From an uncultured Pelagibacteraceae bacterium (GTDB lineage: Bacteria > Pseudomonadota > Alphaproteobacteria > Pelagibacterales > Pelagibacteraceae), in assembly GCA_902560075.1 (NCBI GenBank), contig CACEKE010000006.1:1-64000 (forward strand): a stretch of 64,000 nucleotides of DNA, written 5' to 3'. The translations under genes were made by a program, and so were the position numbers. Of the stretch, positions 1 through 64,000 are shown one piece after another; position 1 is the first letter of the stretch, and every line of letters begins with the position of its first letter. The notes under the pieces are model-generated. The model had not been told where the DNA came from. It saw only the letters and a list, made by a program, of their open reading frames with translations, and ran no database searches.

Positions 1-504
1 GTATATGGATATAAAATAATTAATCCTTCTCCGCTAAAAAAAAATCTCAAAATTGTATCTTCCACTTTAATTAGAAAATATCTGTCTGAAGGAAACATAA
101 AGGTTGCGAATAAATATTTAGATAGAAATTGGTCTATCGAAGGTTTAGTTAAAATAGGTAGAAGAATGGGAAGACAAATTGGCTTTCCTACATGCAACAT
201 AGATATAGGTGATTATATAATCTCAAAGCCCGGCGTATACACTGTGAAAGTCAAAATAGGAAAAAATAATAAAAAATACAACGGCATTGCTAATATAGGA
301 TATAGACCAACTTTTAATCAAAAAAAACTTTTGTTAGAAGTAAATATATTTAATTTTTCAAAGAACATTTATAATAAAAAATTGAAAGTAGAGTTTATTA
401 GCTTTATTAGAGGTGAAAAAAAATTTAAAAATATTGATCAGCTTAAAAAACAAATCGACAAAGATATTTTAGTAAGTAAAAAAGAGTTAAATAAAAAATT
501 ATGA
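1..504 (+). CDS. ribF: Bifunctional riboflavin kinase/FMN adenylyltransferase, C-terminal part
   Basis: Converts riboflavin to FMN and FMN to FAD in the cytoplasm. The reading frame is open to the left edge, so the N-terminal nucleotidyltransferase domain lies mostly outside the window. What remains is the end of that domain (the segment with SSTLIRKYL) and the whole riboflavin kinase domain, recognised by GRQIGFPTCNI followed by KPGVYTVKV and GIANIGYRPTF. An internal ATG at 166 is not the true start, because the upstream codons match the family. The stop overlaps the ileS start as ATGA, so translation is probably coupled. The ribF-ileS-lspA order is widely conserved in proteobacteria. Confidence 0.95.
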   Translation, partial: VYGYKIINPSPLKKNLKIVSSTLIRKYLSEGNIKVANKYLDRNWSIEGLVKIGRRMGRQIGFPTCNIDIGDYIISKPGVYTVKVKIGKNNKKYNGIANIGYRPTFNQKKLLLEVNIFNFSKNIYNKKLKVEFISFIRGEKKFKNIDQLKKQIDKDILVSKKELNKKL

Positions 505-3230
505 GTAAAGAACATATAAATTTACCAAAAACAGTTTTCTCTATGAAGGCTAATTTGCCAAATAAAGAGCCAAATTTAATTAAGTATTGGGACCAGATAA
601 AATTGTATGAAAGTTTACGCGAAAGCACAAAAGGAAAAGAGAAATTCATACTTCATGATGGACCCCCATATGCCAATGGTAATATTCACATGGGAACAGC
701 TTTAAATAAAATTTTAAAAGACATTATAACTAAATTTCATCAAATGAATGGAAAGGATTCAGTTTATGTTCCAGGATGGGATTGTCATGGACTTCCTATA
801 GAATGGAAAATTGAAGAGCAATATAAAAAAAATAAAAAAAATAAAAACGATATTCCTATTGTTGAATTTAGAAAAGAGTGCAGAGATTTTGCAAATAAAT
901 GGATAAAAACCCACAAAGATCAATTTAAAAGATTAGGAGTAGTAGGAGATTGGGAAAATTATTATTCAACAATGAGCTTCGATGCAGAAGCTCAAATAGT
1001 AAGAGAGTTAGGTAAGTTTTTGAAAGAAGGAAGTCTATATAAGGGCTATAAACCAGTGCTTTGGTCTACAGTAGAAAAAACTGCTTTATCAGATGCCGAG
1101 GTAGAGTACATGGATCATACCTCTGATACGATATATGTTTCATTTAAAATAAAAAAAACAAATCTAAAGGATTTAGAAAATTCTGAAATTATAATATGGA
1201 CAACTACTCCATGGACAATTCCAGCAAATAAAGCTTTGGCATATAATGAAAATTTAACTTACCAAATTATTGAATTAAATGATGAGAACGATTTTAAGAA
1301 TAGAAAAATTGTTGTAGCTAAAGAACTCTTAGAAAATGTAATAAAAGAGTGTGACATTAAAAATTATAAAATTATTAAAGAGATAAAAGGCGAGACTTTT
1401 GAAGGTACTATCTGTTCGCATCCATTTATAAGTGATGGATTTGACTATGATGTACCTATGCTGGAAGCACGTTTTGTTACAATTGAACAAGGGACAGGTA
1501 TTGTGCATTGCGCACCAAGTCATGGCCCTGATGATTTTAATCTTTGTCTCAAACATGATATCAAAGCATTAGAAACTGTTGATGATGATGGTAAATATAC
1601 AAAACATATTCCATTATTTGAGGGACAGCATATTTTTAAAATTAATCCAATAGTTATAGAAAAACTCAAAAGTGCGAAGAAACTTCTTGCTAATGGCAAA
1701 CTTAATCATTCTTATCCTCATTCTTGGAGATCCAAAGCTCCGTTAGTGCATAGAGCAACACAACAATGGTTTATTTCAATGGAAAGTCATGGTTTGAGAA
1801 AAAAAGCTTTAAAAGCTTTAGACGAAACAATATTTTATCCGAGTAAAGGCAAGGAGAGAATAAAGTCAATGATAGAAACAAGACCAGACTGGTGTGTATC
1901 TAGACAGAGAGTGTGGGGTGTGCCTTTGCCAATATTTATTTCAAAAAAAACTAATAATGTACTTATCGATGATGATGTCTTTGAAAATATCGCAAATATT
2001 TATGAAAAAGAAGGCTCTGATTGTTGGTTTTCAGACGACCCACAAAAATTTTTAGGAGACAAATATAAAGCGGAAGATTTTGAAAAATTAAATGATATCG
2101 TTGAAGTATGGTTTGATAGTGGCTCAACACATTCCTTTGTATTGGAAAAAAGAGAGGATCTAAAATGGCCAGCATCAATGTACCTAGAGGGATCAGATCA
2201 ACATAGAGGCTGGTTTCATTCGTCTTTACTTCAATCTTGTGGAACGAGAGGTAAAGCACCATTTGAAAGCATTTTATCACACGGGTTTGTTGTAGATGGC
2301 AAAGGTCATAAAATGTCAAAATCTGCTGGGAATACAATATCACCTGAGGAAATATTAAAAAAATATGGTGCCGATATTTTAAGAATTTGGGTTGCAGCCT
2401 CAAACTATGCTGAAGATCTTAGAATAGATTATTCTATATTGGAACAACATGCGGAAGCATATAGAAAAATAAGGAATACCTTCAGATATCTTCTAGGAAA
2501 TTTAAAGGATGAGGTAATAGATTTAGACTTTAACAAAATTAAAGTTAATGAGCTTCCAGAGCTTGAACAAATTATGCTTAATAAAATTCAAGTTTTAAAT
2601 ACTAAATTCCATAATAATTTTAATATTTATAATTTTCACAATCTTTACAAAGAATTATTAAATTTCTGTACTGTAGACTTATCATCTTTTTATTTCGATA
2701 TAAGAAAAGATACACTTTATTGTGATAAAAAATCTTCAAAAAAAAGAGAAAGTTGTATCGAAGTACTTAATGTAATTATAAATTGCTTATTAAAATGGTT
2801 TGCACCTATACTTACTTTTACCACAGAAGAAATTTATAAAATAATAAATAAAGATGGAAAAAGTATTCATCTTGAAAATTTTCCAAAAGTTCCCGCAGAA
2901 TGGAAAAACAAGTCATTAGAGGAAAAATGGTTAGAGCTTATTAAGATTAGGGACCATTGCAATATAAGCATAGAAAACAAAAGAGCTGAAAAAATCATTG
3001 GTTCAAGTTTAGAGGCAAAAGTAGATATTAAATTAGACAATAAACTTTATAAAAAATTTAGTAATTTTGATTTTGAAGAGCTGCTGATTACGTCAAAAGT
3101 CGATGTCTCTGAGGATGATACAATTAAAAATGCTTTTGAGGCCTCAACCACTAAGGCAAATGGAAAAAAATGTCCTGTATGTTGGAAAATAAGAGAGGAC
3201 GAATGTGAGCGGCATGGTGAGATAACTTGA
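501..3230 (+). CDS. ileS: Isoleucyl-tRNA synthetase
   Basis: Class I aminoacyl-tRNA synthetase of 909 residues that charges tRNA-Ile and edits misactivated valine. The ATP-binding HIGH-type motif is PPYANGNIHMGT at about residues 55-66. The editing (CP1) domain follows, with TTPWTIPANKAL at about residue 235. The second ATP signature KMSKSAGN is at about residue 605. The anticodon-binding helical domain comes next. The extreme C-terminus carries a short cysteine cluster (CPVCWK, then CERH) that is probably a zinc site; it is more compact than the four-cysteine finger of E. coli IleS. The start overlaps the ribF stop, and lspA follows after one base. Confidence 0.98.
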   Translation: MSKEHINLPKTVFSMKANLPNKEPNLIKYWDQIKLYESLRESTKGKEKFILHDGPPYANGNIHMGTALNKILKDIITKFHQMNGKDSVYVPGWDCHGLPIEWKIEEQYKKNKKNKNDIPIVEFRKECRDFANKWIKTHKDQFKRLGVVGDWENYYSTMSFDAEAQIVRELGKFLKEGSLYKGYKPVLWSTVEKTALSDAEVEYMDHTSDTIYVSFKIKKTNLKDLENSEIIIWTTTPWTIPANKALAYNENLTYQIIELNDENDFKNRKIVVAKELLENVIKECDIKNYKIIKEIKGETFEGTICSHPFISDGFDYDVPMLEARFVTIEQGTGIVHCAPSHGPDDFNLCLKHDIKALETVDDDGKYTKHIPLFEGQHIFKINPIVIEKLKSAKKLLANGKLNHSYPHSWRSKAPLVHRATQQWFISMESHGLRKKALKALDETIFYPSKGKERIKSMIETRPDWCVSRQRVWGVPLPIFISKKTNNVLIDDDVFENIANIYEKEGSDCWFSDDPQKFLGDKYKAEDFEKLNDIVEVWFDSGSTHSFVLEKREDLKWPASMYLEGSDQHRGWFHSSLLQSCGTRGKAPFESILSHGFVVDGKGHKMSKSAGNTISPEEILKKYGADILRIWVAASNYAEDLRIDYSILEQHAEAYRKIRNTFRYLLGNLKDEVIDLDFNKIKVNELPELEQIMLNKIQVLNTKFHNNFNIYNFHNLYKELLNFCTVDLSSFYFDIRKDTLYCDKKSSKKRESCIEVLNVIINCLLKWFAPILTFTTEEIYKIINKDGKSIHLENFPKVPAEWKNKSLEEKWLELIKIRDHCNISIENKRAEKIIGSSLEAKVDIKLDNKLYKKFSNFDFEELLITSKVDVSEDDTIKNAFEASTTKANGKKCPVCWKIREDECERHGEIT

Positions 3231-3231
3231 T

Positions 3232-3720
3232 ATGAACAAATCAATTTATAGCAAATACGTTTTTTACTTTTTTCTTTTTTTTTCAATTTTTACATTAGAT
3301 CGAATATCAAAAATTTATATACTAAATATCGCTAATAACGAGGAGCTGAATATTTATATAAACGAATTTTTAAATATAATATTGATATGGAATACTGGTA
3401 TTGGTTTTGGTCTTTTATCTTTCAGTGATAATTTTTTATATAACGCTATTACATTTATAATATTATTAATAAATTTTATATTAATCTACTTAGCGGTAGC
3501 ATCTAATATTATTAAAAGGATATTATATATAGTCATATTAGGTGGCTCGTTTGGGAATCTTTTTGACAGATTTTACTACTCTGCAGTCCCAGATTTTATA
3601 GATATTAATTTTAATGGTTATCATTGGTTTGTATTTAACGTTGCTGATATTTTTATTTCTATAGGAATTACTTGCCTTATTTTTATGGAAATATTAGATT
3701 ATAAAAAACTTAGTAAATGA
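3232..3720 (+). CDS. lspA: Lipoprotein signal peptidase (signal peptidase II)
   Basis: Inner-membrane aspartyl protease that removes signal peptides from diacylglyceryl-modified prolipoproteins, acting after Lgt, which is also in this window. The 162-residue protein has four predicted membrane segments. Family motifs are LDRISK near the N-terminus, WNTGIGFG at about residues 53-60, GGSFGNLFDR followed by VPDFID, and FNVADIFISIG; the last two blocks hold the catalytic aspartates. It lies one base after ileS and overlaps the next gene, a predicted lipoprotein, as ATGA. Substrate and processing enzyme may therefore be made together. Confidence 0.96.
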   Translation: MNKSIYSKYVFYFFLFFSIFTLDRISKIYILNIANNEELNIYINEFLNIILIWNTGIGFGLLSFSDNFLYNAITFIILLINFILIYLAVASNIIKRILYIVILGGSFGNLFDRFYYSAVPDFIDINFNGYHWFVFNVADIFISIGITCLIFMEILDYKKLSK

Positions 3721-4028
3721 AAAATATTATAAATCTATTTTTAATTATTGTTTGTTTCTTTGCCACATCATGTCAAGGGACAAAAGATGCGTTACAAGGA
3801 AAAAGTAGGGGAGAAAGAAGCGACGAATTTCTTGTTCAAAAAAAAAATCCTTTATCTATGCCGCCAGATTTTAATGAATTACCAGTTCCATTAGATGAAA
3901 ATATAATTGAAACAAAGGAGTCTGAAAGTGGCTTAAAAGATAAATTAAAAGTTTCTACAAAATTAAAGAAATCAAAAAATAACAAATCTAAAAGTTTAGA
4001 ACAAACAATAATAGAAAAAATTAATTAG
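3717..4028 (+). CDS. DUF3035 lipoprotein (BamF-like)
   Basis: Small predicted lipoprotein of 103 residues. The N-terminus is a hydrophobic signal ending in FATSCQ, which fits a lipobox with Cys19 as the lipidated residue. The segment KKNPLSMPPDFNELPVP is typical of the alphaproteobacterial DUF3035 family, some members of which have been linked to the outer-membrane BAM complex. The rest is charged, low in complexity and lysine-rich, and shorter than many family members. It follows lspA by translational overlap. The family call rests on the short conserved segment; the BAM role is inferred only. Confidence 0.75.
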   Translation: MKNIINLFLIIVCFFATSCQGTKDALQGKSRGERSDEFLVQKKNPLSMPPDFNELPVPLDENIIETKESESGLKDKLKVSTKLKKSKNNKSKSLEQTIIEKIN

Positions 4029-4030
4029 TA

Positions 4031-5197
4031 ATGTTCTCAAAAAACATAACTTTTATTAATTTTAAAAATAAAAAAATTAAAAATATCAAAGCAAAAACAA
4101 ATAATCTAAAAAAATATGAGTGGTTGAAAAATTACCCTTTATTGAAAAGTTTTACTAAAAGTTTCAAGTACAGCTATTCAAAAAAAGACATCAATAAATA
4201 TAAATTTTATAAAGACTTTCGATTAATTGGTATGGGTGGATCTATTTTGGGAACAGAGGCTATATATCAATTTTTAAGACATAAAATTAAAAAAAACTTT
4301 TACTTTCACAATAATCTAATTCCACAAATTAAAAATTTAAAAAAAATGCCAAATATTGTTGTATCTAAATCTGGAGAAACTTTAGAAACAATTTCAAATT
4401 TTAATATAATTCTTAAAAAGAAAAATAATAAAAATATTATTATAACAGAAAATACAAATAATTATCTTAGACGATTATCTAATAAAATAAAAAGCGATAT
4501 ATTTGAACATAAAAATTATATCGGGGGCAGATATTCTGTTTTATCTGAAGTCGGAATGTTGCCTGCTGAACTTATGGGTTTAAAAGAAAAAAATTTTAAA
4601 AAATTTAACTATTTAATAAAAAATAAAAGATTTTTAGAAAATTTAATAATCAATGTTGAAAATATAATTCACTATGTAAAAAAAAATAAAAAAAACTCTA
4701 TTATTTTAAATTACGATGAAAGCTCTGAAAACTTTTTTAAATGGTATCAGCAATTAACTGCCGAATCGTTAGGTAAAAAATCCAAAGGTATTACCCCTAT
4801 AATTTCATCAATGCCTAAAGATAATCATAGTCTGTTACAACTATATTTAGATGGACCGAAAAATTGCTTTTTTACGTTTTTTAACGTTACATCTAAAACT
4901 AGTAATAAACAGAGTAATAAATTTATTCTTGATGATAAAAAATATTTAAAAAATAAAAATTTGTCTGAAATTTTAGAAGCACAAGAAAAATCGACGCAAA
5001 ACATTTTTAGAAAAAAAAATATACCTTTTCGTTCATTTAATATTAAAAAAAAAGATGAAAACACTCTCGGAGAACTATTTTGTTTTTGTGTATTAGAAAC
5101 TATTCTTTTAGGACATGCATTAAAGGTAAACCCTCTAGATCAACCATCTGTTGAATTAATTAAAACCGAAACAAAGAGATTGCTAAGCAAACTTTAG
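4031..5197 (+). CDS. pgi: Glucose-6-phosphate isomerase, short form
   Basis: Interconverts glucose-6-phosphate and fructose-6-phosphate. Two sugar-isomerase (SIS) motifs are visible: GMGGSILGTEAI at about residue 67 and SKSGETLETISNF at about residue 112. Catalytic candidates match the family: Glu in QQLTAESLGK (about residue 243), His in DNHSLLQL (about 265) and Lys in DQPSVELIK (about 377). At 388 residues it is much shorter than the 549-residue E. coli enzyme and shorter than the roughly 450-residue Bacillus type, yet the catalytic parts are kept. The 3' end overlaps convergent rsmD by 15 bases. Confidence 0.92.
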   Translation: MFSKNITFINFKNKKIKNIKAKTNNLKKYEWLKNYPLLKSFTKSFKYSYSKKDINKYKFYKDFRLIGMGGSILGTEAIYQFLRHKIKKNFYFHNNLIPQIKNLKKMPNIVVSKSGETLETISNFNIILKKKNNKNIIITENTNNYLRRLSNKIKSDIFEHKNYIGGRYSVLSEVGMLPAELMGLKEKNFKKFNYLIKNKRFLENLIINVENIIHYVKKNKKNSIILNYDESSENFFKWYQQLTAESLGKKSKGITPIISSMPKDNHSLLQLYLDGPKNCFFTFFNVTSKTSNKQSNKFILDDKKYLKNKNLSEILEAQEKSTQNIFRKKNIPFRSFNIKKKDENTLGELFCFCVLETILLGHALKVNPLDQPSVELIKTETKRLLSKL

Positions 5198-5746
5198 GAA
5201 GATTATTTTTGATAATCCATAATTTTTAGTTTTCACCATCTTTAGTTCGCTAGGTATTTTATCGTTAGAATTTTTATGTCTATGAATGACTATTACCCCA
5301 ATAATATCTAAAAGTTTGGAATGAATTATTTTATATAAAATCACATCTAAATTGTTTACTTTAAAAGGTGGATCAATAAAGATTAAATTAAATTTTTTAT
5401 TTTTCATTGTTTCTAAATTATCATCAATAAAATCTTTATTGATTATTTCACAATTATTTTTGAATTTTAACTTATTTATATTTTTTTTTAATATATCAAT
5501 TACAGGTAAATAGTTTTCTATAAAAAATACTTTACTAGCTCCTCTAGAAATACACTCGAGTCCAAAAGACCCTGTTCCTGAAAAAATATCTAAAATATTT
5601 AAATTGTGAAAAGATATATTTAAATCATTGTTATGAACTAAAGTATTGAAGATAGATTCTTTTGTTAAATCTTTCAGAGGTCTTGTTTCCTTATCTTTTG
5701 GTTGAAATAACCTTACTCCTTTTGAAATTCCTCCAATTATTCTCAT
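5183..5746 (-). CDS. rsmD: 16S rRNA (guanine-966 N2)-methyltransferase
   Basis: Rossmann-fold SAM-dependent methyltransferase that modifies G966 of 16S rRNA. The N-terminus MRIIGGISKG is the family hallmark, followed by TRPLKDLTKESIFN. The SAM-binding motif is LDIFSGTGSFGLE at residues 52-64 and the catalytic motif is DPPF at 125-128. The 187-residue length is normal. It starts within the end of purD (ATGA overlap), so the two are probably cotranscribed. Its 3' end runs into pgi on the other strand. Confidence 0.95.
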   Translation of the reverse strand: MRIIGGISKGVRLFQPKDKETRPLKDLTKESIFNTLVHNNDLNISFHNLNILDIFSGTGSFGLECISRGASKVFFIENYLPVIDILKKNINKLKFKNNCEIINKDFIDDNLETMKNKKFNLIFIDPPFKVNNLDVILYKIIHSKLLDIIGVIVIHRHKNSNDKIPSELKMVKTKNYGLSKIIFLKFA

Positions 5747-7011
5747 TTGTCAATTACTCTAAAACCAATATCTTTCCTATAATATTTGTTTTCCCACTTC
5801 ACATTCTCTAAAATTTCATTTGCTTTTTTTCTCGCAACACTCAGCGATTTTGACAAAACGGTCGAATTTAAAACTCTACCGCCTGAAGCCAAAACTTTTC
5901 CATCTTTGTCTCTAGTAGTCCCAGCATGAAATATTTGCTGATAATCATTAATTTTTATTGTTTCTAAATTTTTAATTACACTATTTTTTTTATATTGTTC
6001 AGGATAACCCTTATTTGCCGCGACAACTGTTATTGATTCATTTTCACTCCATTTGATTTTTTGCTCAAGAATTCTGTTTTCAAGTGAAGAAATTAAAATT
6101 TCGAGAAGATCACTATTGAGACGCATCATTAATACTTGGCACTCAGGGTCGCCAAATCTAATATTATACTCAATCAATTTTGGTTCACCATTATTTATCA
6201 TTAACCCCGCATATAGTATTCCTTTGTAAATTAGTCCTTCTTTTCTTAAACCATTTAATGTTGGTTCAATTATTTTTTCTTGGATTTTATTTTCTAGTTT
6301 ATTATTAATAATTTTTGAAGGTGAATAAGCACCCATACCACCAGTGTTTAAACCAACATCTCCCTCTCCAATTTTCTTATGATCTTGTGCAGTTCCTAAA
6401 CATTTATAATCGTATCCGTCTGTAATAACAAAGTAGCTTAGTTCCTCTCCCTCTAAAAACTCCTCAATAAACACTTTGTTTGAAGATTTAAACTTACCAT
6501 CCAATATTTCTTGAACATCTTTTAATACTTCATCAAGATTATTGCATATCGTTACTCCTTTACCTGCAGCAAGCCCATCTGATTTTACGACTACTGGAAA
6601 TGAAACACTACTTAAGAACTTTTCTACCTGATTGATATCTGATACTTCAAAATATTTAGCGCTTGGAATTTTATATTTTTTACAAATGTTCTTCATAAAA
6701 AATTTTGATCCCTCTAGCTGAGAACACTTTTTATTAGGACCAAATATTTTTATATTTTTTTTTTCAAAGTAATCAACAATTCCATTAACCAAAGGTATCT
6801 CAGGACCAACTACTATAAGTTCTACATTTAATTTTAAAACAATTTTATATATTTCATCAAAATCATTTATATCGGCAAATATATTCGTTGCAATTTCATC
6901 AGTACCAGCATTACCTGGTATACAATATATTTTATTAATTTTAGACGATTTTAGTAGCTTGTAGCATAGTGCATGCTCTCTTCCCCCACTTCCAATTATT
7001 ACAATATTCAT
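5743..7011 (-). CDS. purD: Phosphoribosylamine-glycine ligase (GAR synthetase)
   Basis: Second step of de novo purine synthesis: joins phosphoribosylamine and glycine using ATP. The 422-residue ATP-grasp protein begins with the N-domain motif GSGGREHAL (residues 7-15). It contains VVKSDGLAAGKGV in the ATP-grasp domain, NTGGMGAYSP, and EYNIRFGDPECQ, which supplies metal-binding residues. It is divergent from the DUF2093 gene with 21 bases between the starts, so promoters must be very compact. The stop overlaps the rsmD start. Confidence 0.98.
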   Translation of the reverse strand: MNIVIIGSGGREHALCYKLLKSSKINKIYCIPGNAGTDEIATNIFADINDFDEIYKIVLKLNVELIVVGPEIPLVNGIVDYFEKKNIKIFGPNKKCSQLEGSKFFMKNICKKYKIPSAKYFEVSDINQVEKFLSSVSFPVVVKSDGLAAGKGVTICNNLDEVLKDVQEILDGKFKSSNKVFIEEFLEGEELSYFVITDGYDYKCLGTAQDHKKIGEGDVGLNTGGMGAYSPSKIINNKLENKIQEKIIEPTLNGLRKEGLIYKGILYAGLMINNGEPKLIEYNIRFGDPECQVLMMRLNSDLLEILISSLENRILEQKIKWSENESITVVAANKGYPEQYKKNSVIKNLETIKINDYQQIFHAGTTRDKDGKVLASGGRVLNSTVLSKSLSVARKKANEILENVKWENKYYRKDIGFRVIDK

Positions 7012-7032
7012 GTATTAACTTATAAACTAAAA

Positions 7033-7215
7033 ATGTTTAAAAAATTAGCAAAATTAAAATATTTACCAAATAATTACGAAGTTATAGAACATGGAGACCA
7101 TGTTGTTTGTGCAGTGTCTGGAAAAGAAATTAGTTTAGAAAAACTTACATATTGGAATGTTGATAAACAGGAAGCCTATTTTTCTTATAAGGAAGCATCA
7201 CAAAAATACAAATAA
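7033..7215 (+). CDS. DUF2093 family protein
   Basis: A 60-residue soluble protein of unknown function. NYEVIEHGDHVVCAVSGK and LEKLTYWNVDKQEAY match the alphaproteobacterial DUF2093 family. I start it at the ATG giving MFKKLAKLKYLPN, because upstream codons in this frame would run back over the purD start and do not resemble the family. In other alphaproteobacteria the gene often lies near lipid A genes such as lpxK, as here. Cys and His residues in the centre are suggestive of metal binding, but nothing firmer can be said. Confidence 0.85.
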   Translation: MFKKLAKLKYLPNNYEVIEHGDHVVCAVSGKEISLEKLTYWNVDKQEAYFSYKEASQKYK

Positions 7216-7222
7216 ATTGACA

Positions 7223-8083
7223 CTATTTCCAACGATTATGAGTCCATATCCATTGGCTGGGATTACTCAAAATTCTTTTCTCAACAACATTATTTAATTT
7301 ATCGGTTATATCAATAATCTCAGATTTATTATTAAATTTAATTGGTTTATCTATGCACATATTAAAATATATTTTGTTCTTTCTTTCAATATAAACAGGG
7401 ACAATCTCAAGCTCATATTTTTTAATTATTTGCGCGGGTATACTTGTTGTTAATGCTAATCTGTTAAAAAAATTGCTTTTTACCCCCTCGCTTACTCTTT
7501 GATCAATCATCAGTGCAATAGAAAAATTTTGTTTTATAAATTTTAATATTTCTCTACTTCCAGACTTACCTTTTTTTATCTGGTTTCTGCAGATATATTT
7601 TTTTCTTATATTTTCCATGGTGTTATTTAAAAAAAAATTGTTTAAAGGCCTGTATATTGCAGCTAAATCTATTCCAGCTTTTTCAAGACACAATGCCATT
7701 AATTCGAAATTATTAAAATGCGCCGAAATAAAAACTACACTTTTCTTTTCTTTTATAATCTCATCTAAAATATCTTTTCCCTCTAATGTAATATATTTGC
7801 TTAAATTTGAATTTCTGAAATGTTTTATAAAAGGATATTCAGCTAGTATTCTTCCGTAGTTACCCCACATCTCTTTTACTATGACCGTTCTATCATGATC
7901 ATTGTTGCCGATATTACACTCTTCTAAATTATGCAATATTTTCTTATTATCTCTAATTAATGGTCCAAAAAGTTTTCCAATTTTCTCACCTATATTTGAC
8001 GCTCTAGCATATCCAAGTAAACTAAAAATAAAAAATAAAAATTTGATAATAATATACTCGAAAAAATATCTTACTGATTTCAT
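7223..8083 (-). CDS. lpxL: Lipid A biosynthesis acyltransferase (LpxL/HtrB family)
   Basis: Inner-membrane acyltransferase expected to add a secondary acyl chain to Kdo2-lipid IVA. An N-terminal membrane anchor (about residues 5-25) is followed by the catalytic motif SAHFNNFE, an H-x4-E arrangement as in E. coli LpxL. Further conserved blocks are YRPLNN and a MIDQRV segment. The 286-residue length is normal. It sits last in the lipid A operon waaA-lpxK-lpxL and overlaps the lpxK stop as ATGA. Whether it is LpxL-like or LpxM-like in acyl-chain choice cannot be read from the sequence. Confidence 0.88.
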   Translation of the reverse strand: MKSVRYFFEYIIIKFLFFIFSLLGYARASNIGEKIGKLFGPLIRDNKKILHNLEECNIGNNDHDRTVIVKEMWGNYGRILAEYPFIKHFRNSNLSKYITLEGKDILDEIIKEKKSVVFISAHFNNFELMALCLEKAGIDLAAIYRPLNNFFLNNTMENIRKKYICRNQIKKGKSGSREILKFIKQNFSIALMIDQRVSEGVKSNFFNRLALTTSIPAQIIKKYELEIVPVYIERKNKIYFNMCIDKPIKFNNKSEIIDITDKLNNVVEKRILSNPSQWIWTHNRWK

Positions 8084-9006
8084 ATTTTCTCTTTTATTAA
8101 ATTTTTAAAAACCTCAAATTTTTCAATTTTGACAATTAATTTTGTGTAATAAATTAATGATTTATATTTATGCTCAAGTCTTTCATAGTCTTTTTCTGTT
8201 GTTAATATTATAGCATTATTTTCTTTAGAAAAATTTATAATTTTATTCAAATCATTATCTGTAAATTTATAATGATCGGGAAAACTAGTTTTTTCTATCA
8301 CATTTAAATTTTTTTCTGTAAGTAATTCAAAAAAACTTTTTGGGTTGCCGATTCCTGCAAAAGCTACAATCTTTTTTTCTCTAATTGAATTATCAATTTC
8401 AATATTATAATCAAAATAAAAAAACTGTAACTTTTTATTATAATTTAATAATTGCCTCTCTTTTTTTTGATCTTTTTTACCTTTCATCATTATACAGTCC
8501 GCATATTTTAAAGCATCTAATGGCTCTCTCAATGGACCAGAGGGAATTATATTGCCGTTACCAATCCAATTAGTTTCATTAAAGCAAATAATAGACAAAT
8601 CTTTTAAAAATTTTGAATCTTGAAACCCATCATCTAGTAAAGCAACCTCGTGATTTGAATTATATAGACTCTTTAAAGATTTAATCCTACTTTTTTTAGA
8701 AATTACCGGGCCAATTTTATTGAGAATATTTATTTCATCATTAATGTATGGATAAAATTTTTTAATAAAAACAGTTTTTTTATTCATCGAGCTTAATATT
8801 TTAAATATTTCTATTACAATAGGAGTTTTTCCAGTTCCTCCTAAATAAATATTTCCTACGCAGATTATTGGAAATTTAAACTTTTCTCCTTTCTTAAAAC
8901 GTTTTAATTTTGTAACAAAATATACAATCAGACTTAAAGGAAATAAAACTAGTGAAGATATTGTTTGCCTATTGTTATCCCAAAATTTCGGTTTTTTAAA
9001 TCGCAT
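8080..9006 (-). CDS. lpxK: Tetraacyldisaccharide 4'-kinase
   Basis: Phosphorylates the 4' position of the lipid A disaccharide at the inner membrane. The 308-residue protein has a membrane-associated N-terminus and the P-loop GNIYLGGTGKTP (residues 51-62). The conserved LLDDGFQD block provides catalytic and metal-binding acidic residues, and AFAGIGNP and LTTEKDYERL lie towards the C-terminus. It overlaps waaA by one base and lpxL by four, consistent with one lipid A transcript. Confidence 0.96.
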   Translation of the reverse strand: MRFKKPKFWDNNRQTISSLVLFPLSLIVYFVTKLKRFKKGEKFKFPIICVGNIYLGGTGKTPIVIEIFKILSSMNKKTVFIKKFYPYINDEINILNKIGPVISKKSRIKSLKSLYNSNHEVALLDDGFQDSKFLKDLSIICFNETNWIGNGNIIPSGPLREPLDALKYADCIMMKGKKDQKKERQLLNYNKKLQFFYFDYNIEIDNSIREKKIVAFAGIGNPKSFFELLTEKNLNVIEKTSFPDHYKFTDNDLNKIINFSKENNAIILTTEKDYERLEHKYKSLIYYTKLIVKIEKFEVFKNLIKEKI

Positions 9007-10256
9007 TAAATATATTTTAATACTTCATTATAATTGTCATTAAGAATTTTTTTACCTAAATTGTTCAAATTAAGTACATTTTTATTCATTTTATTTTTTT
9101 TAAGTTTTACTACATTTAAATGATTAATTACTTCATTTGGATTTTTAACTAAACAACACAAATCAAGATTTTTTAACAACGCATATATTTCAGTAAAATT
9201 ATAAGTATAAGGTCCATGTAAAACTTTACATTTTAATCTCACAGCCTCCAATGGATTTTGTCCTCCGTGCTTAATCATAGATCCACCTAAAAATACAATA
9301 TTACATTGATTTATGAACGAATTTGTCTCACCAAAGCTATCCACAAGATAAATATCTGTTTTTTTATCTATGTTCGACTTATCACTGTGAAGATGTACTT
9401 TTAAACCTGAATCCTGTAAACGACTTATTATATCTTTACATCTGTCAATATGTCTTGGAATAATTACAGTTAAACTATTTTTAATTTTATGCTTTATAAG
9501 TTTTTGTGCTTTGCCACAAAATTCTTCTTCCCCATGATGTGTACTTATTCCTCCAAATACAAAATTTTTCGATTTAAAAAATTTTTTTAACTTTTTCGAT
9601 GTAATATCGCGATATCTCACAGATCTATTTTCTGAAAATTTTAAATTTCCAAAGTTCTTAATATTTTTAGATCCTAGTTTTTTTAAAAAAATTATAGTCT
9701 CTTTATTTTGAGATAAAGATAAATTAAATTTATTAAAAATTGTTTTTGAAAAATTTTTAAAATTATTCCATTTCAAAAATGTTTTTTTAGTCATTCTGGC
9801 ATTAATTAATATTAGTGGTATTTTTTTTCGATTAATTTCATGAATAAAGTTTGGCCAAATTTCTGATTCTATGAAAATAGCTACCGATGGTTCCCAATTA
9901 GATAAAAATTTTTGAACTAATATTCTTGAGTCTATTGGTAGAAATTGGTGAGTAGTCTTTTTAAATTTAAACTTTTTAAATACTTTTGATGAGCTTAAAG
10001 TATTAGATGTAATTAGAATATTTTTTATATTTTTGTTTTTTTCAAATTTTTCAACTAAAGGAATTATACTTAAAATTTCTCCTACACTTGAACCATGAAA
10101 CCAAATAAGTTTACCTTTAATACTTTTTTTTTCAAATATACCTAATTTTTCTTTAAATCTAATAGGATCTTCCTTATTTTTAAGAATTCGAAAGATGATT
10201 ATAATTGGTGATAAAATTAAAATAGTATTTATTATTAATCTATACAAAAAAAACAT
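9006..10256 (-). CDS. waaA: 3-deoxy-D-manno-octulosonate (Kdo) transferase
   Basis: Glycosyltransferase that adds Kdo from CMP-Kdo to lipid IVA. The protein has 416 residues with an N-terminal membrane anchor. The catalytic block is FHGSSVGEIL, whose Glu is the expected base. Later come WPNFIHEINRKKIPL and GGSMIKHGGQNPLEA, the latter typical of the CMP-binding C-terminal domain. It directly abuts msbA upstream and lpxK downstream. Whether one or two Kdo residues are added cannot be decided. Confidence 0.95.
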   Translation of the reverse strand: MFFLYRLIINTILILSPIIIIFRILKNKEDPIRFKEKLGIFEKKSIKGKLIWFHGSSVGEILSIIPLVEKFEKNKNIKNILITSNTLSSSKVFKKFKFKKTTHQFLPIDSRILVQKFLSNWEPSVAIFIESEIWPNFIHEINRKKIPLILINARMTKKTFLKWNNFKNFSKTIFNKFNLSLSQNKETIIFLKKLGSKNIKNFGNLKFSENRSVRYRDITSKKLKKFFKSKNFVFGGISTHHGEEEFCGKAQKLIKHKIKNSLTVIIPRHIDRCKDIISRLQDSGLKVHLHSDKSNIDKKTDIYLVDSFGETNSFINQCNIVFLGGSMIKHGGQNPLEAVRLKCKVLHGPYTYNFTEIYALLKNLDLCCLVKNPNEVINHLNVVKLKKNKMNKNVLNLNNLGKKILNDNYNEVLKYI

Positions 10257-11996
10257 TTAATCTTTTTTTAATTGTTTCTCGTAGAAATTTTTATAAATTT
10301 TAGAATTTTTAATAAGATTTTCATGATTTCCGTCTGCAACAATTTTACCGTCATCTATAACATATATTTTTTTTGAATTTTTAATAGTTGATAATCGATG
10401 GGCAATAACAAGTGAAGTTTTATTATTTGTTAAAAGTTTAATGGCTTCTTGAATTTTTGTCTCTGTATCTGAGTCTAAAGATGATGTTGCTTCATCCAAA
10501 AGAATAATTGAACTTTTTTTTAGCATCGCTCTTGCGATAGATATCCTTTGCTTTTCACCCCCCGATAGTCTGACTCCATTCTCACCAATTAAGGTCTCAA
10601 ATTTGTTTGGTAATTTTTCGATAAATTCTTTTGAATAAGAGAATTTTACTGCCTCATTTAGTTCTTCATTTGAAGCATCTGGATTGGCGTACAAAATATT
10701 ATTCCTGATCGTATCGTCAAAAAGAGTTATATCTTGTGCTACTAGTGAAATATTTGATCTCAGTGATCTTATTTTAGTTTTGTAAATTGATTGATCATCT
10801 ATTTTAATATCGCCGTCATCCCTGTCATAAAATCTTGGTATTAAGTTCAATAAAGATGACTTACCAGCACCGCTATGACCAACTAATGAAGTCATCTCAC
10901 CTCCTTCTATAAAAATATCAATATCATTTAAAACTTCTCCTTCATCTTTATTATATTTAAATTTTACTTTCTCAAATTTAATTTCACCTTTGCTAATTTT
11001 TAATTCTTCAGCATTTTCTAATTCTTTAATTTTATTTTCATTATCAATTAATGGCAAAATCCTTTTTGCTGCTGCAAGTCCCTGATTTAAGCTCATGTTT
11101 AAAGTCGCTAAAGACCTAACTGGCTGATAGGCAAGCATCATAGCAGCTAAAAATGAAAAAAAATTATTTAAACCAAGCTCTCCACTCATTATCAGTTTTC
11201 CAGAGTAGAAAATTAAAAGCGCAATCATTAAACCAGTTAGTGTTTCCATAATCGGTGAGGCTCTTACTAAAACAGTCTCTATTTTTACTACTTTATCTTT
11301 TAGATTATTTATAAATCTTTCTGTTCTGCCAAATTCATAATTTTCTTTTTGAAAAATTTTTATCATTTTATGATTTTTAAATATTTCAATTAAATAGGAG
11401 CTAAGTTCACCAGTTCTATCAGCCGCTTCCACTGTAACTTTACCTATCCTTTTACCAAGTGATCTTGCAGCAATTGTTGCTAGCGGGATCATAATAATTG
11501 CGAAAAAAGCGAGTTTCCAATTTTGATAAAACATTACTATTAAAAGTCCTATGAGAGTAAAACTGTCTTTAGTTAAATTCAGAATAACATTACTCACTAG
11601 TCTAGAAATTAAACTCACATCAAAGGTTAAATGAGAAATGAACTTACCAGTATGTTTTTTATCAATTACTTGAGTATCAGCAGTTATTAATGCTTTCATA
11701 ACTTGCATTTGTATAATTTTTGTAATTTCTTGAGCAGTTCTAATTAATATTGTTTTTGCAAAATATAATGAACCACCTTTTAAAGAAAACGCTAAAATTA
11801 TTGCCACAGGTATAATTAAAATTAATTTTTCATCTTTATCGATAAATATTTTTTTAATTGCAGGGTCTAGCAACCAAGCAATGGAAGCTGTGCTACCTGC
11901 CACAATTAATGAGAATAATACTGACAATAAAATTTTAGGCAAAAACTTTTTTGTATAATTATTGTAAAGTCTTTTTAAAATTATTTTATTTTCCAT
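10257..11996 (-). CDS. msbA: Lipid A export ABC transporter, MsbA type
   Basis: Half-transporter expected to flip lipid A-core across the inner membrane. The 579-residue protein has six membrane helices in its N-terminal half. The ATPase domain shows Walker A GHSGAGKSSLLN (about residue 375), signature LSGGEKQRISIARAM, Walker B IILLDEATSSLD and the H-loop IAHRLSTI. Its place upstream of waaA-lpxK-lpxL supports the lipid A substrate over a generic multidrug exporter. It lies three bases after ubiA in the direction of transcription. Confidence 0.92.
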   Translation of the reverse strand: MENKIILKRLYNNYTKKFLPKILLSVLFSLIVAGSTASIAWLLDPAIKKIFIDKDEKLILIIPVAIILAFSLKGGSLYFAKTILIRTAQEITKIIQMQVMKALITADTQVIDKKHTGKFISHLTFDVSLISRLVSNVILNLTKDSFTLIGLLIVMFYQNWKLAFFAIIMIPLATIAARSLGKRIGKVTVEAADRTGELSSYLIEIFKNHKMIKIFQKENYEFGRTERFINNLKDKVVKIETVLVRASPIMETLTGLMIALLIFYSGKLIMSGELGLNNFFSFLAAMMLAYQPVRSLATLNMSLNQGLAAAKRILPLIDNENKIKELENAEELKISKGEIKFEKVKFKYNKDEGEVLNDIDIFIEGGEMTSLVGHSGAGKSSLLNLIPRFYDRDDGDIKIDDQSIYKTKIRSLRSNISLVAQDITLFDDTIRNNILYANPDASNEELNEAVKFSYSKEFIEKLPNKFETLIGENGVRLSGGEKQRISIARAMLKKSSIILLDEATSSLDSDTETKIQEAIKLLTNNKTSLVIAHRLSTIKNSKKIYVIDDGKIVADGNHENLIKNSKIYKNFYEKQLKKD

Positions 11997-11999
11997 AAA

Positions 12000-12869
12000 C
12001 TAAATAAGTTTTCCTATTAAAATATTTAAAAATATTAGCATTCCAAAAGTGTTATTAGATTTAAAAATTTTTAAACATTGTAAATTATTACTTATGTCCA
12101 GGTATCTAATTTGATAAATAAACAGGTGTAAAATCGGAAACAATAAAAATAAATAAAATACTAAACTAAATTTCATCAAGTAACCGGTTAGAATTAAAGA
12201 AATAATAGAAATTAGATAACATATTATGAGAAAAATTTTTGGATTATCCTTAAATTTAATTGATGTAGATTTTACTCCTATAATTTCGTCATCTTTTATG
12301 TCTTGAAATCCATAAATTGTGTCATATCCTAATGTCCAAAATATGGCCCCAAAATAGAAAACTAAGGGTGTTATTGTTATATTATTTTGTATTGATGACC
12401 ATCCTAGTAATAAACCGTAATTAAATGTAATACCTAAGTATAGTTGGGGCCAATAAGTAAATCTCTTCATATAAGGATAAGTAAACGCTAAAGGCATCGA
12501 TACTAATGCTAAAACTATTGTAAGTTTATTAAATTGCAGCAATACACCTAGTGCAATCACACATAAAAATAATGAAAGAAGCAAACCCTCCTTAACAGAG
12601 ACTTTGCCGGAGGCTATTGGCCTACTTTTTGTTCTCTCTACCTTAATATCAAATTTTCTATCGACAATATCATTTATTATACAGCCGGCTGAACGCATCA
12701 GCACCGAACCTAAAAAAAATAAAATTAAGTAAAAAATAAAAAGATTTATATCTTTATTAAAATCGTAACTGATTGTTAAACCCCACAAGCATGGCCAAAA
12801 TAACAACATATAACCTATGGGTCTTTTTATTCTTGTTAAATCAATGAAAATTTGCAATTTTTTTGACAT
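12000..12869 (-). CDS. ubiA: 4-hydroxybenzoate polyprenyltransferase
   Basis: Membrane prenyltransferase that attaches the polyprenyl tail to 4-hydroxybenzoate in ubiquinone synthesis. Both aspartate-rich motifs are present: NDIVDRKFD with ERTKSRPIASG (about residues 66-88) and YDTIYGFQDIKDD (about 184-196). The remainder is a bundle of about nine hydrophobic helices. The 289-residue length is normal. It is the first gene of the minus-strand run into the lipid A genes and is divergent from the DUF2721 gene across 50 bases. Confidence 0.95.
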   Translation of the reverse strand: MSKKLQIFIDLTRIKRPIGYMLLFWPCLWGLTISYDFNKDINLFIFYLILFFLGSVLMRSAGCIINDIVDRKFDIKVERTKSRPIASGKVSVKEGLLLSLFLCVIALGVLLQFNKLTIVLALVSMPLAFTYPYMKRFTYWPQLYLGITFNYGLLLGWSSIQNNITITPLVFYFGAIFWTLGYDTIYGFQDIKDDEIIGVKSTSIKFKDNPKIFLIICYLISIISLILTGYLMKFSLVFYLFLLFPILHLFIYQIRYLDISNNLQCLKIFKSNNTFGMLIFLNILIGKLI

Positions 12870-12919
12870 ATTTTATTTGTAAATAGCAAAGCAAAACAAG
12901 TTTATCAAACCTAATCAAT

Positions 12920-13327
12920 ATGAATATTGACTACACAGTAACTGCATTAATGTTTCCAGCTATACCTTTGATAATGGCTGTTTATAGCAATCGATTTCAC
13001 ACATTGAGTAATCTAATAAGAAAAATACACGACGAATATGTTTTTGAAAAACATACACCACCAGAGTGGAAGAGCCAACTAATTAATTTAAATAATAGAG
13101 TAAGTGTTTTAAAATTTTCAATATTATTTGCAGCATTTGGTTTTTTATTTAATATGGGGACAGTATTTGCTCTTTATTTAGATGAGGTTTTTTTTGCAAG
13201 AATAATTTTCGCATCCTGTTGTCTATCCATGATGATTTCAATTATCTTTTTTATAAGAGAAATTCATATATCTACTAAGGCACTTAAATTACACTTGTCC
13301 GATATGGATGTAAAATTCAAGGAGTGA
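12920..13327 (+). CDS. DUF2721 membrane protein
   Basis: A 135-residue membrane protein of unknown function. The N-terminal ALMFPAIPLIMAVYSNRFHTLSNLIR pattern (shown in part by PAIPLIMAVYSNRF) is typical of DUF2721. Three hydrophobic segments are predicted, at about residues 5-25, 55-80 and 85-108. It stands alone on the plus strand between two minus-strand operons, and its 3' end overlaps the oxidoreductase gene by 11 bases. No function is proposed. Confidence 0.8.
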   Translation: MNIDYTVTALMFPAIPLIMAVYSNRFHTLSNLIRKIHDEYVFEKHTPPEWKSQLINLNNRVSVLKFSILFAAFGFLFNMGTVFALYLDEVFFARIIFASCCLSMMISIIFFIREIHISTKALKLHLSDMDVKFKE

Positions 13328-14288
13328 TAATCGCTGGACCAATTATCTTCCTGCCCTCTAAATCTTTATGAGCTTGGACTACCTCATTTAAAGAGTATTT
13401 TTTAAATAATTCAACAATTACTTTTTTTGATTTAATCATGTCAAATAATTTTAATGCAGCTTCATCTAGCTCTCCTCTAGTTGCTGTGTAGTGAGCTATA
13501 CTTGGTCTTGTTAAAAACAAACCTTTTGGAGCAATTAACTTTCCCACATCTAATGGTTCAAGTTTTCCTGATGCATTGCCAAATGACACAAATGTGCCTC
13601 TCATTTTTAAACATAACAGTGATTTCTCCATTGTAACTTTACCCACTCCATCGTAGACGACTGGTAGCCCCACGTCATTGGTAATTTTCATCACTTCTTT
13701 ATGAAAATCTTCTTCATTGTAGTTAATTACATGTGAGCATCCAAATTTTTTTGCAACTTCAATTTTTTCCTCCGACCCAACTGTTCCGATCACATTGCAG
13801 CCTAAACTCTTTGCCCATTGGCAAAAAATTTGGCCCACTCCTCCCGCGGCTGCATGAAATAAAACTGTTTCACCAGATTTTGCTTCATAAGTTTTATGCA
13901 GGAGATAAAAAGTAGTTAAGCCTTTTGTCATTATCGCTGCTACAATTTCAAGATCAATACCATCTGGCACTTTAATTAAACTTTTAGTCGGATAAATTCG
14001 GTGTGTAGCATAGGAGCCAATTGGAGCTGCTGCATATGCAACTTTATCACCCTCTTTGAAACCATTTGTTTCAGGTCCAACTTTTTCAATAATACCAGCG
14101 CCTTCTAACCCGATACCAGAAGGTAGGGGCACAGGGTAAAGACCTGAACGATGATAAGTATCAATGTAATTTAAGCCAATTGCTGTTTGTTTAATTAAAA
14201 CTTCTCCAGAATTAGGTTCTGATAGTTTTATATCCTTGATTTCCAGAACTTCAGGACCACCAGTTTTTTTAATTTCTACTGCATGCAT
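13317..14288 (-). CDS. qor: NADPH:quinone oxidoreductase (zeta-crystallin-like)
   Basis: Medium-chain dehydrogenase/reductase without the structural zinc loop, 323 residues. The N-terminal GroES-like domain includes GLNYIDTYHRSGLYP and PSGIGLEGAG. The nucleotide-binding fold has HAAAGGVGQIFCQWAK at about residue 150. This matches quinone oxidoreductases that reduce quinones with NADPH. It is the last gene of an operon with a pirin and a DoxX protein; the pirin stop overlaps its ATG by one base. The physiological substrate is uncertain. Confidence 0.88.
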   Translation of the reverse strand: MHAVEIKKTGGPEVLEIKDIKLSEPNSGEVLIKQTAIGLNYIDTYHRSGLYPVPLPSGIGLEGAGIIEKVGPETNGFKEGDKVAYAAAPIGSYATHRIYPTKSLIKVPDGIDLEIVAAIMTKGLTTFYLLHKTYEAKSGETVLFHAAAGGVGQIFCQWAKSLGCNVIGTVGSEEKIEVAKKFGCSHVINYNEEDFHKEVMKITNDVGLPVVYDGVGKVTMEKSLLCLKMRGTFVSFGNASGKLEPLDVGKLIAPKGLFLTRPSIAHYTATRGELDEAALKLFDMIKSKKVIVELFKKYSLNEVVQAHKDLEGRKIIGPAIITP

Positions 14289-15124
14289 TACTTCACAAAA
14301 GTTCCATTATGAAAATCATTTACAGCCTCAAGTATCTCGGATTTTGTATTCATAACAAAAGGGCCACCTCTTGCAATTTTTTCATTTATAGGTTTTCCAG
14401 AAATTAGTAAAAACTTGGCATTTGTAATAGCTTTTACTTTTAATTTTTCTCCTTTTGACAACAAAATTAAATTTGAACCATCTACTTTTTTATGGTCTTT
14501 GTCTCCTATTTTTATCTCACCATTTATTAAATATATAAGAGAATTGTGAGTTGTGGGTAAAGAAAAATTGAAATACTTATCTTTATTTAATTCTACATCA
14601 AAATAAATTGGTTCAACGTTATGACCCTTGATAGGGCCCTCAGCATTTTCAAATTTGCCAGCAATAGTTTTAACTTGCTTTTCTTCATCTTTATAAAGCT
14701 GCATTTCTTTTGAATTGATATAGATATAATCAGGTTTAGACATTTTAAGACTTGCTGGCATATTAATCCACAATTGAAAACCTTGTAGTTTACCTCCTGT
14801 CATAGCTGGCATCTCAGAGTGAATGATACCACTCCCTGTTTTCATCCACTGAACATCACCAGCTTTCATCTTACCTTTTGAACCTGTGCTATCTTCATGT
14901 TCAAATTCACCGTGAAGCATATAAGTTACAGTCTCAATACCTCTGTGAGGGTGAGCTGGAAATCCGCCGATATAATCATCTTTATCTTCAGAACCAAATT
15001 CGTCTAACATTAAAAATGGATCGTAATAATTTGGTTCGACTCCTATGCTCCTTTTAAGTTTTACACCTGCTCCGTCGGAGGAAAGAATTGGCTCTATAAT
15101 TTTATTTACTTCTATTTGTTCCAT
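14288..15124 (-). CDS. Pirin family protein
   Basis: Bicupin protein of 278 residues. Metal-binding pirin motifs are present: FPAHPHRGIETVTYML (with the paired histidines) at about residue 55, then EHEDSTGSKG and MKTGSGIIHSEMP with a further His and Glu. Pirins act as quercetin dioxygenases or redox sensors in different organisms, so the role here is open. It is coupled by one-base overlaps to DoxX upstream and the quinone oxidoreductase downstream, which suggests a small redox or stress operon. Confidence 0.92.
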   Translation of the reverse strand: MEQIEVNKIIEPILSSDGAGVKLKRSIGVEPNYYDPFLMLDEFGSEDKDDYIGGFPAHPHRGIETVTYMLHGEFEHEDSTGSKGKMKAGDVQWMKTGSGIIHSEMPAMTGGKLQGFQLWINMPASLKMSKPDYIYINSKEMQLYKDEEKQVKTIAGKFENAEGPIKGHNVEPIYFDVELNKDKYFNFSLPTTHNSLIYLINGEIKIGDKDHKKVDGSNLILLSKGEKLKVKAITNAKFLLISGKPINEKIARGGPFVMNTKSEILEAVNDFHNGTFVK

Positions 15125-15498
15125 TATTTTTTTATATTATCTAAACTATATTTTTTAGCACCATTTACTACAATTAAAAGAAAACCTCCAGTTAATGCTA
15201 TATTTTTAAGAAAAGATGTTATTTGAATCTGACTTGAAAAATCTGTATGAAAAATCAATGCAGTGGTCATACAAAATGCAGCAAGTAAAAAAGCTGCTAT
15301 TTTAGTTTTATATCCAACTATTATCAAAATCGGAGCAGCAAACTCTAGAATAATTGCTGGAATTAATAAAATTCCTGGGACATTATAGCCTTCCATCCAT
15401 TCTAATGTTCCATCATAATTTGCAATTTTAAAGTAACCATTTATTAAAAATAATAATGATATGAAAATTCTACTTAATAAATCTAATATATTTATCAT
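15124..15498 (-). CDS. DoxX family membrane protein
   Basis: A 124-residue membrane protein with four predicted helices. LLFLINGYFKIANYDG near the N-terminus and the GILLIPAIILEFAAPILIIVG pattern (in part ILEFAAPILIIVG) are characteristic of DoxX/YphA-type proteins. It opens the DoxX-pirin-oxidoreductase operon and overlaps the pirin start by one base. DoxX proteins are implicated in redox homeostasis in some bacteria; a specific role is not claimed here. Confidence 0.85.
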   Translation of the reverse strand: MINILDLLSRIFISLLFLINGYFKIANYDGTLEWMEGYNVPGILLIPAIILEFAAPILIIVGYKTKIAAFLLAAFCMTTALIFHTDFSSQIQITSFLKNIALTGGFLLIVVNGAKKYSLDNIKK

Positions 15499-15515
15499 TC
15501 TGAAGATTTAATTTT

Positions 15516-16181
15516 TTATTTAATAATATCAAGTAGACCTTTTAGACTATTTATTTGATTTTTTGGCTTGTAATCTAGGTAATCAAAAACATTTCTATTT
15601 CTGTTTACCCAAATGGCTTGATATCCATAATTACCACCACCAGATACATCCCAAGTATTTGAGCTTAAAAAAATAACCTCATTTTTTTTAATACCATATT
15701 TTTTAATTGGGATATCATAAACTCTTATATGAGGTTTATAAATTCCAACCTCTTCTATTGAGAAAATATTATCAAAAAAATTTTCTAGGTTATTTGTTTT
15801 AACTAAATCATTTAACAAGTTGGGTGTACCATTAGAAAGTATAGCTAATTTATATTTTTGCTCTTTAAGATATTTTAAAGTTTCTAAAACTTCTTCATAA
15901 GGTGATAAAACTTTATATAAATTTAATAACTCATTTTTCATAGAAACATCTATCTTGTAAGTTTCCATTGATTTTTTCAAACTATCTTCTGTGACTTGCC
16001 AAAAATCTTTATGTCTGTTCATTAAACTTCTTAACCAAGTATATTCTAATTGGGTAGTCCTCCAGTGGTTGGCAAAATCTTCCCATTTTTTACCGATTTT
16101 ATTTTTACACTTTTCAGCTGCAGAATTCACATCAAATAATGTTCCGTATGCATCAAAAATTATTGCTTTAATATTATTCAT
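15516..16181 (-). CDS. HAD-superfamily hydrolase, type II haloacid dehalogenase-like
   Basis: Cytoplasmic hydrolase of 221 residues. The nucleophile motif is IIFDAYGTLFDV, motif II is AILSNGTP, and SSNTWDVSGGGNYG near residue 170 is typical of L-2-haloacid dehalogenases; Arg and Trp positions such as VNRN follow. The frame extends 15 bases further to a TTG, but the ATG giving MNNIKAIIFDAYG fits the family and keeps the gene clear of divergent rsmE. The likely substrate is an L-2-haloacid or a small phosphorylated compound; this is inferred from family membership. Confidence 0.85.
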   Translation of the reverse strand: MNNIKAIIFDAYGTLFDVNSAAEKCKNKIGKKWEDFANHWRTTQLEYTWLRSLMNRHKDFWQVTEDSLKKSMETYKIDVSMKNELLNLYKVLSPYEEVLETLKYLKEQKYKLAILSNGTPNLLNDLVKTNNLENFFDNIFSIEEVGIYKPHIRVYDIPIKKYGIKKNEVIFLSSNTWDVSGGGNYGYQAIWVNRNRNVFDYLDYKPKNQINSLKGLLDIIK

Positions 16182-16196
16182 AATTACACTTATCAA

Positions 16197-16901
16197 ATGA
16201 CTTATATTAGATTATTTTTTAAAGAAAACTTGTCAGATAATTTAAACTCAAATCTAGATAAGTCTCAATCTCATTATATTTCAAAAGTGATGAGAATTAA
16301 AGAGGGTGAAAGTTTTTCTTTGTTTAATGATAGCGGAGAATGGGAAGCAAAAATAAATGAAATTAAAAAAGGTATTGTAAATTTTATAATCGTAAAAAAA
16401 TTAAAAAATTCCGAAAATAACAGTGAGATATGGTTAGCATTTACACCTATTAAATTAAATTATTTAAACTTTATGATACAAAAAGCAACTGAGCTTGGTG
16501 TCACTAAATTCATTCCAATACTAAGTGAGAGAACTATGGTTCGAGATTTAAATTCAGAAAGATTAAACAAAGTAATTATTGAAGCCTCGGAACAGTCAAA
16601 TCGTATCAAATTACCTAAATTAGAAAAATTAGTTAAATTTAAAGATTTTATAAAATTATACAAAGATACCGATATTGTTTTTGGGGATCTGAATTCTTCT
16701 AATGATCAAATTAAAATAAATAAAGATAGTCCTGTATGCATTTTAATTGGACCAGAGGGCGACTTTTCTGAAAATGAGAGAAAAGAAATTCTTGAACTAA
16801 AAAATGTAAAATCTTTAAAAATAAATAAAAATATTTTGAGAGCAGAGACAGCCGCCATATCAATAATATCAATAATTAGTTTTAAAATTTTATCTCAATA
16901 G
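16197..16901 (+). CDS. rsmE: 16S rRNA (uracil-1498 N3)-methyltransferase
   Basis: SPOUT-class methyltransferase of 234 residues that modifies U1498 of 16S rRNA. The N-terminal PUA-like domain includes SHYISKVMRIKEGE. The knot domain has MIQKATELGVTKFIPILSER, IEASEQSNRIKLP, LIGPEGDFSENE and LRAETAA, all diagnostic for RsmE. The first ATG at 16197 gives MTYIRLFF, as expected. Its 3' end overlaps the convergent SCO gene by 12 bases. Confidence 0.96.
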   Translation: MTYIRLFFKENLSDNLNSNLDKSQSHYISKVMRIKEGESFSLFNDSGEWEAKINEIKKGIVNFIIVKKLKNSENNSEIWLAFTPIKLNYLNFMIQKATELGVTKFIPILSERTMVRDLNSERLNKVIIEASEQSNRIKLPKLEKLVKFKDFIKLYKDTDIVFGDLNSSNDQIKINKDSPVCILIGPEGDFSENERKEILELKNVKSLKINKNILRAETAAISIISIISFKILSQ

Positions 16902-17480
16902 TCTATCTATTTTTTTAAACATATCTTTATATGCAGCATGATGACTTATACGATCTAAATATTTTCCATTTTTTAACAATAATACTGAAGAGCTGTGGTT
17001 TATTAAATAATTACCATCTTCAGTAAAAATTTTTTCAGATAAAACACCCCAAGATTGCGATAATAAAAAAACTTTTTTTGGATCACCCGTAATTCCAAAT
17101 ATTTTATTTTCAAATCCATCTAAATAATTTTTAATAATCTCAGGTGTATCCCTTGTAGGGTCAATACTTACAAAAAAAACTTTAAATTTTTCTTTTTTTC
17201 TTATCTCAAGTTCATTTATAACCAAATCTAAATTGTATAAAGTCATTGGACATATGTCAGGACAATTTGTAAATCCAAAAAATATTGCGGTTAATGGTCC
17301 ATCAAATGATTTTTCTGTTATAGTTTTATCATTCACATCTTTTAGTGAAAATTCTGAACCTTTAAAGGATGCGACCATATCATCTTTTTGTTCCTTGATA
17401 TTTAAAAAGACCGGAAGCATTAAAAATATAAATAAAAACAGACATCCAGATATTATTGTAATTGAGGTTTTTAATTTCAT
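16890..17480 (-). CDS. SCO1/SenC copper chaperone
   Basis: Membrane-anchored, periplasm-facing thioredoxin-fold protein of 196 residues that helps assemble the CuA centre of cytochrome c oxidase. One N-terminal helix (about residues 7-27) is followed by the copper-binding pair in FTNCPDICPMT (CxxxC) and a distal His in LINHSSSVLLL. It is divergent from a subunit III-like gene with 36 bases between the starts and lies next to the cox operon, which supports a role in CuA loading. Confidence 0.93.
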   Translation of the reverse strand: MKLKTSITIISGCLFLFIFLMLPVFLNIKEQKDDMVASFKGSEFSLKDVNDKTITEKSFDGPLTAIFFGFTNCPDICPMTLYNLDLVINELEIRKKEKFKVFFVSIDPTRDTPEIIKNYLDGFENKIFGITGDPKKVFLLSQSWGVLSEKIFTEDGNYLINHSSSVLLLKNGKYLDRISHHAAYKDMFKKIDRLLR

Positions 17481-17516
17481 AGTTGATAATGCTTTATAAA
17501 TGATTATATAAAATTT

Positions 17517-18197
17517 ATGTCTAGTTTTTTAAAGAAAATTTTTGGCACAATTATAGAGAAGCCATGGGAGGCTGAAAGAGCACAAGTTGATGATGCACAC
17601 AGTGGTCAAACTTTTGATTTATCAGTTCAGAAATCAGCTGTAATAATCATCTTTGGTATTGCAACAGTCTTATTTAGCTTAATTTTTACCGGTTATATTT
17701 ACAGTGTTCCACCTGAACAAGATACTAAATATTTATTAAAACCTAATCTGCTTTGGATAAATACTTTTATACTTTTTATAATTTCCTTTTACTTTAACAA
17801 AGTAACTAATGAATTAAAAAAATCTGACGTAACAAATGTAAAAAAAAATTTATTAGTTATAGGAGGTCTAAGTTATCTTTTTCTATTTGGACAAGTGGCT
17901 TTTTGGATTCAATTGATGAAAAGTGGAAACTATGTTCAAACAAATAATTATTTTTCCTCATTTTATATTTTTACGGCTCTTCACGGACTGCATTTACTTG
18001 GCGGCCTTTTATTTTGGGGTAAAGTTGCCTCGAGAGTTTTAAAAACTAAAAGAGAAAAAATATTAGATGAAGAAAAAAATATATCCGCACTTTCAATGTA
18101 CTGGACGTTCCTTCTTGTGGTGTGGTTAGCTTTTTTTCTTATGATCTATGTTTTCAATGATGCATTCATAGAATGGTGTAAGACCTTAGTAGCTTAA
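17517..18197 (+). CDS. Heme-copper oxidase subunit III-like protein, short form
   Basis: Membrane protein of 226 residues with about five helices. Similarity to the subunit III family is clearest in FTALHGLHLLGGLLFWGKV (about residues 155-173) and the final helix starting SALSMYWTFLLVVW. A soluble N-terminal arm of about 40 residues precedes the first helix. The canonical subunit III of the main operon (coxC) is a separate gene, so this is a second, divergent member, perhaps NorE-like or an assembly subunit. It is divergent from SCO and overlaps a small convergent membrane ORF by four bases. Confidence 0.75.
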   Translation: MSSFLKKIFGTIIEKPWEAERAQVDDAHSGQTFDLSVQKSAVIIIFGIATVLFSLIFTGYIYSVPPEQDTKYLLKPNLLWINTFILFIISFYFNKVTNELKKSDVTNVKKNLLVIGGLSYLFLFGQVAFWIQLMKSGNYVQTNNYFSSFYIFTALHGLHLLGGLLFWGKVASRVLKTKREKILDEEKNISALSMYWTFLLVVWLAFFLMIYVFNDAFIEWCKTLVA

Positions 18198-18385
18198 AGA
18201 AATAAAACTAGTATTGAACCAACTAAAGCAACTACTAAAAGTAATATATTTACTGACTTAAGATATCTCTTAGTTTCAGGCTTCACACCGTCTTTTTTAA
18301 AAGCTCCTGCACCGAGTGAGATGACAATATAAAATAATAAAACAAGTGCTAAAATAGCGATAAGTATCCCGAATTTTCCTAACAT
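18194..18385 (-). CDS. Small two-helix membrane protein, unknown
   Basis: A 63-residue protein I do not recognise. Helix one spans about residues 5-28 and helix two about 43-62, separated by a charged loop KKDGVKPETKRYLKSV. The loop and helix spacing resemble small HIG1-like or oxidase-associated proteins, but no defining motif is present. Support for the gene comes from a consensus-like promoter just upstream and from its place between two oxidase genes. It could act in oxidase assembly or stability; that is inference from location only. Confidence 0.6.
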   Translation of the reverse strand: MLGKFGILIAILALVLLFYIVISLGAGAFKKDGVKPETKRYLKSVNILLLVVALVGSILVLFL

Positions 18386-18388
18386 TTT

Positions 18389-18405
18389 TAGCCTTATATA
18401 GGCTA
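18389..18405. repeat. Perfect palindrome before the cox operon
   Basis: TAGCCT and AGGCTA form a perfect 6-base inverted repeat around a TATAT centre. It lies three bases before the ATG of the small minus-strand membrane gene and directly downstream of that gene's -10 box, so it would cover its transcription start. No T-run follows on either strand, which argues against a terminator. An operator or a short leader hairpin is possible. Confidence 0.55.
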
Positions 18406-18435
18406 ATTATAATCATTTGAAAGACATTTTGTCAT
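18406..18435 (-). promoter_or_regulatory. Candidate promoter for the small membrane ORF
   Basis: On the minus strand, a -35-like ATGACA (5 of 6) is followed after 18 bases by a perfect -10 TATAAT. Transcription would start inside the adjacent palindrome and give a leader of only about 15 bases. AT-rich DNA yields many weak matches, but the perfect -10 with a near-perfect -35 is above that background. Confidence 0.5.
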
Positions 18436-18445
18436 AGGTTTTTAT
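18417..18445 (+). promoter_or_regulatory. Candidate promoter for the cox operon
   Basis: On the plus strand, TTGAAA (5 of 6 for -35) is followed after 17 bases by TTTTAT (4 of 6 for -10). The elements interleave with those of the minus-strand promoter, and a small inverted repeat GACA-TTT-TGTC fills the spacer. The coxB ATG is 26 bases further on. The -10 match is weak, so this is a suggestion. Confidence 0.3.
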
Positions 18446-18471
18446 TAAATTTCTCTTATATAAAAATTCTT

Positions 18472-19347
18472 ATGCACGCAGGTATAATATTCTTTTTAGT
18501 AATTTTGGGTTCAGTTTTATTCCATATTTTTACCCCATGGTATTGGACAGATATTGCTTCTAATTGGCAAGGTATGGACGATACTATCACTTTAACATTT
18601 TGGGTAGGAGGGGGAGTATTCGTAGCAGTCTGCCTGTTTATGGTTTATTGTGTTTTTAGATATTCCTATAAAGAAGGAAGAAAAGCAGAATATAAACCTG
18701 AGGATAAAAAGTTAGAAAAAATTTTAACCTGGGCAACAACATTGGGTGTTGCCGCTTTACTTGCGCCTGGTTTAATAATTTGGAATCAATATGTTAATGT
18801 GCCAAAGAATGCACTAGAAGTTGACGTTATGGCATGGCAGTGGGGATGGCAATATAGATTACCTGGTGAAGATGGAAAACTTGGAACAACTAAAGTTACA
18901 AATATTAATGATGAAAATCCATTTGGAATTAATGTAGATGATCCGTTTGGTAGAGACGATATTCTTGTTCAGAGCGATTATATAAATTTAGAAAACAATA
19001 AGCCTGTGAAAATTTTATTAAGATCAGTTGATGTGTTGCATAATTGGTATGTTCCACAATTTAGATCTAAAATGGATGCAGTACCAGGAATTGTAACATT
19101 TTACTGGTTTGAACCAAACAAAGTTGGTGAGTATGAGGTTTTATGCGCTGAGTATTGTGGAGTAGGTCATTATGCAATGAGAGGTGGAGTAGAAGTTCAA
19201 AGTACTGAAAATTATAATAAATGGTTATCTGAGCAAGAAACCTTCCAGGATTTAATTGCAAAACAAGAAAAACTAGAATTTGAAAATAAAAAAATAGTGA
19301 AGAATAATAATTTCATTTTAAACAAAGATATATATAAAGAGGAATAA
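18472..19347 (+). CDS. coxB: Cytochrome c oxidase subunit II
   Basis: CuA-bearing subunit that accepts electrons from cytochrome c. Two transmembrane helices (about residues 5-22 and 45-68) and a further hydrophobic stretch near 90-108 precede a periplasmic cupredoxin domain. MAWQWGWQY is the electron-entry motif. CuA ligands are visible as His in VDVLHNWYVP and the cluster CAEYCGVGHYAM (two Cys, His, Met, plus Glu). It has 291 residues. It begins a plus-strand run coxB-coxA-coxC-subunit IV-ORF-ctaB with very short spacers. Confidence 0.96.
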   Translation: MHAGIIFFLVILGSVLFHIFTPWYWTDIASNWQGMDDTITLTFWVGGGVFVAVCLFMVYCVFRYSYKEGRKAEYKPEDKKLEKILTWATTLGVAALLAPGLIIWNQYVNVPKNALEVDVMAWQWGWQYRLPGEDGKLGTTKVTNINDENPFGINVDDPFGRDDILVQSDYINLENNKPVKILLRSVDVLHNWYVPQFRSKMDAVPGIVTFYWFEPNKVGEYEVLCAEYCGVGHYAMRGGVEVQSTENYNKWLSEQETFQDLIAKQEKLEFENKKIVKNNNFILNKDIYKEE

Positions 19348-19350
19348 TTT

Positions 19351-21189
19351 ATGTCAGACGAATACGAGAATAAATCGAGTTACCAAGCACAGTCTTCTGA
19401 AACAATTTCAGGAACTGGCTCAGGTGTTTCACCAGATATGGACTATGTGAGGCCAGCAGAAAATCCAGAGCAGGATTTGTATCATGCACATAGTTTTATT
19501 GAGAAGTGGGTATTTTGCCAAGATGCAAAAGTTATAGGAGTACAGTATTTTTTAACAGCTGTGTTTACAGGTGTTGTAGGTTTAATTCTATCATGGTTGA
19601 TGAGGTTGCAATTAGGTTTTCCTGGTTTAGCTGGTTTTATAACTGCTGAACATTATTATCAATTTGTAACTATGCACGGAATGATAATGGTTGTTTATTT
19701 TTTAACAGCATTATTCCTTGGAGGATTTGGAAATTATTTAATTCCATTAATGGTTGGTGCAAGAGATATGGTTTTTCCATATGTGAACATGTTAAGTTTT
19801 TGGATGTTCTTTGTGGCTGTAGCAGTTTTAATGGCAAGCTTTTTTGTTCCAGGAGGGCCAACTGGTGCGGGATGGACATTATATCCACCTCAAACTATTT
19901 TGGAAGGAACTCCGGGCCATGGTTGGGGAATTTTATTAATGTTAATTTCTTTATCTCTTTTCGTAATTGGTTTTACGATGGGAGGCTTGAATTATATGAT
20001 TACTATTCTTCAAGCAAGAACCAGAGGAATGACACTTATGAGAATGCCATTAACTGTATGGGGTATATTTACCGCTACAGTCTTAGCGATGTTAGCGTTT
20101 CCTGCACTTTTAGTTAGTTCTATTATGATGACATTGGATAAGCTTTTGGGAACTAGTTTCTTTATGCCAACTATATTAAAAGCTGGTGAGGTTTTAGAGT
20201 ATGGTGGTGGAAGCCCTATTTTGTTTCAGCATTTGTTTTGGTTCTTTGGACACCCTGAAGTTTACATCGTTGCACTTCCAGCATTTGGTATCGTTTCAGA
20301 CTTAATTTCAGTTCATGCAAGAAAAAATATTTTTGGTTATAGAATGATGGTATGGGCAATAGTTGGTATCGGTGCACTTAGTTTCTTCGTATGGGCTCAC
20401 CATATGTATGTAAGTGGAATGAACCCATGGTTTGGTTTCTTTTTTGCATCTACAACTTTGATTATTGCTGTTCCAACAGCTATGAAAGTTTATAATTGGA
20501 TACTTACTTTATGGAGAGGTAACATAAGGATTAATACAGTTATGTTGTGGTGTTTAGGTTTCATTGTAACTTTCGTTAACGGTGGTATAACTGGAATATT
20601 TTTAGGTAACGTTTCTGTTGATGTTCCTTTATCAGATACATATTTCGTAGTGGCCCATTTTCACATGGTTATGGGAATTGCTCCATTAATGGTGATTATG
20701 GGAGCGATCTATCATTGGTTTCCTCTAGTAGCAGGAAAAATGTTAGATGAAAAATTGGGTAAATGGCATTTTTGGACTACTTTCCTTGGAGCGTACTCTA
20801 TTTATTTCCCAATGCATTATCTTGGATTTATCGGAGTTCCGAGAAGGTACTATGAAATGTATGATAGTCCATACATGACCTCGGGAGTTGGTCTTAATGA
20901 ATTTATAAGCACTGCAGCATTTATAGTTGGTGCCGCTCAATTAATCTTAGTCTTTAATATTGTAAAAACAATGAAGACTGGTAAAAAAGCGGAGAAAAAT
21001 CCGTGGAAAGCTAATTCGTTGGAGTGGTTTACTTCAACTGTTCCACCTGAGCACGGAAATTTTGGTGAAAGACTTCCAGTTGTTCACAGATGGCCATATG
21101 ACTATAATGTACCTGGAGCAGGGGAAGATTACTTACCTCAAACCGCAGCACCAAGTGAAGTTGCACATACAGAGGTAGAAAAAACATAA
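19351..21189 (+). CDS. coxA: Cytochrome c oxidase subunit I
   Basis: Catalytic subunit of 612 residues with 12 helices, heme a and the heme a3-CuB centre. A polar N-terminal extension of about 50 residues precedes helix I. Key motifs: GNYLIPLMVGARDM (D-channel region), GHPEVYIVALP (CuB His and the cross-linked Tyr), WAHHMYVSG (two CuB histidines), AVPTAMKVYNW (K-channel Lys) and VVAHFHMVMG (heme ligands). These residues indicate a proton-pumping type A oxidase. An AGAGGA-like ribosome site ends just before the ATG. Confidence 0.98.
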   Translation: MSDEYENKSSYQAQSSETISGTGSGVSPDMDYVRPAENPEQDLYHAHSFIEKWVFCQDAKVIGVQYFLTAVFTGVVGLILSWLMRLQLGFPGLAGFITAEHYYQFVTMHGMIMVVYFLTALFLGGFGNYLIPLMVGARDMVFPYVNMLSFWMFFVAVAVLMASFFVPGGPTGAGWTLYPPQTILEGTPGHGWGILLMLISLSLFVIGFTMGGLNYMITILQARTRGMTLMRMPLTVWGIFTATVLAMLAFPALLVSSIMMTLDKLLGTSFFMPTILKAGEVLEYGGGSPILFQHLFWFFGHPEVYIVALPAFGIVSDLISVHARKNIFGYRMMVWAIVGIGALSFFVWAHHMYVSGMNPWFGFFFASTTLIIAVPTAMKVYNWILTLWRGNIRINTVMLWCLGFIVTFVNGGITGIFLGNVSVDVPLSDTYFVVAHFHMVMGIAPLMVIMGAIYHWFPLVAGKMLDEKLGKWHFWTTFLGAYSIYFPMHYLGFIGVPRRYYEMYDSPYMTSGVGLNEFISTAAFIVGAAQLILVFNIVKTMKTGKKAEKNPWKANSLEWFTSTVPPEHGNFGERLPVVHRWPYDYNVPGAGEDYLPQTAAPSEVAHTEVEKT

Positions 21190-21198
21190 TATAATAAA

Positions 21199-21909
21199 AT
21201 GTCTGACCCAAAAATTGATGGTTTTGAATTAGAAAAAGGGTTTAGGGGCATGGCCAAAGATACTGGCTCTGACCAAACCATGTTCAAAGGTGTTCATTGG
21301 GGAAAGGCTATGATGTGGATCTTTTTATTAAGTGACACATTTGTATTCAGTTGTTTCTTAATTGCATACATGAAAGGTAGGGCATCTACACCTGTAGAGT
21401 GGCCAAATCCAAGTGAAGTTTTTGCTTTAGATGCTTTCGGTGTTCCCGTTCCTTTATTACTTATTGCACTAATGACCTTCGTTTTAATTACAAGCAGCGG
21501 AACTATGGCACTAGCTGTAAAATATGGCTACGAAAGAAACAGAAAGATGTGTGGATATCTTATATTAGCAACTGCTTTGGGCGGACTTACATTTGTTGGA
21601 ATGCAAGCTTACGAATGGTCAAAATTAATACACGAAGGTGTTAGACCTTGGGAAAATCCATTTGGAGCAGCTCAGTTTGGATCATTTTTTTTCATGATTA
21701 CTGGATTCCACGGGACACACGTATCGATTGGAGTTATATTTTTGTTTATTTATTGTTATAAAGTATTTGCAGGCCACTATGATGAAGGAAAAAGAGGCTG
21801 GTTTACTAAGATGAAGGGTGACTATGTAGAGGTTGAAATATTGGGACTTTATTGGCATTTTGTCGATTTGGTATGGGTATTTATCTTTGCATTCTTTTAC
21901 TTGTGGTAA
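21199..21909 (+). CDS. coxC: Cytochrome c oxidase subunit III
   Basis: Membrane subunit of 236 residues that stabilises subunit I. The signature FFMITGFHGTHVSIGVIFLF (about residues 157-176) and the final ILGLYWHFVDLVWVFIF match the family closely, including the conserved Glu in MQAYEWSKL. Five helices are expected after a soluble N-terminus. It lies 9 bases after coxA and 8 bases before the subunit IV gene. It is more canonical than the other subunit III-like protein about 3 kb upstream. Confidence 0.96.
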   Translation: MSDPKIDGFELEKGFRGMAKDTGSDQTMFKGVHWGKAMMWIFLLSDTFVFSCFLIAYMKGRASTPVEWPNPSEVFALDAFGVPVPLLLIALMTFVLITSSGTMALAVKYGYERNRKMCGYLILATALGGLTFVGMQAYEWSKLIHEGVRPWENPFGAAQFGSFFFMITGFHGTHVSIGVIFLFIYCYKVFAGHYDEGKRGWFTKMKGDYVEVEILGLYWHFVDLVWVFIFAFFYLW

Positions 21910-21917
21910 CTTAAATT

Positions 21918-22256
21918 ATGGAAGAAACAAAAAAAAAAAGCAATCAATCATCAACACATAAAATAGGTATATATTTATGGATTTGGGGACTTTTATTTGT
22001 ATTAAGTTTCTTTTCATATTTAGTTGATTGGTATCAATTTCAAGGTTTGTTGAGATGGTCATTAATTTTATTCTTTATGTTTTTAAAGGCAGGATTAATC
22101 ATGGCTTTTTTCATGCACTTGTATTGGGAAAGATATGCGTTGGTAAATGTTTTGCTTTGGCCCATGACAGCAATAGTTTGTTTTGTAGCATTAATGGTTG
22201 CAGAGGGTAAGTATACTTTATTTTCTAGATTATTTTACTTTTTTGTAGGAGGATAA
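21918..22256 (+). CDS. Cytochrome c oxidase subunit IV-like protein
   Basis: Small membrane protein of 112 residues with three helices (about 18-36, 46-70 and 78-108). GLIMAFFMHLYWERY is characteristic of the prokaryotic subunit IV family (CtaF/COX4_pro), which stabilises the CuB site in caa3-type oxidases. Its place after coxC is as expected. A strong ribosome site for the next gene lies in its last codons. Confidence 0.85.
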   Translation: MEETKKKSNQSSTHKIGIYLWIWGLLFVLSFFSYLVDWYQFQGLLRWSLILFFMFLKAGLIMAFFMHLYWERYALVNVLLWPMTAIVCFVALMVAEGKYTLFSRLFYFFVGG

Positions 22257-22257
22257 T

Positions 22258-22521
22258 ATGGATGGATATGATTATTTAGCAGGCTTTTTATTATTTTTTC
22301 TTTTCTTTATTTATATTGTTTGGTTTGGATTTACAGTAAAGGAAGAAAACCAAAAAGAAAAAGGTGATAACATAAAATTAAATCCATATGATAATATTCC
22401 AATACATAGAAAATTAATTGATAAAAAAAATCCTAAAGTGGGTTTATTTGATTTAGGTAATCATGTTTTGATTGCTGGTTTTATTCTTGTAGTAATTTTT
22501 ATATCGCTTAATGTTGAGTAA
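22258..22521 (+). CDS. Unknown two-helix membrane protein in the cox operon
   Basis: An 87-residue protein I do not recognise. Two helices (about residues 8-27 and 66-85) flank a polar loop of nearly 40 residues with NPYDNIPIHRK. AGGAGG sits five bases before the ATG, one of the best ribosome sites in the window, which argues for real translation. Its position between subunit IV and ctaB suggests a structural or assembly role in the oxidase, perhaps as a stand-in for absent factors such as CtaG or Surf1; this is inferred from context. Confidence 0.75.
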   Translation: MDGYDYLAGFLLFFLFFIYIVWFGFTVKEENQKEKGDNIKLNPYDNIPIHRKLIDKKNPKVGLFDLGNHVLIAGFILVVIFISLNVE

Positions 22522-22523
22522 AA

Positions 22524-23435
22524 GTGACAAGCAATATCATAAATAAGAGATCTGTTTTTGGAAATACTTTAACATATTTAAAATCATTTCTTCTTCTAAT
22601 GAAACCTCGAGTGATGTCATTAGTGATCTTCACATGTGCAGTAGGTTTATTAACTTCTCCAGTAAGTGTTCCTTATTATAACTCGATAATCTCAATTTTT
22701 TTTGTTGCAGTTGGTGCGGGGGCTGCTGGAGCACTTAATATGTGGTATGAAGCAGATTTAGATAAATTAATGACTAGAACTTGTTTAAGACCGATTCCAA
22801 CAGGGAAATTAAACAAAAATCAGGCATTGATATTTGGTATTGTCTTATCTTTGTTATCAATTGTAGGATTATATTATTCGTCAAACTTATTATCGGCAGT
22901 TATTCTATTTATAACGATCTCTTTTTATGTTTTTATTTACACAATATGGTTAAAAAGAAAAACTCCACAAAACATTGTTATAGGTGGGGCATCAGGAGCC
23001 TTGCCGCCTGTAATAGGATGGACAATAGCAAACAATAACCTTGCTCTAGAGCCAATAACGTTATTTTTAATAATATTTTTTTGGACACCATCACATTTTT
23101 GGGCCTTAAGTTTATTTAAAGCTGATGACTATAAAAAAGCAAATATACCAATGTTACCGTTAACAAATGGCATTGAAAATACAAAGATAAATATATTAAT
23201 TTATTCAATCTTAATGCTGCCAGTTGTTATAGTGCCATACCTGATTGGATTTGTAGGCAATATTTATCTTATATCCTCTCTATTACTTACATTTTATTAC
23301 ATATTCATTTGTTACGAGCTTTATAGTTTTAAAAAAAATAAATTTGAAATTTCTCAAGCAAAAAAAGTCTTTTCTTACTCTATTCTTTACTTATTCTTAC
23401 TTTTTGTATTATTCCTTGTAGATAAAATATTTTAG
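22524..23435 (+). CDS. ctaB: Protoheme IX farnesyltransferase (heme O synthase)
   Basis: Integral membrane prenyltransferase that converts heme B to heme O, the precursor of heme A. NMWYEADLDKLMTRT with CLRPIPTG (about residues 72-95) is the family signature, and WTPSHFWALSLF is the second conserved block. I use the GTG start two bases after the preceding stop, since the next in-frame ATG would remove part of helix I. The 303-residue length is normal. It ends the cox run; thrC follows after 21 bases. Confidence 0.96.
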   Translation: MTSNIINKRSVFGNTLTYLKSFLLLMKPRVMSLVIFTCAVGLLTSPVSVPYYNSIISIFFVAVGAGAAGALNMWYEADLDKLMTRTCLRPIPTGKLNKNQALIFGIVLSLLSIVGLYYSSNLLSAVILFITISFYVFIYTIWLKRKTPQNIVIGGASGALPPVIGWTIANNNLALEPITLFLIIFFWTPSHFWALSLFKADDYKKANIPMLPLTNGIENTKINILIYSILMLPVVIVPYLIGFVGNIYLISSLLLTFYYIFICYELYSFKKNKFEISQAKKVFSYSILYLFLLFVLFLVDKIF

Positions 23436-23456
23436 TTGTAGAAGTTTTTCTAATCC

Positions 23457-24824
23457 ATGAATTATATAAGTACTAGAAATAATAGTAAAAAAGTATCTTT
23501 TGAACATGTCTTTTTAAAAGGTCTGTCTGAGGATGGTGGTCTTTTTATACCAGATAAATTAAAAAAATTTGATCATAAAGAATTAGAGGATCTATCAAAT
23601 TTAAATTACAAAAATCTTGCATTTAATATTATCAAATTATTTACTGGGGATTTCATCAGTGAGCTAGAATTAAAAAATTTGGTTAATAAATCATATGAAA
23701 ATTTTAGAGATAGCAATGTTGTAAAAATTAATAAAATTAATAAAAATTATTTACTAGAACTATTTCACGGTCCAACTCTCGCTTTCAAAGATATTGCTAT
23801 GCAACTTATTGGTAATTTTTACGAATATTACCTAGAGAAGAATAATAAAAAAATTAACATTATAGTTGCCACTTCAGGTGACACTGGCGCAGCTGCAATT
23901 GATGCGATCAAAGGAAAGAAAAATATTAATATCTTTGTCTTGCATCCAAAAAACAAAATCTCATCGGTACAAAGAAAACTTATGACAACTATTGAGGACG
24001 ATAATGTATTCAACTTAGCAATTAATGGTAATTTTGATGATTGTCAAAATTTAGTTAAATCTATGTTTTCTGATACTGGTTTTGCGAACACTATAAATAT
24101 GTCAGGAGTAAATTCTATAAACTGGGCAAGAATAGTTGCACAAACAGTTTATTATTTTTATTCATATTTTCAAATAGGAAAACAGAATTTATCCTTTTCC
24201 GTACCAACTGGAAATTTTGGTGATGTATATGCAGGTTATATTTCTAAACAGATGGGTTTACCTATAAGTAAATTTATAGTTGCTACAAATCAAAATGATA
24301 TTTTGCACAGAGCGATATCAAATGGGGATTATAAATCAAATAAAGTTAAGGAGACTATATCTCCAAGTATGGATATTCAAGTTGCTAGTAACTTTGAGAG
24401 ATTACTTTACGATTTATATGATAAAAATTCTCAAAACGTAATAAACATAATGAAGAGTATAAAAGATAATTCATTTAAAATTGAACAGGATAAACTAAAA
24501 GACTTAAGGAATGATTTTGACTCAGAAAGTTTAAATGAAATTGAGGTTATTAATACAATAAAAAAATTTTATGAAGAATATAATATTGTTATTGACCCTC
24601 ATACAGCTATAGGAGTAGGTGCCGTTGAAAAACTAAATCTAAGTGATGTGGTTATTTTATCAACTGCTCATCCTTGTAAATTTCCTGTGGCAATAGAAAA
24701 AGCAATATCAAAAATAGAAAAACTACCTGAAAGCCTTAATTATATTAACGATAAAGAAGAAAAATTTGAGGTGGTTTCAAATGATTTAGAAAAAGTCAAA
24801 GACTTTGTATTAAGATCAATATGA
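23457..24824 (+). CDS. thrC: Threonine synthase
   Basis: PLP enzyme that converts O-phosphohomoserine to threonine. The PLP lysine is in HGPTLAFKDIAMQ at about residue 110, and SGDTGAAAIDAIKG and PTGNFGDVYAGY bind phosphate and cofactor. The N-terminus MNYISTRN and the 455-residue length fit the long bacterial/fungal type. It overlaps the peroxiredoxin gene as ATGA. The homoserine kinase gene thrB is about 1 kb downstream on the other strand, so the last two steps of threonine synthesis are neighbours. Confidence 0.97.
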   Translation: MNYISTRNNSKKVSFEHVFLKGLSEDGGLFIPDKLKKFDHKELEDLSNLNYKNLAFNIIKLFTGDFISELELKNLVNKSYENFRDSNVVKINKINKNYLLELFHGPTLAFKDIAMQLIGNFYEYYLEKNNKKINIIVATSGDTGAAAIDAIKGKKNINIFVLHPKNKISSVQRKLMTTIEDDNVFNLAINGNFDDCQNLVKSMFSDTGFANTINMSGVNSINWARIVAQTVYYFYSYFQIGKQNLSFSVPTGNFGDVYAGYISKQMGLPISKFIVATNQNDILHRAISNGDYKSNKVKETISPSMDIQVASNFERLLYDLYDKNSQNVINIMKSIKDNSFKIEQDKLKDLRNDFDSESLNEIEVINTIKKFYEEYNIVIDPHTAIGVGAVEKLNLSDVVILSTAHPCKFPVAIEKAISKIEKLPESLNYINDKEEKFEVVSNDLEKVKDFVLRSI

Positions 24825-25306
24825 AATTAAAAATAAATGATCAAATTCCAGATACAGAAGTCTACCAATTAGTTAACGGTGAGCCTAAAAAAAGTCAATT
24901 AATAGATATTTTAGGAAAAGATAAAATTGTTTTATTTGGACTTCCTGGCGCATTTACATCTACTTGTTCAAAACTTCATTTACCAGGCTTTGTTGCAAAT
25001 GCCGAAAATATAAAAGCGAAAGGAATAAAAGATATATTCTGTTTATCTGTGAACGATCCGTATGTAATGAATGCTTGGGGAGAGGTAAACAATATAGGTA
25101 ATAAAATTAAAATGTTGTCTGATCCGTATTTACTCTTTACAAAAGCCATTGGTGCTGAGGTAGATAGAAATGCAAAAGGCATGGGTATTAGATCAAATCG
25201 ATACGCAATGGTGATTGAAAATTTAAAAATATTGAATGTACAAGTTGAAAAAGAGACCAAACTATGTGGTTTGTCTTCAGCAGAGACTATATTAGATATA
25301 CTTTAA
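24821..25306 (+). CDS. Peroxiredoxin (Prx5 type)
   Basis: Thiol peroxidase of 161 residues that reduces hydrogen peroxide and organic peroxides. The peroxidatic cysteine is Cys49 in PGAFTSTCSKLHLPGF, the Prx5 signature. Cys149 near the C-terminus (TKLCGLSS) could be a resolving cysteine, and a further Cys lies in DIFCLSV. Glutaredoxin- or thioredoxin-dependent recycling is likely from the family. It is coupled to thrC upstream and convergent with rnhA across 29 bases. Confidence 0.93.
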   Translation: MKLKINDQIPDTEVYQLVNGEPKKSQLIDILGKDKIVLFGLPGAFTSTCSKLHLPGFVANAENIKAKGIKDIFCLSVNDPYVMNAWGEVNNIGNKIKMLSDPYLLFTKAIGAEVDRNAKGMGIRSNRYAMVIENLKILNVQVEKETKLCGLSSAETILDIL

Positions 25307-25335
25307 TTTTTTTTAAATTTTTCCAAGCGTATAAA

Positions 25336-25758
25336 TTAATTGCTAGCTGACGATCGTGCCAATAGATCTACCTCATTATTTAATTCATCGGATGAATGTG
25401 CTTTTACCCAAATCCATTCTATGTCAAATGCGTTTGATAGATCATCAAGTTCTGTCCAAAGGTTTTTATTTTTAACTTCTTTTTTATCTGCGGTTTTCCA
25501 ACCATTTTTTTTCCAGTTATATATCCACTCTGTTATCCCAGATTTGACATATTTAGAGTCAGTAAAAATTTGAACTTTAGAGCCTTGTGGTATCTTTTTT
25601 AGAGCCATTATTGGCGCTGTTAATTCCATCTGATTATTTGTTGTGTTTTCTTTGCTACCTTTAATTTCTATTCTTCCACTATCATTTATTATTATAGCAG
25701 CCCAACCTCCTTTACCAGGGTTCTCTAAGCAAGATCCATCCGTATAAACTTTTATCAT
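25336..25758 (-). CDS. rnhA: Ribonuclease HI
   Basis: Degrades the RNA strand of RNA-DNA hybrids. The four acidic catalytic residues are visible in YTDGSCLENPG (Asp7), NNQMELTAP (Glu), IFTDSKYV (Asp) and NNEVDLLAR (Asp). The 140-residue length is normal. It overlaps thrB as ATGA, giving the ispH-thrB-rnhA order common in alphaproteobacteria. The other RNase H, rnhB, is also in this window. Confidence 0.96.
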   Translation of the reverse strand: MIKVYTDGSCLENPGKGGWAAIIINDSGRIEIKGSKENTTNNQMELTAPIMALKKIPQGSKVQIFTDSKYVKSGITEWIYNWKKNGWKTADKKEVKNKNLWTELDDLSNAFDIEWIWVKAHSSDELNNEVDLLARSSASN

Positions 25759-26723
25759 CTTAAGTACTCACTAAATTTGTTAATATTTTTATGAAAATAC
25801 AACTTATCTATATATTCTCTTGGATTTTTTTTCTTAATCATTGCATTTTTTGGTGTATTTAAATAATCATAAGCTCGAGTTAAAAGATACCTTAAAGCTG
25901 AACCTTTACACAAAGTATTAAACGCATTTTTTTCATTTTTCGTCAAATTTCTTTTGGTTTCATATCCCTTTATCAAGTTATAAGATTTTTTTTTGTTAAG
26001 AATAAACTTATTTTTTTTCTTATCAAAACATAAAGCATTTACACAAGTTGCTAATTCATATGCATAATAATCTGTGCAGGAAAAATAAAAATCAATAAAT
26101 CCATAAAATTTTTTTTTGTAAAAAAAAATGTTGTCGATAAATAAGTCGGAATGTATAATGCCGCTTGGTAATTTTTTAGGCCAATTTTTCACCAATTTAT
26201 TAAGATCAGACTTCATATTTGTCTTCAAATTTTTTGAGAATTTATTAATTCTTTTATCAATCGTATTTAAAATTTTATACAATGACCTAATTGACAAAGA
26301 ATTTTTTCTATTGATTTTTAGTTTTTTAGTTGCTTTGTGCAGTTCAGCAACATTTTTACCAATTTGCTTACAGTCAGACGGGCTTAGTTTTTTTTTATCT
26401 CCACCTTTAAGAAAAGTAACTAAACAAGCTTTTTTGTTTCTTATTTTGAAAAGATAAGCTCCTTTTATATTTTTTATTGGGCTAGGGCATACAATTTTGA
26501 GCTTTGAAAGCTCGACCATTAAATTCATGAAAAAAGGTAAATCTTTACTATTTACTCTTTTTTCAAAAATTGTAAGAACAGTCTTTTGATTTTTAAATTG
26601 TATATAATAATTAGTGTTCTCTATACCTTTTTTTATACCGTGATAATTTATTATTTTACCTAATTTGAAACTATTCTCAATTTTATCAATATCTTCCTTA
26701 TTAATTTTAGTAAATACAGCCAT
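25755..26723 (-). CDS. thrB: Homoserine kinase, APH-fold type
   Basis: Phosphorylates homoserine ahead of ThrC. This is the alphaproteobacterial type built on the aminoglycoside phosphotransferase fold, unrelated to the GHMP-type ThrB of E. coli. Seen in the sequence: GIENTNYYIQF near residue 34, the catalytic loop IIHSDLFIDNIFF (about residues 190-202) and the metal-binding FIDFYFSC. It has 322 residues. It overlaps ispH by one base and rnhA by four. Confidence 0.93.
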   Translation of the reverse strand: MAVFTKINKEDIDKIENSFKLGKIINYHGIKKGIENTNYYIQFKNQKTVLTIFEKRVNSKDLPFFMNLMVELSKLKIVCPSPIKNIKGAYLFKIRNKKACLVTFLKGGDKKKLSPSDCKQIGKNVAELHKATKKLKINRKNSLSIRSLYKILNTIDKRINKFSKNLKTNMKSDLNKLVKNWPKKLPSGIIHSDLFIDNIFFYKKKFYGFIDFYFSCTDYYAYELATCVNALCFDKKKNKFILNKKKSYNLIKGYETKRNLTKNEKNAFNTLCKGSALRYLLTRAYDYLNTPKNAMIKKKNPREYIDKLYFHKNINKFSEYLR

Positions 26724-27667
26724 TAATTTAATTTACCGGGAATTTTAAAAGTAACATCTTCTTTTATGACTTCGGTATTTTCAATTTCAATTTGATATTT
26801 TTTTTTTAAATTTTTAATAAATTCCTCAACTAGTATTTCAGGCGCCGATGCACCGGATGAAATACCAATAGTTTTACAAGCATCAATCTTATCAAATGGA
26901 ATTTCGCTTTCTGAATGGATAAGTAAAGAATTTTCACATCCAGACTTTTTTGCCACCTCAACTAATCTTACAGAGTTCGATGAGTTTCTGCTTCCAATTA
27001 CAAAAAACATATCACAGAAACTTGCAATCTTTTTAACGGCGGATTGTCTATTAGTTGTAGCATAACAAATATCATCTTTTTTTGGTTCTTTAATTCTTGG
27101 AAATCTTTTTTTTAGCACAGTTATAATTTCTTTTGTGTCATCTACTGATAATGTCGTTTGTGTTACGTACGCTAGCTCTTTATTAGATATATTTTGGTAA
27201 TTTTTTGCGTCATCAACACTTTCTATAAGATCAATACCACCATTCTCTATCTGTCCCATTGTTCCTATAACCTCAGGGTGGTTTCTGTGTCCTATTAATA
27301 AAATGTGATCTCCTTTCCTATTAAGGTTTTCAGCTTCTCTATGAACTTTGGATACAAGAGGGCAGGTAGCATCAATATATTCCATCTTTAAATCACTAGC
27401 TTGTGCTGGAATAGACTTAGGCACACCATGTGCTGAAAAAATAACAGGTCTTGATTTGTCCTTTATTTCATCAAGCTCTTCAACGAATATCGCACCTATT
27501 TTTTTTAAACTTTCTACAACGTGTTTATTATGAACTATTTCATGTCTCACATAAACCGGCGAACCATACTTTTCTAAACTTTTTTTAACAATCTCAATTG
27601 CTCTGTCTACTCCGGCACAAAATCCCCTTGGGGATGCCAAATATACTTTAATTAATTTATCTCTCAT
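26723..27667 (-). CDS. ispH: 4-hydroxy-3-methylbut-2-enyl diphosphate reductase
   Basis: Last step of the MEP isoprenoid pathway, giving IPP and DMAPP. Cluster-binding cysteines are in SPRGFCAGVDRA (Cys17), DATCPLVSKVH (about 102) and DDICYATTNRQ (about 200). Substrate-binding blocks are VRHEIVHNKHVV and LIGHRNHPEVIGT. It has 314 residues. Its start is overlapped by the end of a small membrane ORF, which is in turn overlapped by blh, so isoprenoid supply and retinal synthesis are physically linked. Confidence 0.97.
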   Translation of the reverse strand: MRDKLIKVYLASPRGFCAGVDRAIEIVKKSLEKYGSPVYVRHEIVHNKHVVESLKKIGAIFVEELDEIKDKSRPVIFSAHGVPKSIPAQASDLKMEYIDATCPLVSKVHREAENLNRKGDHILLIGHRNHPEVIGTMGQIENGGIDLIESVDDAKNYQNISNKELAYVTQTTLSVDDTKEIITVLKKRFPRIKEPKKDDICYATTNRQSAVKKIASFCDMFFVIGSRNSSNSVRLVEVAKKSGCENSLLIHSESEIPFDKIDACKTIGISSGASAPEILVEEFIKNLKKKYQIEIENTEVIKEDVTFKIPGKLN

Positions 27668-27830
27668 TTTTTTCTTCTCTAAAAAATGGTATTAAGAATA
27701 CGATACAAGCAATTAAAAAAAATAAACTTCCAAACATTGCCCAAAAATTACCAATACTTGAAATGGTAAAACCAATTGCGGATATTACAAATAAAATCCA
27801 ACCAAACAAATTTATATTTCTATTCTTCAT
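27657..27830 (-). CDS. Small hydrophobic protein coupled to blh and ispH
   Basis: A 57-residue ORF read from the minus strand, starting MKNRNINLFGWILF and ending FREEKNER. It is one long hydrophobic stretch that could form two short helices (about residues 8-26 and 29-50), with a charged C-terminal tail. Its start overlaps the end of blh by 11 bases and its end overlaps the ispH start by 11 bases, so it fills the only gap in this run and would be translationally coupled on both sides. I do not recognise the family. It could aid membrane enzymes of the pathway or be an unrelated membrane peptide. Confidence 0.6.
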   Translation of the reverse strand: MKNRNINLFGWILFVISAIGFTISSIGNFWAMFGSLFFLIACIVFLIPFFREEKNER

Positions 27831-28722
27831 TTTTCTCGATTAAATATTCAAGTAATATATGTGGAAATGTTAATGACGCCAATCCAATAAAAATTACTTT
27901 ATATATGGCATTATTCAATTCAAAAAAGTTATTAAGACTGTAAATAGATATCAAATATAGGACGGCTGTTATTAATGTAAGTGGCAAAGCTTTTTTTAAA
28001 AATTTTGAAAATCCTGCACTAAAATTTTTATCTAATTCAAATATAAGCGTTAGACTGTGTCTAATTGAGTGCAAAAAACAAAAATAAATTGTAAATGCCA
28101 ATATTGGATTAAGAAAGTAATTTATTAATATAATAGATGAAAAATCCATAATTGATAATGTGCTTTTATCAATATTTTTAAATTTTGATAAAGTCAAACC
28201 TGATAAGAAACTTAAAAAAATTAATAGAAACAAAATTTCTTTAGAAACCATAAATTCTGAAAACAAATTAAAATTTAGCATTAAAAAAATTTCATTTGTT
28301 TCGTTATAATTAAAGAACAGCGGAGCCGTGATGACTAAAGAGCCTTTTAAAAGAAACAGTATATCTTTCTTAAAGCCTATGATTTCTGATTTATATACTG
28401 TATCTTCTTTTCCAAAATGGTAACTTGCAATTAAAAGAAAAATTACTAGCAAAAATGTTGGTAACAATATCCATAACAAAATTACAAAAATTGACAAACA
28501 AATATAAGAAAAATAAAATTTTTCTATTTGTTTTATTTTATAAATCTTGAATAATTTTTTCCCTTTTAAATTGTCTAAAGACCCATGTGATATCCCCAAT
28601 GACATAATTAAGAATAAACAAAAGAGTAAAAAGTTTTGATTTTGAATGAAAGTTATAGCAGACAATATAATACATAAATTAAAAAAAATTAAAGAGTGTA
28701 TAAAATCAATTTTTTTTGACAT
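27820..28722 (-). CDS. blh: Beta-carotene 15,15'-dioxygenase, Brp/Blh family
   Basis: Polytopic membrane enzyme that cleaves beta-carotene into two retinals. The 300-residue protein has about eight helices. Metal-ligand histidines typical of Brp/Blh are in ISHGSLDNLKGKKL (near residue 45), IASYHFGKEDT (near 102) and FCFLHSIRHS (near 220). It ends the crtI-crtB-crtY-blh run and lies two bases after crtY. The presence of this gene indicates that the end product is retinal, presumably for a rhodopsin encoded outside the window. Confidence 0.93.
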   Translation of the reverse strand: MSKKIDFIHSLIFFNLCIILSAITFIQNQNFLLFCLFLIMSLGISHGSLDNLKGKKLFKIYKIKQIEKFYFSYICLSIFVILLWILLPTFLLVIFLLIASYHFGKEDTVYKSEIIGFKKDILFLLKGSLVITAPLFFNYNETNEIFLMLNFNLFSEFMVSKEILFLLIFLSFLSGLTLSKFKNIDKSTLSIMDFSSIILINYFLNPILAFTIYFCFLHSIRHSLTLIFELDKNFSAGFSKFLKKALPLTLITAVLYLISIYSLNNFFELNNAIYKVIFIGLASLTFPHILLEYLIEKNEE

Positions 28723-28724
28723 CT

Positions 28725-29789
28725 CTAAATTAACTCTTTAATAAAAATCATTTTAGGCATTTTCATAATTATATGCATATCGTCAATAAAATTGCTCCTA
28801 TTAGATAAAAATTTCACAACCTTTTCATTGTTTGCAGTAAACATATTATAAAAAATTCCAGGCATTAATTTTGGGTTTTTATACAAAACCTTTAAGAAAA
28901 TATTATCCAAATATTGATATTTTTTTCCGATTTGAAAATTTTTAATTTTGGCTATATTTTCGAAATTTTTGCAGATATATTTGCTGTGTTCTTGAATATT
29001 TAAAAACGTATAACCAGTGCTAAGTCTAGTCATGCCTCCTGCGGTGCCAATAGAAATTTCATTATCTTTTTTAGTTATTCTTTGATTAAAAAGAGGAATT
29101 TTACCCTTTTCTTTATATTTAATTTTATAATTTTTAATATTTAACTTTTTCTCTATATAATTTACTAATTGTTCTTCATAATTTTTTTCAGTTTCATCTT
29201 TCATATTTGATAACCAAGTAGTCTCAACAAGCGCTTTTCTATTATCAAATGGAAGTGTGTAAAAAAAATGAACACTATTTTTTTGATCACAATCAAAATC
29301 CATAAGGTTCATAATTTCACTATCGAATATTTTTTTTTCTACTTCTATCTCAAAGCCAGCAAAATGTTGCCAAAGATCGTCTTTTTTAGGGGTAGTATTT
29401 GCCAAACTATTAAATACAAATGATTTGCTTATGTTTAAGTTCTCTATTGTTTTTAAAAAGTAAATATTTTTATTTTTACTTAATTCAGCAATTATTTTTT
29501 TGTAAAATAGCCCACTATCTATAGTTTGGTATGGTGTTTTAGAACAATTAATATAATTAGTTTTACTTGAAATATTAATTGAAAACTCTTTCCAGCTTTT
29601 AATAACACAATCTTCAAAATTGTGTGGATTAACTTTCCAAAATGACCATGTTTTATCTCTTTCGTAAATTTCTCTGGGCTCAATTATAGCCAAAGTTTTA
29701 TTCTCAATTTTGTTATTTATTTGCAATTCATAAGCAAGAGATAAACCTGCGCATCCACCACCTATAATAATGTAATCAAAATCTATCAT
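28725..29789 (-). CDS. crtY: Lycopene beta-cyclase
   Basis: Flavoprotein-like cyclase that closes both ends of lycopene to give beta-carotene. The dinucleotide-binding motif IIGGGCAGLSLAYEL is at about residues 8-22. KTWSFWKVNPH and FFYTLPFDNRKALVETTW follow, both typical of bacterial CrtY, then GTAGGMTRLSTGYTF near the C-terminus. It has 354 residues. It overlaps crtB by 14 bases and is followed at two bases by blh. Confidence 0.95.
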   Translation of the reverse strand: MIDFDYIIIGGGCAGLSLAYELQINNKIENKTLAIIEPREIYERDKTWSFWKVNPHNFEDCVIKSWKEFSINISSKTNYINCSKTPYQTIDSGLFYKKIIAELSKNKNIYFLKTIENLNISKSFVFNSLANTTPKKDDLWQHFAGFEIEVEKKIFDSEIMNLMDFDCDQKNSVHFFYTLPFDNRKALVETTWLSNMKDETEKNYEEQLVNYIEKKLNIKNYKIKYKEKGKIPLFNQRITKKDNEISIGTAGGMTRLSTGYTFLNIQEHSKYICKNFENIAKIKNFQIGKKYQYLDNIFLKVLYKNPKLMPGIFYNMFTANNEKVVKFLSNRSNFIDDMHIIMKMPKMIFIKELI

Positions 29790-30624
29790 CTAAATTTATT
29801 TCTCTCCTTATATTAATGTGATGAAAATCAAGATTATGGTTATTAGGTTTCAAAAATAGTAATAAAATAAAATCATAAATACTTAAAAAAGTTTCTTTTA
29901 CTTTTCCTAACTTTGTGACAAATATTTTTCCTGACCGTTTATAATCTTCAAAATCTCTTTTCTTTATAATCTCATTTCCAATTTGTCTATAAACACGCCT
30001 AGCTACTAAAATTGCAAATCTACAAGAAATAGGTATTTCACTAATTGATCTAAATGAACTATTATAGAAAGTATCAGCTAATTTTATTGTTTCCTTAATT
30101 TTGTTAAAATTATTATCAATATACTCTCTGTTTCTTCCTGAATCTTCAATAACATCTCTAGCAATATTTGTTAATTGCATGGCAATTCCTAAATCAATTG
30201 CTGAAGTTAATGCCAAATTTGACTTAACTTTTAATATTTTTGCCATCATTAATCCTACTGTTCCTGCTACCCTATATGAATAAATTAATAAATCTTTTTC
30301 ATTACTTAATAAAACTTTTTCCTGCAAATCGGTTTCAATCCCGTCGAATAAATCGTCTATTATTTTTGTAGATATAGAAAACTCATGAATTAGATGCCAC
30401 ATATTTCTTATTTTAATTGAACTAAAGTCTTTTTCATAAAATCTTTTTTTAAACTCTTTAAAATTTTTCTTCTTAATTTCTAAGTTTTCCTCTTCATCAG
30501 CGATATTATCTACAGTTCTACAGAAATCATACAAGGTTGAGCAATTATTATACTTTGATTTTGGTAAAAAAAATCCAGCCCAATTAAAAGACTTTGCGTA
30601 GATTGATAAGTAATTTTGAGACAT
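29776..30624 (-). CDS. crtB: Phytoene synthase
   Basis: Condenses two geranylgeranyl diphosphates to phytoene. Both aspartate-rich motifs are seen: FCRTVDNIADEEE (about residues 30-42) and NIARDVIEDSGRNREYI (about 152-168). It has 282 residues, slightly short for the family. It is coupled to crtI upstream by a one-base overlap and to crtY downstream by 14 bases. The geranylgeranyl diphosphate synthase (crtE) is not in this window and must lie elsewhere. Confidence 0.95.
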   Translation of the reverse strand: MSQNYLSIYAKSFNWAGFFLPKSKYNNCSTLYDFCRTVDNIADEEENLEIKKKNFKEFKKRFYEKDFSSIKIRNMWHLIHEFSISTKIIDDLFDGIETDLQEKVLLSNEKDLLIYSYRVAGTVGLMMAKILKVKSNLALTSAIDLGIAMQLTNIARDVIEDSGRNREYIDNNFNKIKETIKLADTFYNSSFRSISEIPISCRFAILVARRVYRQIGNEIIKKRDFEDYKRSGKIFVTKLGKVKETFLSIYDFILLLFLKPNNHNLDFHHINIRREINLDDRF

Positions 30625-32078
30625 TAGATAATTTTATCTAATACTTTTGCTGAAGACAGAACACCAGGAACGCCAGCTCCTGGATGAGTGCCAGCTCCTA
30701 CAAAATATAATCCTTTGCATATTTCAGATTTATTATGAAATCTAAAATATGCTGATTGACTAAATTTAGGCTGAATCGAAAATCCAGATCCATATTTTGT
30801 ATTTAATTCGCTTTCAAAATAATCAGGAGTTAAATAAAAATCTTCAACAATATTTTCTTTTAATTCTGGAAGTAAATGATTTTGCATTTTTTCTATTACT
30901 AGATTTTTCATTCTTTCACCTTCTTCGCTCCACTTTATTTTAGATTGGTTATTTGGCACTGGAACTAAAACATAAAAGCAGTCGTGACCCTCAGGTGCCA
31001 TCGATTTGTCAGTTGCTGAAGGTCTATGGAGATAATAACTAATGTCATCGTTTAATTTTTTTTTGTCAAATATATCATTTAGGTGCTCTTTGTATTTATT
31101 CCCAAATTTAATTGTGTGATGAGCTACTTTCTCATAAACTTTTTTTGTACCAAAATAATAAACAAATAATCCCATAGAGTAATCCATTCTTTTTCTTTTC
31201 CATTCAAATAAGGAATTTTTTTTGTTATTTATCAATTGATCGTACACATTTGGTGGATCTGCATTACATATCACATTATCGGCGTTTAATTTGTGTGAAT
31301 TATTAATTTCTACAGATGTAATTTTTCCATTTTGCATATAAAATTTAGTTGCCTCGGAATTTTTAATAATTTCAATTTTTTCTTCTAACATTAATTTCTC
31401 TAGCCCTTTAATTATTGCACCAGTACCACCCATTGAATAATGAATTCCCCATTTCTTTTCTAAGTATAAAATAAGTCCATAAATAGAAGTCGTGGTAAAT
31501 GGATTGCCTCCAACTAATAAGGGATGCATACTCAGCATTCTTCTTAGTTTTTCATTTTCAACATATGATGAAACCAAAGAGTAAACAGACCTATAACTTT
31601 TAAGGCTGAACAAGGATGGCAATTGTTTCATCATGAAAAGTGGTTTATCAAAAGGCACATCTGATAATTCAGTAAAACCTTTATCAAAAATTCTTTTTGT
31701 AAAATCGACTAGCTTAATATATCCATTCAAATCTTTTTTACTTATTTTTTCTATTTGGTCTCTCATTGAATTTTCATTCCCTGAATAGTCAAAGCTAAAC
31801 CCATCTTCAAAGACAAACCTATACCAAACATCTAATGGCTTAATTTTGATATAATTTGATGGATCTTTATTAAACATTTCAAATAATTCATAGATTAAAT
31901 GTGGGGCTGTTATTACAGTTGGACCTCCATCAAATTTAAATCCATTCCTCTCAAAAACTCTAGCTCGGCCACCTAAATCATTATGTTTTTCCACTAATGT
32001 AACGTCATGTCTTTTAGCTTTAAGTCTTAAAGCTGCAGCAATACCACCAAAACCAGAGCCGATTACAATTGATTTCAT
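30624..32078 (-). CDS. crtI: Phytoene desaturase
   Basis: FAD-dependent desaturase that converts phytoene to lycopene. The N-terminal dinucleotide fold is VIGSGFGGIAAALRLK, followed by EKHNDLGGRARVFE and FDGGPTVITAP. The C-terminal bacterial signature is GLYFVGAGTHPGAGVPG. It has 484 residues. It is the first gene of the retinal run. A stem-loop terminator of the F0 operon lies just upstream, so crtI probably has its own promoter in the AT-rich 45 bases before the start. Confidence 0.96.
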   Translation of the reverse strand: MKSIVIGSGFGGIAAALRLKAKRHDVTLVEKHNDLGGRARVFERNGFKFDGGPTVITAPHLIYELFEMFNKDPSNYIKIKPLDVWYRFVFEDGFSFDYSGNENSMRDQIEKISKKDLNGYIKLVDFTKRIFDKGFTELSDVPFDKPLFMMKQLPSLFSLKSYRSVYSLVSSYVENEKLRRMLSMHPLLVGGNPFTTTSIYGLILYLEKKWGIHYSMGGTGAIIKGLEKLMLEEKIEIIKNSEATKFYMQNGKITSVEINNSHKLNADNVICNADPPNVYDQLINNKKNSLFEWKRKRMDYSMGLFVYYFGTKKVYEKVAHHTIKFGNKYKEHLNDIFDKKKLNDDISYYLHRPSATDKSMAPEGHDCFYVLVPVPNNQSKIKWSEEGERMKNLVIEKMQNHLLPELKENIVEDFYLTPDYFESELNTKYGSGFSIQPKFSQSAYFRFHNKSEICKGLYFVGAGTHPGAGVPGVLSSAKVLDKII

Positions 32079-32099
32079 AACGTTAATTTATATTATTTT

Positions 32100-32123
32100 A
32101 AAAAAAAGTAACGAAATTACTTT
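32100..32123 (-). terminator. Intrinsic terminator between atpF and crtI
   Basis: Immediately after the atpF stop, the minus strand carries AAAGTAA, a 5-base loop and TTACTTT, a perfect 7-base-pair stem, followed by eight T residues. This is the only convincing stem plus T-run I found at an operon end in the window. The stem is A/T-rich and therefore weak. It would separate the F0 operon from the retinal operon and may allow some read-through. Confidence 0.65.
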
Positions 32124-32621
32124 CTAGGAATTTATTTTTTTTATTTGTTCTTTTGTTTCTTTAAGATTTTTTGCAAATAAAGCATCTAATTTTGTTTTAT
32201 CTACCGAACTAGTAATCACTTTTTTTACAGAGTCTATAGCAATTTTGATTGACGTATTCTTTATATCTTTAATAGCGTTATCTTTCATTTGATTTATTTT
32301 ATTTTGAGCCAAATTCTTTTTTAATTCTGATGATTTATGAAATTTATCATTCATTTCAATAATCAAACGCTCTGCATCACTCTTGGCCTCGTCGATTATT
32401 TTCTTTTTTTCTTTTTCTGCACTATCCAGTTTATTTTTTGCTTTAACCAGAAGTTCATTTGATTCTGTTCTAAGTTTTTCACTCTCATCAATTTCCTTCT
32501 TAATATCAACAATCATTTTAGCCAAAAGATCATTAACTTTTTGTGGAACTTTTAAATAAACTAATCCAACAAAAAATATAACAAATGATATTGCTACCCA
32601 AAAAGTTGCATCAAACTCCAT
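32124..32621 (-). CDS. atpF: ATP synthase F0 subunit b
   Basis: Peripheral stalk subunit of 165 residues: one N-terminal membrane helix (about residues 6-25) and a long charged coiled coil. I start at the ATG giving MEFDATFWVAISFVIFF, which fits the family. The frame continues 12 codons further upstream, but those codons read through the end of the b' gene and look unlike the family. It overlaps the b' gene by 11 bases. The split into two b-type genes is usual in alphaproteobacteria. Confidence 0.93.
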   Translation of the reverse strand: MEFDATFWVAISFVIFFVGLVYLKVPQKVNDLLAKMIVDIKKEIDESEKLRTESNELLVKAKNKLDSAEKEKKKIIDEAKSDAERLIIEMNDKFHKSSELKKNLAQNKINQMKDNAIKDIKNTSIKIAIDSVKKVITSSVDKTKLDALFAKNLKETKEQIKKINS

Positions 32622-33201
32622 AATATTTGCCCTTTTCCTTTTTGGATAAATCTTCAACTATTGCTGAAATATTACTTTGATTTACATCTGCTCCAATTAA
32701 TTGTTTTAGTAAATCTGAAGATGTACTTATAGCAATTTGATTAATTGTTTCTGGAGAACGTTTTCTTAATTCATTTATTTCATTTTCAACAGCTTTTATC
32801 TCAGAGTTTATTTCGTCTTCAAGTACCTTTTTTTTATTATTTATATCCTCACTTATCTTTTTCTTAGCTTCATTTAAAATATTTTTTGCTTGGACTTTGC
32901 TTTCATAAATAATTTTATCAAACTCTTTAATTTTATCTTCACTTTCTTGTCTCTGTTCTTCTGCTTTTTCAATATTTTCTAATATTTGTGATTTTCTATT
33001 CTCCAAGTTAGAACTGATATTAGGTAATATAAATTTTGATAAAATAAGAAACAATAAGCCGAAGGTGAAGACTAACCAGAAAATTTGAGAAAACCAAAAT
33101 TCAGGGTCTAGTTGAGGCATACCTCCACTCTCTGCACTTAAAGCTGTCTTAATTAAAGCGCAGTATGAAATTATACTAAATAAAGTTTTCTTAATGAACA
33201 T
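32611..33201 (-). CDS. atpG: ATP synthase F0 subunit b'
   Basis: Second peripheral stalk subunit, 196 residues. Besides the usual helix in DPEFWFSQIFWLVFTFGLLF (about residues 32-51) it has an extra hydrophobic N-terminus (residues 3-22, ending in ALSAES) that looks like a cleavable signal peptide. Similar N-termini occur in some alphaproteobacterial b' subunits. I start at the ATG at 33201; a TTG one codon upstream is also possible. The rest is coiled coil. It is preceded by atpE and followed by atpF. Confidence 0.9.
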   Translation of the reverse strand: MFIKKTLFSIISYCALIKTALSAESGGMPQLDPEFWFSQIFWLVFTFGLLFLILSKFILPNISSNLENRKSQILENIEKAEEQRQESEDKIKEFDKIIYESKVQAKNILNEAKKKISEDINNKKKVLEDEINSEIKAVENEINELRKRSPETINQIAISTSSDLLKQLIGADVNQSNISAIVEDLSKKEKGKYYGV

Positions 33202-33209
33202 CAACTATA

Positions 33210-33437
33210 TTAAAATGCAAATAATATAATCAATGCAACAACTAATCCAAACAAACCAGTAGCTTCAGCTAGTGCAAATCCTAACAGCAAATTAGGAAAT
33301 TGTTTTTGTGCTGCAGACGGATTTCTCATAGCTCCGGATAGGTAATTACCAAAAATAATTCCTATTCCAACACCCGCCCCTGCTAGTGCAATCGCTGCTA
33401 ATCCTGCACCGATCATTTTTGCTGCTTCTAATTCCAT
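33210..33437 (-). CDS. atpE: ATP synthase F0 subunit c
   Basis: Proton-carrying ring subunit of 75 residues with two helices. The first is glycine/alanine-rich (GAGLAAIALAGAGVGIGI), the polar loop contains AMRNPS, and the second helix carries the proton-binding Glu in FALAEATGLFGLV. A glutamate with no extra sodium-site polar residues points to proton coupling. An excellent ribosome site precedes it, as expected for the most abundant subunit of the operon. Confidence 0.98.
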   Translation of the reverse strand: MELEAAKMIGAGLAAIALAGAGVGIGIIFGNYLSGAMRNPSAAQKQFPNLLLGFALAEATGLFGLVVALIILFAF

Positions 33438-33442
33438 TATAT

Positions 33443-33450
33443 CCTCCTTT
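33443..33450 (-). promoter_or_regulatory. Strong ribosome binding site of atpE
   Basis: AAAGGAGG lies five bases before the atpE ATG on the minus strand. Most genes in this window show weaker or no clear Shine-Dalgarno sequences. The full match fits the need for many copies of subunit c relative to the other F0 subunits. Confidence 0.75.
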
Positions 33451-33453
33451 TAT

Positions 33454-34188
33454 TTAATGGTGTAAATTTAATGCATCATTTAAATATATGCATGTTAAAA
33501 TTGCAAAAACATATGCTTGAAGAAACGCAACTAGAATCTCTAGCCCTGTAAGTGCAACTGAAAAACTTAGAGGCAACCAGCCTCCAACTATACCTAGACT
33601 AACTACAAAACCTCCAAAAACCTTCATCATTGTATGTCCAGCCATCATGTTAGCAAATAATCTTACCGACAAACTTATTGGTCTACTAAGATACGAAATT
33701 ATTTCTATAACAACAATAAGAGGCAATAAAACTATTGGCACTCCACTCGGCACAAACAATTTTAAGTAACCTAACCCATGTTTTAAAAATCCTATAATTG
33801 TTACTCCTATAAATATAAAAGCTGCCAATACAAATGTTACTATAATGTGACTTGTGACAGTAAAAGAATAAGGTATCATGCCTAACATATTACAGAACAA
33901 AACAAACATAAAAAGTGAAAATATGAATGAAAAATAAGGTTTAGCCTTAGTTCCAGCGGTATCACTTATCATCTTTGAAATAAAACTATAACTTAATTCA
34001 GCTAATAATTGAATTTTGTTAGGTATTATAATATTTTTTTTTGAACCAAGTTTGAATATTATTAAGACTGTTAATGCACTTAAAACCATAAACAAACTAG
34101 CATTAGTAAATGATAAATCTATCTCACCTAATTTAATTTCAGGTCCAATTCTATAAACATTGAATTGGTACATTGGATTTGCCGCCAT
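33454..34188 (-). CDS. atpB: ATP synthase F0 subunit a
   Basis: Membrane subunit of 244 residues that forms the proton half-channels next to the c ring. The essential Arg is in SLSVRLFANMMAGH (about residue 175), and the C-terminal helix has LEILVAFLQAYVFAIL with conserved Glu and Gln. Five or six helices are expected. It sits between atpI and atpE in the usual order. The F1 genes are not in this window, so the split of F0 from F1 typical of alphaproteobacteria holds here. Confidence 0.97.
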   Translation of the reverse strand: MAANPMYQFNVYRIGPEIKLGEIDLSFTNASLFMVLSALTVLIIFKLGSKKNIIIPNKIQLLAELSYSFISKMISDTAGTKAKPYFSFIFSLFMFVLFCNMLGMIPYSFTVTSHIIVTFVLAAFIFIGVTIIGFLKHGLGYLKLFVPSGVPIVLLPLIVVIEIISYLSRPISLSVRLFANMMAGHTMMKVFGGFVVSLGIVGGWLPLSFSVALTGLEILVAFLQAYVFAILTCIYLNDALNLHH

Positions 34189-34197
34189 AAAGTTTTT

Positions 34198-34473
34198 CTA
34201 TTTTTGCAATTTTTTTGCAGATTTAATTACATTCATTATTCCAGCAATTACTCCTACAAAAAAAAATAATAAAATTAACCATGGTTTAGTACCAAACCAT
34301 TTGTCTAAAATAAACCCAATAATTGTCCCAACCGCAACTGCAGATACTAATTCTGTACTCATTTTGAAGGCTTGTCCTATATTTGAAGAGGGTTCTTGGT
34401 TTTTTTTTTCTAATTTATTTTTAGCCTTCTCTTTTGCAATTTTAAGGCGAGTTTTAAACTGATTTTCTGGCAT
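34198..34473 (-). CDS. atpI: ATP synthase assembly protein AtpI
   Basis: Small membrane protein of 91 residues thought to help assembly of the c ring. After a charged N-terminus come two helices, seen in STELVSAVAVGTIIGFILDKW and PWLILLFFFVGVIAGIMNV (shown in part), typical of alphaproteobacterial AtpI. I start at the ATG giving MPENQFKTRLK; a longer start 14 codons upstream would overlap the end of smc and lacks family likeness. Its ATG is one base after the smc stop codon. Confidence 0.9.
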   Translation of the reverse strand: MPENQFKTRLKIAKEKAKNKLEKKNQEPSSNIGQAFKMSTELVSAVAVGTIIGFILDKWFGTKPWLILLFFFVGVIAGIMNVIKSAKKLQK

Positions 34474-34474
34474 G

Positions 34475-36871
34475 TCATGCGACCATACTTTCTGCTTTTT
34501 GCAAGTCAACCGCAACTAATTGACTAATACCTTTCTCTGGCATAGTTACACCATATAGCCTATCCATTTTTGACATAGTTAGCGCATGGTGAGTTACAAT
34601 TATAAATCTTGTCGAAGTAATCTTAGTTAGTTCATCCAACAAATTACAAAATCTGGTTACGTTAGCATCATCTAAAGGAGCATCAACTTCATCTAAAACA
34701 CATATTGGAGATGGATTGGTTAAAAAAACTGCAAATATAAGTGATAATGCTGTTAAAGCTTGCTCACCACCTGAAAGTAGTGTGATTGATTGCAGCCTTT
34801 TTCCTGGAGGACTAACAAGCATCTCAAGTCCAGCATCTAATGGATCATCAGAATCTACCAGCTCTAATTTTGCGTTGCCTCCATTAAAAAGTTTTGTGTA
34901 AACCTCATTGAATTTTCTATTAACTTTCTCAAATGCATTTAATAATTTTTCTCTACCTTTTTGATTTAATTCGTTAATACTCTCTTTCAACTTTATAATT
35001 GCACTTACTAAGTCTTGTCTATCTTTTTCCATTTTTTTAATTTCATCTTCATATTTACTTGTCTCCTCATCAGCTCTTAAGTTGACAGATCCTAATTTAT
35101 CTCTTTGTCTTTTTTTCTCATCAAGTAACTCTTCTTGGGTTAACGCATCCGGAAATTCATCTTCTTTTTCTAAATTAGAATAATTTAATAATTCACTCTC
35201 ATTTAAACTTAGCTCATCTTGCACTCTGTCCAATAAGTCTTGTCTTCTTTTGTTTAAGCCTTCGACTGTTGCTCCAGAACTAGCTTTTCTTTCTCTAATC
35301 TCTATTGAGCTTTCCTTAGTAAAATTTAAATTTTTTCTTAACTCAGAAATTTTTTCATCTAGATCACTTATTTTTATCTCGTTTGCACTTTTTTCTTGTT
35401 CAGAAATTCTTAAATTTTCAGAAATTTTACCTTTCTTCTCCGCTTGTGATTGAGGTTGACTCTCAAATTCATCTAATTTGTCATTAAACTTTATTTTTCT
35501 TTCCTCAAGCTCATTAACCATTTTCTCCGAGTTAATTGCCAAATTTTTCCAACTCTCAATTTCAGTTTCTATCGTTTTGATTCTTTGACTTCTTTTAATA
35601 GAATCTTTTTTAATATTTTGATTTCTACTATAGCTATCTGCATATTCTTCAATAAGGTTTTTACACTCATCTAAAAGCAAGATAGCTTCACCATTTTTAT
35701 TTGATTTTATTAATTCCTTAATATTTTCAATTTCGTGCTGAAGTTTATTTTTCGAATTATTTAAATCTTCACTAGATTTTTTCTCCGTCTCGTAATATTT
35801 TGAATCTATATCAATTAATTCACTTTTTTCTTCTTTTAGTCTTTTCTCATTTGAGTTGGCATCAATAATAATACTTTTTTCTCGATCTTTATCCTCAGAA
35901 ATCATTCTAAGAGAATTTTTAATGTTTTCCATTTCATTTTTTATTCTCTCATTTTCTTCATCAATATTTTTTAATTCTAAATTTAATCTTTGTATCTTTG
36001 ACAGATCTTCCATATTCTTTTCTCTAATAGGATTAACTTTTTCTAAATTTAAATCTATTTCGTCTTCAATTTTCGCTAATTCTGTATTAAATTTCTCAAC
36101 TTCTTGTTCTGCTTCTAGATTAATCTCATTTTCAATTTTTATCTCTCTATCTATTTCTCTTAATTTTAAAAAATATAAGCCAGCTTCAATTTTTTTTATC
36201 TCCTCTGAAATTAATTTATATCTCTGAGCTTCCTCTGCTTGCTTTTGTAAATTGATTAATTGTTTTTCTTGTTGTCTTCTTAATTCATCTGCTCTTTTGA
36301 GATTATTTTCAGCCGCCCCAAGTCTTAATTCCGCCTCGTGTCTTCTCACATGTAATCCCGCAATACCTGCTGCCTCTTCTAAGATAGCCCTTCTATCTGC
36401 TGGTTTTGCAGTCACAAGAGCTCCAATTCTTCCTTGACTAATTAACGATGGTGAATGTGCTCCTGTTGATAAATCTGCAAAAAACATTTGAGCATCTTTT
36501 GCTCTAACTTCTTTATCATTAATGTAAAATTTGGAACCTTTATCTTTTTCTATTTTTCTTCTTATCTCTATTTCATCTAAATCCTTAAATTTTGCAGAGC
36601 CATCTTTATTATCGTTTGTCAAATTTATAGATACTTCAGCTAAATTTTTTGAGGGTTTGTTAGAGGTACCCGAAAATATTACATCCTCCATTCCTGATCC
36701 TCTCATACTTTTTGCAGATGTTTCACCCATGCACCACCTCAATGACTCTACAATGTTTGATTTTCCACATCCATTAGGCCCGACAATTCCTGTTAAACCT
36801 TCTTTTATGTCAAAAGTAGTTTTTTCGGCGAAAGATTTAAATCCGTTTATCTGGATTTTTTTAAACTCCAT
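34475..36871 (-). CDS. smc: Chromosome segregation ATPase SMC, short form without evident hinge
   Basis: Condensin ATPase. The N-terminal head has MEFKKIQINGFKSFAEKT and Walker A GPNGCGKS (31-38). The C-terminal head has signature LLSGGEQALTALS (698-710) and Walker B ICVLDEVDAPLDDAN (723-737). Between them lie charged coiled-coil arms (about 170-375 and 425-660). The total is 798 residues against roughly 1150-1190 for typical bacterial SMC. I find no glycine-rich globular hinge in the centre; only a short region around 385-425 (with GEAILLLDECKN) breaks the coil pattern. It lies between a DsbA-like gene and atpI. Both heads look intact, so the gene is not a simple truncation. Confidence 0.9.
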   Translation of the reverse strand: MEFKKIQINGFKSFAEKTTFDIKEGLTGIVGPNGCGKSNIVESLRWCMGETSAKSMRGSGMEDVIFSGTSNKPSKNLAEVSINLTNDNKDGSAKFKDLDEIEIRRKIEKDKGSKFYINDKEVRAKDAQMFFADLSTGAHSPSLISQGRIGALVTAKPADRRAILEEAAGIAGLHVRRHEAELRLGAAENNLKRADELRRQQEKQLINLQKQAEEAQRYKLISEEIKKIEAGLYFLKLREIDREIKIENEINLEAEQEVEKFNTELAKIEDEIDLNLEKVNPIREKNMEDLSKIQRLNLELKNIDEENERIKNEMENIKNSLRMISEDKDREKSIIIDANSNEKRLKEEKSELIDIDSKYYETEKKSSEDLNNSKNKLQHEIENIKELIKSNKNGEAILLLDECKNLIEEYADSYSRNQNIKKDSIKRSQRIKTIETEIESWKNLAINSEKMVNELEERKIKFNDKLDEFESQPQSQAEKKGKISENLRISEQEKSANEIKISDLDEKISELRKNLNFTKESSIEIRERKASSGATVEGLNKRRQDLLDRVQDELSLNESELLNYSNLEKEDEFPDALTQEELLDEKKRQRDKLGSVNLRADEETSKYEDEIKKMEKDRQDLVSAIIKLKESINELNQKGREKLLNAFEKVNRKFNEVYTKLFNGGNAKLELVDSDDPLDAGLEMLVSPPGKRLQSITLLSGGEQALTALSLIFAVFLTNPSPICVLDEVDAPLDDANVTRFCNLLDELTKITSTRFIIVTHHALTMSKMDRLYGVTMPEKGISQLVAVDLQKAESMVA

Positions 36872-36879
36872 TCAATGAT

Positions 36880-37461
36880 TTATATCATTTTTTCTAAAGT
36901 TTTTTTTAAATTTTTATAATTAAGCTTTTTATCGAACTTTTTATCATTTATTATAAGGGTAGGTGTTGACTGTATGTTATATTTCTTTGCACCATCGATT
37001 CGCTCCTCTAAAATATGGTCCTCTAAATTTTTGTTATTAACACACTTTTCAAAATCAAGATTGAAATTGCTATCTTTTAAACTATTTTTTAAATTATTAT
37101 TAATCTCAAGAATATTGTTACCTTTAATCCATTGATTTTGTCTTTTATATAAATAATGAAGAATTTTTGAGTCTCCATTATTTTCACAATGTGCAATTTT
37201 TGAAGCGTTCAAAGCAGCGAGATCTAGTGGAAAATTTCTAAATTCAATATTAATTAATCCGGTATCAATAAATTCTTTTTTAAGTTCTGGATAAACTTTT
37301 GTATGAAAGTCTCCACAGAATCTGCAAGTTAATGATTCATAGGCAATTATTTTAATTTTTGCATCTTTGTCTCCCTCTATAATGGGTACAATATTTTCAG
37401 CGATAGCTAAAGTTTTAAAATTTAGAAATATTGTAATTATAATTAATACGAAATTTTTCAT
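36880..37461 (-). CDS. DsbA-family thiol oxidoreductase, exported
   Basis: Thioredoxin-fold protein of 193 residues. Residues 1-21 form a signal peptide (FVLIIITIFLNF core, ending ALA). The active site is CRFC (Cys46 and Cys49) in YESLTCRFCGDFH, and the cis-proline block is STPTLIIN near residue 171. This resembles the Com1/DsbA-like group that oxidises or isomerises disulfides in the periplasm. It lies between the DUF721 gene, overlapping it by four bases, and smc. Confidence 0.9.
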   Translation of the reverse strand: MKNFVLIIITIFLNFKTLAIAENIVPIIEGDKDAKIKIIAYESLTCRFCGDFHTKVYPELKKEFIDTGLINIEFRNFPLDLAALNASKIAHCENNGDSKILHYLYKRQNQWIKGNNILEINNNLKNSLKDSNFNLDFEKCVNNKNLEDHILEERIDGAKKYNIQSTPTLIINDKKFDKKLNYKNLKKTLEKMI

Positions 37462-37931
37462 CTACTTTTAAAAATATCACTCATTTTTTTTAAAGATTTT
37501 TTAATGTCATCATTTTTTATAGTATTAATTTTTTTTGAAAATTTGTTTTTTGTCACAACCATTATTTTATCTTTTTTTGTATTTAAAGACACTCCATCAA
37601 ATGTTTTAATTCTAATATCGTTTACAACATCATACCCAAAATAATAATTTATTTTGTCAATTATTTGTTTTTTTGAGTATTCAACATCAACTTCATGTCC
37701 GTGTTTTACCATTATATTCAAACTTTTGCCTTTTAAATTAGATTTTTTGTAAGATTTTGGGTAACAAATATTAAACAAATCTTTACCTACTAAATATTTC
37801 CAATTATCCAAAGTTTTAGAATAAATTTCTCCCTTTTTAGAAATTATTTTTTTAATTTTTGTGGGTAAAGTGTTTTTAAATGATCTTAATCCTTGAATGG
37901 AATTATATCTCTGCTTAGTATCAAATTTCAT
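37458..37931 (-). CDS. DUF721 (DciA-like) protein
   Basis: A 157-residue basic protein. The segment WKYLVGKDLFNICYPKSYK followed by LNIMVKHGHEVDVEY matches the DUF721 family, whose founding member DciA loads the replicative helicase in bacteria lacking DnaC. The C-terminal third is lysine-rich and variable. Its start codon abuts that of mutY on the other strand with no base between. The mutY-DUF721-DsbA-smc order occurs in other alphaproteobacteria. The helicase-loading role is inferred. Confidence 0.78.
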   Translation of the reverse strand: MKFDTKQRYNSIQGLRSFKNTLPTKIKKIISKKGEIYSKTLDNWKYLVGKDLFNICYPKSYKKSNLKGKSLNIMVKHGHEVDVEYSKKQIIDKINYYFGYDVVNDIRIKTFDGVSLNTKKDKIMVVTKNKFSKKINTIKNDDIKKSLKKMSDIFKSR

Positions 37932-38921
37932 ATGGCTACTTTGAACATATCAAATAAAATTTTAAATTGGTATGATAATAACAAAAGAGATCTTCCTTGG
38001 CGTCATCCCAAATCAAAAGAACAGTCTCATTATTATACTTTAATCAGTGAATTTATGTTGCAACAAACTCAGGTAAAAACAGTAATACCATATTTCAAAA
38101 AATTTGTTTATGAAATACCAAATATAAACAGTTTATCTAAGGTAGATGATAGAAAGTTGCTCAAATTATGGGAGGGTTTGGGCTATTACTCTAGAGCAAA
38201 AAACCTTAAAAAGACTGCAAAATTAATTTTAAAAAGAAAAAAGAAGCATCTATTGCCAGATACATTAAAAGACCTAAAGAAATTACCCGGTATCGGTGAT
38301 TATACCTCTAGAGCTATATTAGCTTTAGAGTATAACCAAAAAGTAATTCCATTAGACGGTAATATTGAAAGATTAATTAAAAGAATTTTTTATTTGAGGA
38401 AAATTAACGAAATAAAAAAAGAGAACTTAATGCTAAAAACACATCTACTCGGATACTCCTCTAGGCAAAGAGATTACGTGCAGGCTTTAATGGAATTAGG
38501 ATCTTTAATATGTAAACCGTCCGATCCTTTATGTAATAATTGTCCTATAAATAATAAGTGTGCTTCGTTTAAACTAAAAGATTTTAAAATTTTAAAAAAA
38601 ATAAAAAGTAATAAAGTAAAATATTTTAAAGCTGATATTTACTGCGGCAAAGAAAAGACATTCCTAATTAAAAATAATAAATTTAATTTTTTAAAAAATC
38701 TTTTAATTTTTCCAATGCATGAGATAAAGGCTATAGAATATAATTCATCTAAAAGTAAAAAATTTCAAATTAAAATATCTAATATGAATATGAAAATTTT
38801 AATAAATAAAAATAATAAAATTCCGAGTAAAAAAGGGACAATTGTCAATTATAATAAAATAGGTAATGCTATTATACCCTCTTTCACGAAAAAAATATTT
38901 AATGTAGCTTTAAGTCAATAA
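37932..38921 (+). CDS. mutY: A/G-specific adenine glycosylase
   Basis: Base-excision enzyme that removes adenine opposite 8-oxoguanine. Seen: catalytic Glu in LISEFMLQQTQV (Glu40), helix-hairpin-helix KKLPGIGDYTSRAI with catalytic Asp in PLDGNIERL (about 142), and the iron-sulfur loop CKPSDPLCNNCPINNKC. The C-terminal MutT-like domain is present but poorly conserved. I start at the ATG giving MATLNISNK, whose first residues fit the family; a start 13 codons upstream would overlap the divergent DUF721 gene. Confidence 0.95.
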   Translation: MATLNISNKILNWYDNNKRDLPWRHPKSKEQSHYYTLISEFMLQQTQVKTVIPYFKKFVYEIPNINSLSKVDDRKLLKLWEGLGYYSRAKNLKKTAKLILKRKKKHLLPDTLKDLKKLPGIGDYTSRAILALEYNQKVIPLDGNIERLIKRIFYLRKINEIKKENLMLKTHLLGYSSRQRDYVQALMELGSLICKPSDPLCNNCPINNKCASFKLKDFKILKKIKSNKVKYFKADIYCGKEKTFLIKNNKFNFLKNLLIFPMHEIKAIEYNSSKSKKFQIKISNMNMKILINKNNKIPSKKGTIVNYNKIGNAIIPSFTKKIFNVALSQ

Positions 38922-40039
38922 TGAAAAAAATTTTGATTATTGGCGCAGGAATTTCTGGACTTTACTTGGCTAACCTTCTGGAAAAAAATGGAAACTATGA
39001 TTATAAAATTTTAGAAAAAAAAAAGGTTTTTAATTTACAGGAGGGATATGGCATTCAGCTTTCAGTTAATGGTGTTAAATTATTAAATGAAATAGGATTT
39101 AGACAAATAGCTATACACGACATCAACTACCCTAGAAATATAAATTTTTATAATTCAAAAAATCTTAAATTAATTTCTAAAATTGAAATTTCTAAGTTTA
39201 ATAAAAATCAAAATTTTTATACGACGATTAAAAGGTCAGTTTTAGTTAATTTTTTAATAAAAAACATACCAAAAGAAAAAATTATTTTAAATACAGATAT
39301 AGAAAGTATTGATCAAAATGATCAATTTAAAATTAATATTAAGAATAATGTTTCAGAGATATCCGATTATTTAGTGATATGTGATGGTGTATTTTCTAGA
39401 AGTAAAGAAATGGTTTTAAAACAAATTAAAAGTATTAAATTTCACAATTCTGTTGCAATAAGAGGTAATTTAAAAAATATTGAGAATAATGATGTTTCAT
39501 TATATTTGGGACCAAATTTTCATTTTGTTACATATCCTGTTAATCAAAGTAATGAAGCAAATTTTATATCCATAATAGCAGAAAAAAATTTAGAGAAGAT
39601 TAAAAATGGAAATAAAAATATAATAATTAAAGAATTCATTGATATTTTATCAAAAAATTCCGTATTTAATTTTAAAAATAATCTTGAGAATATCTCTTTA
39701 TATCCAATATTTGTAAGCAGTAAATTTGATAAACCAAAAAATAAAAAAATTTTTTTATCAGGAGATGCATTGTATGCTTTTCCGCCCTCATTCGCTCAGG
39801 GAGCATCTCAATCAATTGATTCTGCGTATGAGGTTTTTAAAAATTTAGAGGGCGTTAGCGATAATTATTATGAGAGTAGAGAAGAGAAAATAAAGCAAAT
39901 TAAATCAAGATCCGAATTTAATCATTTTGCTTTTCAGGTCTCAAATCCAATAACAATATTTTTTAGAGACATTGCGTTGAAGTTTCTTTCAAAAAATAAT
40001 AGTTTCTTAGAAGGTTATTTAGGCAAGGTTTATAGATAA
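38921..40039 (+). CDS. FAD-dependent monooxygenase
   Basis: Flavoprotein hydroxylase of 372 residues in the para-hydroxybenzoate hydroxylase fold. The N-terminal FAD motif is ILIIGAGISGLYLANLLE, GYGIQLSVNGVKLLNEIGF follows, and the second FAD motif is LSGDALYAFPPSFAQGASQ. It overlaps mutY by one base. It could act on ubiquinone precursors (UbiH-like) or on an aromatic compound; the sequence does not decide. Its 3' end overlaps convergent ccrM by 21 bases. Confidence 0.8.
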   Translation: MKKILIIGAGISGLYLANLLEKNGNYDYKILEKKKVFNLQEGYGIQLSVNGVKLLNEIGFRQIAIHDINYPRNINFYNSKNLKLISKIEISKFNKNQNFYTTIKRSVLVNFLIKNIPKEKIILNTDIESIDQNDQFKINIKNNVSEISDYLVICDGVFSRSKEMVLKQIKSIKFHNSVAIRGNLKNIENNDVSLYLGPNFHFVTYPVNQSNEANFISIIAEKNLEKIKNGNKNIIIKEFIDILSKNSVFNFKNNLENISLYPIFVSSKFDKPKNKKIFLSGDALYAFPPSFAQGASQSIDSAYEVFKNLEGVSDNYYESREEKIKQIKSRSEFNHFAFQVSNPITIFFRDIALKFLSKNNSFLEGYLGKVYR

Positions 40040-41110
40040 GCTTTTATTGATAAATCTTTGCCTCAAGTCATCAATTAAAATTGTATTTTTACCATCTTGA
40101 TAGTGCCAATAAGTCCAACCATTATAACTTTCGGTACCCATTATTTGTGCAGCGATTTTATGTATAGAACCTTCTGCATGTTTATATTTTATACTACCGT
40201 CGACCATAATTTTAGCACTAACTTTCTTCTTTTGATCAAAAAGCATCGAACCAGGTTTTAAGATTCCCATCTCTACCAAAGATCCAAATGCAATTCTTGG
40301 CTTTGATTTATTGTTTTCAATTGTATCTAAACTTTCATCATCAATTTTCCTAGTTTTGCTAATTCTCTCTTGCGCCGCTAAAAAATAATTCTTATCTTTC
40401 TCAATACCAAAAAATTCTCTACCTAATTTTTTTGCTACTACAGCAGTAGTTCCAGTTCCTAAAAACGGATCAAAGATTGAATGACCTTTATTTGTTGTAG
40501 CTAGTATTATTCGATGAAGTAACGATTCGGGTTTTTGTGTAGAATGAACTTTTTTTCCATTTTTTTTTAATCTTTCCTTGCCGCTACAAATAGGTAAAAG
40601 CCAATCAGATCTCATTTGTAAATCATCATTTAAACACTTTAATGATTGGTAATTAAAAGTATATTTAGATTTCTTATTTTTTGAAGCCCAAATTAAAGTT
40701 TCGTGAGCATTAGTAAAACGAGTCCCTCTAAAATTAGGCATTGGATTTCTTTTTCGCCAAATTACATCGTTTAATATCCAGTAATCTAAATTTTGCATAT
40801 GATAACCTAATCTAAATATGTTATGATATGAACCAATTACCCAAATACTTCCATTATCCTTCAAAACTCTCTTACATTCTTTTAACCATAAATTTGAAAA
40901 TTCATCATAACTTTTAAAGTCTTTAAACTTGTCCCACTCATCATTTACGCTATCAACCTTTGAATTGTCTGGCCTTTTTAACATTTCACCAAGCTGCATA
41001 TTGTATGGTGGGTCAGCAAATATTAAATCAAAACTTTTTTCTGGAATTTTTTTTAATTCATCAATACAATTTCCATTTACGATTTTATTATTGTAATTTA
41101 AATGTTTCAT
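40019..41110 (-). CDS. ccrM: Cell-cycle DNA adenine methyltransferase, GANTC-specific
   Basis: Orphan methyltransferase that methylates adenine in GANTC, an essential cell-cycle regulator in several alphaproteobacteria. The catalytic motif DPPYNM occurs early (about residue 33) and the SAM motif DPFLGTGTT late (about 207), the beta-class order. The C-terminal part (from about 270: RIAFGSLVEMGILKPG, YNGWTYWHYQDG) is the extra domain characteristic of CcrM. It has 363 residues. No restriction partner is next to it; rnhB lies upstream, as in many alphaproteobacteria. Confidence 0.95.
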   Translation of the reverse strand: MKHLNYNNKIVNGNCIDELKKIPEKSFDLIFADPPYNMQLGEMLKRPDNSKVDSVNDEWDKFKDFKSYDEFSNLWLKECKRVLKDNGSIWVIGSYHNIFRLGYHMQNLDYWILNDVIWRKRNPMPNFRGTRFTNAHETLIWASKNKKSKYTFNYQSLKCLNDDLQMRSDWLLPICSGKERLKKNGKKVHSTQKPESLLHRIILATTNKGHSIFDPFLGTGTTAVVAKKLGREFFGIEKDKNYFLAAQERISKTRKIDDESLDTIENNKSKPRIAFGSLVEMGILKPGSMLFDQKKKVSAKIMVDGSIKYKHAEGSIHKIAAQIMGTESYNGWTYWHYQDGKNTILIDDLRQRFINKSLSINLA

Positions 41111-41123
41111 TTCTATAAAGTTT

Positions 41124-41152
41124 AGTAGACTCTAGCTTAGAGTCTCAGTCAA
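41124..41152 (-). promoter_or_regulatory. ccrM: Candidate ccrM promoter containing GANTC
   Basis: On the minus strand TTGACT (5 of 6 for -35) is followed after 17 bases by TCTACT (4 of 6 for -10), and the ccrM ATG begins 14 bases downstream of the -10. The spacer holds two GANTC sites within a palindrome. In Caulobacter, ccrM transcription responds to methylation of GANTC sites in its promoter, so similar feedback is plausible here. Confidence 0.5.
41127..41145. repeat. Palindrome with paired GANTC sites
   Basis: AGACTCTA and TAGAGTCT form a perfect 8-base inverted repeat with a GCT centre. Each arm holds one GANTC site: GACTC at 41128-41132 and GAGTC at 41140-41144. It sits between rnhB and ccrM, 17 bases before the ccrM ATG. 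No T-run follows on either strand, so a terminator is unlikely. Confidence 0.75.
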
Positions 41153-41191
41153 CTTCAGATTGAAATTTTAATAAATAATTTGTGTTAGAGG

Positions 41192-41764
41192 TTATTTTTT
41201 AATCAATATATTGTGTATAGGCTTAAATTTTTTACGATGATACTCGGTAACCCCAAGTTTTTTAATAGCTAATATGTGTTTTTTAGTTCCATATCCATAA
41301 TTTTTATCCCAAAAATATCCTGAAAACTTTTTTGATAAATTTTTAATAACTTTGTCACGAGAAACCTTAGCGATTATTGAGGCAGCCGATATTTCTGCAA
41401 TTTTTTGATCTCCTTTGACAATGTATCTTAAATTATAATAAGGCATATGGGGAGTTTTGTTTCCATCAATAAGGGTTAAATTTGGTTTTTTCTTTAATTT
41501 TCTAATTGCTCTTTTCATTGCTAACAGTGTTGCATTTAATATGTTGAGTCTTTCAATTTCTTTGACTGAAGCTGAACCTACCGACCAAATAGAATTTTTT
41601 TTAATATATTTATCTAAAACTTCTCTTTTTTGTTTTGAAATTTTCTTGGAATCTTTTAATGATTTTTTATTTATGTTTTTTTTTAATATTACAGCTGCAG
41701 CGTAAACTGGGCCAATAAGACTGCCTCTGCCAGCTTCGTCAACTCCTGCAATTATTTTTTTCAT
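41192..41764 (-). CDS. rnhB: Ribonuclease HII
   Basis: Removes ribonucleotides embedded in DNA and RNA primers. The catalytic residues are visible in GVDEAGRGSLIGPVYAAA (Asp and Glu), TLIDGNKTP (Asp) and IIAKVSRDK. It has 190 residues. It overlaps the uracil-DNA glycosylase gene by one base upstream; ccrM follows after 81 bases. With rnhA this gives the cell both RNase H classes within 16 kb. Confidence 0.96.
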   Translation of the reverse strand: MKKIIAGVDEAGRGSLIGPVYAAAVILKKNINKKSLKDSKKISKQKREVLDKYIKKNSIWSVGSASVKEIERLNILNATLLAMKRAIRKLKKKPNLTLIDGNKTPHMPYYNLRYIVKGDQKIAEISAASIIAKVSRDKVIKNLSKKFSGYFWDKNYGYGTKKHILAIKKLGVTEYHRKKFKPIHNILIKK

Positions 41765-42453
41765 TAGATTTTTATATTTGATCTATCGATTTCTTTTTTT
41801 ATCTCTTTTAGATCTATCCAAGAAAATTTTTTCTGATCAGGTTGTCTTAATAAGTATGCGGGGTGAAATGATACGATAGTTTTATATACTTTGTTTTTAA
41901 TTATTACTTCTTTCCAAGTACCTCTTTCTTTCGTTATCTTAAGTTTATATCCTAGCAAAGCTTCCATTGCTGTACTACCTAACAAGATTAAAATTGTTGG
42001 ATTGATTATTAATATATGTTCACGAAGGAATTCTGAGTATCTTGCCACTTCTTTTGGCTCTGGTTTTCTGTTATTCGGTGGCCTGTAATTAACGACATTT
42101 GTTATGTAAACTTGTTCTCTTTTAATATTTATGGCCATAAGCATTTTATTTAAAAGGATACCTGCCTCTCCAACAAAAGGTTTACCCTGTTCGTCCTCCT
42201 TTTGACCAGGTCCTTCACCGATAATCATTATTTTACTATCTTGTTTACCGTCACTAAATACAATTTTTTTAGCATTTTTTTTTAGTTCACAATTTTCAAT
42301 ATTTTGTATTTTTTTCTCTAAATCTACCAAAAGTTGAGTTTTATTTTCCTGTTCGTCTATCTTTTGGACTCTAATTATAGGTTTATTTGCAAATACATAA
42401 TCTATCTCCATCTCATCAAATATGTCATTTTGATTTTTATCATTAATAATCAT
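41764..42453 (-). CDS. Uracil-DNA glycosylase, family 4-like, lacking most cluster cysteines
   Basis: DNA repair glycosylase of 229 residues that removes uracil. Motifs are clear: IIGEGPGQKEDEQGKPFVG, NVVNYRPPNNRKPEP and a C-terminal SFHPAYLLRQ. Classic family 4 enzymes hold a [4Fe-4S] cluster with four cysteines; this protein has a single Cys (NCELKKN), and the sites near RPPNNR and in the following helix read Tyr. Some other alphaproteobacterial members also lack these cysteines. It starts ten bases from the divergent TPR gene. Confidence 0.88.
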   Translation of the reverse strand: MIINDKNQNDIFDEMEIDYVFANKPIIRVQKIDEQENKTQLLVDLEKKIQNIENCELKKNAKKIVFSDGKQDSKIMIIGEGPGQKEDEQGKPFVGEAGILLNKMLMAINIKREQVYITNVVNYRPPNNRKPEPKEVARYSEFLREHILIINPTILILLGSTAMEALLGYKLKITKERGTWKEVIIKNKVYKTIVSFHPAYLLRQPDQKKFSWIDLKEIKKEIDRSNIKI

Positions 42454-42463
42454 AATATTCAGA

Positions 42464-44143
42464 ATGTTTAAAAAATTTTTAATTTTGAGTATATTTTTAT
42501 TATACCAAACAAATTTACAATCAAAATCATTTGATCAAAAAAATTTCAACCAGAGGTATCTGTCCAATTATTTTTCAGCTTTAGTCTCATTTGATAATGT
42601 AAATAATGAAAGAGCTATAAAATATTATAATTCTTCTAAAGCTCTAATTTCTCAACATGAAACTTTTTTAAAAAATTTTATTTTTTCATTAGTAGAGATT
42701 GGAGATGTTAAAAAAGCAATTAGAGAAATCTCAAACAACAAAAGCAACAACAACTCTAATTTTTTTGAAGCTTATGTGATTTTAATCGTAGATGCTATTA
42801 ATAAAAAAGATTTTTTGACTGCTAAAATATATATTGAAGGCCTGAAACAGTTTGACGAGCAAACTACATTTGAGGCAATTATTAAAAGTACATTAGAAAG
42901 TTATGTAAATCTTTTTTCTAACAAAAAAAAATTTAGTAATAACAATAACTTTGGGAAATTAACCCTAGTAACAGATGCATTTCAAGATTGTTATTTAGGC
43001 AGAGCAGAGTCTAGTGATAAATTTTTAAACATAATAAATACAGATGATGGTGACTTTTCGAGATATATTTTTTTTTATTTGAGACACTTAATTAACAATA
43101 AAAATATTGAATATGCCAGCGAGATTTCAAACTCAATTAACCCTCTAAATAGCAATTTATTAATTTCACAATCAAAGCTTTGGATTGAGAAAGGTGAATT
43201 ATCTAAGTTTAATGACTTTTTTTCTTGTGAAAGTCCAAACGATCTCGTTGCCGAATTTTTCTTTTTAATTTCTAATCTTTACAGCTCTCAAGACGAATTT
43301 GTTAAATCAAACTTTTATCTCAATCTATCTCAGTATTTAAATCCAAAATTTTATTTCAATTTATCCCTTCTTGCCGAAAATTATATTTTAGTTGAAAACT
43401 TTGAATTAGCAAAAAAATTTCTAAATCTAATAGATAGAAATGACACAATGTACAGTTGGTATAGAATAAAAAAAATTGGACAAATAATTTCAATTGAGCA
43501 AAATGATAGTCAGTCTTTAAAATTCATCGAAAAAAATTTAAATAAAATAAAGGATCCTCATTACAAAATTTTGTTTGATGTAGCCAATATTTATAAGAAT
43601 TTTGGTAAATACCAAAGATCTATACATTTTTATAATTTAGTGCTGAATAAAATAGATAAAAAATCAGATTCATATGCTGATGCCTTGTATAGAAGGGGGA
43701 GCAGCTTTGAAAGGTTGAAAGAATATAAAAAAGCAGATTCGGATTTATTAAATTCTCTAAGTATTTTTCCCAATGATCCTTATGTTCTAAATTATTTAGC
43801 CTACAGCTGGTTAGAAAGAAATATAAATATTGATAGATCAATCGAAATGTTAAAAGAAGCTTACGAAAATACCACTAATAATCCATACATAACAGACTCC
43901 TTGGGATGGGCATACTATTTAACTGGAGATTTTGTCAAAGCAGAAAAATATATAAATCAAGCTTTGCAGTTAAAACCAGATGATCCTGTTATCATGGACC
44001 ATTATGCAGATATTTTATGGAAGTTAAACCGCAAAATTCAGGCTAAATATTTTTGGAAAAATGTTCTTAAAATTGAAAATGACGGTGAGATAAATCTCGA
44101 GGAAGTTAAAAATAAGCTAATCTTCGGACTTACAAAAAGTTAA
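42464..44143 (+). CDS. TPR-repeat protein, exported
   Basis: A 559-residue protein with a signal peptide (about residues 1-20, LILSIFLLY core). Tetratricopeptide-like helices run through most of it. They are clearest from about residue 360 to 520, where ADALYRRGSSFERLKEYKKA, NYLAYSWLERN and DSLGWAYYLTGDFVKAEKY (each shown in part) follow one another. The last block resembles alphaproteobacterial TPR proteins encoded next to ispE. It overlaps ispE by one base. It probably scaffolds envelope complexes; no partner can be named. Confidence 0.85.
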   Translation: MFKKFLILSIFLLYQTNLQSKSFDQKNFNQRYLSNYFSALVSFDNVNNERAIKYYNSSKALISQHETFLKNFIFSLVEIGDVKKAIREISNNKSNNNSNFFEAYVILIVDAINKKDFLTAKIYIEGLKQFDEQTTFEAIIKSTLESYVNLFSNKKKFSNNNNFGKLTLVTDAFQDCYLGRAESSDKFLNIINTDDGDFSRYIFFYLRHLINNKNIEYASEISNSINPLNSNLLISQSKLWIEKGELSKFNDFFSCESPNDLVAEFFFLISNLYSSQDEFVKSNFYLNLSQYLNPKFYFNLSLLAENYILVENFELAKKFLNLIDRNDTMYSWYRIKKIGQIISIEQNDSQSLKFIEKNLNKIKDPHYKILFDVANIYKNFGKYQRSIHFYNLVLNKIDKKSDSYADALYRRGSSFERLKEYKKADSDLLNSLSIFPNDPYVLNYLAYSWLERNINIDRSIEMLKEAYENTTNNPYITDSLGWAYYLTGDFVKAEKYINQALQLKPDDPVIMDHYADILWKLNRKIQAKYFWKNVLKIENDGEINLEEVKNKLIFGLTKS

Positions 44144-44979
44144 TGGAACATAAGATAAAATCCTTTTCTAAAATAAATGTTCATTTAAATGTTATAAAAA
44201 AATTAAAGGGTAATGTTCATAGAATTGAAACATTAGTTATGTTTTCTGATTTATATGATCTTTTATATGTGAAAAAAATAAATGCAAAAAAACATAGAAT
44301 AACTTTTTATGGCAAATTTTCTAAAAATATTAATAGCACTAATACAATTTCGAAACTACTGGATTTATTAGATAAAAAAAAACTGTTAAAGTATAAATAT
44401 AAAATTAAAATTAAAAAAAATATTCCAACGCAATCAGGTATGGGGGGAGGTTCAATTAATGCAGCAACATTATTAAATTATTTTAATAAAATAGAAAAAT
44501 TATATCTAAATAAAAAAAAACTTTTAAAAATATGCACTCAAATTGGATCTGACGTATGTCTTGGACTGAACACAAAAAATAAAATTATTACTAAAAATGG
44601 CAAAATGAGAGAATTTAATAAAAAAATAAAACTTTACCTTACGATAGTTAAACCAGATTATGGTTGTAAAACTGGTCAAATTTATCAAAAAGTTAGGAAT
44701 TATAGTGATTTTCAACTCTCAAATAATAAAATTTCAAATGTTAAAAAATTAATTAAATTAAATAACGATTTAGAAAATATTGTATTTAAAAAATACCCCT
44801 CTCTGGGCAAATTAAAAAATGATTTAACAAGCTTGAAAAATATATTATTTGCTAGGATGACAGGATCTGGTTCGGCTTTGGTAGCTTATTTTTTAACAAA
44901 AAAAGATGCGCTAAATGGGACAAAATTAATTAAAAAAAAATACAAAAAACATTGGTGTATTTCATCTAAAACTATATAA
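44143..44979 (+). CDS. ispE: 4-diphosphocytidyl-2-C-methyl-D-erythritol kinase
   Basis: GHMP-family kinase of the MEP isoprenoid pathway. The N-terminal SFSKINVHLNVIKK supplies the active-site Lys, the ATP-binding loop is PTQSGMGGGSINAATLL (about residues 95-111), and ARMTGSGSALVAYF is the C-terminal GHMP motif. It has 278 residues. The catalytic Asp sits in QIGSDVCLGL. It is coupled to the TPR gene; the tRNA-Gln gene begins 24 bases after its stop. Confidence 0.95.
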   Translation: MEHKIKSFSKINVHLNVIKKLKGNVHRIETLVMFSDLYDLLYVKKINAKKHRITFYGKFSKNINSTNTISKLLDLLDKKKLLKYKYKIKIKKNIPTQSGMGGGSINAATLLNYFNKIEKLYLNKKKLLKICTQIGSDVCLGLNTKNKIITKNGKMREFNKKIKLYLTIVKPDYGCKTGQIYQKVRNYSDFQLSNNKISNVKKLIKLNNDLENIVFKKYPSLGKLKNDLTSLKNILFARMTGSGSALVAYFLTKKDALNGTKLIKKKYKKHWCISSKTI

Positions 44980-45003
44980 GAATTTAGGGTTTAAAAATAA
45001 TTT

Positions 45004-45078
45004 TGGGGCGTAGCCAAGTGGTAAGGCAGCGGTTTTTGGTACCGCCATTCCTAGGTTCGAATCCTAGCGCCCCAGCCA
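45004..45078 (+). tRNA. tRNA-Gln (UUG), CCA encoded
   Basis: Full cloverleaf: acceptor TGGGGCG pairs with CGCCCCA, the D stem is GCC/GGC, anticodon stem GCGGT/ACCGC, and T stem CTAGG/CCTAG around TTCGAAT. The anticodon TTG is at 45036-45038. Discriminator G is followed by an encoded CCA. The U-A first acceptor pair is typical of tRNA-Gln. It stands between ispE and the CCA-adding enzyme gene, three bases before that gene's ATG. Confidence 0.97.
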
Positions 45079-45081
45079 ATT

Positions 45082-46356
45082 ATGAAAAATTTTTTATTAA
45101 AATTTATTAAGCAAAAAAATATCAATTTAAATACAAATTTAAAATTTGAAAATTTAAAGAAAAAATATGAAATCAAAAAAATCTTTAATATTTTTTCTAA
45201 TGATTTAAATAATTGCCAAATCAGATTTATCGGTGGTTGTGTAAGAAAAGCATTAAGTAACGAAAATGTAGACGATATTGATTTAGCAGTGGATTTAACA
45301 CCTGAAGAGGTAAAGATAATATTAAAAAAAAACAACATAAAATTTTTTGAGACAGGAATAGAGCATGGAACTATTACTGCTAAAATAAATAACGAAAAAT
45401 TTGAAATTACATCACTAAGAAGAGATATAAAAAGTTATGGCAGACACGCAGATGTTGAATTTACAAAGAAATGGTATGAGGACGCGTCTAGAAGAGATTT
45501 CTCCATCAATTGTATATATGCGGATTTTGAGGGAAATTTATATGATCCATTTGAAGGTAAGAAAGATTTAAAAAATGGAAAAGTTAAATTTATAGGAAAT
45601 GTAGAGAATAGAATAAGAGAAGATTACTTGAGAGTATTGAGATATATAAGGTTTTTTTTAGATTATAGTAATCAACCACATGATCTCGATATACAAAAAA
45701 AAATATTAAAAAATATATCTGGTATAAATAAAATTTCGAAAGAAAGACTATTAAGTGAACTAGAAAAAATATTTAGATCTAAAAATATTTTTAAAATAAA
45801 CGATGATGAATTTTTAAAAAAAATATTATATTTAGTTTTTCCTGAATTAAAAAATATTCATCTATTAGAAAAATTAAACGATCAAGCATTAGAAATTTTA
45901 CAGTCAAAAGATTTCTTATTTTGGCTGTCTATCTTAATAATAGATGAAACTGATAATACTGACTATTTTTTGTATAAATATAAATTATCTAATAATGATA
46001 AAAGGCGTATGAAATTTCTATATCAGAATTATCCGAACTTAAGCGATAATAATTTTTTTTCAGAAAAAAATTTACACAAACTAGTTTATTATAATGATAA
46101 ATCATTAGTGATAGATCTTATTGACTTTAAAATCTGTATTTTAAAAAAAGATATTACAAAAATGATAAAATTAAAAAACTCAATAATTGAAACAAATAAA
46201 CCAATTTTTCCAATTAAGGCTAAAAATTTAATTGAAGAATACAATTTAAAAGAGGGAAAGGAATTAGGCACTAAACTAAAAAAAATTGAGGATATATGGG
46301 TGCAAAATAATTTTAAAATTACAAATCAAGAGGTAAATAGAATTATTAATAATTAA
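45082..46356 (+). CDS. cca: CCA tRNA nucleotidyltransferase
   Basis: Class II nucleotidyltransferase of 424 residues that adds or repairs the tRNA 3' CCA. The head domain has [11 protein letters not shown] and DDIDLAVD (metal-binding aspartates), then [15 protein letters not shown] and [10 protein letters not shown] for nucleotide selection, and [17 protein letters not shown] at the neck. The C-terminal part is divergent. The family also contains poly(A) polymerases, so that alternative remains. It follows tRNA-Gln immediately and overlaps convergent greA by four bases. Confidence 0.93.
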
Positions 46357-46829
46357 ATATATTCTACATTTATAATCTCAAAATTTTTTGAGCCAGATGG
46401 TGTTTTGATCTCTACTAAATCTCCTTTATTTTTGCCTATTAATCCTTTGCCTATTGGTGATTGAAAGTAAATTAATTTCTTTGTTAAATCTGCTTCATCT
46501 TTTCCAACTATCTTGTAACTAATTTTTTCTGACGTATCTAAATTATCTAAAAAAACAGTTGATCCAAAAATTACTTTCCCATCGTTATTTAATTTTGTGA
46601 CATCAATAACATTGGCTCTAGCTATTATGTCTTCAACCTCTTGAATTCTTCCTTCATTATGTGACTGTTGCTCTTTTGCTGCGTGATATTCAGCGTTTTC
46701 TTTTAAGTCACCATGAGATCTTGCTTCTGCAATTGCAGATACAATCTCTGGTCTTTTTTTTTCTTTTAAAAATATTAACTCATCCTTGAGTTTTTGTAAT
46801 CCATCAATGGTTATTGGTTCTTTTTCCAC
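46353..46829 (-). CDS. greA: Transcription elongation factor GreA
   Basis: Rescues backtracked RNA polymerase by stimulating transcript cleavage. The N-terminal coiled coil has the acidic tip in [16 protein letters not shown], and the C-terminal globular domain has [18 protein letters not shown] start at the GTG giving [14 protein letters not shown], which makes 158 residues, the E. coli length. It begins one base after the hemF stop; a TTG six codons upstream would overlap hemF. Confidence 0.93.
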
Positions 46830-46830
46830 T

Positions 46831-47658
46831 CTATATCCACTTTGCAATTGGCGGTAAGGACATTAAAATACCTTCTACGTTTCCGCCAGTTTGTAAACCA
46901 AACTTAGTTCCTCTATCATAAAGCAAATTAAATTCTACATATCTTCCTCGCTTTAGATACTGTATGTCTTTATCTTTTTTTTTCCATTTTTTTTTATTTT
47001 TAATTTTTATAATCTCTTTAAAAATTTCTTTAAAATTTAATCCTACGTCTCTTATAAATGAAAAATCTTTTTCATAATTATCTTTCTTGTAATCAAAAAA
47101 AATTCCTCCAATACCTCTTCTTTCGTTCCTATGTGGCAAATAAAAATATTCATCACACCATTTCTTATATCTTGGATAATACGTTTTATTGTGTTTGTCA
47201 CATGCATTCTTTAATTTTGAGTGGAACCATATCTCTAATTTTTTGTCATTAAAACATGGTGTTACATCTATTCCACCACCAAACCAACCATGTCCTGTTA
47301 CTATGTATCGTGTATTAAAATGCATAGCAGGTACGTATGGATTTTTCATGTGCATTACAACTGAAACACCTGACGCCCAAAATTTAGAACTTTTTTCTGT
47401 ACCTGGGATGTTTTTTTTAAATTTATTTGAAAATTTACCATATACCTCTGAAAAATTTACACCCACCTTATCGAAAACTTTTCCATTTTCAAATATTCTG
47501 AACTCTCCTCCACCTTCTTTTTTTTTCTTTCCTCTAAACCATCTTTTTTTTTTAAAAATTCTTTTTCTAGACTCAATAATTTCAATTTCCTTACAAATTA
47601 CGTCTTGTAAAATTTTAAACCAATTTCTTGCTAATCTTTTTTTTAATTCCTGATTCAT
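46831..47658 (-). CDS. hemF: Coproporphyrinogen III oxidase, oxygen-dependent
   Basis: Decarboxylates coproporphyrinogen III using oxygen in heme synthesis. Motifs are HFNTRYI with [13 protein letters not shown], and [20 protein letters not shown], followed by [19 protein letters not shown] near the C-terminus. I start at the ATG giving [14 protein letters not shown] (275 residues); a start 14 codons upstream would overlap trmL. The insert [16 protein letters not shown] is unusually lysine-rich. Oxygen dependence agrees with the aerobic respiratory genes nearby. Confidence 0.95.
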
Positions 47659-47659
47659 G

Positions 47660-48142
47660 TTATAAATATTTTGTTTGCCGTAAATTTTCTGAAAGAACAA
47701 TTGAAACAGATGTTGATAAGTTTAAAGATCTTAATTTATTTTCCATTGGTATTTTTAACTTTAAATCTAGCATCTTATGCACTTTATCAGGTACACCAGC
47801 ACTCTCTCGACCAAACAATAATGTATCACCTTTTTTAAATTTAAACTCTGTATATATTTTTTTTGCCTTCGTAGTCATTAAAATTATTCTCTGATTTTTT
47901 TTTTTATCAAAAAATTCTTTTGCACTTTTGTAAAATTTAATTTTTTCCATATTTATATAATCCATTACCACCCTTTGAAATCTCCTATCTGAAAAAATAA
48001 AGCCACATGGTTCTATAATTTCTAAGTTTGCTCCTAAACACGAGCAAGTTCTGATAATGGCAGCTGTATTTTGAGGTATATCTGGTTCATATAAGGCTAT
48101 TTTAGGCCTATAATTCGTGTCTTTCTGTGTCATTGTTACCAT
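47660..48142 (-). CDS. trmL: tRNA (cytidine/uridine-34 2'-O)-methyltransferase
   Basis: SPOUT methyltransferase of 160 residues that modifies the wobble base of certain leucine tRNAs. IALYEPDIPQNTAAIIRTC at the N-terminus and the knot motifs LLFGRESAGVP and SLNLSTSVSIVLSE are diagnostic. A second ATG three codons in is an alternative start. It lies one base from hemF downstream and is divergent from petA across 61 bases. Confidence 0.93.
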   Translation of the reverse strand: MVTMTQKDTNYRPKIALYEPDIPQNTAAIIRTCSCLGANLEIIEPCGFIFSDRRFQRVVMDYINMEKIKFYKSAKEFFDKKKNQRIILMTTKAKKIYTEFKFKKGDTLLFGRESAGVPDKVHKMLDLKLKIPMENKLRSLNLSTSVSIVLSENLRQTKYL

Positions 48143-48203
48143 GTAAAAATACTTTTTTTCTCATATATAAATATTATAACAACTTAACTAATTAATTAAA
48201 TAA

Positions 48204-48725
48204 ATGTCTAATTCAGATAAAAAAAAACCAAATAGAAGAGATTTCATCTTAACAGCTACAACTGCAGCAGGAGCGGTTGGCGTTGGAGCTGCTGTATGGC
48301 CGTTAATTGACCAAATGAACCCAGACGCATCAGTTAAGGCCCTTGCAAGCACTGAAGTTGACATAAGCTCGGTTCAACCCGGTCAGTCGATCACAGTATT
48401 GTGGAGAGGTAAACCAGTTTTTATTAAACATAGAACCCCAGAGGAAATTGAGGAAGCAAGAAAAGTTGACCTAAATGAATTAAAACATCCTGAAAAAGAT
48501 GAGGATAGAGCGAAGAAACCTGAATGGTTAGTAACACTTGGTATTTGTACTCACTTAGGATGTGTACCATTAACAAATAAAGGTGACTATGAGGGAGGAT
48601 GGTTTTGTCCATGTCATGGTTCTCACTATGACACTTCAGGAAGAATAAGAAGCGGACCTGCCCCAACAAACTTAGAGATTCCTGAATATACCTTTGTAGA
48701 TAGTAACACGATTAAGATTGGATAA
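48204..48725 (+). CDS. petA: Ubiquinol-cytochrome c reductase Rieske iron-sulfur subunit
   Basis: Rieske protein of the bc1 complex, 173 residues. The N-terminus [15 protein letters not shown] resembles a twin-arginine signal that stays as the membrane anchor. The [2Fe-2S] ligands are in CTHLGC and CPCHGSHYD, which binds the cluster by two Cys and two His. It starts a three-gene run petA-petB-petC with four- and two-base gaps. The complex passes electrons from ubiquinol to cytochrome c and pumps protons. Confidence 0.97.
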
Positions 48726-48729
48726 ATAA

Positions 48730-50007
48730 ATGAGCTCACACGAATACACACCTAGTTCTAAATTTGGAAAATGGTTTAATGATAGGCTGCCACTTTTAAC
48801 CTTAGCAAACCATTTAACAGATTATCCTACACCAAAAAATTTAAATTATTGGTGGACATTTGGAGGTATTTTAACTTTTTGCTTGATAACACAAATTATT
48901 ACAGGCTTAGTGCTTGCTATGCATTATATTGCACATGCTGATTTAGCATTCGGAAGTGTAGAGCATATTATGAGAGATGTAAACTACGGTTGGTTAATTA
49001 GATATGTTCATGCAAATGGAGCATCGATGTTTTTTCTAGCAGTATACATCCATATTTTTAGAGCTCTTTATTATGGTTCTTATAAGTCTCCAAGAGAAAT
49101 TATTTGGATAATAGGGATGTTAATTTATTTCCTTATGATGGCAACAGCCTTCTTAGGTTATGTATTGCCTTGGGGCCAGATGAGTTTTTGGGGAGCTACT
49201 GTAATAACAAACTTATTTAGCGCGATACCTTTAGTGGGTGAGAGTATAACACATTGGCTGTGGGGAGGATATTCAGTAGATAATCCAACTCTTACAAGAT
49301 TTTTTAGTTTACACTATTTATTTCCATTTTTAATTTTGGGCTTAGTAATATTACATATTTGGGCTTTACACGTCCCAGGTAATAATAATCCAATTGGTAT
49401 CGATATTAAAAAACCGTCTAATGATACGGTTCCTTTTCATCCATATATAGTAATTAAAGATATTTTTGCTCTTCTAATATTTTTAATTATTTTTGCTTTT
49501 TTTGTTTTTTTCTCTCCAAATATTCTCGGTCACTCTGATAATTATATTGAGGCAAATCCATTAGTTACTCCGGCTCATATTGTGCCTGAATGGTATCTGT
49601 TACCTTTTTATGCGATATTAAGATCAATACCAGATAAGCTTTTAGGTGTTATTGCAATGTTTGCAGCAATTTTTGTTTTGGTAATATTACCTTGGCTTGA
49701 TACATCTAAGGTAAGGTCGGCTTTATTCAGACCAATCTACAAACAGTTCTACTGGTTCTTGGTAGCAGATGTTTTAATATTAGGTTATATGGGCGCTATG
49801 CCAGCTGAAGGAATCTATTTGTTAATTGCTAGGGTAGCTACCGCTTACTATTTTATTCATTTCTTAGTTATATTGCCTATATTAGGAAGAAAAGAGCGGA
49901 CACTAAATGTGCCTCTAAGCATAACGGAACCCGTTTTAGGTGGAATGCCAAATCCATCAATGGCCAAAGCCAAAAGTGATAAATTAAAAATAAATAGCCT
50001 GGGCTAA
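48730..50007 (+). CDS. petB: Cytochrome b of the bc1 complex
   Basis: Quinol-oxidising membrane subunit of 425 residues with eight helices. Heme ligands are in [19 protein letters not shown] (helix B, two histidines given with the paired helix [18 protein letters not shown], shown in part). The Qo-site motif is [31 protein letters not shown] is another conserved block. It lies between the Rieske and cytochrome c1 genes in the usual order. Confidence 0.98.
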
Positions 50008-50009
50008 AT

Positions 50010-50795
50010 GTGAAGAAATTATTAAAAATTTACCTTACAACAATATTTTTAACCTTATCTATTCAAAATATAACCTATTCAGCAGGTGAAAATTACCCTT
50101 TACTAAAACAAGATTGGTCTTTTAAAAGCTTCTTTGGAACATTCGATAGATCTTCTTTACAGAGGGGTTATCAAGTATACACAGAGGTATGTGCATCTTG
50201 TCATTCATTAAAATATGTTTCTTATAGAAATTTAGCAGAAAAAGGTGGCCCGGAATTCTCAATTGAACAAGCTAAAGCAATTGCATCTAACTTTGAAGTG
50301 ACTGACGGTCCAAACAATGATGGTGAAATGTTTACTAGACCAGCAAAATTATCTGATAAATTTGTAATGCCTTATGCTAACGACCAAGAGGCTAAATTAT
50401 CTAATGGAGGAGCTTACCCCCCAGATATGTCTGTTTTGGTTAAAGCAAGAGCAGGCGGAGCAGATTACATATATTCAGTCATATTAGGATATGAAGATCC
50501 ACCTGAGGGAATGAAATTAGACGATGGTGTGTACTACAATAAGTATATGTATGGAAATAAAATTAAAATGCCACCACAACTTTATGATGATCTAGTGACT
50601 TATGCTGATGGTACTCCTGCCACTCCAGAACAGATGGCTAAAGATATTACAACTTTCTTAGCCTGGACTGCAGAGCCAAAGCTAGAGGAAAGACATAAGT
50701 TTGGTTTTAGAGCAATAATTTACTTAGTAATACTTACAATACTCGTTTACTTCAGCATGAAAAGAATTTGGTCACGTATTGAAACGAAAGTTTAA
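50010..50795 (+). CDS. petC: Cytochrome c1
   Basis: Periplasmic heme subunit anchored by a C-terminal helix, 261 residues. Residues 1-24 are a signal peptide. The heme-binding motif is CASCHS (about residues 49-54), and PPDMSVLVKARAGG with MPPQLYDD is typical of cytochrome c1. The anchor is IIYLVILTILVYFSM. I use the GTG two bases after the petB stop as start. The 3' end overlaps convergent ychF by 24 bases. Confidence 0.96.
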   Translation: MKKLLKIYLTTIFLTLSIQNITYSAGENYPLLKQDWSFKSFFGTFDRSSLQRGYQVYTEVCASCHSLKYVSYRNLAEKGGPEFSIEQAKAIASNFEVTDGPNNDGEMFTRPAKLSDKFVMPYANDQEAKLSNGGAYPPDMSVLVKARAGGADYIYSVILGYEDPPEGMKLDDGVYYNKYMYGNKIKMPPQLYDDLVTYADGTPATPEQMAKDITTFLAWTAEPKLEERHKFGFRAIIYLVILTILVYFSMKRIWSRIETKV

Positions 50796-51845
50796 TATAT
50801 CTCCATCTTTTACGATATAATCCTTGCCCTCAAGTCTCATTTTTCCTTTATTTCTACACTCTTGCCATCCACTAAATTTAACAAAATCTTCAAAAGATAT
50901 TGTTTCAGCTCTTATAAAGCCTTTTTTAAAGTCAGAGTGAATTGCACCTGCTGCATCAGGAGCAATACAATTTTTTTGAATTGTCCACGCTCTACTTTCC
51001 TCAGGACCTGAAGTAAAAAAAGTTTCTAATTCTAATAAATTATACCCTTTTTTAATAAGACTATTTAATCCACTATTTTTGATTTTTAGTAGTTCCATGA
51101 AACTATTTTTTTCTTCATCTTTTAGTTCATTAATTTGATTTTCAATTTCTGCTGAAATTATAATTGTATTACTTTCGCCATATGTGCTAATGAATGATTT
51201 AGTGTGGTTGTTGCCCTTACTAATATTTTCTTCTTCTACATTACAAACATATAATTTAGGCTTTAAGCTAAGCAGTCCAGTCATTTTAATTTCTTTCTGA
51301 TCATATTTTTTTAATATTTCTAGAAGATTTATATTATTGTTTATTCCTTCAAGTGTGTTTTTTAAAATTTCATTTTGTAAATCACTATTTTTATTTTTAT
51401 TTCTTTTTTCTAATCTTTTTTCAATAGACTCTATGTCTGCAAGTTTCATTTCAGTTTCTATAATTTCTAGGTCTCTAATAGGATCTACGTTTTTATTAAC
51501 ATTTTGAATATCGTCTGACTCAAAGCATCTGATCATATGAATAATTGCATCTACCTCTCTTATATGGGATAAAAATTTGTTACCAAGGCCTTCACCTTTA
51601 GAGGCTCCTTTAACCAATCCTGCAATATCTATAAATGAAATCGATGTATATATTTTTTTCTTTGATTTAGATATTTCGGATAATTTGTCTAGTCTATCAT
51701 CCTGCACAGGAACATTTCCAACATTAGGTTCAATTGTACAAAAAGGAAAATTCTCAGCTTGAGCAATGCTTGAATTTGTTAATGCATTAAATAGAGTAGA
51801 TTTACCTACATTAGGCAAACCAACAATTCCACACTTAAAACCCAT
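50772..51845 (-). CDS. ychF: Ribosome-binding ATPase/GTPase YchF (OLA1 family)
   Basis: P-loop protein of 357 residues that binds ribosomes and prefers ATP in characterised members. Walker A is GLPNVGKSTLFNALT (about residues 8-22), and DIAGLVKGASKGEGLGN is the G3 region. The usual NKxD specificity motif is replaced by NVEE, as in this family. The C-terminal TGS domain ends DYIVKDGDILNFRFN. It is adjacent to pth, a common pairing. Confidence 0.96.
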   Translation of the reverse strand: MGFKCGIVGLPNVGKSTLFNALTNSSIAQAENFPFCTIEPNVGNVPVQDDRLDKLSEISKSKKKIYTSISFIDIAGLVKGASKGEGLGNKFLSHIREVDAIIHMIRCFESDDIQNVNKNVDPIRDLEIIETEMKLADIESIEKRLEKRNKNKNSDLQNEILKNTLEGINNNINLLEILKKYDQKEIKMTGLLSLKPKLYVCNVEEENISKGNNHTKSFISTYGESNTIIISAEIENQINELKDEEKNSFMELLKIKNSGLNSLIKKGYNLLELETFFTSGPEESRAWTIQKNCIAPDAAGAIHSDFKKGFIRAETISFEDFVKFSGWQECRNKGKMRLEGKDYIVKDGDILNFRFNT

Positions 51846-52406
51846 TTATTTGTTATTCACAGTACTTGAAAATAACTCTAATTTTTTATCAAGAAGTATA
51901 TTTAAGGAGGTTATAATATTCTCAGTAATATTATCTAATTTCTCTTTTTCTTCGTCGTTGAAATCATTTAATACATAGTCTGAAATTGAAATTTTTGACT
52001 CAGGTTTCCCTATTCCTATTCTTACTCTCGAGTAATCTTTTCCAATAAACTTGTCAATCGACTCTATTCCGTTATGCCCAGCACTTGAGCCACCAAACTT
52101 AGCTTTAATTTTTCCAACATCAATATCAAGGTCATCATGGAACACAATTACATCTGCAGCATCCATTTTAAAATACTCAATAAGCTCTCTAATACATATT
52201 CCAGAGTTATTCATAAAAGTTAGTGGTTTTATAGCATAAACCTTCTTATCACCAATATTACCTGTGGTTAATAATCCCTTAAACTTTGGTTTTTGTTTTG
52301 ATAATCCAAACTTTTGATTTATTGCATCAATGACTTTGAAACCAATGTTGTGACGGTTGTTTTGACTGTCAGGGGTTGGGTTACCTAATCCTACAAATAA
52401 TAACAT
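51846..52406 (-). CDS. pth: Peptidyl-tRNA hydrolase
   Basis: Recycles peptidyl-tRNAs released during translation. Catalytic His is in NNRHNIGFKVID (about residue 20), and Asn and Asp residues are in TFMNNSGICI and VFHDDLDIDVGK. GGSSAGHNGIESI is also conserved. It has 186 residues. It lies directly upstream of ychF and downstream of rplY, the standard rplY-pth-ychF order. Confidence 0.97.
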   Translation of the reverse strand: MLLFVGLGNPTPDSQNNRHNIGFKVIDAINQKFGLSKQKPKFKGLLTTGNIGDKKVYAIKPLTFMNNSGICIRELIEYFKMDAADVIVFHDDLDIDVGKIKAKFGGSSAGHNGIESIDKFIGKDYSRVRIGIGKPESKISISDYVLNDFNDEEKEKLDNITENIITSLNILLDKKLELFSSTVNNK

Positions 52407-52429
52407 GAAATTATTTAGCTTTTCAAAAA

Positions 52430-53164
52430 TTACTTTTTATCTGTTGGAGATTTTTCCTCTTTTTTGTCTCCATCTTTATTTTTGTCGCCGTCAGACGTTT
52501 CTTTAGTTTTCTCATCTCCGCCCTCTGTTGCGCCATCCGCACTCGCCTCAGCTCCTCCCTCAGTAGTCTCTCCGTCTGCTTCAGCAGGTTTTTCTGGTTC
52601 TTTAACCACCGTAGGGGCTGCAACAGTTGCAACAACAAAATCTCTGTCAGTAATAGTTGGAATTACATTTTCAGGTAATTTTATGTATGATATTTTTATA
52701 CTTGAACCGATATCAAGATCTTCTAAATCAACTACTAATTCTTTTGGAATACTTTCCGTTGGGCAACGCAACTCTACTTTTCGTCTAACTATATTTAATA
52801 CCCCACCTCTTTTTAGTCCAGGACACTTGTCATTGTTAATAAATTTAACTGGGATTTCTAAATTAATCTTTGAGCCAGAAACTATTTTCAAAAAGTCAAT
52901 ATGAATTGGTTCATCGCTGACTGTATCAAATACAATTTCTCTTGGCAAAACATTGTATTCTTTACCATCAACTTTTAATAAAATTACATCAGAGGCAAAA
53001 TTTTCTTTTTCAATTAAGGTTTTAATTTGTTTTTTTGTAACCGAAATTTTTTGATTTTCATCTTTCCCACCATAAATTATCGCAGGTACATTGCCGTTAT
53101 TTCTTAAATTAGCCAATTGACCTTTTGTTTTAGTATCTCTAATTGTAGCTTCTAGTGAGTTCAT
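52430..53164 (-). CDS. rplY: Ribosomal protein L25 (CTC type) with acidic tail
   Basis: 5S rRNA-binding protein of the large subunit, 244 residues. The L25 domain begins GQLANLRNNGNVPAIIYGG and includes REIVFDTVSDEPIHIDFLK; a beta-rich TL5/CTC domain follows to about residue 185. The last 60 residues are a low-complexity tail of Glu, Gly, Asp, Ala and Lys. Its codons are far richer in G and C than the surrounding DNA. I start at the ATG giving MNSLEATIRD; 13 codons upstream in frame do not fit the family. It leads the rplY-pth-ychF run. Confidence 0.94.
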   Translation of the reverse strand: MNSLEATIRDTKTKGQLANLRNNGNVPAIIYGGKDENQKISVTKKQIKTLIEKENFASDVILLKVDGKEYNVLPREIVFDTVSDEPIHIDFLKIVSGSKINLEIPVKFINNDKCPGLKRGGVLNIVRRKVELRCPTESIPKELVVDLEDLDIGSSIKISYIKLPENVIPTITDRDFVVATVAAPTVVKEPEKPAEADGETTEGGAEASADGATEGGDEKTKETSDGDKNKDGDKKEEKSPTDKK

Positions 53165-53206
53165 AAAAGATGGATTTTTAGCCCATGAATAGAAATTTTT
53201 CAAGAG

Positions 53207-54139
53207 TTAATTAAATAAGTCAGATACAGATGTTGAATTAGATATTCTTTTTATAGCTTCACCAACTAAATTAGATATTGTCAATATCTCTATATTTTTA
53301 GCCTTTTTGACTTTTTGTGAGTTGTCTATTGTATCAGTAATTACCAAATTTTTAATTTGTGACTTCCTGATTTTTTCAACTGCGTCACCGCTCAAAACTC
53401 CATGAGAAACATATACATGAACGTCACTTGCACCGCGTTGTTTTAATATTTTTGCAGCATTAACAATAGTTCCACCTGAGTCTATTATATCATCAACAAT
53501 TATACATGTTTTACCTTTTACATTTCCAATTACATTCATGACAACAGACTTACCTGGTGCAGGTCTTCTTTTATCTACTATAGCTAATCCGACATTTAAC
53601 ATTTTACCCAATGCTCTTGCTCTTGCTGTTCCACCTACATCAGGTGCAACACATATCATGTTTTTAGTTTTAATTTTTCTTTTAATATGCCGAGCAAATA
53701 TTGGTGTTGCAAATAAATTGTCTACAGGTATATCAAAAAAACCTTGAATTTGACCAGAGTGTAAATCTAACGTTACAACTCTGTCAGCTCCAGAATTAGT
53801 AATCAGGTTTGAAACTAGTTTAGCAGAGATCGAAGTTCTTGGAACAACTTTTCTATCTTGCCTTGCATATCCAAAATATGGAATTACAGCTGTTATATTT
53901 TTTGCAGAGGATCTCTTCAATGCATCAATACACAGCAAAAGTTCCATCAGATTGTCATTTGCAGGTGAAGAGACAGATTGAATTATAAATATACTATTTC
54001 CTCTGATATTTTCGTTTATTTCAATATATATTTCGCCATCACTAAATTTTCTTATACTTGAGTTGACCAACTTATTTTTTAAATATTTAGATATTTTATG
54101 ACTGAGGTTTTTGTTACTATTCCCAGTAAGAATTTTCAT
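53207..54139 (-). CDS. prs: Ribose-phosphate pyrophosphokinase
   Basis: Makes PRPP for nucleotides, His and Trp. The 310-residue protein shows the N-terminal KILTGNSNKNL, the ATP region FGYARQDRK, LDLHSGQIQGFFDIPVDNL and the PRPP-binding loop CIIVDDIIDSGGTI. It matches class I enzymes, usually regulated by phosphate and ADP. It lies upstream of rplY (42 bases), a common arrangement. Confidence 0.98.
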   Translation of the reverse strand: MKILTGNSNKNLSHKISKYLKNKLVNSSIRKFSDGEIYIEINENIRGNSIFIIQSVSSPANDNLMELLLCIDALKRSSAKNITAVIPYFGYARQDRKVVPRTSISAKLVSNLITNSGADRVVTLDLHSGQIQGFFDIPVDNLFATPIFARHIKRKIKTKNMICVAPDVGGTARARALGKMLNVGLAIVDKRRPAPGKSVVMNVIGNVKGKTCIIVDDIIDSGGTIVNAAKILKQRGASDVHVYVSHGVLSGDAVEKIRKSQIKNLVITDTIDNSQKVKKAKNIEILTISNLVGEAIKRISNSTSVSDLFN

Positions 54140-54154
54140 ATTTTTTGAGGAGAT

Positions 54155-54907
54155 TTATTTAATCATAATTAACGAAATATTTCTACCATAATCATCATAA
54201 TTATTTTTTAAAGAGTATCTTGCACTGTAAAATTTATTTTTTCTTATAAATGTATCTTTTTTTATAATTTCTATGTTTTTAATACCATTTTCCCTAAGTT
54301 GTTTTTTAATAAATTTGCTTAAATCGAAATAAATCATACTATTTCTTTGAACAAAACAACCATCACAATCATATTTTTTTAGAAACTTCCTCTTGAAATC
54401 TGACTTTACTTCATAATTTTTATATCTAATACACGGACCTATGACTGCAATTATATCAATTATATTTGACCCCCAAGTTTTCATGTCATCCAATATTTTT
54501 TTCGAAATATTTTTATAAGCGCCTTTCCATCCAGCATGTGCAGCACCAATTATTTGTTTCTCTGGATCGTAAAAAAGAATTGGAGCACAATCTGCTGTTA
54601 ATATACCTAAAGCTATATCATTTTTTTTAGTTATAAAACCATCCCCATCCATTTTATTATTTGTTATCTTTAATATTTTAAAAGTTTTATTACTATGAAT
54701 TTGATTTAATAAAATTAAATTTTTTTGTTTACATTTAATTTTTTTTTTAACTATATTCAAATTTTTTCTTATATTAATTTTTTTATCTTTAGATCCTGGG
54801 CCACAATTTAAGCCTTTGTATATTCCAGTTGATACACCACCTTGACTATTAAAAAATGCGTGTACTATAGTTTTATTATAATTACTAAGTTTTTTAGATT
54901 TAAACAT
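54155..54907 (-). CDS. pgeF: Multicopper-like purine nucleoside phosphorylase / peptidoglycan editing factor (YfiH)
   Basis: Laccase-domain protein of 250 residues. Zinc/copper-type ligands are visible in FFNSQGGVS, LTADCAPILFYD (Cys) and GAAHAGWKGAY (His). Characterised homologues have purine nucleoside phosphorylase or adenosine deaminase activity, or correct muropeptide misincorporation. I start at the ATG giving MFKSKKLSNY, which has an AAAAGG-like site before it; a start seven codons upstream is possible. It overlaps midA, in the lgt-midA-pgeF order typical of alphaproteobacteria. Confidence 0.88.
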   Translation of the reverse strand: MFKSKKLSNYNKTIVHAFFNSQGGVSTGIYKGLNCGPGSKDKKINIRKNLNIVKKKIKCKQKNLILLNQIHSNKTFKILKITNNKMDGDGFITKKNDIALGILTADCAPILFYDPEKQIIGAAHAGWKGAYKNISKKILDDMKTWGSNIIDIIAVIGPCIRYKNYEVKSDFKRKFLKKYDCDGCFVQRNSMIYFDLSKFIKKQLRENGIKNIEIIKKDTFIRKNKFYSARYSLKNNYDDYGRNISLIMIK

Positions 54908-55940
54908 CAAAACCTTTTTTAAATTCATGTTTTTTTTGAGTTGCGAAAATAACTTTAAAAAGATCTCCCATTTGTTTTATATCGGTGAGTCTTTTAACTC
55001 TAAAGAAAATATCTGACTTAGCTAAAAATGATTTATTTTTTGACATAATTTCAGCTCTTTCCATTATGCCCATATTCTTTAAAAAGTTTCCTTGTGTTGT
55101 AATTATTGCATTAAGTCCACAATGATAAAAATATTTTTTTAAGAAACTAAAGTTTATAAGATGCGTTATATCTTGCTTCCCTTTGTTTAATAGAAAATTC
55201 CTCTTTTTATGCTTAGATACAGACTGCAAACTATTAAACATTTTTTTGTTTAAAAAACCATAGTCGATAAATAAAATTCCACCACCTCTTTTTTTTATAA
55301 AAACCGAAATTTTTTTTAAAAAAGTTATCTGATTTAAAGATATTTCTATAAATTTTTCTTGATTAAAAAAATTAAAACCAACTATTTTAGAGTATTTTTT
55401 TATATTTACTTTGATATCTCTTAATAAATATTTATTGTTTACTTTTTCCACATACTTTTCATACCAAATATTATCTTTTTTGATGAACTGTTTTATTGGA
55501 AATGCATCTAAAAACTCATTTCCTATAAATAAAGTTTTATTTTTCTCTAAATTACTTAAATTACTAATCCAATTTAAACCAAATCCTTTCAACTTTTTTT
55601 TCTGTATTTCTTTTAAATAATTACTTTTTTCGAAAATATAAAAGTTTAAATTTTTAAAAAAATTTGGAAAATTTTTTGATGTCTTGATCATATTTAACAT
55701 AAGTTCGCCATCTCCTGAACCCAATTCTACAATATTAAATTTTTTTGGTTTTCCTAAACTTTCCCAATATAATACTATCCAAATTGTTATCATTTCAGAA
55801 AATAGAATTGAAATTCCCGGGGCTGTTATGAAATCTCCCTTTTTTCCAAAAGGATATTTCTTCATATAGTAACCTGTCCGCTTGTGGTACAGGGCTTCAT
55901 CTATAAAACTATCAAGCGTTATTAATTTTTTCTGGTTCAT
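54900..55940 (-). CDS. SAM-dependent methyltransferase, MidA/NDUFAF7 family
   Basis: A 346-residue DUF185 protein. DSFIDEALYHKRTGYY and FITAPGISILFSEMI open the domain, VELGSGDGELMLNM binds SAM, and FIGNEFLDAFPIKQF and ILFIDYGF follow. The eukaryotic relative methylates an arginine of complex I subunit NDUFS2 during assembly, so a similar role is possible in a bacterium with complex I. Its start lies 29 bases inside the end of lgt. Confidence 0.9.
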   Translation of the reverse strand: MNQKKLITLDSFIDEALYHKRTGYYMKKYPFGKKGDFITAPGISILFSEMITIWIVLYWESLGKPKKFNIVELGSGDGELMLNMIKTSKNFPNFFKNLNFYIFEKSNYLKEIQKKKLKGFGLNWISNLSNLEKNKTLFIGNEFLDAFPIKQFIKKDNIWYEKYVEKVNNKYLLRDIKVNIKKYSKIVGFNFFNQEKFIEISLNQITFLKKISVFIKKRGGGILFIDYGFLNKKMFNSLQSVSKHKKRNFLLNKGKQDITHLINFSFLKKYFYHCGLNAIITTQGNFLKNMGIMERAEIMSKNKSFLAKSDIFFRVKRLTDIKQMGDLFKVIFATQKKHEFKKGFDV

Positions 55941-56700
55941 TTTTATTTTTTAGATAGAAGAGAAATATTCCAAAGGCTAAAGTAATCAGACTAATAATTT
56001 GGCCCATGCTTAGTTTGAAAATAATTAATCCTAAGTGATTGTCAGGCTCTCGAGTATATTCAATAAAAAACCGAAAAATAGAATAGATCATAAGAAATAG
56101 TGAAGATATCAAACCGGGATTAATCAATTTTTTTTTATAAATATTTAAAATGATAAATAATATTAGTCCTTCAAAAATTGCCTCATAAAGTTGAGAAGGG
56201 TGCCTACTTAAATCATCAATTTTAACAAATTTAACTGACCAGGGAAGATCTGTTTGTCTTCCATATAATTCAGAATTTATAAAATTAGATACTCTGCCTA
56301 AAAAAATTCCTATTGGAGCTGAGAGTGCGACCAAGTCTAAATACCTAAATACATTTAAATCATTTTTTTTTGAAAATATTAGAGAGGATATTATTACTCC
56401 AATTACACCACCATGAAACGACATGCCACCTTCCCAAATAAAAAATACTTCGTGTGGTCGAGATAAATAATAATTTAAATTATAAAATAATACATATCCT
56501 ATCCTACCTCCAATAATAATTCCTAAAATTATATACGTAATATAATTATCAAATAGTGACTTTGAATTAACATCTTTTAAAAAGAAATTTTTAATATAAA
56601 ACCAGCCGAATAAAATACCAAAAATATAAGAAAGAGAGTACCACCTAATCTCTAATATGAAAAAATTAAAGGCGACTGGGTCAAAATTATTGATAAACAT
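55912..56700 (-). CDS. lgt: Prolipoprotein diacylglyceryl transferase
   Basis: Polytopic membrane enzyme that moves diacylglycerol from phosphatidylglycerol to the lipobox cysteine, the step before LspA. The 262-residue protein has seven helices. Conserved blocks are SFHGGVIGVIIS, GRVSNFINSELYGRQTDLPW (the Lgt signature) and HPSQLYEAI. It overlaps midA and is divergent from ubiK across 46 bases. Confidence 0.97.
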   Translation of the reverse strand: MFINNFDPVAFNFFILEIRWYSLSYIFGILFGWFYIKNFFLKDVNSKSLFDNYITYIILGIIIGGRIGYVLFYNLNYYLSRPHEVFFIWEGGMSFHGGVIGVIISSLIFSKKNDLNVFRYLDLVALSAPIGIFLGRVSNFINSELYGRQTDLPWSVKFVKIDDLSRHPSQLYEAIFEGLILFIILNIYKKKLINPGLISSLFLMIYSIFRFFIEYTREPDNHLGLIIFKLSMGQIISLITLAFGIFLFYLKNKNEPEKINNA

Positions 56701-56746
56701 TAATAAAAAATATTATAAACTTAATTAACAAAAAAAAAATAATATT

Positions 56747-56989
56747 ATGGCAAATTCAGAAGAACTGTTAAAAAAATTCGGTAAACTGATTGAGAATGGA
56801 ATTAATAGCTATAAAGATTTAAATTCTGAGATAATCAATATATGTAAGTCAAAAAGGGACGAATTTTTGTTTAAAATGAAAATTGTTGGAAAAGAGGATC
56901 TGGATATACTTAGAAAAAGGATTGAGAAAATTGAGATTGAACTTGCAAAATCAAATAAAAAAAAAATTAAGAAGGCAAAGAAACGATAA
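56747..56989 (+). CDS. ubiK: Ubiquinone biosynthesis accessory factor UbiK
   Basis: An 80-residue membrane-fusogenic (BMFP, formerly YqiC) protein. An N-terminal amphipathic helix precedes VGKEDLDILRKRIEKIEIEL, the coiled coil that makes trimers; a lysine-rich tail ends the protein. The E. coli homologue helps the UbiJ-containing complex under aerobic growth. UbiA lies elsewhere in the window. The 3' end overlaps the sensor kinase gene by 23 bases. Confidence 0.85.
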   Translation: MANSEELLKKFGKLIENGINSYKDLNSEIINICKSKRDEFLFKMKIVGKEDLDILRKRIEKIEIELAKSNKKKIKKAKKR

Positions 56990-58280
56990 CTCTTAAACCG
57001 CCTAATATAGATTTGCTCAACTCAATTTTTCCTCCATGTGATCTAATTATGTCAGAGGATATAGATAACCCTAATCCAACGCTACTTTTAGTGTCTTGTC
57101 TACTTTTATCTATTTTGTAAAAAGGTTTAAAAACATTTTCATATTCAGATTCCGGAATACCTGGACCATTATCATCTATTATAACCTTAAAATTTTTTCT
57201 CAAAATTTCAATTTTTACGGCTAATTTGCTACCGTATTTTAATGAGTTTTCTATTAAATTATTAAAACATCTTTTTAAAAGTTCTTTTCTTCCTTCAAAC
57301 TCTATATTTTCAGGACTCTCAAGTGTAATATCTGGATTATCATATTTGTCTAAAAGAGATGAGATTAAGACTTGAAAATTAAATTTCTGTGTTTTTTCTT
57401 CTGCTCCAGTTTTAGCAAATTGAAGATATTCATTTAGCATTTTTTCCATCTCATCAACATCATCAGATAATTCTGATGCTATTTTTCTGTCCTTAATTAA
57501 CGCGAGCTGTAATTTAATTCTAGTTAGTGGTGTTCTAAGGTCATGACTTATTCCAGACAACATTTCAGATCTCTGTGTTAAATGTCTGATAATCCTTTTT
57601 CTCATTTTTTCAAATTCAAAACCAGCTTTTCTAATTTCTAGAGCACCAGATGGTACAAATTCCTCAATTTTTTCACCCCTTCCAAATTTTTCTGAAGCCT
57701 CTGCTAATTTTAAAATAGGTCTTGTTTGATTTTTCAAAAAAATCATTGCTATAGAAATAACAAGTAAAGCAGGTACTGTTATCCATAAGGCAAAAATTCG
57801 AGCGGACGAGCTAGTTAATCTTTCTCTAGGAATGAAAAATTCAAAAAAACCATTTTCATATGAAATTTTAATATTAACTAATTGTTTATATGAAGTTGTA
57901 TCAAACCAGTAATTTAAATTTCTAGATTTTAATTCACGTCTTAAAGTTCTATCAATAGGACTGAACCATCTTTTGTCGTTATGTATTGGTAATTTTAAAT
58001 TTTCTTTATATTTAATATTTATATCTAAATTTTCTTTATAAAGAACAATTATAAAATCTTTGTCAGTTTTTTCATTATCATAGGCGTCTATGAAAGTTTT
58101 AAGCTCAGAGGCTAGTGCTCGTGTCATACCTTTATTGGTCTTAATCCATAAACTATCAAAAAAAACAAGTGTAATTGTTACTTGTAAAATAATTATAGGT
58201 ATAGCGACAATTAAAAGTCCACGGTAAAATAATTGCTTAGGTAAAATTTTTTTTAATGATTTAATCAATCCATAAAACAT
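56967..58280 (-). CDS. envZ: Sensor histidine kinase, EnvZ-like
   Basis: Membrane kinase of 437 residues. Helix one (about 18-40) and helix two (about 165-187) enclose a periplasmic domain of about 120 residues, then a HAMP linker. The phosphoacceptor is His in LSGISHDLRTPLTRI (about residue 245). The ATPase region has NLIENSLKYGSK (N box), DDNGPGIPE (G1) and GLGLSISS (G2). The architecture and its regulator match EnvZ. It overlaps the regulator gene by 20 bases. Confidence 0.88.
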   Translation of the reverse strand: MFYGLIKSLKKILPKQLFYRGLLIVAIPIIILQVTITLVFFDSLWIKTNKGMTRALASELKTFIDAYDNEKTDKDFIIVLYKENLDINIKYKENLKLPIHNDKRWFSPIDRTLRRELKSRNLNYWFDTTSYKQLVNIKISYENGFFEFFIPRERLTSSSARIFALWITVPALLVISIAMIFLKNQTRPILKLAEASEKFGRGEKIEEFVPSGALEIRKAGFEFEKMRKRIIRHLTQRSEMLSGISHDLRTPLTRIKLQLALIKDRKIASELSDDVDEMEKMLNEYLQFAKTGAEEKTQKFNFQVLISSLLDKYDNPDITLESPENIEFEGRKELLKRCFNNLIENSLKYGSKLAVKIEILRKNFKVIIDDNGPGIPESEYENVFKPFYKIDKSRQDTKSSVGLGLSISSDIIRSHGGKIELSKSILGGLRVIVSLPS

Positions 58281-58938
58281 AACCTTTACCTCTTATAGTT
58301 TGTAAATATTTTGGGTTTTTAGGATCATCTTCAATTTTTTTTCTCAATCTTGTTATAATAACATCAACAGATCTTTCTTTGTCTATTTTAATTAGATTAC
58401 CTATCAACTCTCTTGATAATGTCTTACCTGGTGAATTTATCATTTTTTCGAGGATTATTTTTTCTGTATTATTTATCTTATGTTGTTTATTATTTTTAAA
58501 TATAAAAAGCTTATTTAAATCAATTTTAATATTTTCAAACTCTGCCAAATGTTTAGGTTTTTTAGTCTTTGTCCTATTTAATATACTTTTTATTCTTAGT
58601 ATCAGCTCCTTCGGCTCAAACGGTTTGGGAAGATAATCGTCTGCACCACTTTCAAATCCTCTAATTCTATCATCAGACTCTCCTCTTGCGGTCAAAAGTA
58701 TAACAGGTGTATCAATACTTTTTTTATTTTCTAATAAAAACTCCAAACCGCTTTTTCCTGACATCATAACGTCGAGTACAATTAGGTCGAATTCAATAAT
58801 CTTTATTTTGCTTTGAGCTTCCTCTGCACTTTGCGCAGTTGTTACCAAGTAATTATTTTCGTTTAAAAACTGTTTAACAAGTTTTCTTATACCATCATCG
58901 TCATCTACAACTAAAATATGAGCTAAGAAATTATTCAT
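58261..58938 (-). CDS. ompR: OmpR-family response regulator
   Basis: A 225-residue regulator. The receiver domain has VVDDDDGIRK, phosphoacceptor Asp in LIVLDVMMSG (about residue 56) and LLTARGESDDR, with Lys in YLPKPFEPKEL. The winged-helix domain ends DVIITRLRKKIEDDP and IRGKGYVLW. Together with the MarR gene it also resembles PetP-PetR of Rhodobacter, a pair tied to bc1 expression; targets here are unknown. It overlaps MarR by eight bases. Confidence 0.88.
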   Translation of the reverse strand: MNNFLAHILVVDDDDGIRKLVKQFLNENNYLVTTAQSAEEAQSKIKIIEFDLIVLDVMMSGKSGLEFLLENKKSIDTPVILLTARGESDDRIRGFESGADDYLPKPFEPKELILRIKSILNRTKTKKPKHLAEFENIKIDLNKLFIFKNNKQHKINNTEKIILEKMINSPGKTLSRELIGNLIKIDKERSVDVIITRLRKKIEDDPKNPKYLQTIRGKGYVLWID

Positions 58939-59368
58939 TAATTATTTTTTTAAGTACACTATTAAAATGCAAAACTTCATCTGATGAAGAGTTTAGAAGA
59001 GCTTTGTGTATCCTTTTCTTTTGTATAGAAAAAATTTGATTAAATAAATACTCACCTTGTTCGCTTAGGTAAACATGTTTCTTTCGTGTGTCCTTAGTAT
59101 CTTTTTTAAATTTAAGAGCATTAATTTTAATTAAATCATTTAACACTCTATTCAGACTTTGTTTTGTGACTTTAAGTTTACCCAATAGTTCAGAAATAGT
59201 AATACCATGGTACTGAGATATTAAATGAAGTACTTTTTGATGGGCAATGCCTAGATTGTGTTTATCTAAAATTTTTTTAGTATCTGCGAATGTTTCACGA
59301 TAACTAACAAATAATTTCTCTATAAATTCTTTTAATTGATTATCTTTAAGGTAAAGTAACTGTTTCAT
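58931..59368 (-). CDS. MarR-family transcriptional regulator (PetP-like)
   Basis: A 145-residue winged-helix regulator. YHGITISELLGKLKVTKQSL and LNRVLNDLIK form the DNA-binding region, and KKHVYLSEQGE is the wing. It heads a MarR-regulator-kinase operon and is divergent from ilvE across 59 bases. In alphaproteobacteria a MarR gene (petP) next to an OmpR-type gene (petR) is a known pairing. It might regulate itself or ilvE from the shared gap. Confidence 0.85.
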   Translation of the reverse strand: MKQLLYLKDNQLKEFIEKLFVSYRETFADTKKILDKHNLGIAHQKVLHLISQYHGITISELLGKLKVTKQSLNRVLNDLIKINALKFKKDTKDTRKKHVYLSEQGEYLFNQIFSIQKKRIHKALLNSSSDEVLHFNSVLKKIINE

Positions 59369-59382
59369 TTTGGTAAGTTATA

Positions 59383-59411
59383 TTGACATATTATACATAC
59401 AAAGATATTTT
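59383..59411 (+). promoter_or_regulatory. ilvE: Candidate ilvE promoter
   Basis: A perfect -35 TTGACA is followed after 17 bases by TATTTT (4 of 6 for -10). Transcription would begin roughly ten bases before the ilvE ATG. The -35 is the best consensus match I found in the window. The region lies in the gap shared with the MarR regulator, so repression by it is possible. Confidence 0.5.
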
Positions 59412-59427
59412 TTGTTAATAAAATCTA

Positions 59428-60309
59428 ATGATACCCTACGATAAAAGAGAAGGAAAAATTTGGTACAATAACGAGCTTGTTGATTGGCAAGACGTTAAAC
59501 TGCATGTATTAAGCCATGGTTTACATTACGCAAGTTGTGTTTTTGAGGGAGAGCGAGTGTATGACGGAGATATATTTAAATTAGACGAACATACCTCAAG
59601 ATTTTTTCATTCCGCAAGAAGAATGGGTTTTGAAATTCCATATTCTGAAAAAGAAATTAATGAAGCATCAAATAAAATTGTACTAACTCAAAATGTAAAA
59701 AATGGTTATGTGAGACCTGTAGCTTGGAGAGGAAGTGAAATGATGGCAATTTCTGCCCAACAAACAAAAATACATGTTGCAATAGCAACTTGGGAATGGG
59801 GATCATACTTCGATCCAAAATTAAAATTAGAGGGTATCAAATTAAATATTTCTAATTGGAGACGTCCTGCTCCAAACACAATTCCATGGGACACTAAAGC
59901 TGCAGGTTTATATATGATTTGCACTTTGTCAAAACATGAAGCTGAAAAACAAGGCTATACAGATTCATTAATGCTAGACCACGAGGGCTTCATTGCAGAG
60001 GCTACTGGAGCAAACATATTTTTTAAAGATAAAGATGGGACTTTGCATACTCCAATTCCAGATTCTTTTTTAGATGGAATTACAAGAAGAACAGTAATTG
60101 AAATTGCAAATTCTAAGAATATAAAGGTTAATGAGAGAAAGATTAAACCTGAAGAACTCAAAAACTTTGTAGGATGTTTTTTAACAGGTACTGCCGCTGA
60201 AGTTACCCCTGTATCTCAGATTGATAAATTTAACTATAAAGTATGTAATACGATAATCCAATTATCTGAAAGTTACCAGCAAACTGTCAGAAAAAAGAAA
60301 GCAGCTTAA
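59428..60309 (+). CDS. ilvE: Branched-chain amino acid aminotransferase
   Basis: Fold type IV PLP enzyme of 293 residues that interconverts Leu, Ile and Val with their keto acids. The N-terminal block is LSHGLHYASCVFEGERVYDG. The PLP lysine lies in WDTKAAGLYM (about residue 157), and FIAEATGANIFF and CFLTGTAAEVTPV bind phosphate and carboxylate. The short form resembles many alphaproteobacterial IlvE; a D-amino acid or aminodeoxychorismate role is less likely. It overlaps convergent pgsA by four bases. Confidence 0.92.
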   Translation: MIPYDKREGKIWYNNELVDWQDVKLHVLSHGLHYASCVFEGERVYDGDIFKLDEHTSRFFHSARRMGFEIPYSEKEINEASNKIVLTQNVKNGYVRPVAWRGSEMMAISAQQTKIHVAIATWEWGSYFDPKLKLEGIKLNISNWRRPAPNTIPWDTKAAGLYMICTLSKHEAEKQGYTDSLMLDHEGFIAEATGANIFFKDKDGTLHTPIPDSFLDGITRRTVIEIANSKNIKVNERKIKPEELKNFVGCFLTGTAAEVTPVSQIDKFNYKVCNTIIQLSESYQQTVRKKKAA

Positions 60310-60890
60310 TTTTTTTCATCTTCCGAGATTGCGTGGTCAATTCCTTTTCTTAAATAATCGTACCCAGTATAAAGTGTTAAAAACGCGGATAACCACAATA
60401 TTATTATTCCAATCGTTTGTGCATTATAATCTTGAAAATTAATTAATTTATTACCCGTCTGCCCTAAGAGTAATATAGAAATAGCAAACATTTGTAGAAA
60501 TGTTTTTAATTTAGACAAACCTGAAACTGGCATATTGACTTTACCTTTTGCTAAAAATTCTCTTAATCCAGAAATTAAAATTTCTCGTGTTAAAATTATT
60601 ATAGCTGCAATTACCTCAAAATTTTTTATTGTTCCATCCATAACAAGTAAAATTAATGCTGTGGCAACAATAATTTTGTCTGCAATAGGATCTAACAACT
60701 CACCTAATTTAGACTCCTCTTTATACATTCTCGCTAAAAGCCCGTCTAAGAAATCTGTAAATGAAGCTATTACAAATAAAGAAAAAGGTATTATATCACC
60801 ATAAAAACCAGGTAAATAAAATGTTAATACGAAAATTGGTACAATAATTATTCTTCCTATTGTTAAATAATTTGGGATTTTAATTTTCAT
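60306..60890 (-). CDS. pgsA: CDP-diacylglycerol-glycerol-3-phosphate 3-phosphatidyltransferase
   Basis: Makes phosphatidylglycerophosphate for phosphatidylglycerol, the lipid donor of Lgt. The CDP-alcohol phosphotransferase motif is spread over [10 protein letters not shown] and [10 protein letters not shown], with four aspartates. It has 194 residues and about six helices. It overlaps the uvrC stop, an order common in alphaproteobacteria. Confidence 0.95.
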
Positions 60891-62722
60891 TCGTGAAAAT
60901 AGTTATATATTTTTTTTGCCACTTTTTCCTCAATACCATCAACAGATTTAATTTCGTCTAAACTAGCTGATTCTACTGCTCTAGCAGATCCAAAATGGTT
61001 TAATAAAGCCCTTTTTCTTATACCCCCAACACCCTCAATTTGATCAAGTAAAGATTTACTAATTCCTCTCTTTCTTTTGGCTCTATGGGCACTTATAGCA
61101 AATCTATGTACCTCGTCTCTTATCCTTTGAAGAAAAAATAGGGTGGGGTCATTTTTTTCAAATTTATATTCTCGTCCATTGTGGAAGAAAGTTTCATTAC
61201 CACTATTTCTTTGCTTTCCTTTTGCTATGGCCACAACAGGTATATCGTGAAGTCCTAATTCATTCATGGTGTCTCTTGCTGTAGAGTATTGTCCTTTGCC
61301 TCCATCTATTAAAACTAAATCAGGAAATGATAAGTAGTTGTCCTTTTCTTGTATTGCTCTTTTAAAGCGTCTATTTAGCACTTCTTTCATCATACCATAA
61401 TCATCTTGTTCATTACCCTTCACTTTAATATTAAACTTTCTGTATCTTTTTTTTATAAATCCCTCCTCGCCGTAAGCAACCAAAGCACCGACACTGTTTG
61501 TACCCTGTATATGACTGTTATCATAAACCTCAATTAATTTTATATTATTATCTAAATCAAATTTTTTACAAACTTCTTCAAATAAATTTTTATTATTTTG
61601 ACTTTCATATAATTTTCTATTTAAACTGTCTTTAGCATTATTGATAGCTTGAGTTATGACTTTTAATTTAGACCCCCTTTTACCAACAGATATATTTATA
61701 TCTTTGTTCTCTTTTTGAGTTAAGGTTTTCTCAATCAGTTCTTTTTCTTTAATTTCTTCACTTAGTATAATACTCTTAGGAACACTTTTATTTTCGTAAA
61801 ATTGAATAACAAAAGAGTTTAGAATATCAGACAATTTTTCATCTGGATCATGTTTAGGAAAATAAGATTGATTTCCCCAATTTTGTTTTGATCTGTAGAA
61901 AAATACTTGAACACAAGTTTTACCAGACTCTTTGTATGCAGCAATAACATCTGCTTCAATCAAGTTTGCTTCATTAATTCTTTGTGAAGATTGAATTATG
62001 TTAAGTGATTTAATTCTATCTCTTAAAATTGCCGCTCTTTCGAAATCCAGCTCTTCACTTGCAACCTCCATTTGATTAGATAAACTTTTTTGAATTTTTC
62101 TTGATTTTCCAGACACAAATTTGATCGCATCCTCTACACTTTTTCTGTAATCGTGCTCTTTAACAAAACCAACACATGGACCTGAGCATCTTTTTATTTG
62201 ATATAGTATACACGGCCTCTCTCTATTTTTAAAAACTGTATCATCACAAACTCTTAATTGAAAAATTTTTTGAATCATTTTAATAGTCCAATTAGCTGAT
62301 CCTGCTGAAGCAAATGGACCGAAGAAAAAACCATCTTTATTTTTTTTTCCTCTGTGTTTTGTGATTTGTGGCCATTTAGATTTGTTCGAAATATAAATAA
62401 ATGGGAAAGACTTATCGTCTCTTAATAAAATATTAAATTTTGGTTTATGTTTTTTTATCAAATTGGCTTCTAAAAGTAGTGCCTCACTCTCATTAGAGGT
62501 TGTTGTAATTTCTAATTTTTTAGTTTGAGAGAGCATTCTTTCTGTTCGAATAATATGGTTCTTCTCCGAAACGTAACTTTTAAGTCTATTAGGGAGATTT
62601 TTTGCCTTACCTACGTATAAAATTTCGTTATTTATACTCAACATTTTATATACCCCGGGTAATTTAGGTATTAATGGAAGTTGTTTTTTAATTACTTCTT
62701 TTCCTATTTCGGAATTACGCAT
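60887..62722 (-). CDS. uvrC: Excinuclease ABC subunit C
   Basis: Nuclease that makes both incisions in nucleotide excision repair. Domains in order: GIY-YIG (LPGVYKMLS with [10 protein letters not shown], about residues 17-45), a UVR motif near residue 205 ([15 protein letters not shown]), an RNase H-like domain with DNSHIQGTN and [10 protein letters not shown], and paired helix-hairpin-helices at the C-terminus ([24 protein letters not shown]). It has 611 residues. uvrA and uvrB are not in the window. Confidence 0.98.
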
Positions 62723-63134
62723 TGCTTCTTTTTTTCGAAATTTGAATTCCTACTGATGAGCAATCCTTTATAATTTCAAGTTTTTCAATTTTTTGAACTA
62801 TTTTATCAATTCTTTTGTCTTTGAAAAGCTCATCAAAAATATCCTCTGCTAGTGTTTCTAAAAAATTATAATGTCTGTTTTTAACCAGCTTTTTAATAAG
62901 TTTTACTAATTTGTCGTAATTTACAATAGACTTTAGATCTTTATCGTTCGTCGGTTTTTTATCCTTATAATTAACTTCTAGACTAAATTTGACTTTTTGA
63001 GGCTTCTCTTTTTCAAAATCAAAGTATCCTAATTTAATATTTAATATTAATTCTTTGATTAATACTTTTTTTTCGTAATTGAATAGACTTTTATTTTTAT
63101 CAATTTTGACAATTTTTAAATTATTTCTTTTCAT
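62715..63134 (-). CDS. folB: Dihydroneopterin aldolase-like protein
   Basis: A 139-residue T-fold protein. [20 protein letters not shown] and [16 protein letters not shown] with [12 protein letters not shown] match FolB, which acts in folate synthesis; the conserved Glu in the LETLAE block binds pterin. About 20 extra residues precede the domain. It overlaps uvrC by eight bases. FolX or another T-fold enzyme is possible. Confidence 0.85.
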
Positions 63135-63137
63135 ACC

Positions 63138-64000
63138 CTAAAGTCTTGACGCGATGTATTCTTTAATTAACTTGTGATAATGCATAAAACAATCAGCAAA
63201 ATCAATTATATGCGCATCTTTTAATGGTTCTTCCCAATTGGAACCAGCAATTTTACATTTTTTTCCATTAATTGTTTTTTTTTCAGAAACCACTATTCTC
63301 TTAAAGTTAGGAACATCATCCATCCAATCAGATGTTAATCCTTCATACGGGTCCAAAGGATGAGTAAAAATTAAAACTGGTGCATTTCCTTTTTTAATTA
63401 AATCAATCTGTTCTTGTCTCCATCCAGCCATACCAGGATATTTTTTATGAAATTTGTCCATAGCTTTTTGGTAACCAACTTTTTTTACTTTATATTTTTT
63501 TGATAAATTCCAAAAACATGCAGGCATCAAAGATATACCTCCACCTACTTCATTCATATATTTTGCAGTTAGCCTTAACGTTGCCCAGCCTCCGCAAGAA
63601 TGACCTGACATAAAAATTTGTTTTTTTGGTACACCTAAGTCAACAAATTTCCTAATAACCTTTAAATTTTCCTCAACTCTTCGATCCATTTTTGAGGTCC
63701 CTGGATAAGGTCCGACCCACTTTTTGGTCCACATCCCTATTTTTCCTAGTTTGGCACCCAAATCACCCTCTAGTTGACCTTGGCAATGTATATAAACCAT
63801 AATTTCTTTATCATTTATTTTATCACCAGCAAGCTGAGCCCAATTTCTAAGTTCTGATCTCCAGAAGCAATGTTTTAATTTAACGTCGTTTCCGTCAGAA
63901 CCATGATTGTATATAATTATTATTTTATCTTCAGGATTATTAATTTCAAAATTTTCGTCAATTTTAATTTTATCTTTCCATTTATTTGTAGGAATTACAA
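63138..64000 (-). CDS. Alpha/beta hydrolase, N-terminus beyond window
   Basis: The frame is open to the right edge, so the start is missing; 287 codons are visible. IIIIYNHGSDG (oxyanion-type HG block) precedes the nucleophile elbow in MSGHSCGGWATL. The acid is probably the Asp in THPLDPYEG, and the His is in LKDAHIIDF. This is the dienelactone-hydrolase-like fold. Cys and Trp residues in HCFWRSELRNW are near the HG block. Substrate is unknown. An internal ATG at 63800 is not the start, since upstream codons continue the fold. Confidence 0.85.
   Translation of the reverse strand, partial: VIPTNKWKDKIKIDENFEINNPEDKIIIIYNHGSDGNDVKLKHCFWRSELRNWAQLAGDKINDKEIMVYIHCQGQLEGDLGAKLGKIGMWTKKWVGPYPGTSKMDRRVEENLKVIRKFVDLGVPKKQIFMSGHSCGGWATLRLTAKYMNEVGGGISLMPACFWNLSKKYKVKKVGYQKAMDKFHKKYPGMAGWRQEQIDLIKKGNAPVLIFTHPLDPYEGLTSDWMDDVPNFKRIVVSEKKTINGKKCKIAGSNWEEPLKDAHIIDFADCFMHYHKLIKEYIASRL

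Follow-up and report, generated by a model that had tools for sequence, protein, structure and literature searches.

The question raised by this locus is whether a SAR11 bacterium makes its GANTC methyltransferase from a promoter that responds to the enzyme's own methylation. SAR11 cells rank among the most numerous in the ocean. In the window (the whole stretch of 64,000 nucleotides analysed here), the methyltransferase gene ccrM lies downstream of rnhB on the same strand, and the 81-base gap from the rnhB stop at 41192 to the ccrM start at 41110 holds the promoter on the minus strand. The features of the locus are collected in the table.

Features of the ccrM locus in the window (positions count from the first letter of the whole stretch; a dot marks features without a strand)
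Feature	Positions	Strand	Basis or remark
ccrM, GANTC adenine methyltransferase, 363 aa	40019..41110	-	domains and structure match
rnhB (ribonuclease HII), 5′ of ccrM	41192..41764	-	same strand as ccrM
−35-like hexamer TTGACT, ccrM promoter	41147..41152	-	sequence; TTGAC conserved
Upstream GANTC site, offset 8 from first T of TTGAC	41140..41144	.	sequence
Downstream GANTC site, offset 20; shares two bases with the −10-like hexamer	41128..41132	.	sequence
Perfect inverted repeat	41127..41145	.	8-base arms 41127-41134 and 41138-41145, 3-base loop
−10-like hexamer TCTACT, assignment tentative	41124..41129	-	17-base spacing from TTGACT

The initial annotation of this DNA had described TTGACT, a 17-base spacer and TCTACT upstream of ccrM, and two GANTC sites within an inverted repeat whose 8-base arms match perfectly. 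The letters, positions and spacing of the hexamers were confirmed, and so was the repeat with its two sites. It had also placed the repeat exactly between the hexamers, which is not the case: the repeat overlaps TCTACT by three bases, and the downstream GANTC overlaps that hexamer by two. That the sites face each other is no special feature: GANTC reads the same on both strands, and any two such sites do so. Here symmetry is added by the middle base and the flanks only, the site sequences in the gap being AGACTCT and AGAGTCT. A −10 hexamer usually has A as its second base, and TCTACT does not; a consensus promoter scanner that demands this A did not list the promoter.

Domain search of the ccrM product revealed an N6_N4_Mtase domain and a C-terminal RAMA domain, and across residues 8–351 the product is colinear with the CcrM of solved structure, chain 6pbd_A (E 4.8e-136). 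With the NCBIfam CcrM model it reached 572.9 bits, under the curated cut-off of 830. Judged by domain make-up and colinearity, it is a CcrM-type protein and a predicted GANTC methyltransferase. A search at E 0.001 gave this single ccrM match in the assembly (1.18 Mb, 90% complete), and ccrM was present in 268 of 297 genomes of the order. The closest named relatives by CcrM, among the best 80 of at least 590 relatives in named genomes, are Pelagibacteraceae (SAR11). In a Pelagibacter culture 99.86% of GANTC was reported to be fully methylated, and the same methylome study described an origin-to-terminus gradient of GANTC methylation (PMC9516812).

We then asked what could be expected by chance. 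GANTC, called common in the initial annotation, is depleted more than twofold in the window, with 72 sites against a shuffled mean of 164. The window DNA thus looks as if the methylation target is avoided. The symmetric pairing had been regarded as less expected; the pair by itself is unsurprising, since two GANTC pairs within 17 bases were observed in the window against 1.4 expected, and what is surprising is its place and its conservation. No two GANTC sites in the window lie closer together than those of the promoter pair. Ten inverted repeats there have perfect 8-base arms and a 3-base loop, and only the promoter repeat has GANTC in its arms (all four forms checked). The 19-base motif at up to three mismatches was expected 0.18 times in the window and occurred at least once in 17 of 100 shuffles; one was found, and it is exact. 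The pattern TTGAC-N2..5-GANTC-N3..12-GANTC had one match in the whole assembly, at ccrM, and its reversed control had none.

Conservation in relatives had been set beforehand as the test of the palindrome. The extended palindrome proved largely unconserved, and the pair of sites proved conserved. These results come from stretches 5′ of ccrM in 222 genomes including that of the window, 139 of them from the order and 83 from other Alphaproteobacteria. The order stretches are part of the 268 genomes with ccrM and are mainly the highest-scoring matches, notably in the window's genus. We refer to the window's genus as g1, to a second family of the order as f2, and to other genera as g2–g7. TTGAC was found within 200 bases upstream of ccrM in all 139 order stretches and in 66 of the 83 others.

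A pair of GANTC sites at +7 to +10 and at +19 or +20 was present in 51/57 stretches of g1 and in 27/32 of f2. Taken singly, the first site (offset 7–10) was present in 52/57 stretches of g1, and the second (offset 19/20) in 56/57 of g1 and 32/32 of f2. Genus g5 has the pair with a wider spacing, the second site lying at +24 to +26 (24/28). Among the other Alphaproteobacteria, 33 of 82 stretches (one 48-base stretch dropped) carry the pair, which was not found in the remaining 49. The number of pairs expected from 100 dinucleotide shuffles per stretch was 0.0, and none of 473 other TTGACs in longer loci had the pair. The first site alone was present in g3 (3/3) and g6 (6/6). In g4 two of four stretches have the second site and two have none, and the one g7 stretch has the second site only; no pair was found in any of these four genera.

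In g2, no GANTC was found in the ccrM spacer of any of the eight stretches. At offset 20, where relatives have GAGTC, seven of these read TAGTC and one TAGTT, which makes this genus a naturally occurring comparison without the sites against which the methylation hypothesis can be set.

Among named genomes (the best 80 of at least 590 CcrM relatives), the pair was found in 40/53 Pelagibacteraceae and in 10/27 others, the latter including Sphingopyxis, Croceicoccus, Limimaricola and Vannielia. In this count one row, anchored on the wrong TTGAC and scored as pairless, shows a right-shaped pair, and the 27 others include one row with a promoter like that of SAR11 genus g3.

The distance from TTGAC to the first in-frame ATG is 41–43 bases in 50/51 g1 members with the pair, and 35–36 bases in 24/24 of g5 and 25/26 of f2. 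In the other Alphaproteobacteria with the pair, it is 35–37 bases in only 14/33. Because this distance is short and fixed in SAR11, the ccrM mRNA is probably leaderless or nearly so, with the transcript start at the ATG or a few bases before it. A functional promoter carrying methylation sites, as the initial annotation had it, is supported by the conserved offsets and by this distance in SAR11. Its stress on the palindrome is unsupported.

Our search for the pair pattern in 148 genomes of the order gave 150 matches in 124 genomes, with 55 for the reversed control. The position of ccrM was listed for 108 of these genomes. They hold 114 of the matches, of which 90 fall at ccrM and 24 at other places, and in 18 of them ccrM is without the pattern; 31 genomes (36 matches) with no listed ccrM position were left out of this count. 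In ten genomes of the order a single GANTC behind TTGAC showed no enrichment, with 90 matches against 186 for the reversed pattern, and therefore no wider GcrA regulon of that shape was seen. A SAR11 regulon of single-site promoters was ruled out on these counts.

A tighter pattern, with 4–6 bases between the sites, which excludes the window promoter and its seven bases, was searched in 115 genomes across the class. It gave 77 matches, 30 at ccrM and 47 elsewhere, against 15 for the reversed control. Eight of these 47 loci were examined, seven with similar letters and one for contrast. In all seven look-alike alphaproteobacterial loci, TTGAC with GANTC at +10 and +21 lies directly 5′ of an FtsB/DivIC-type ORF. 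Six of the seven ORFs score above the Pfam DivIC cut-off and the seventh is alike by eye; the contrast locus is not of this type. This indicates that the architecture is not private to ccrM outside SAR11.

Which regulator could read such sites was considered next. The CtrA box has the consensus TTAA-N7-TTAA (PMC4287350), and no exact copy of the full box is present in the 81-base gap (41111-41191). ctrA itself was not found in the assembly, which is 90% complete: none of its four genes with an OmpR-type DNA-binding domain passed the 350-bit cut-off of the CtrA model, a model named for the Rhodobacter-type CtrA. Two surveys have likewise reported ctrA to be absent in Pelagibacter (PMC2877005; PMC7987155). 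CtrA control of ccrM in the window was considered, but neither an exact box nor a ctrA gene was found. One OmpR-type response regulator gene lies in the window itself at 58261-58938, with a sensor kinase ORF next after it; CtrA is among its 25 best families, but with 128 of the 350 bits required. Of the other three, two have CtrA scores below 137 and below 95 bits (best 25 families listed) and one had no CtrA hit.

gcrA was found in 54 of 58 genomes of the order, that of the window included. The product in the window's genome reaches 119.2 bits with the Pfam GcrA model (cut-off 26.9) and 98.1 bits with the NCBIfam GcrA model, under its cut-off of 280, and its first 49 residues align with those of the solved GcrA chain 7ye1_G. 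GcrA has been described as bringing RNA polymerase to methylated promoters, contacting sigma region 2 and speeding open-complex formation (PMC7403470). In Caulobacter, GANTC between −10 and −35 has been reported as the mark of a timed promoter cluster, and of the cell-cycle starts enriched for GcrA only 31% have a GANTC in the 50 bases before them (PMC4287350). A study of 13 Alphaproteobacteria, P. ubique among them, put CcrM forward as a core target of GcrA regulation (Adhikari et al. 2021, PMC7987155). The same paper mentions very few P. ubique orthologs with a high probability of GcrA regulation, and its accessible text gives no figure for P. ubique ccrM. The extended GcrA motif given there, YGAKTCK, does not fit either site in the window, the first base not being Y on either strand.

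As gcrA is present, ctrA was not found and GcrA is known at methylated promoters, a reading by GcrA-sigma70 is favoured. We suggest, with a probability of roughly 0.55, that this element serves ccrM as its core promoter, that it is methylation-responsive through its two GANTC sites, and that it is probably read by GcrA-sigma70. CcrM would methylate both promoter sites, and passage of the replication fork would leave both hemimethylated. GcrA, as a sigma70 cofactor, would then read the methylation state at the promoter and alter ccrM output, and enzyme synthesis would thereby be coupled to fork passage. In SAR11 such a loop would work without CtrA. The methylated state might be ON, as at Caulobacter ftsZ and mipZ, which methylation activates (PMC3708114), or OFF, as at Caulobacter ccrM, which has been said to be activated from hemimethylated DNA only (PMC2217572). 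The autoregulation of ccrM by methylation state that the initial annotation suggested is plausible, with precedent in print (PMC3973325).

A broader proposal is more tentative. Two GANTC sites in the spacer behind TTGAC may be an old alphaproteobacterial CcrM/GcrA promoter code, used not only at ccrM but, in several lineages, at ftsB/DivIC as well. In the CtrA-less SAR11 it could have been pared to essentially ccrM; what remained would be a minimal, self-timed loop of GcrA and CcrM whose transcript is nearly leaderless.

The strongest rival holds that full methylation of the spacer and the −10 edge lowers sigma70 activity without GcrA, so that ccrM fires only when hemimethylated and shuts itself off. 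The second site does touch the −10 region, which counts for the GcrA reading as well. In the other Alphaproteobacteria with this site at +19, it is directly followed by A in 29/29, and the fifth base after it is T in 29/29; with a spacing of 17 bases these fall on positions 2 and 6 of the −10 hexamer, and the last C of the site on position 1. The g1 site is shifted by one base towards ccrM, and the four bases after it are T, A, any base and T in 51/51. The exact −10 is less clear there. The −10-like hexamer reads TCTAAT in 49 of the 51 g1 members with the pair. However, methylation acts as an activator at ftsZ and mipZ (PMC3708114), Caulobacter ccrM is driven by CtrA, reported absent in Pelagibacter, and most genomes of the order have kept gcrA. 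We regard this direct off-switch as unlikely.

The repeat could also bind a dimeric repressor, its GANTC content being incidental, since operators commonly take the form of such a perfect 8-base dyad lying between promoter elements. All 24 complete pairs of g5 have arms of at least 7 bases, which would suit such an operator, but there are only six distinct sequences among them. Arms of at least 8 are rare, occurring in 17/135 complete pairs (8/51 in g1, 8/24 in g5, 0/27 in f2 and 1/33 in the other Alphaproteobacteria). Symmetry of the middle bases in g1 was found in 22/51 pairs, against 22.0 expected from the make-up of the columns. The 29 g1 pairs without it keep both GANTC sites all the same (for example GAATC-TTTTTG-GAGTC). 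The palindrome as a conserved feature was thus rejected, with g5 as the exception, and a dimeric operator is very improbable.

Even less credit is given to shared ancestry alone, under which the sites would be unselected letters of an old promoter. Many of the compared stretches do come from close relatives, since the sequence from site to site has 16 distinct forms among the 51 g1 pairs and five among the 27 of f2. Yet in the other Alphaproteobacteria 33 pairs have 33 distinct sequences, the letters between the sites varying and GANTC staying, and GANTC is depleted in the window DNA. Weakest of all is the view that the repeat works at the RNA level, either terminating rnhB or forming a hairpin in the ccrM leader, because only symmetric forms fold (an 8-pair hairpin in the window's 81-base gap, z −2.1; one congener with GACTC..GAGTC, z −2.6; one f2 stretch, z −1.9) and two congeners with GAATC..GAGTC do not (z −0.3 and 0.0), a terminator scan of 40900-41900 found none, and the repeat lies upstream of the likely transcript start.

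The favoured reading, a methylation-responsive core promoter read by GcrA-sigma70, can be compared with known systems. The ccrM promoter of Caulobacter crescentus has two GANTC sites, in the leader rather than the spacer. That promoter, like the one proposed here, has been placed under methylation-state control (PMC2217572, PMC3973325). CtrA activates it, whereas the window gap is without an exact CtrA box and ctrA is reported absent in Pelagibacter. The window thus shares GANTC sites with a promoter of the Caulobacter type, but neither an exact CtrA box nor a ctrA gene was found. The GcrA-sigma70 promoters of Caulobacter (ftsZ, mipZ and ctrA P1 as methylation-responsive examples) likewise have GANTC near the promoter core and gcrA in the genome (PMC3708114, PMC4287350); the window promoter differs in having two spacer sites with flanks off YGAKTCK, and the role of GcrA at it is putative.

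GANTC-type motifs 5′ of ccrM across alphaproteobacterial orders were likewise reported by Adhikari et al. 2021 (PMC7987155), whose analysis took no account of where the sites lie; here the geometry was counted in 222 stretches. CcrM sites 5′ of cell-cycle genes in Alphaproteobacteria were also counted by Brilli et al. 2010 (PMC2877005), in 500-base windows and, in the accessible parts of the paper, without geometry; they concluded that no control was derivable. The ccrM promoter is not mentioned in the accessible parts of the Pelagibacter methylome study (PMC9516812). We found no description of the fixed TTGAC/GANTC/GANTC geometry or of a SAR11 ccrM promoter, and no paper joining GANTC, ftsB and CcrM, in the searchable literature, outside which most subscription papers lie. 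Methylation control and GcrA control of ccrM have already been proposed in print, and the fixed geometry in the CtrA-less SAR11 seems to be new within that searchable literature.

SAR11 keeps ccrM and gcrA and is without CtrA in two published surveys. If its ccrM promoter senses its own methylation, this would be among the simplest epigenetic loops of a bacterial cell cycle, open to testing with the Pelagibacter methylomes already published and with start-site data.

Finally, the CcrM of the window was compared with those of its relatives. Among the matches listed, it is more similar to CcrM of other genera of its family (76–80%) than to that of its own assigned genus (75% or less), yet the geometry of its promoter is the one typical of its own genus. 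The CcrM of two named Pelagibacteraceae records that share this geometry reach 77% and 80%.
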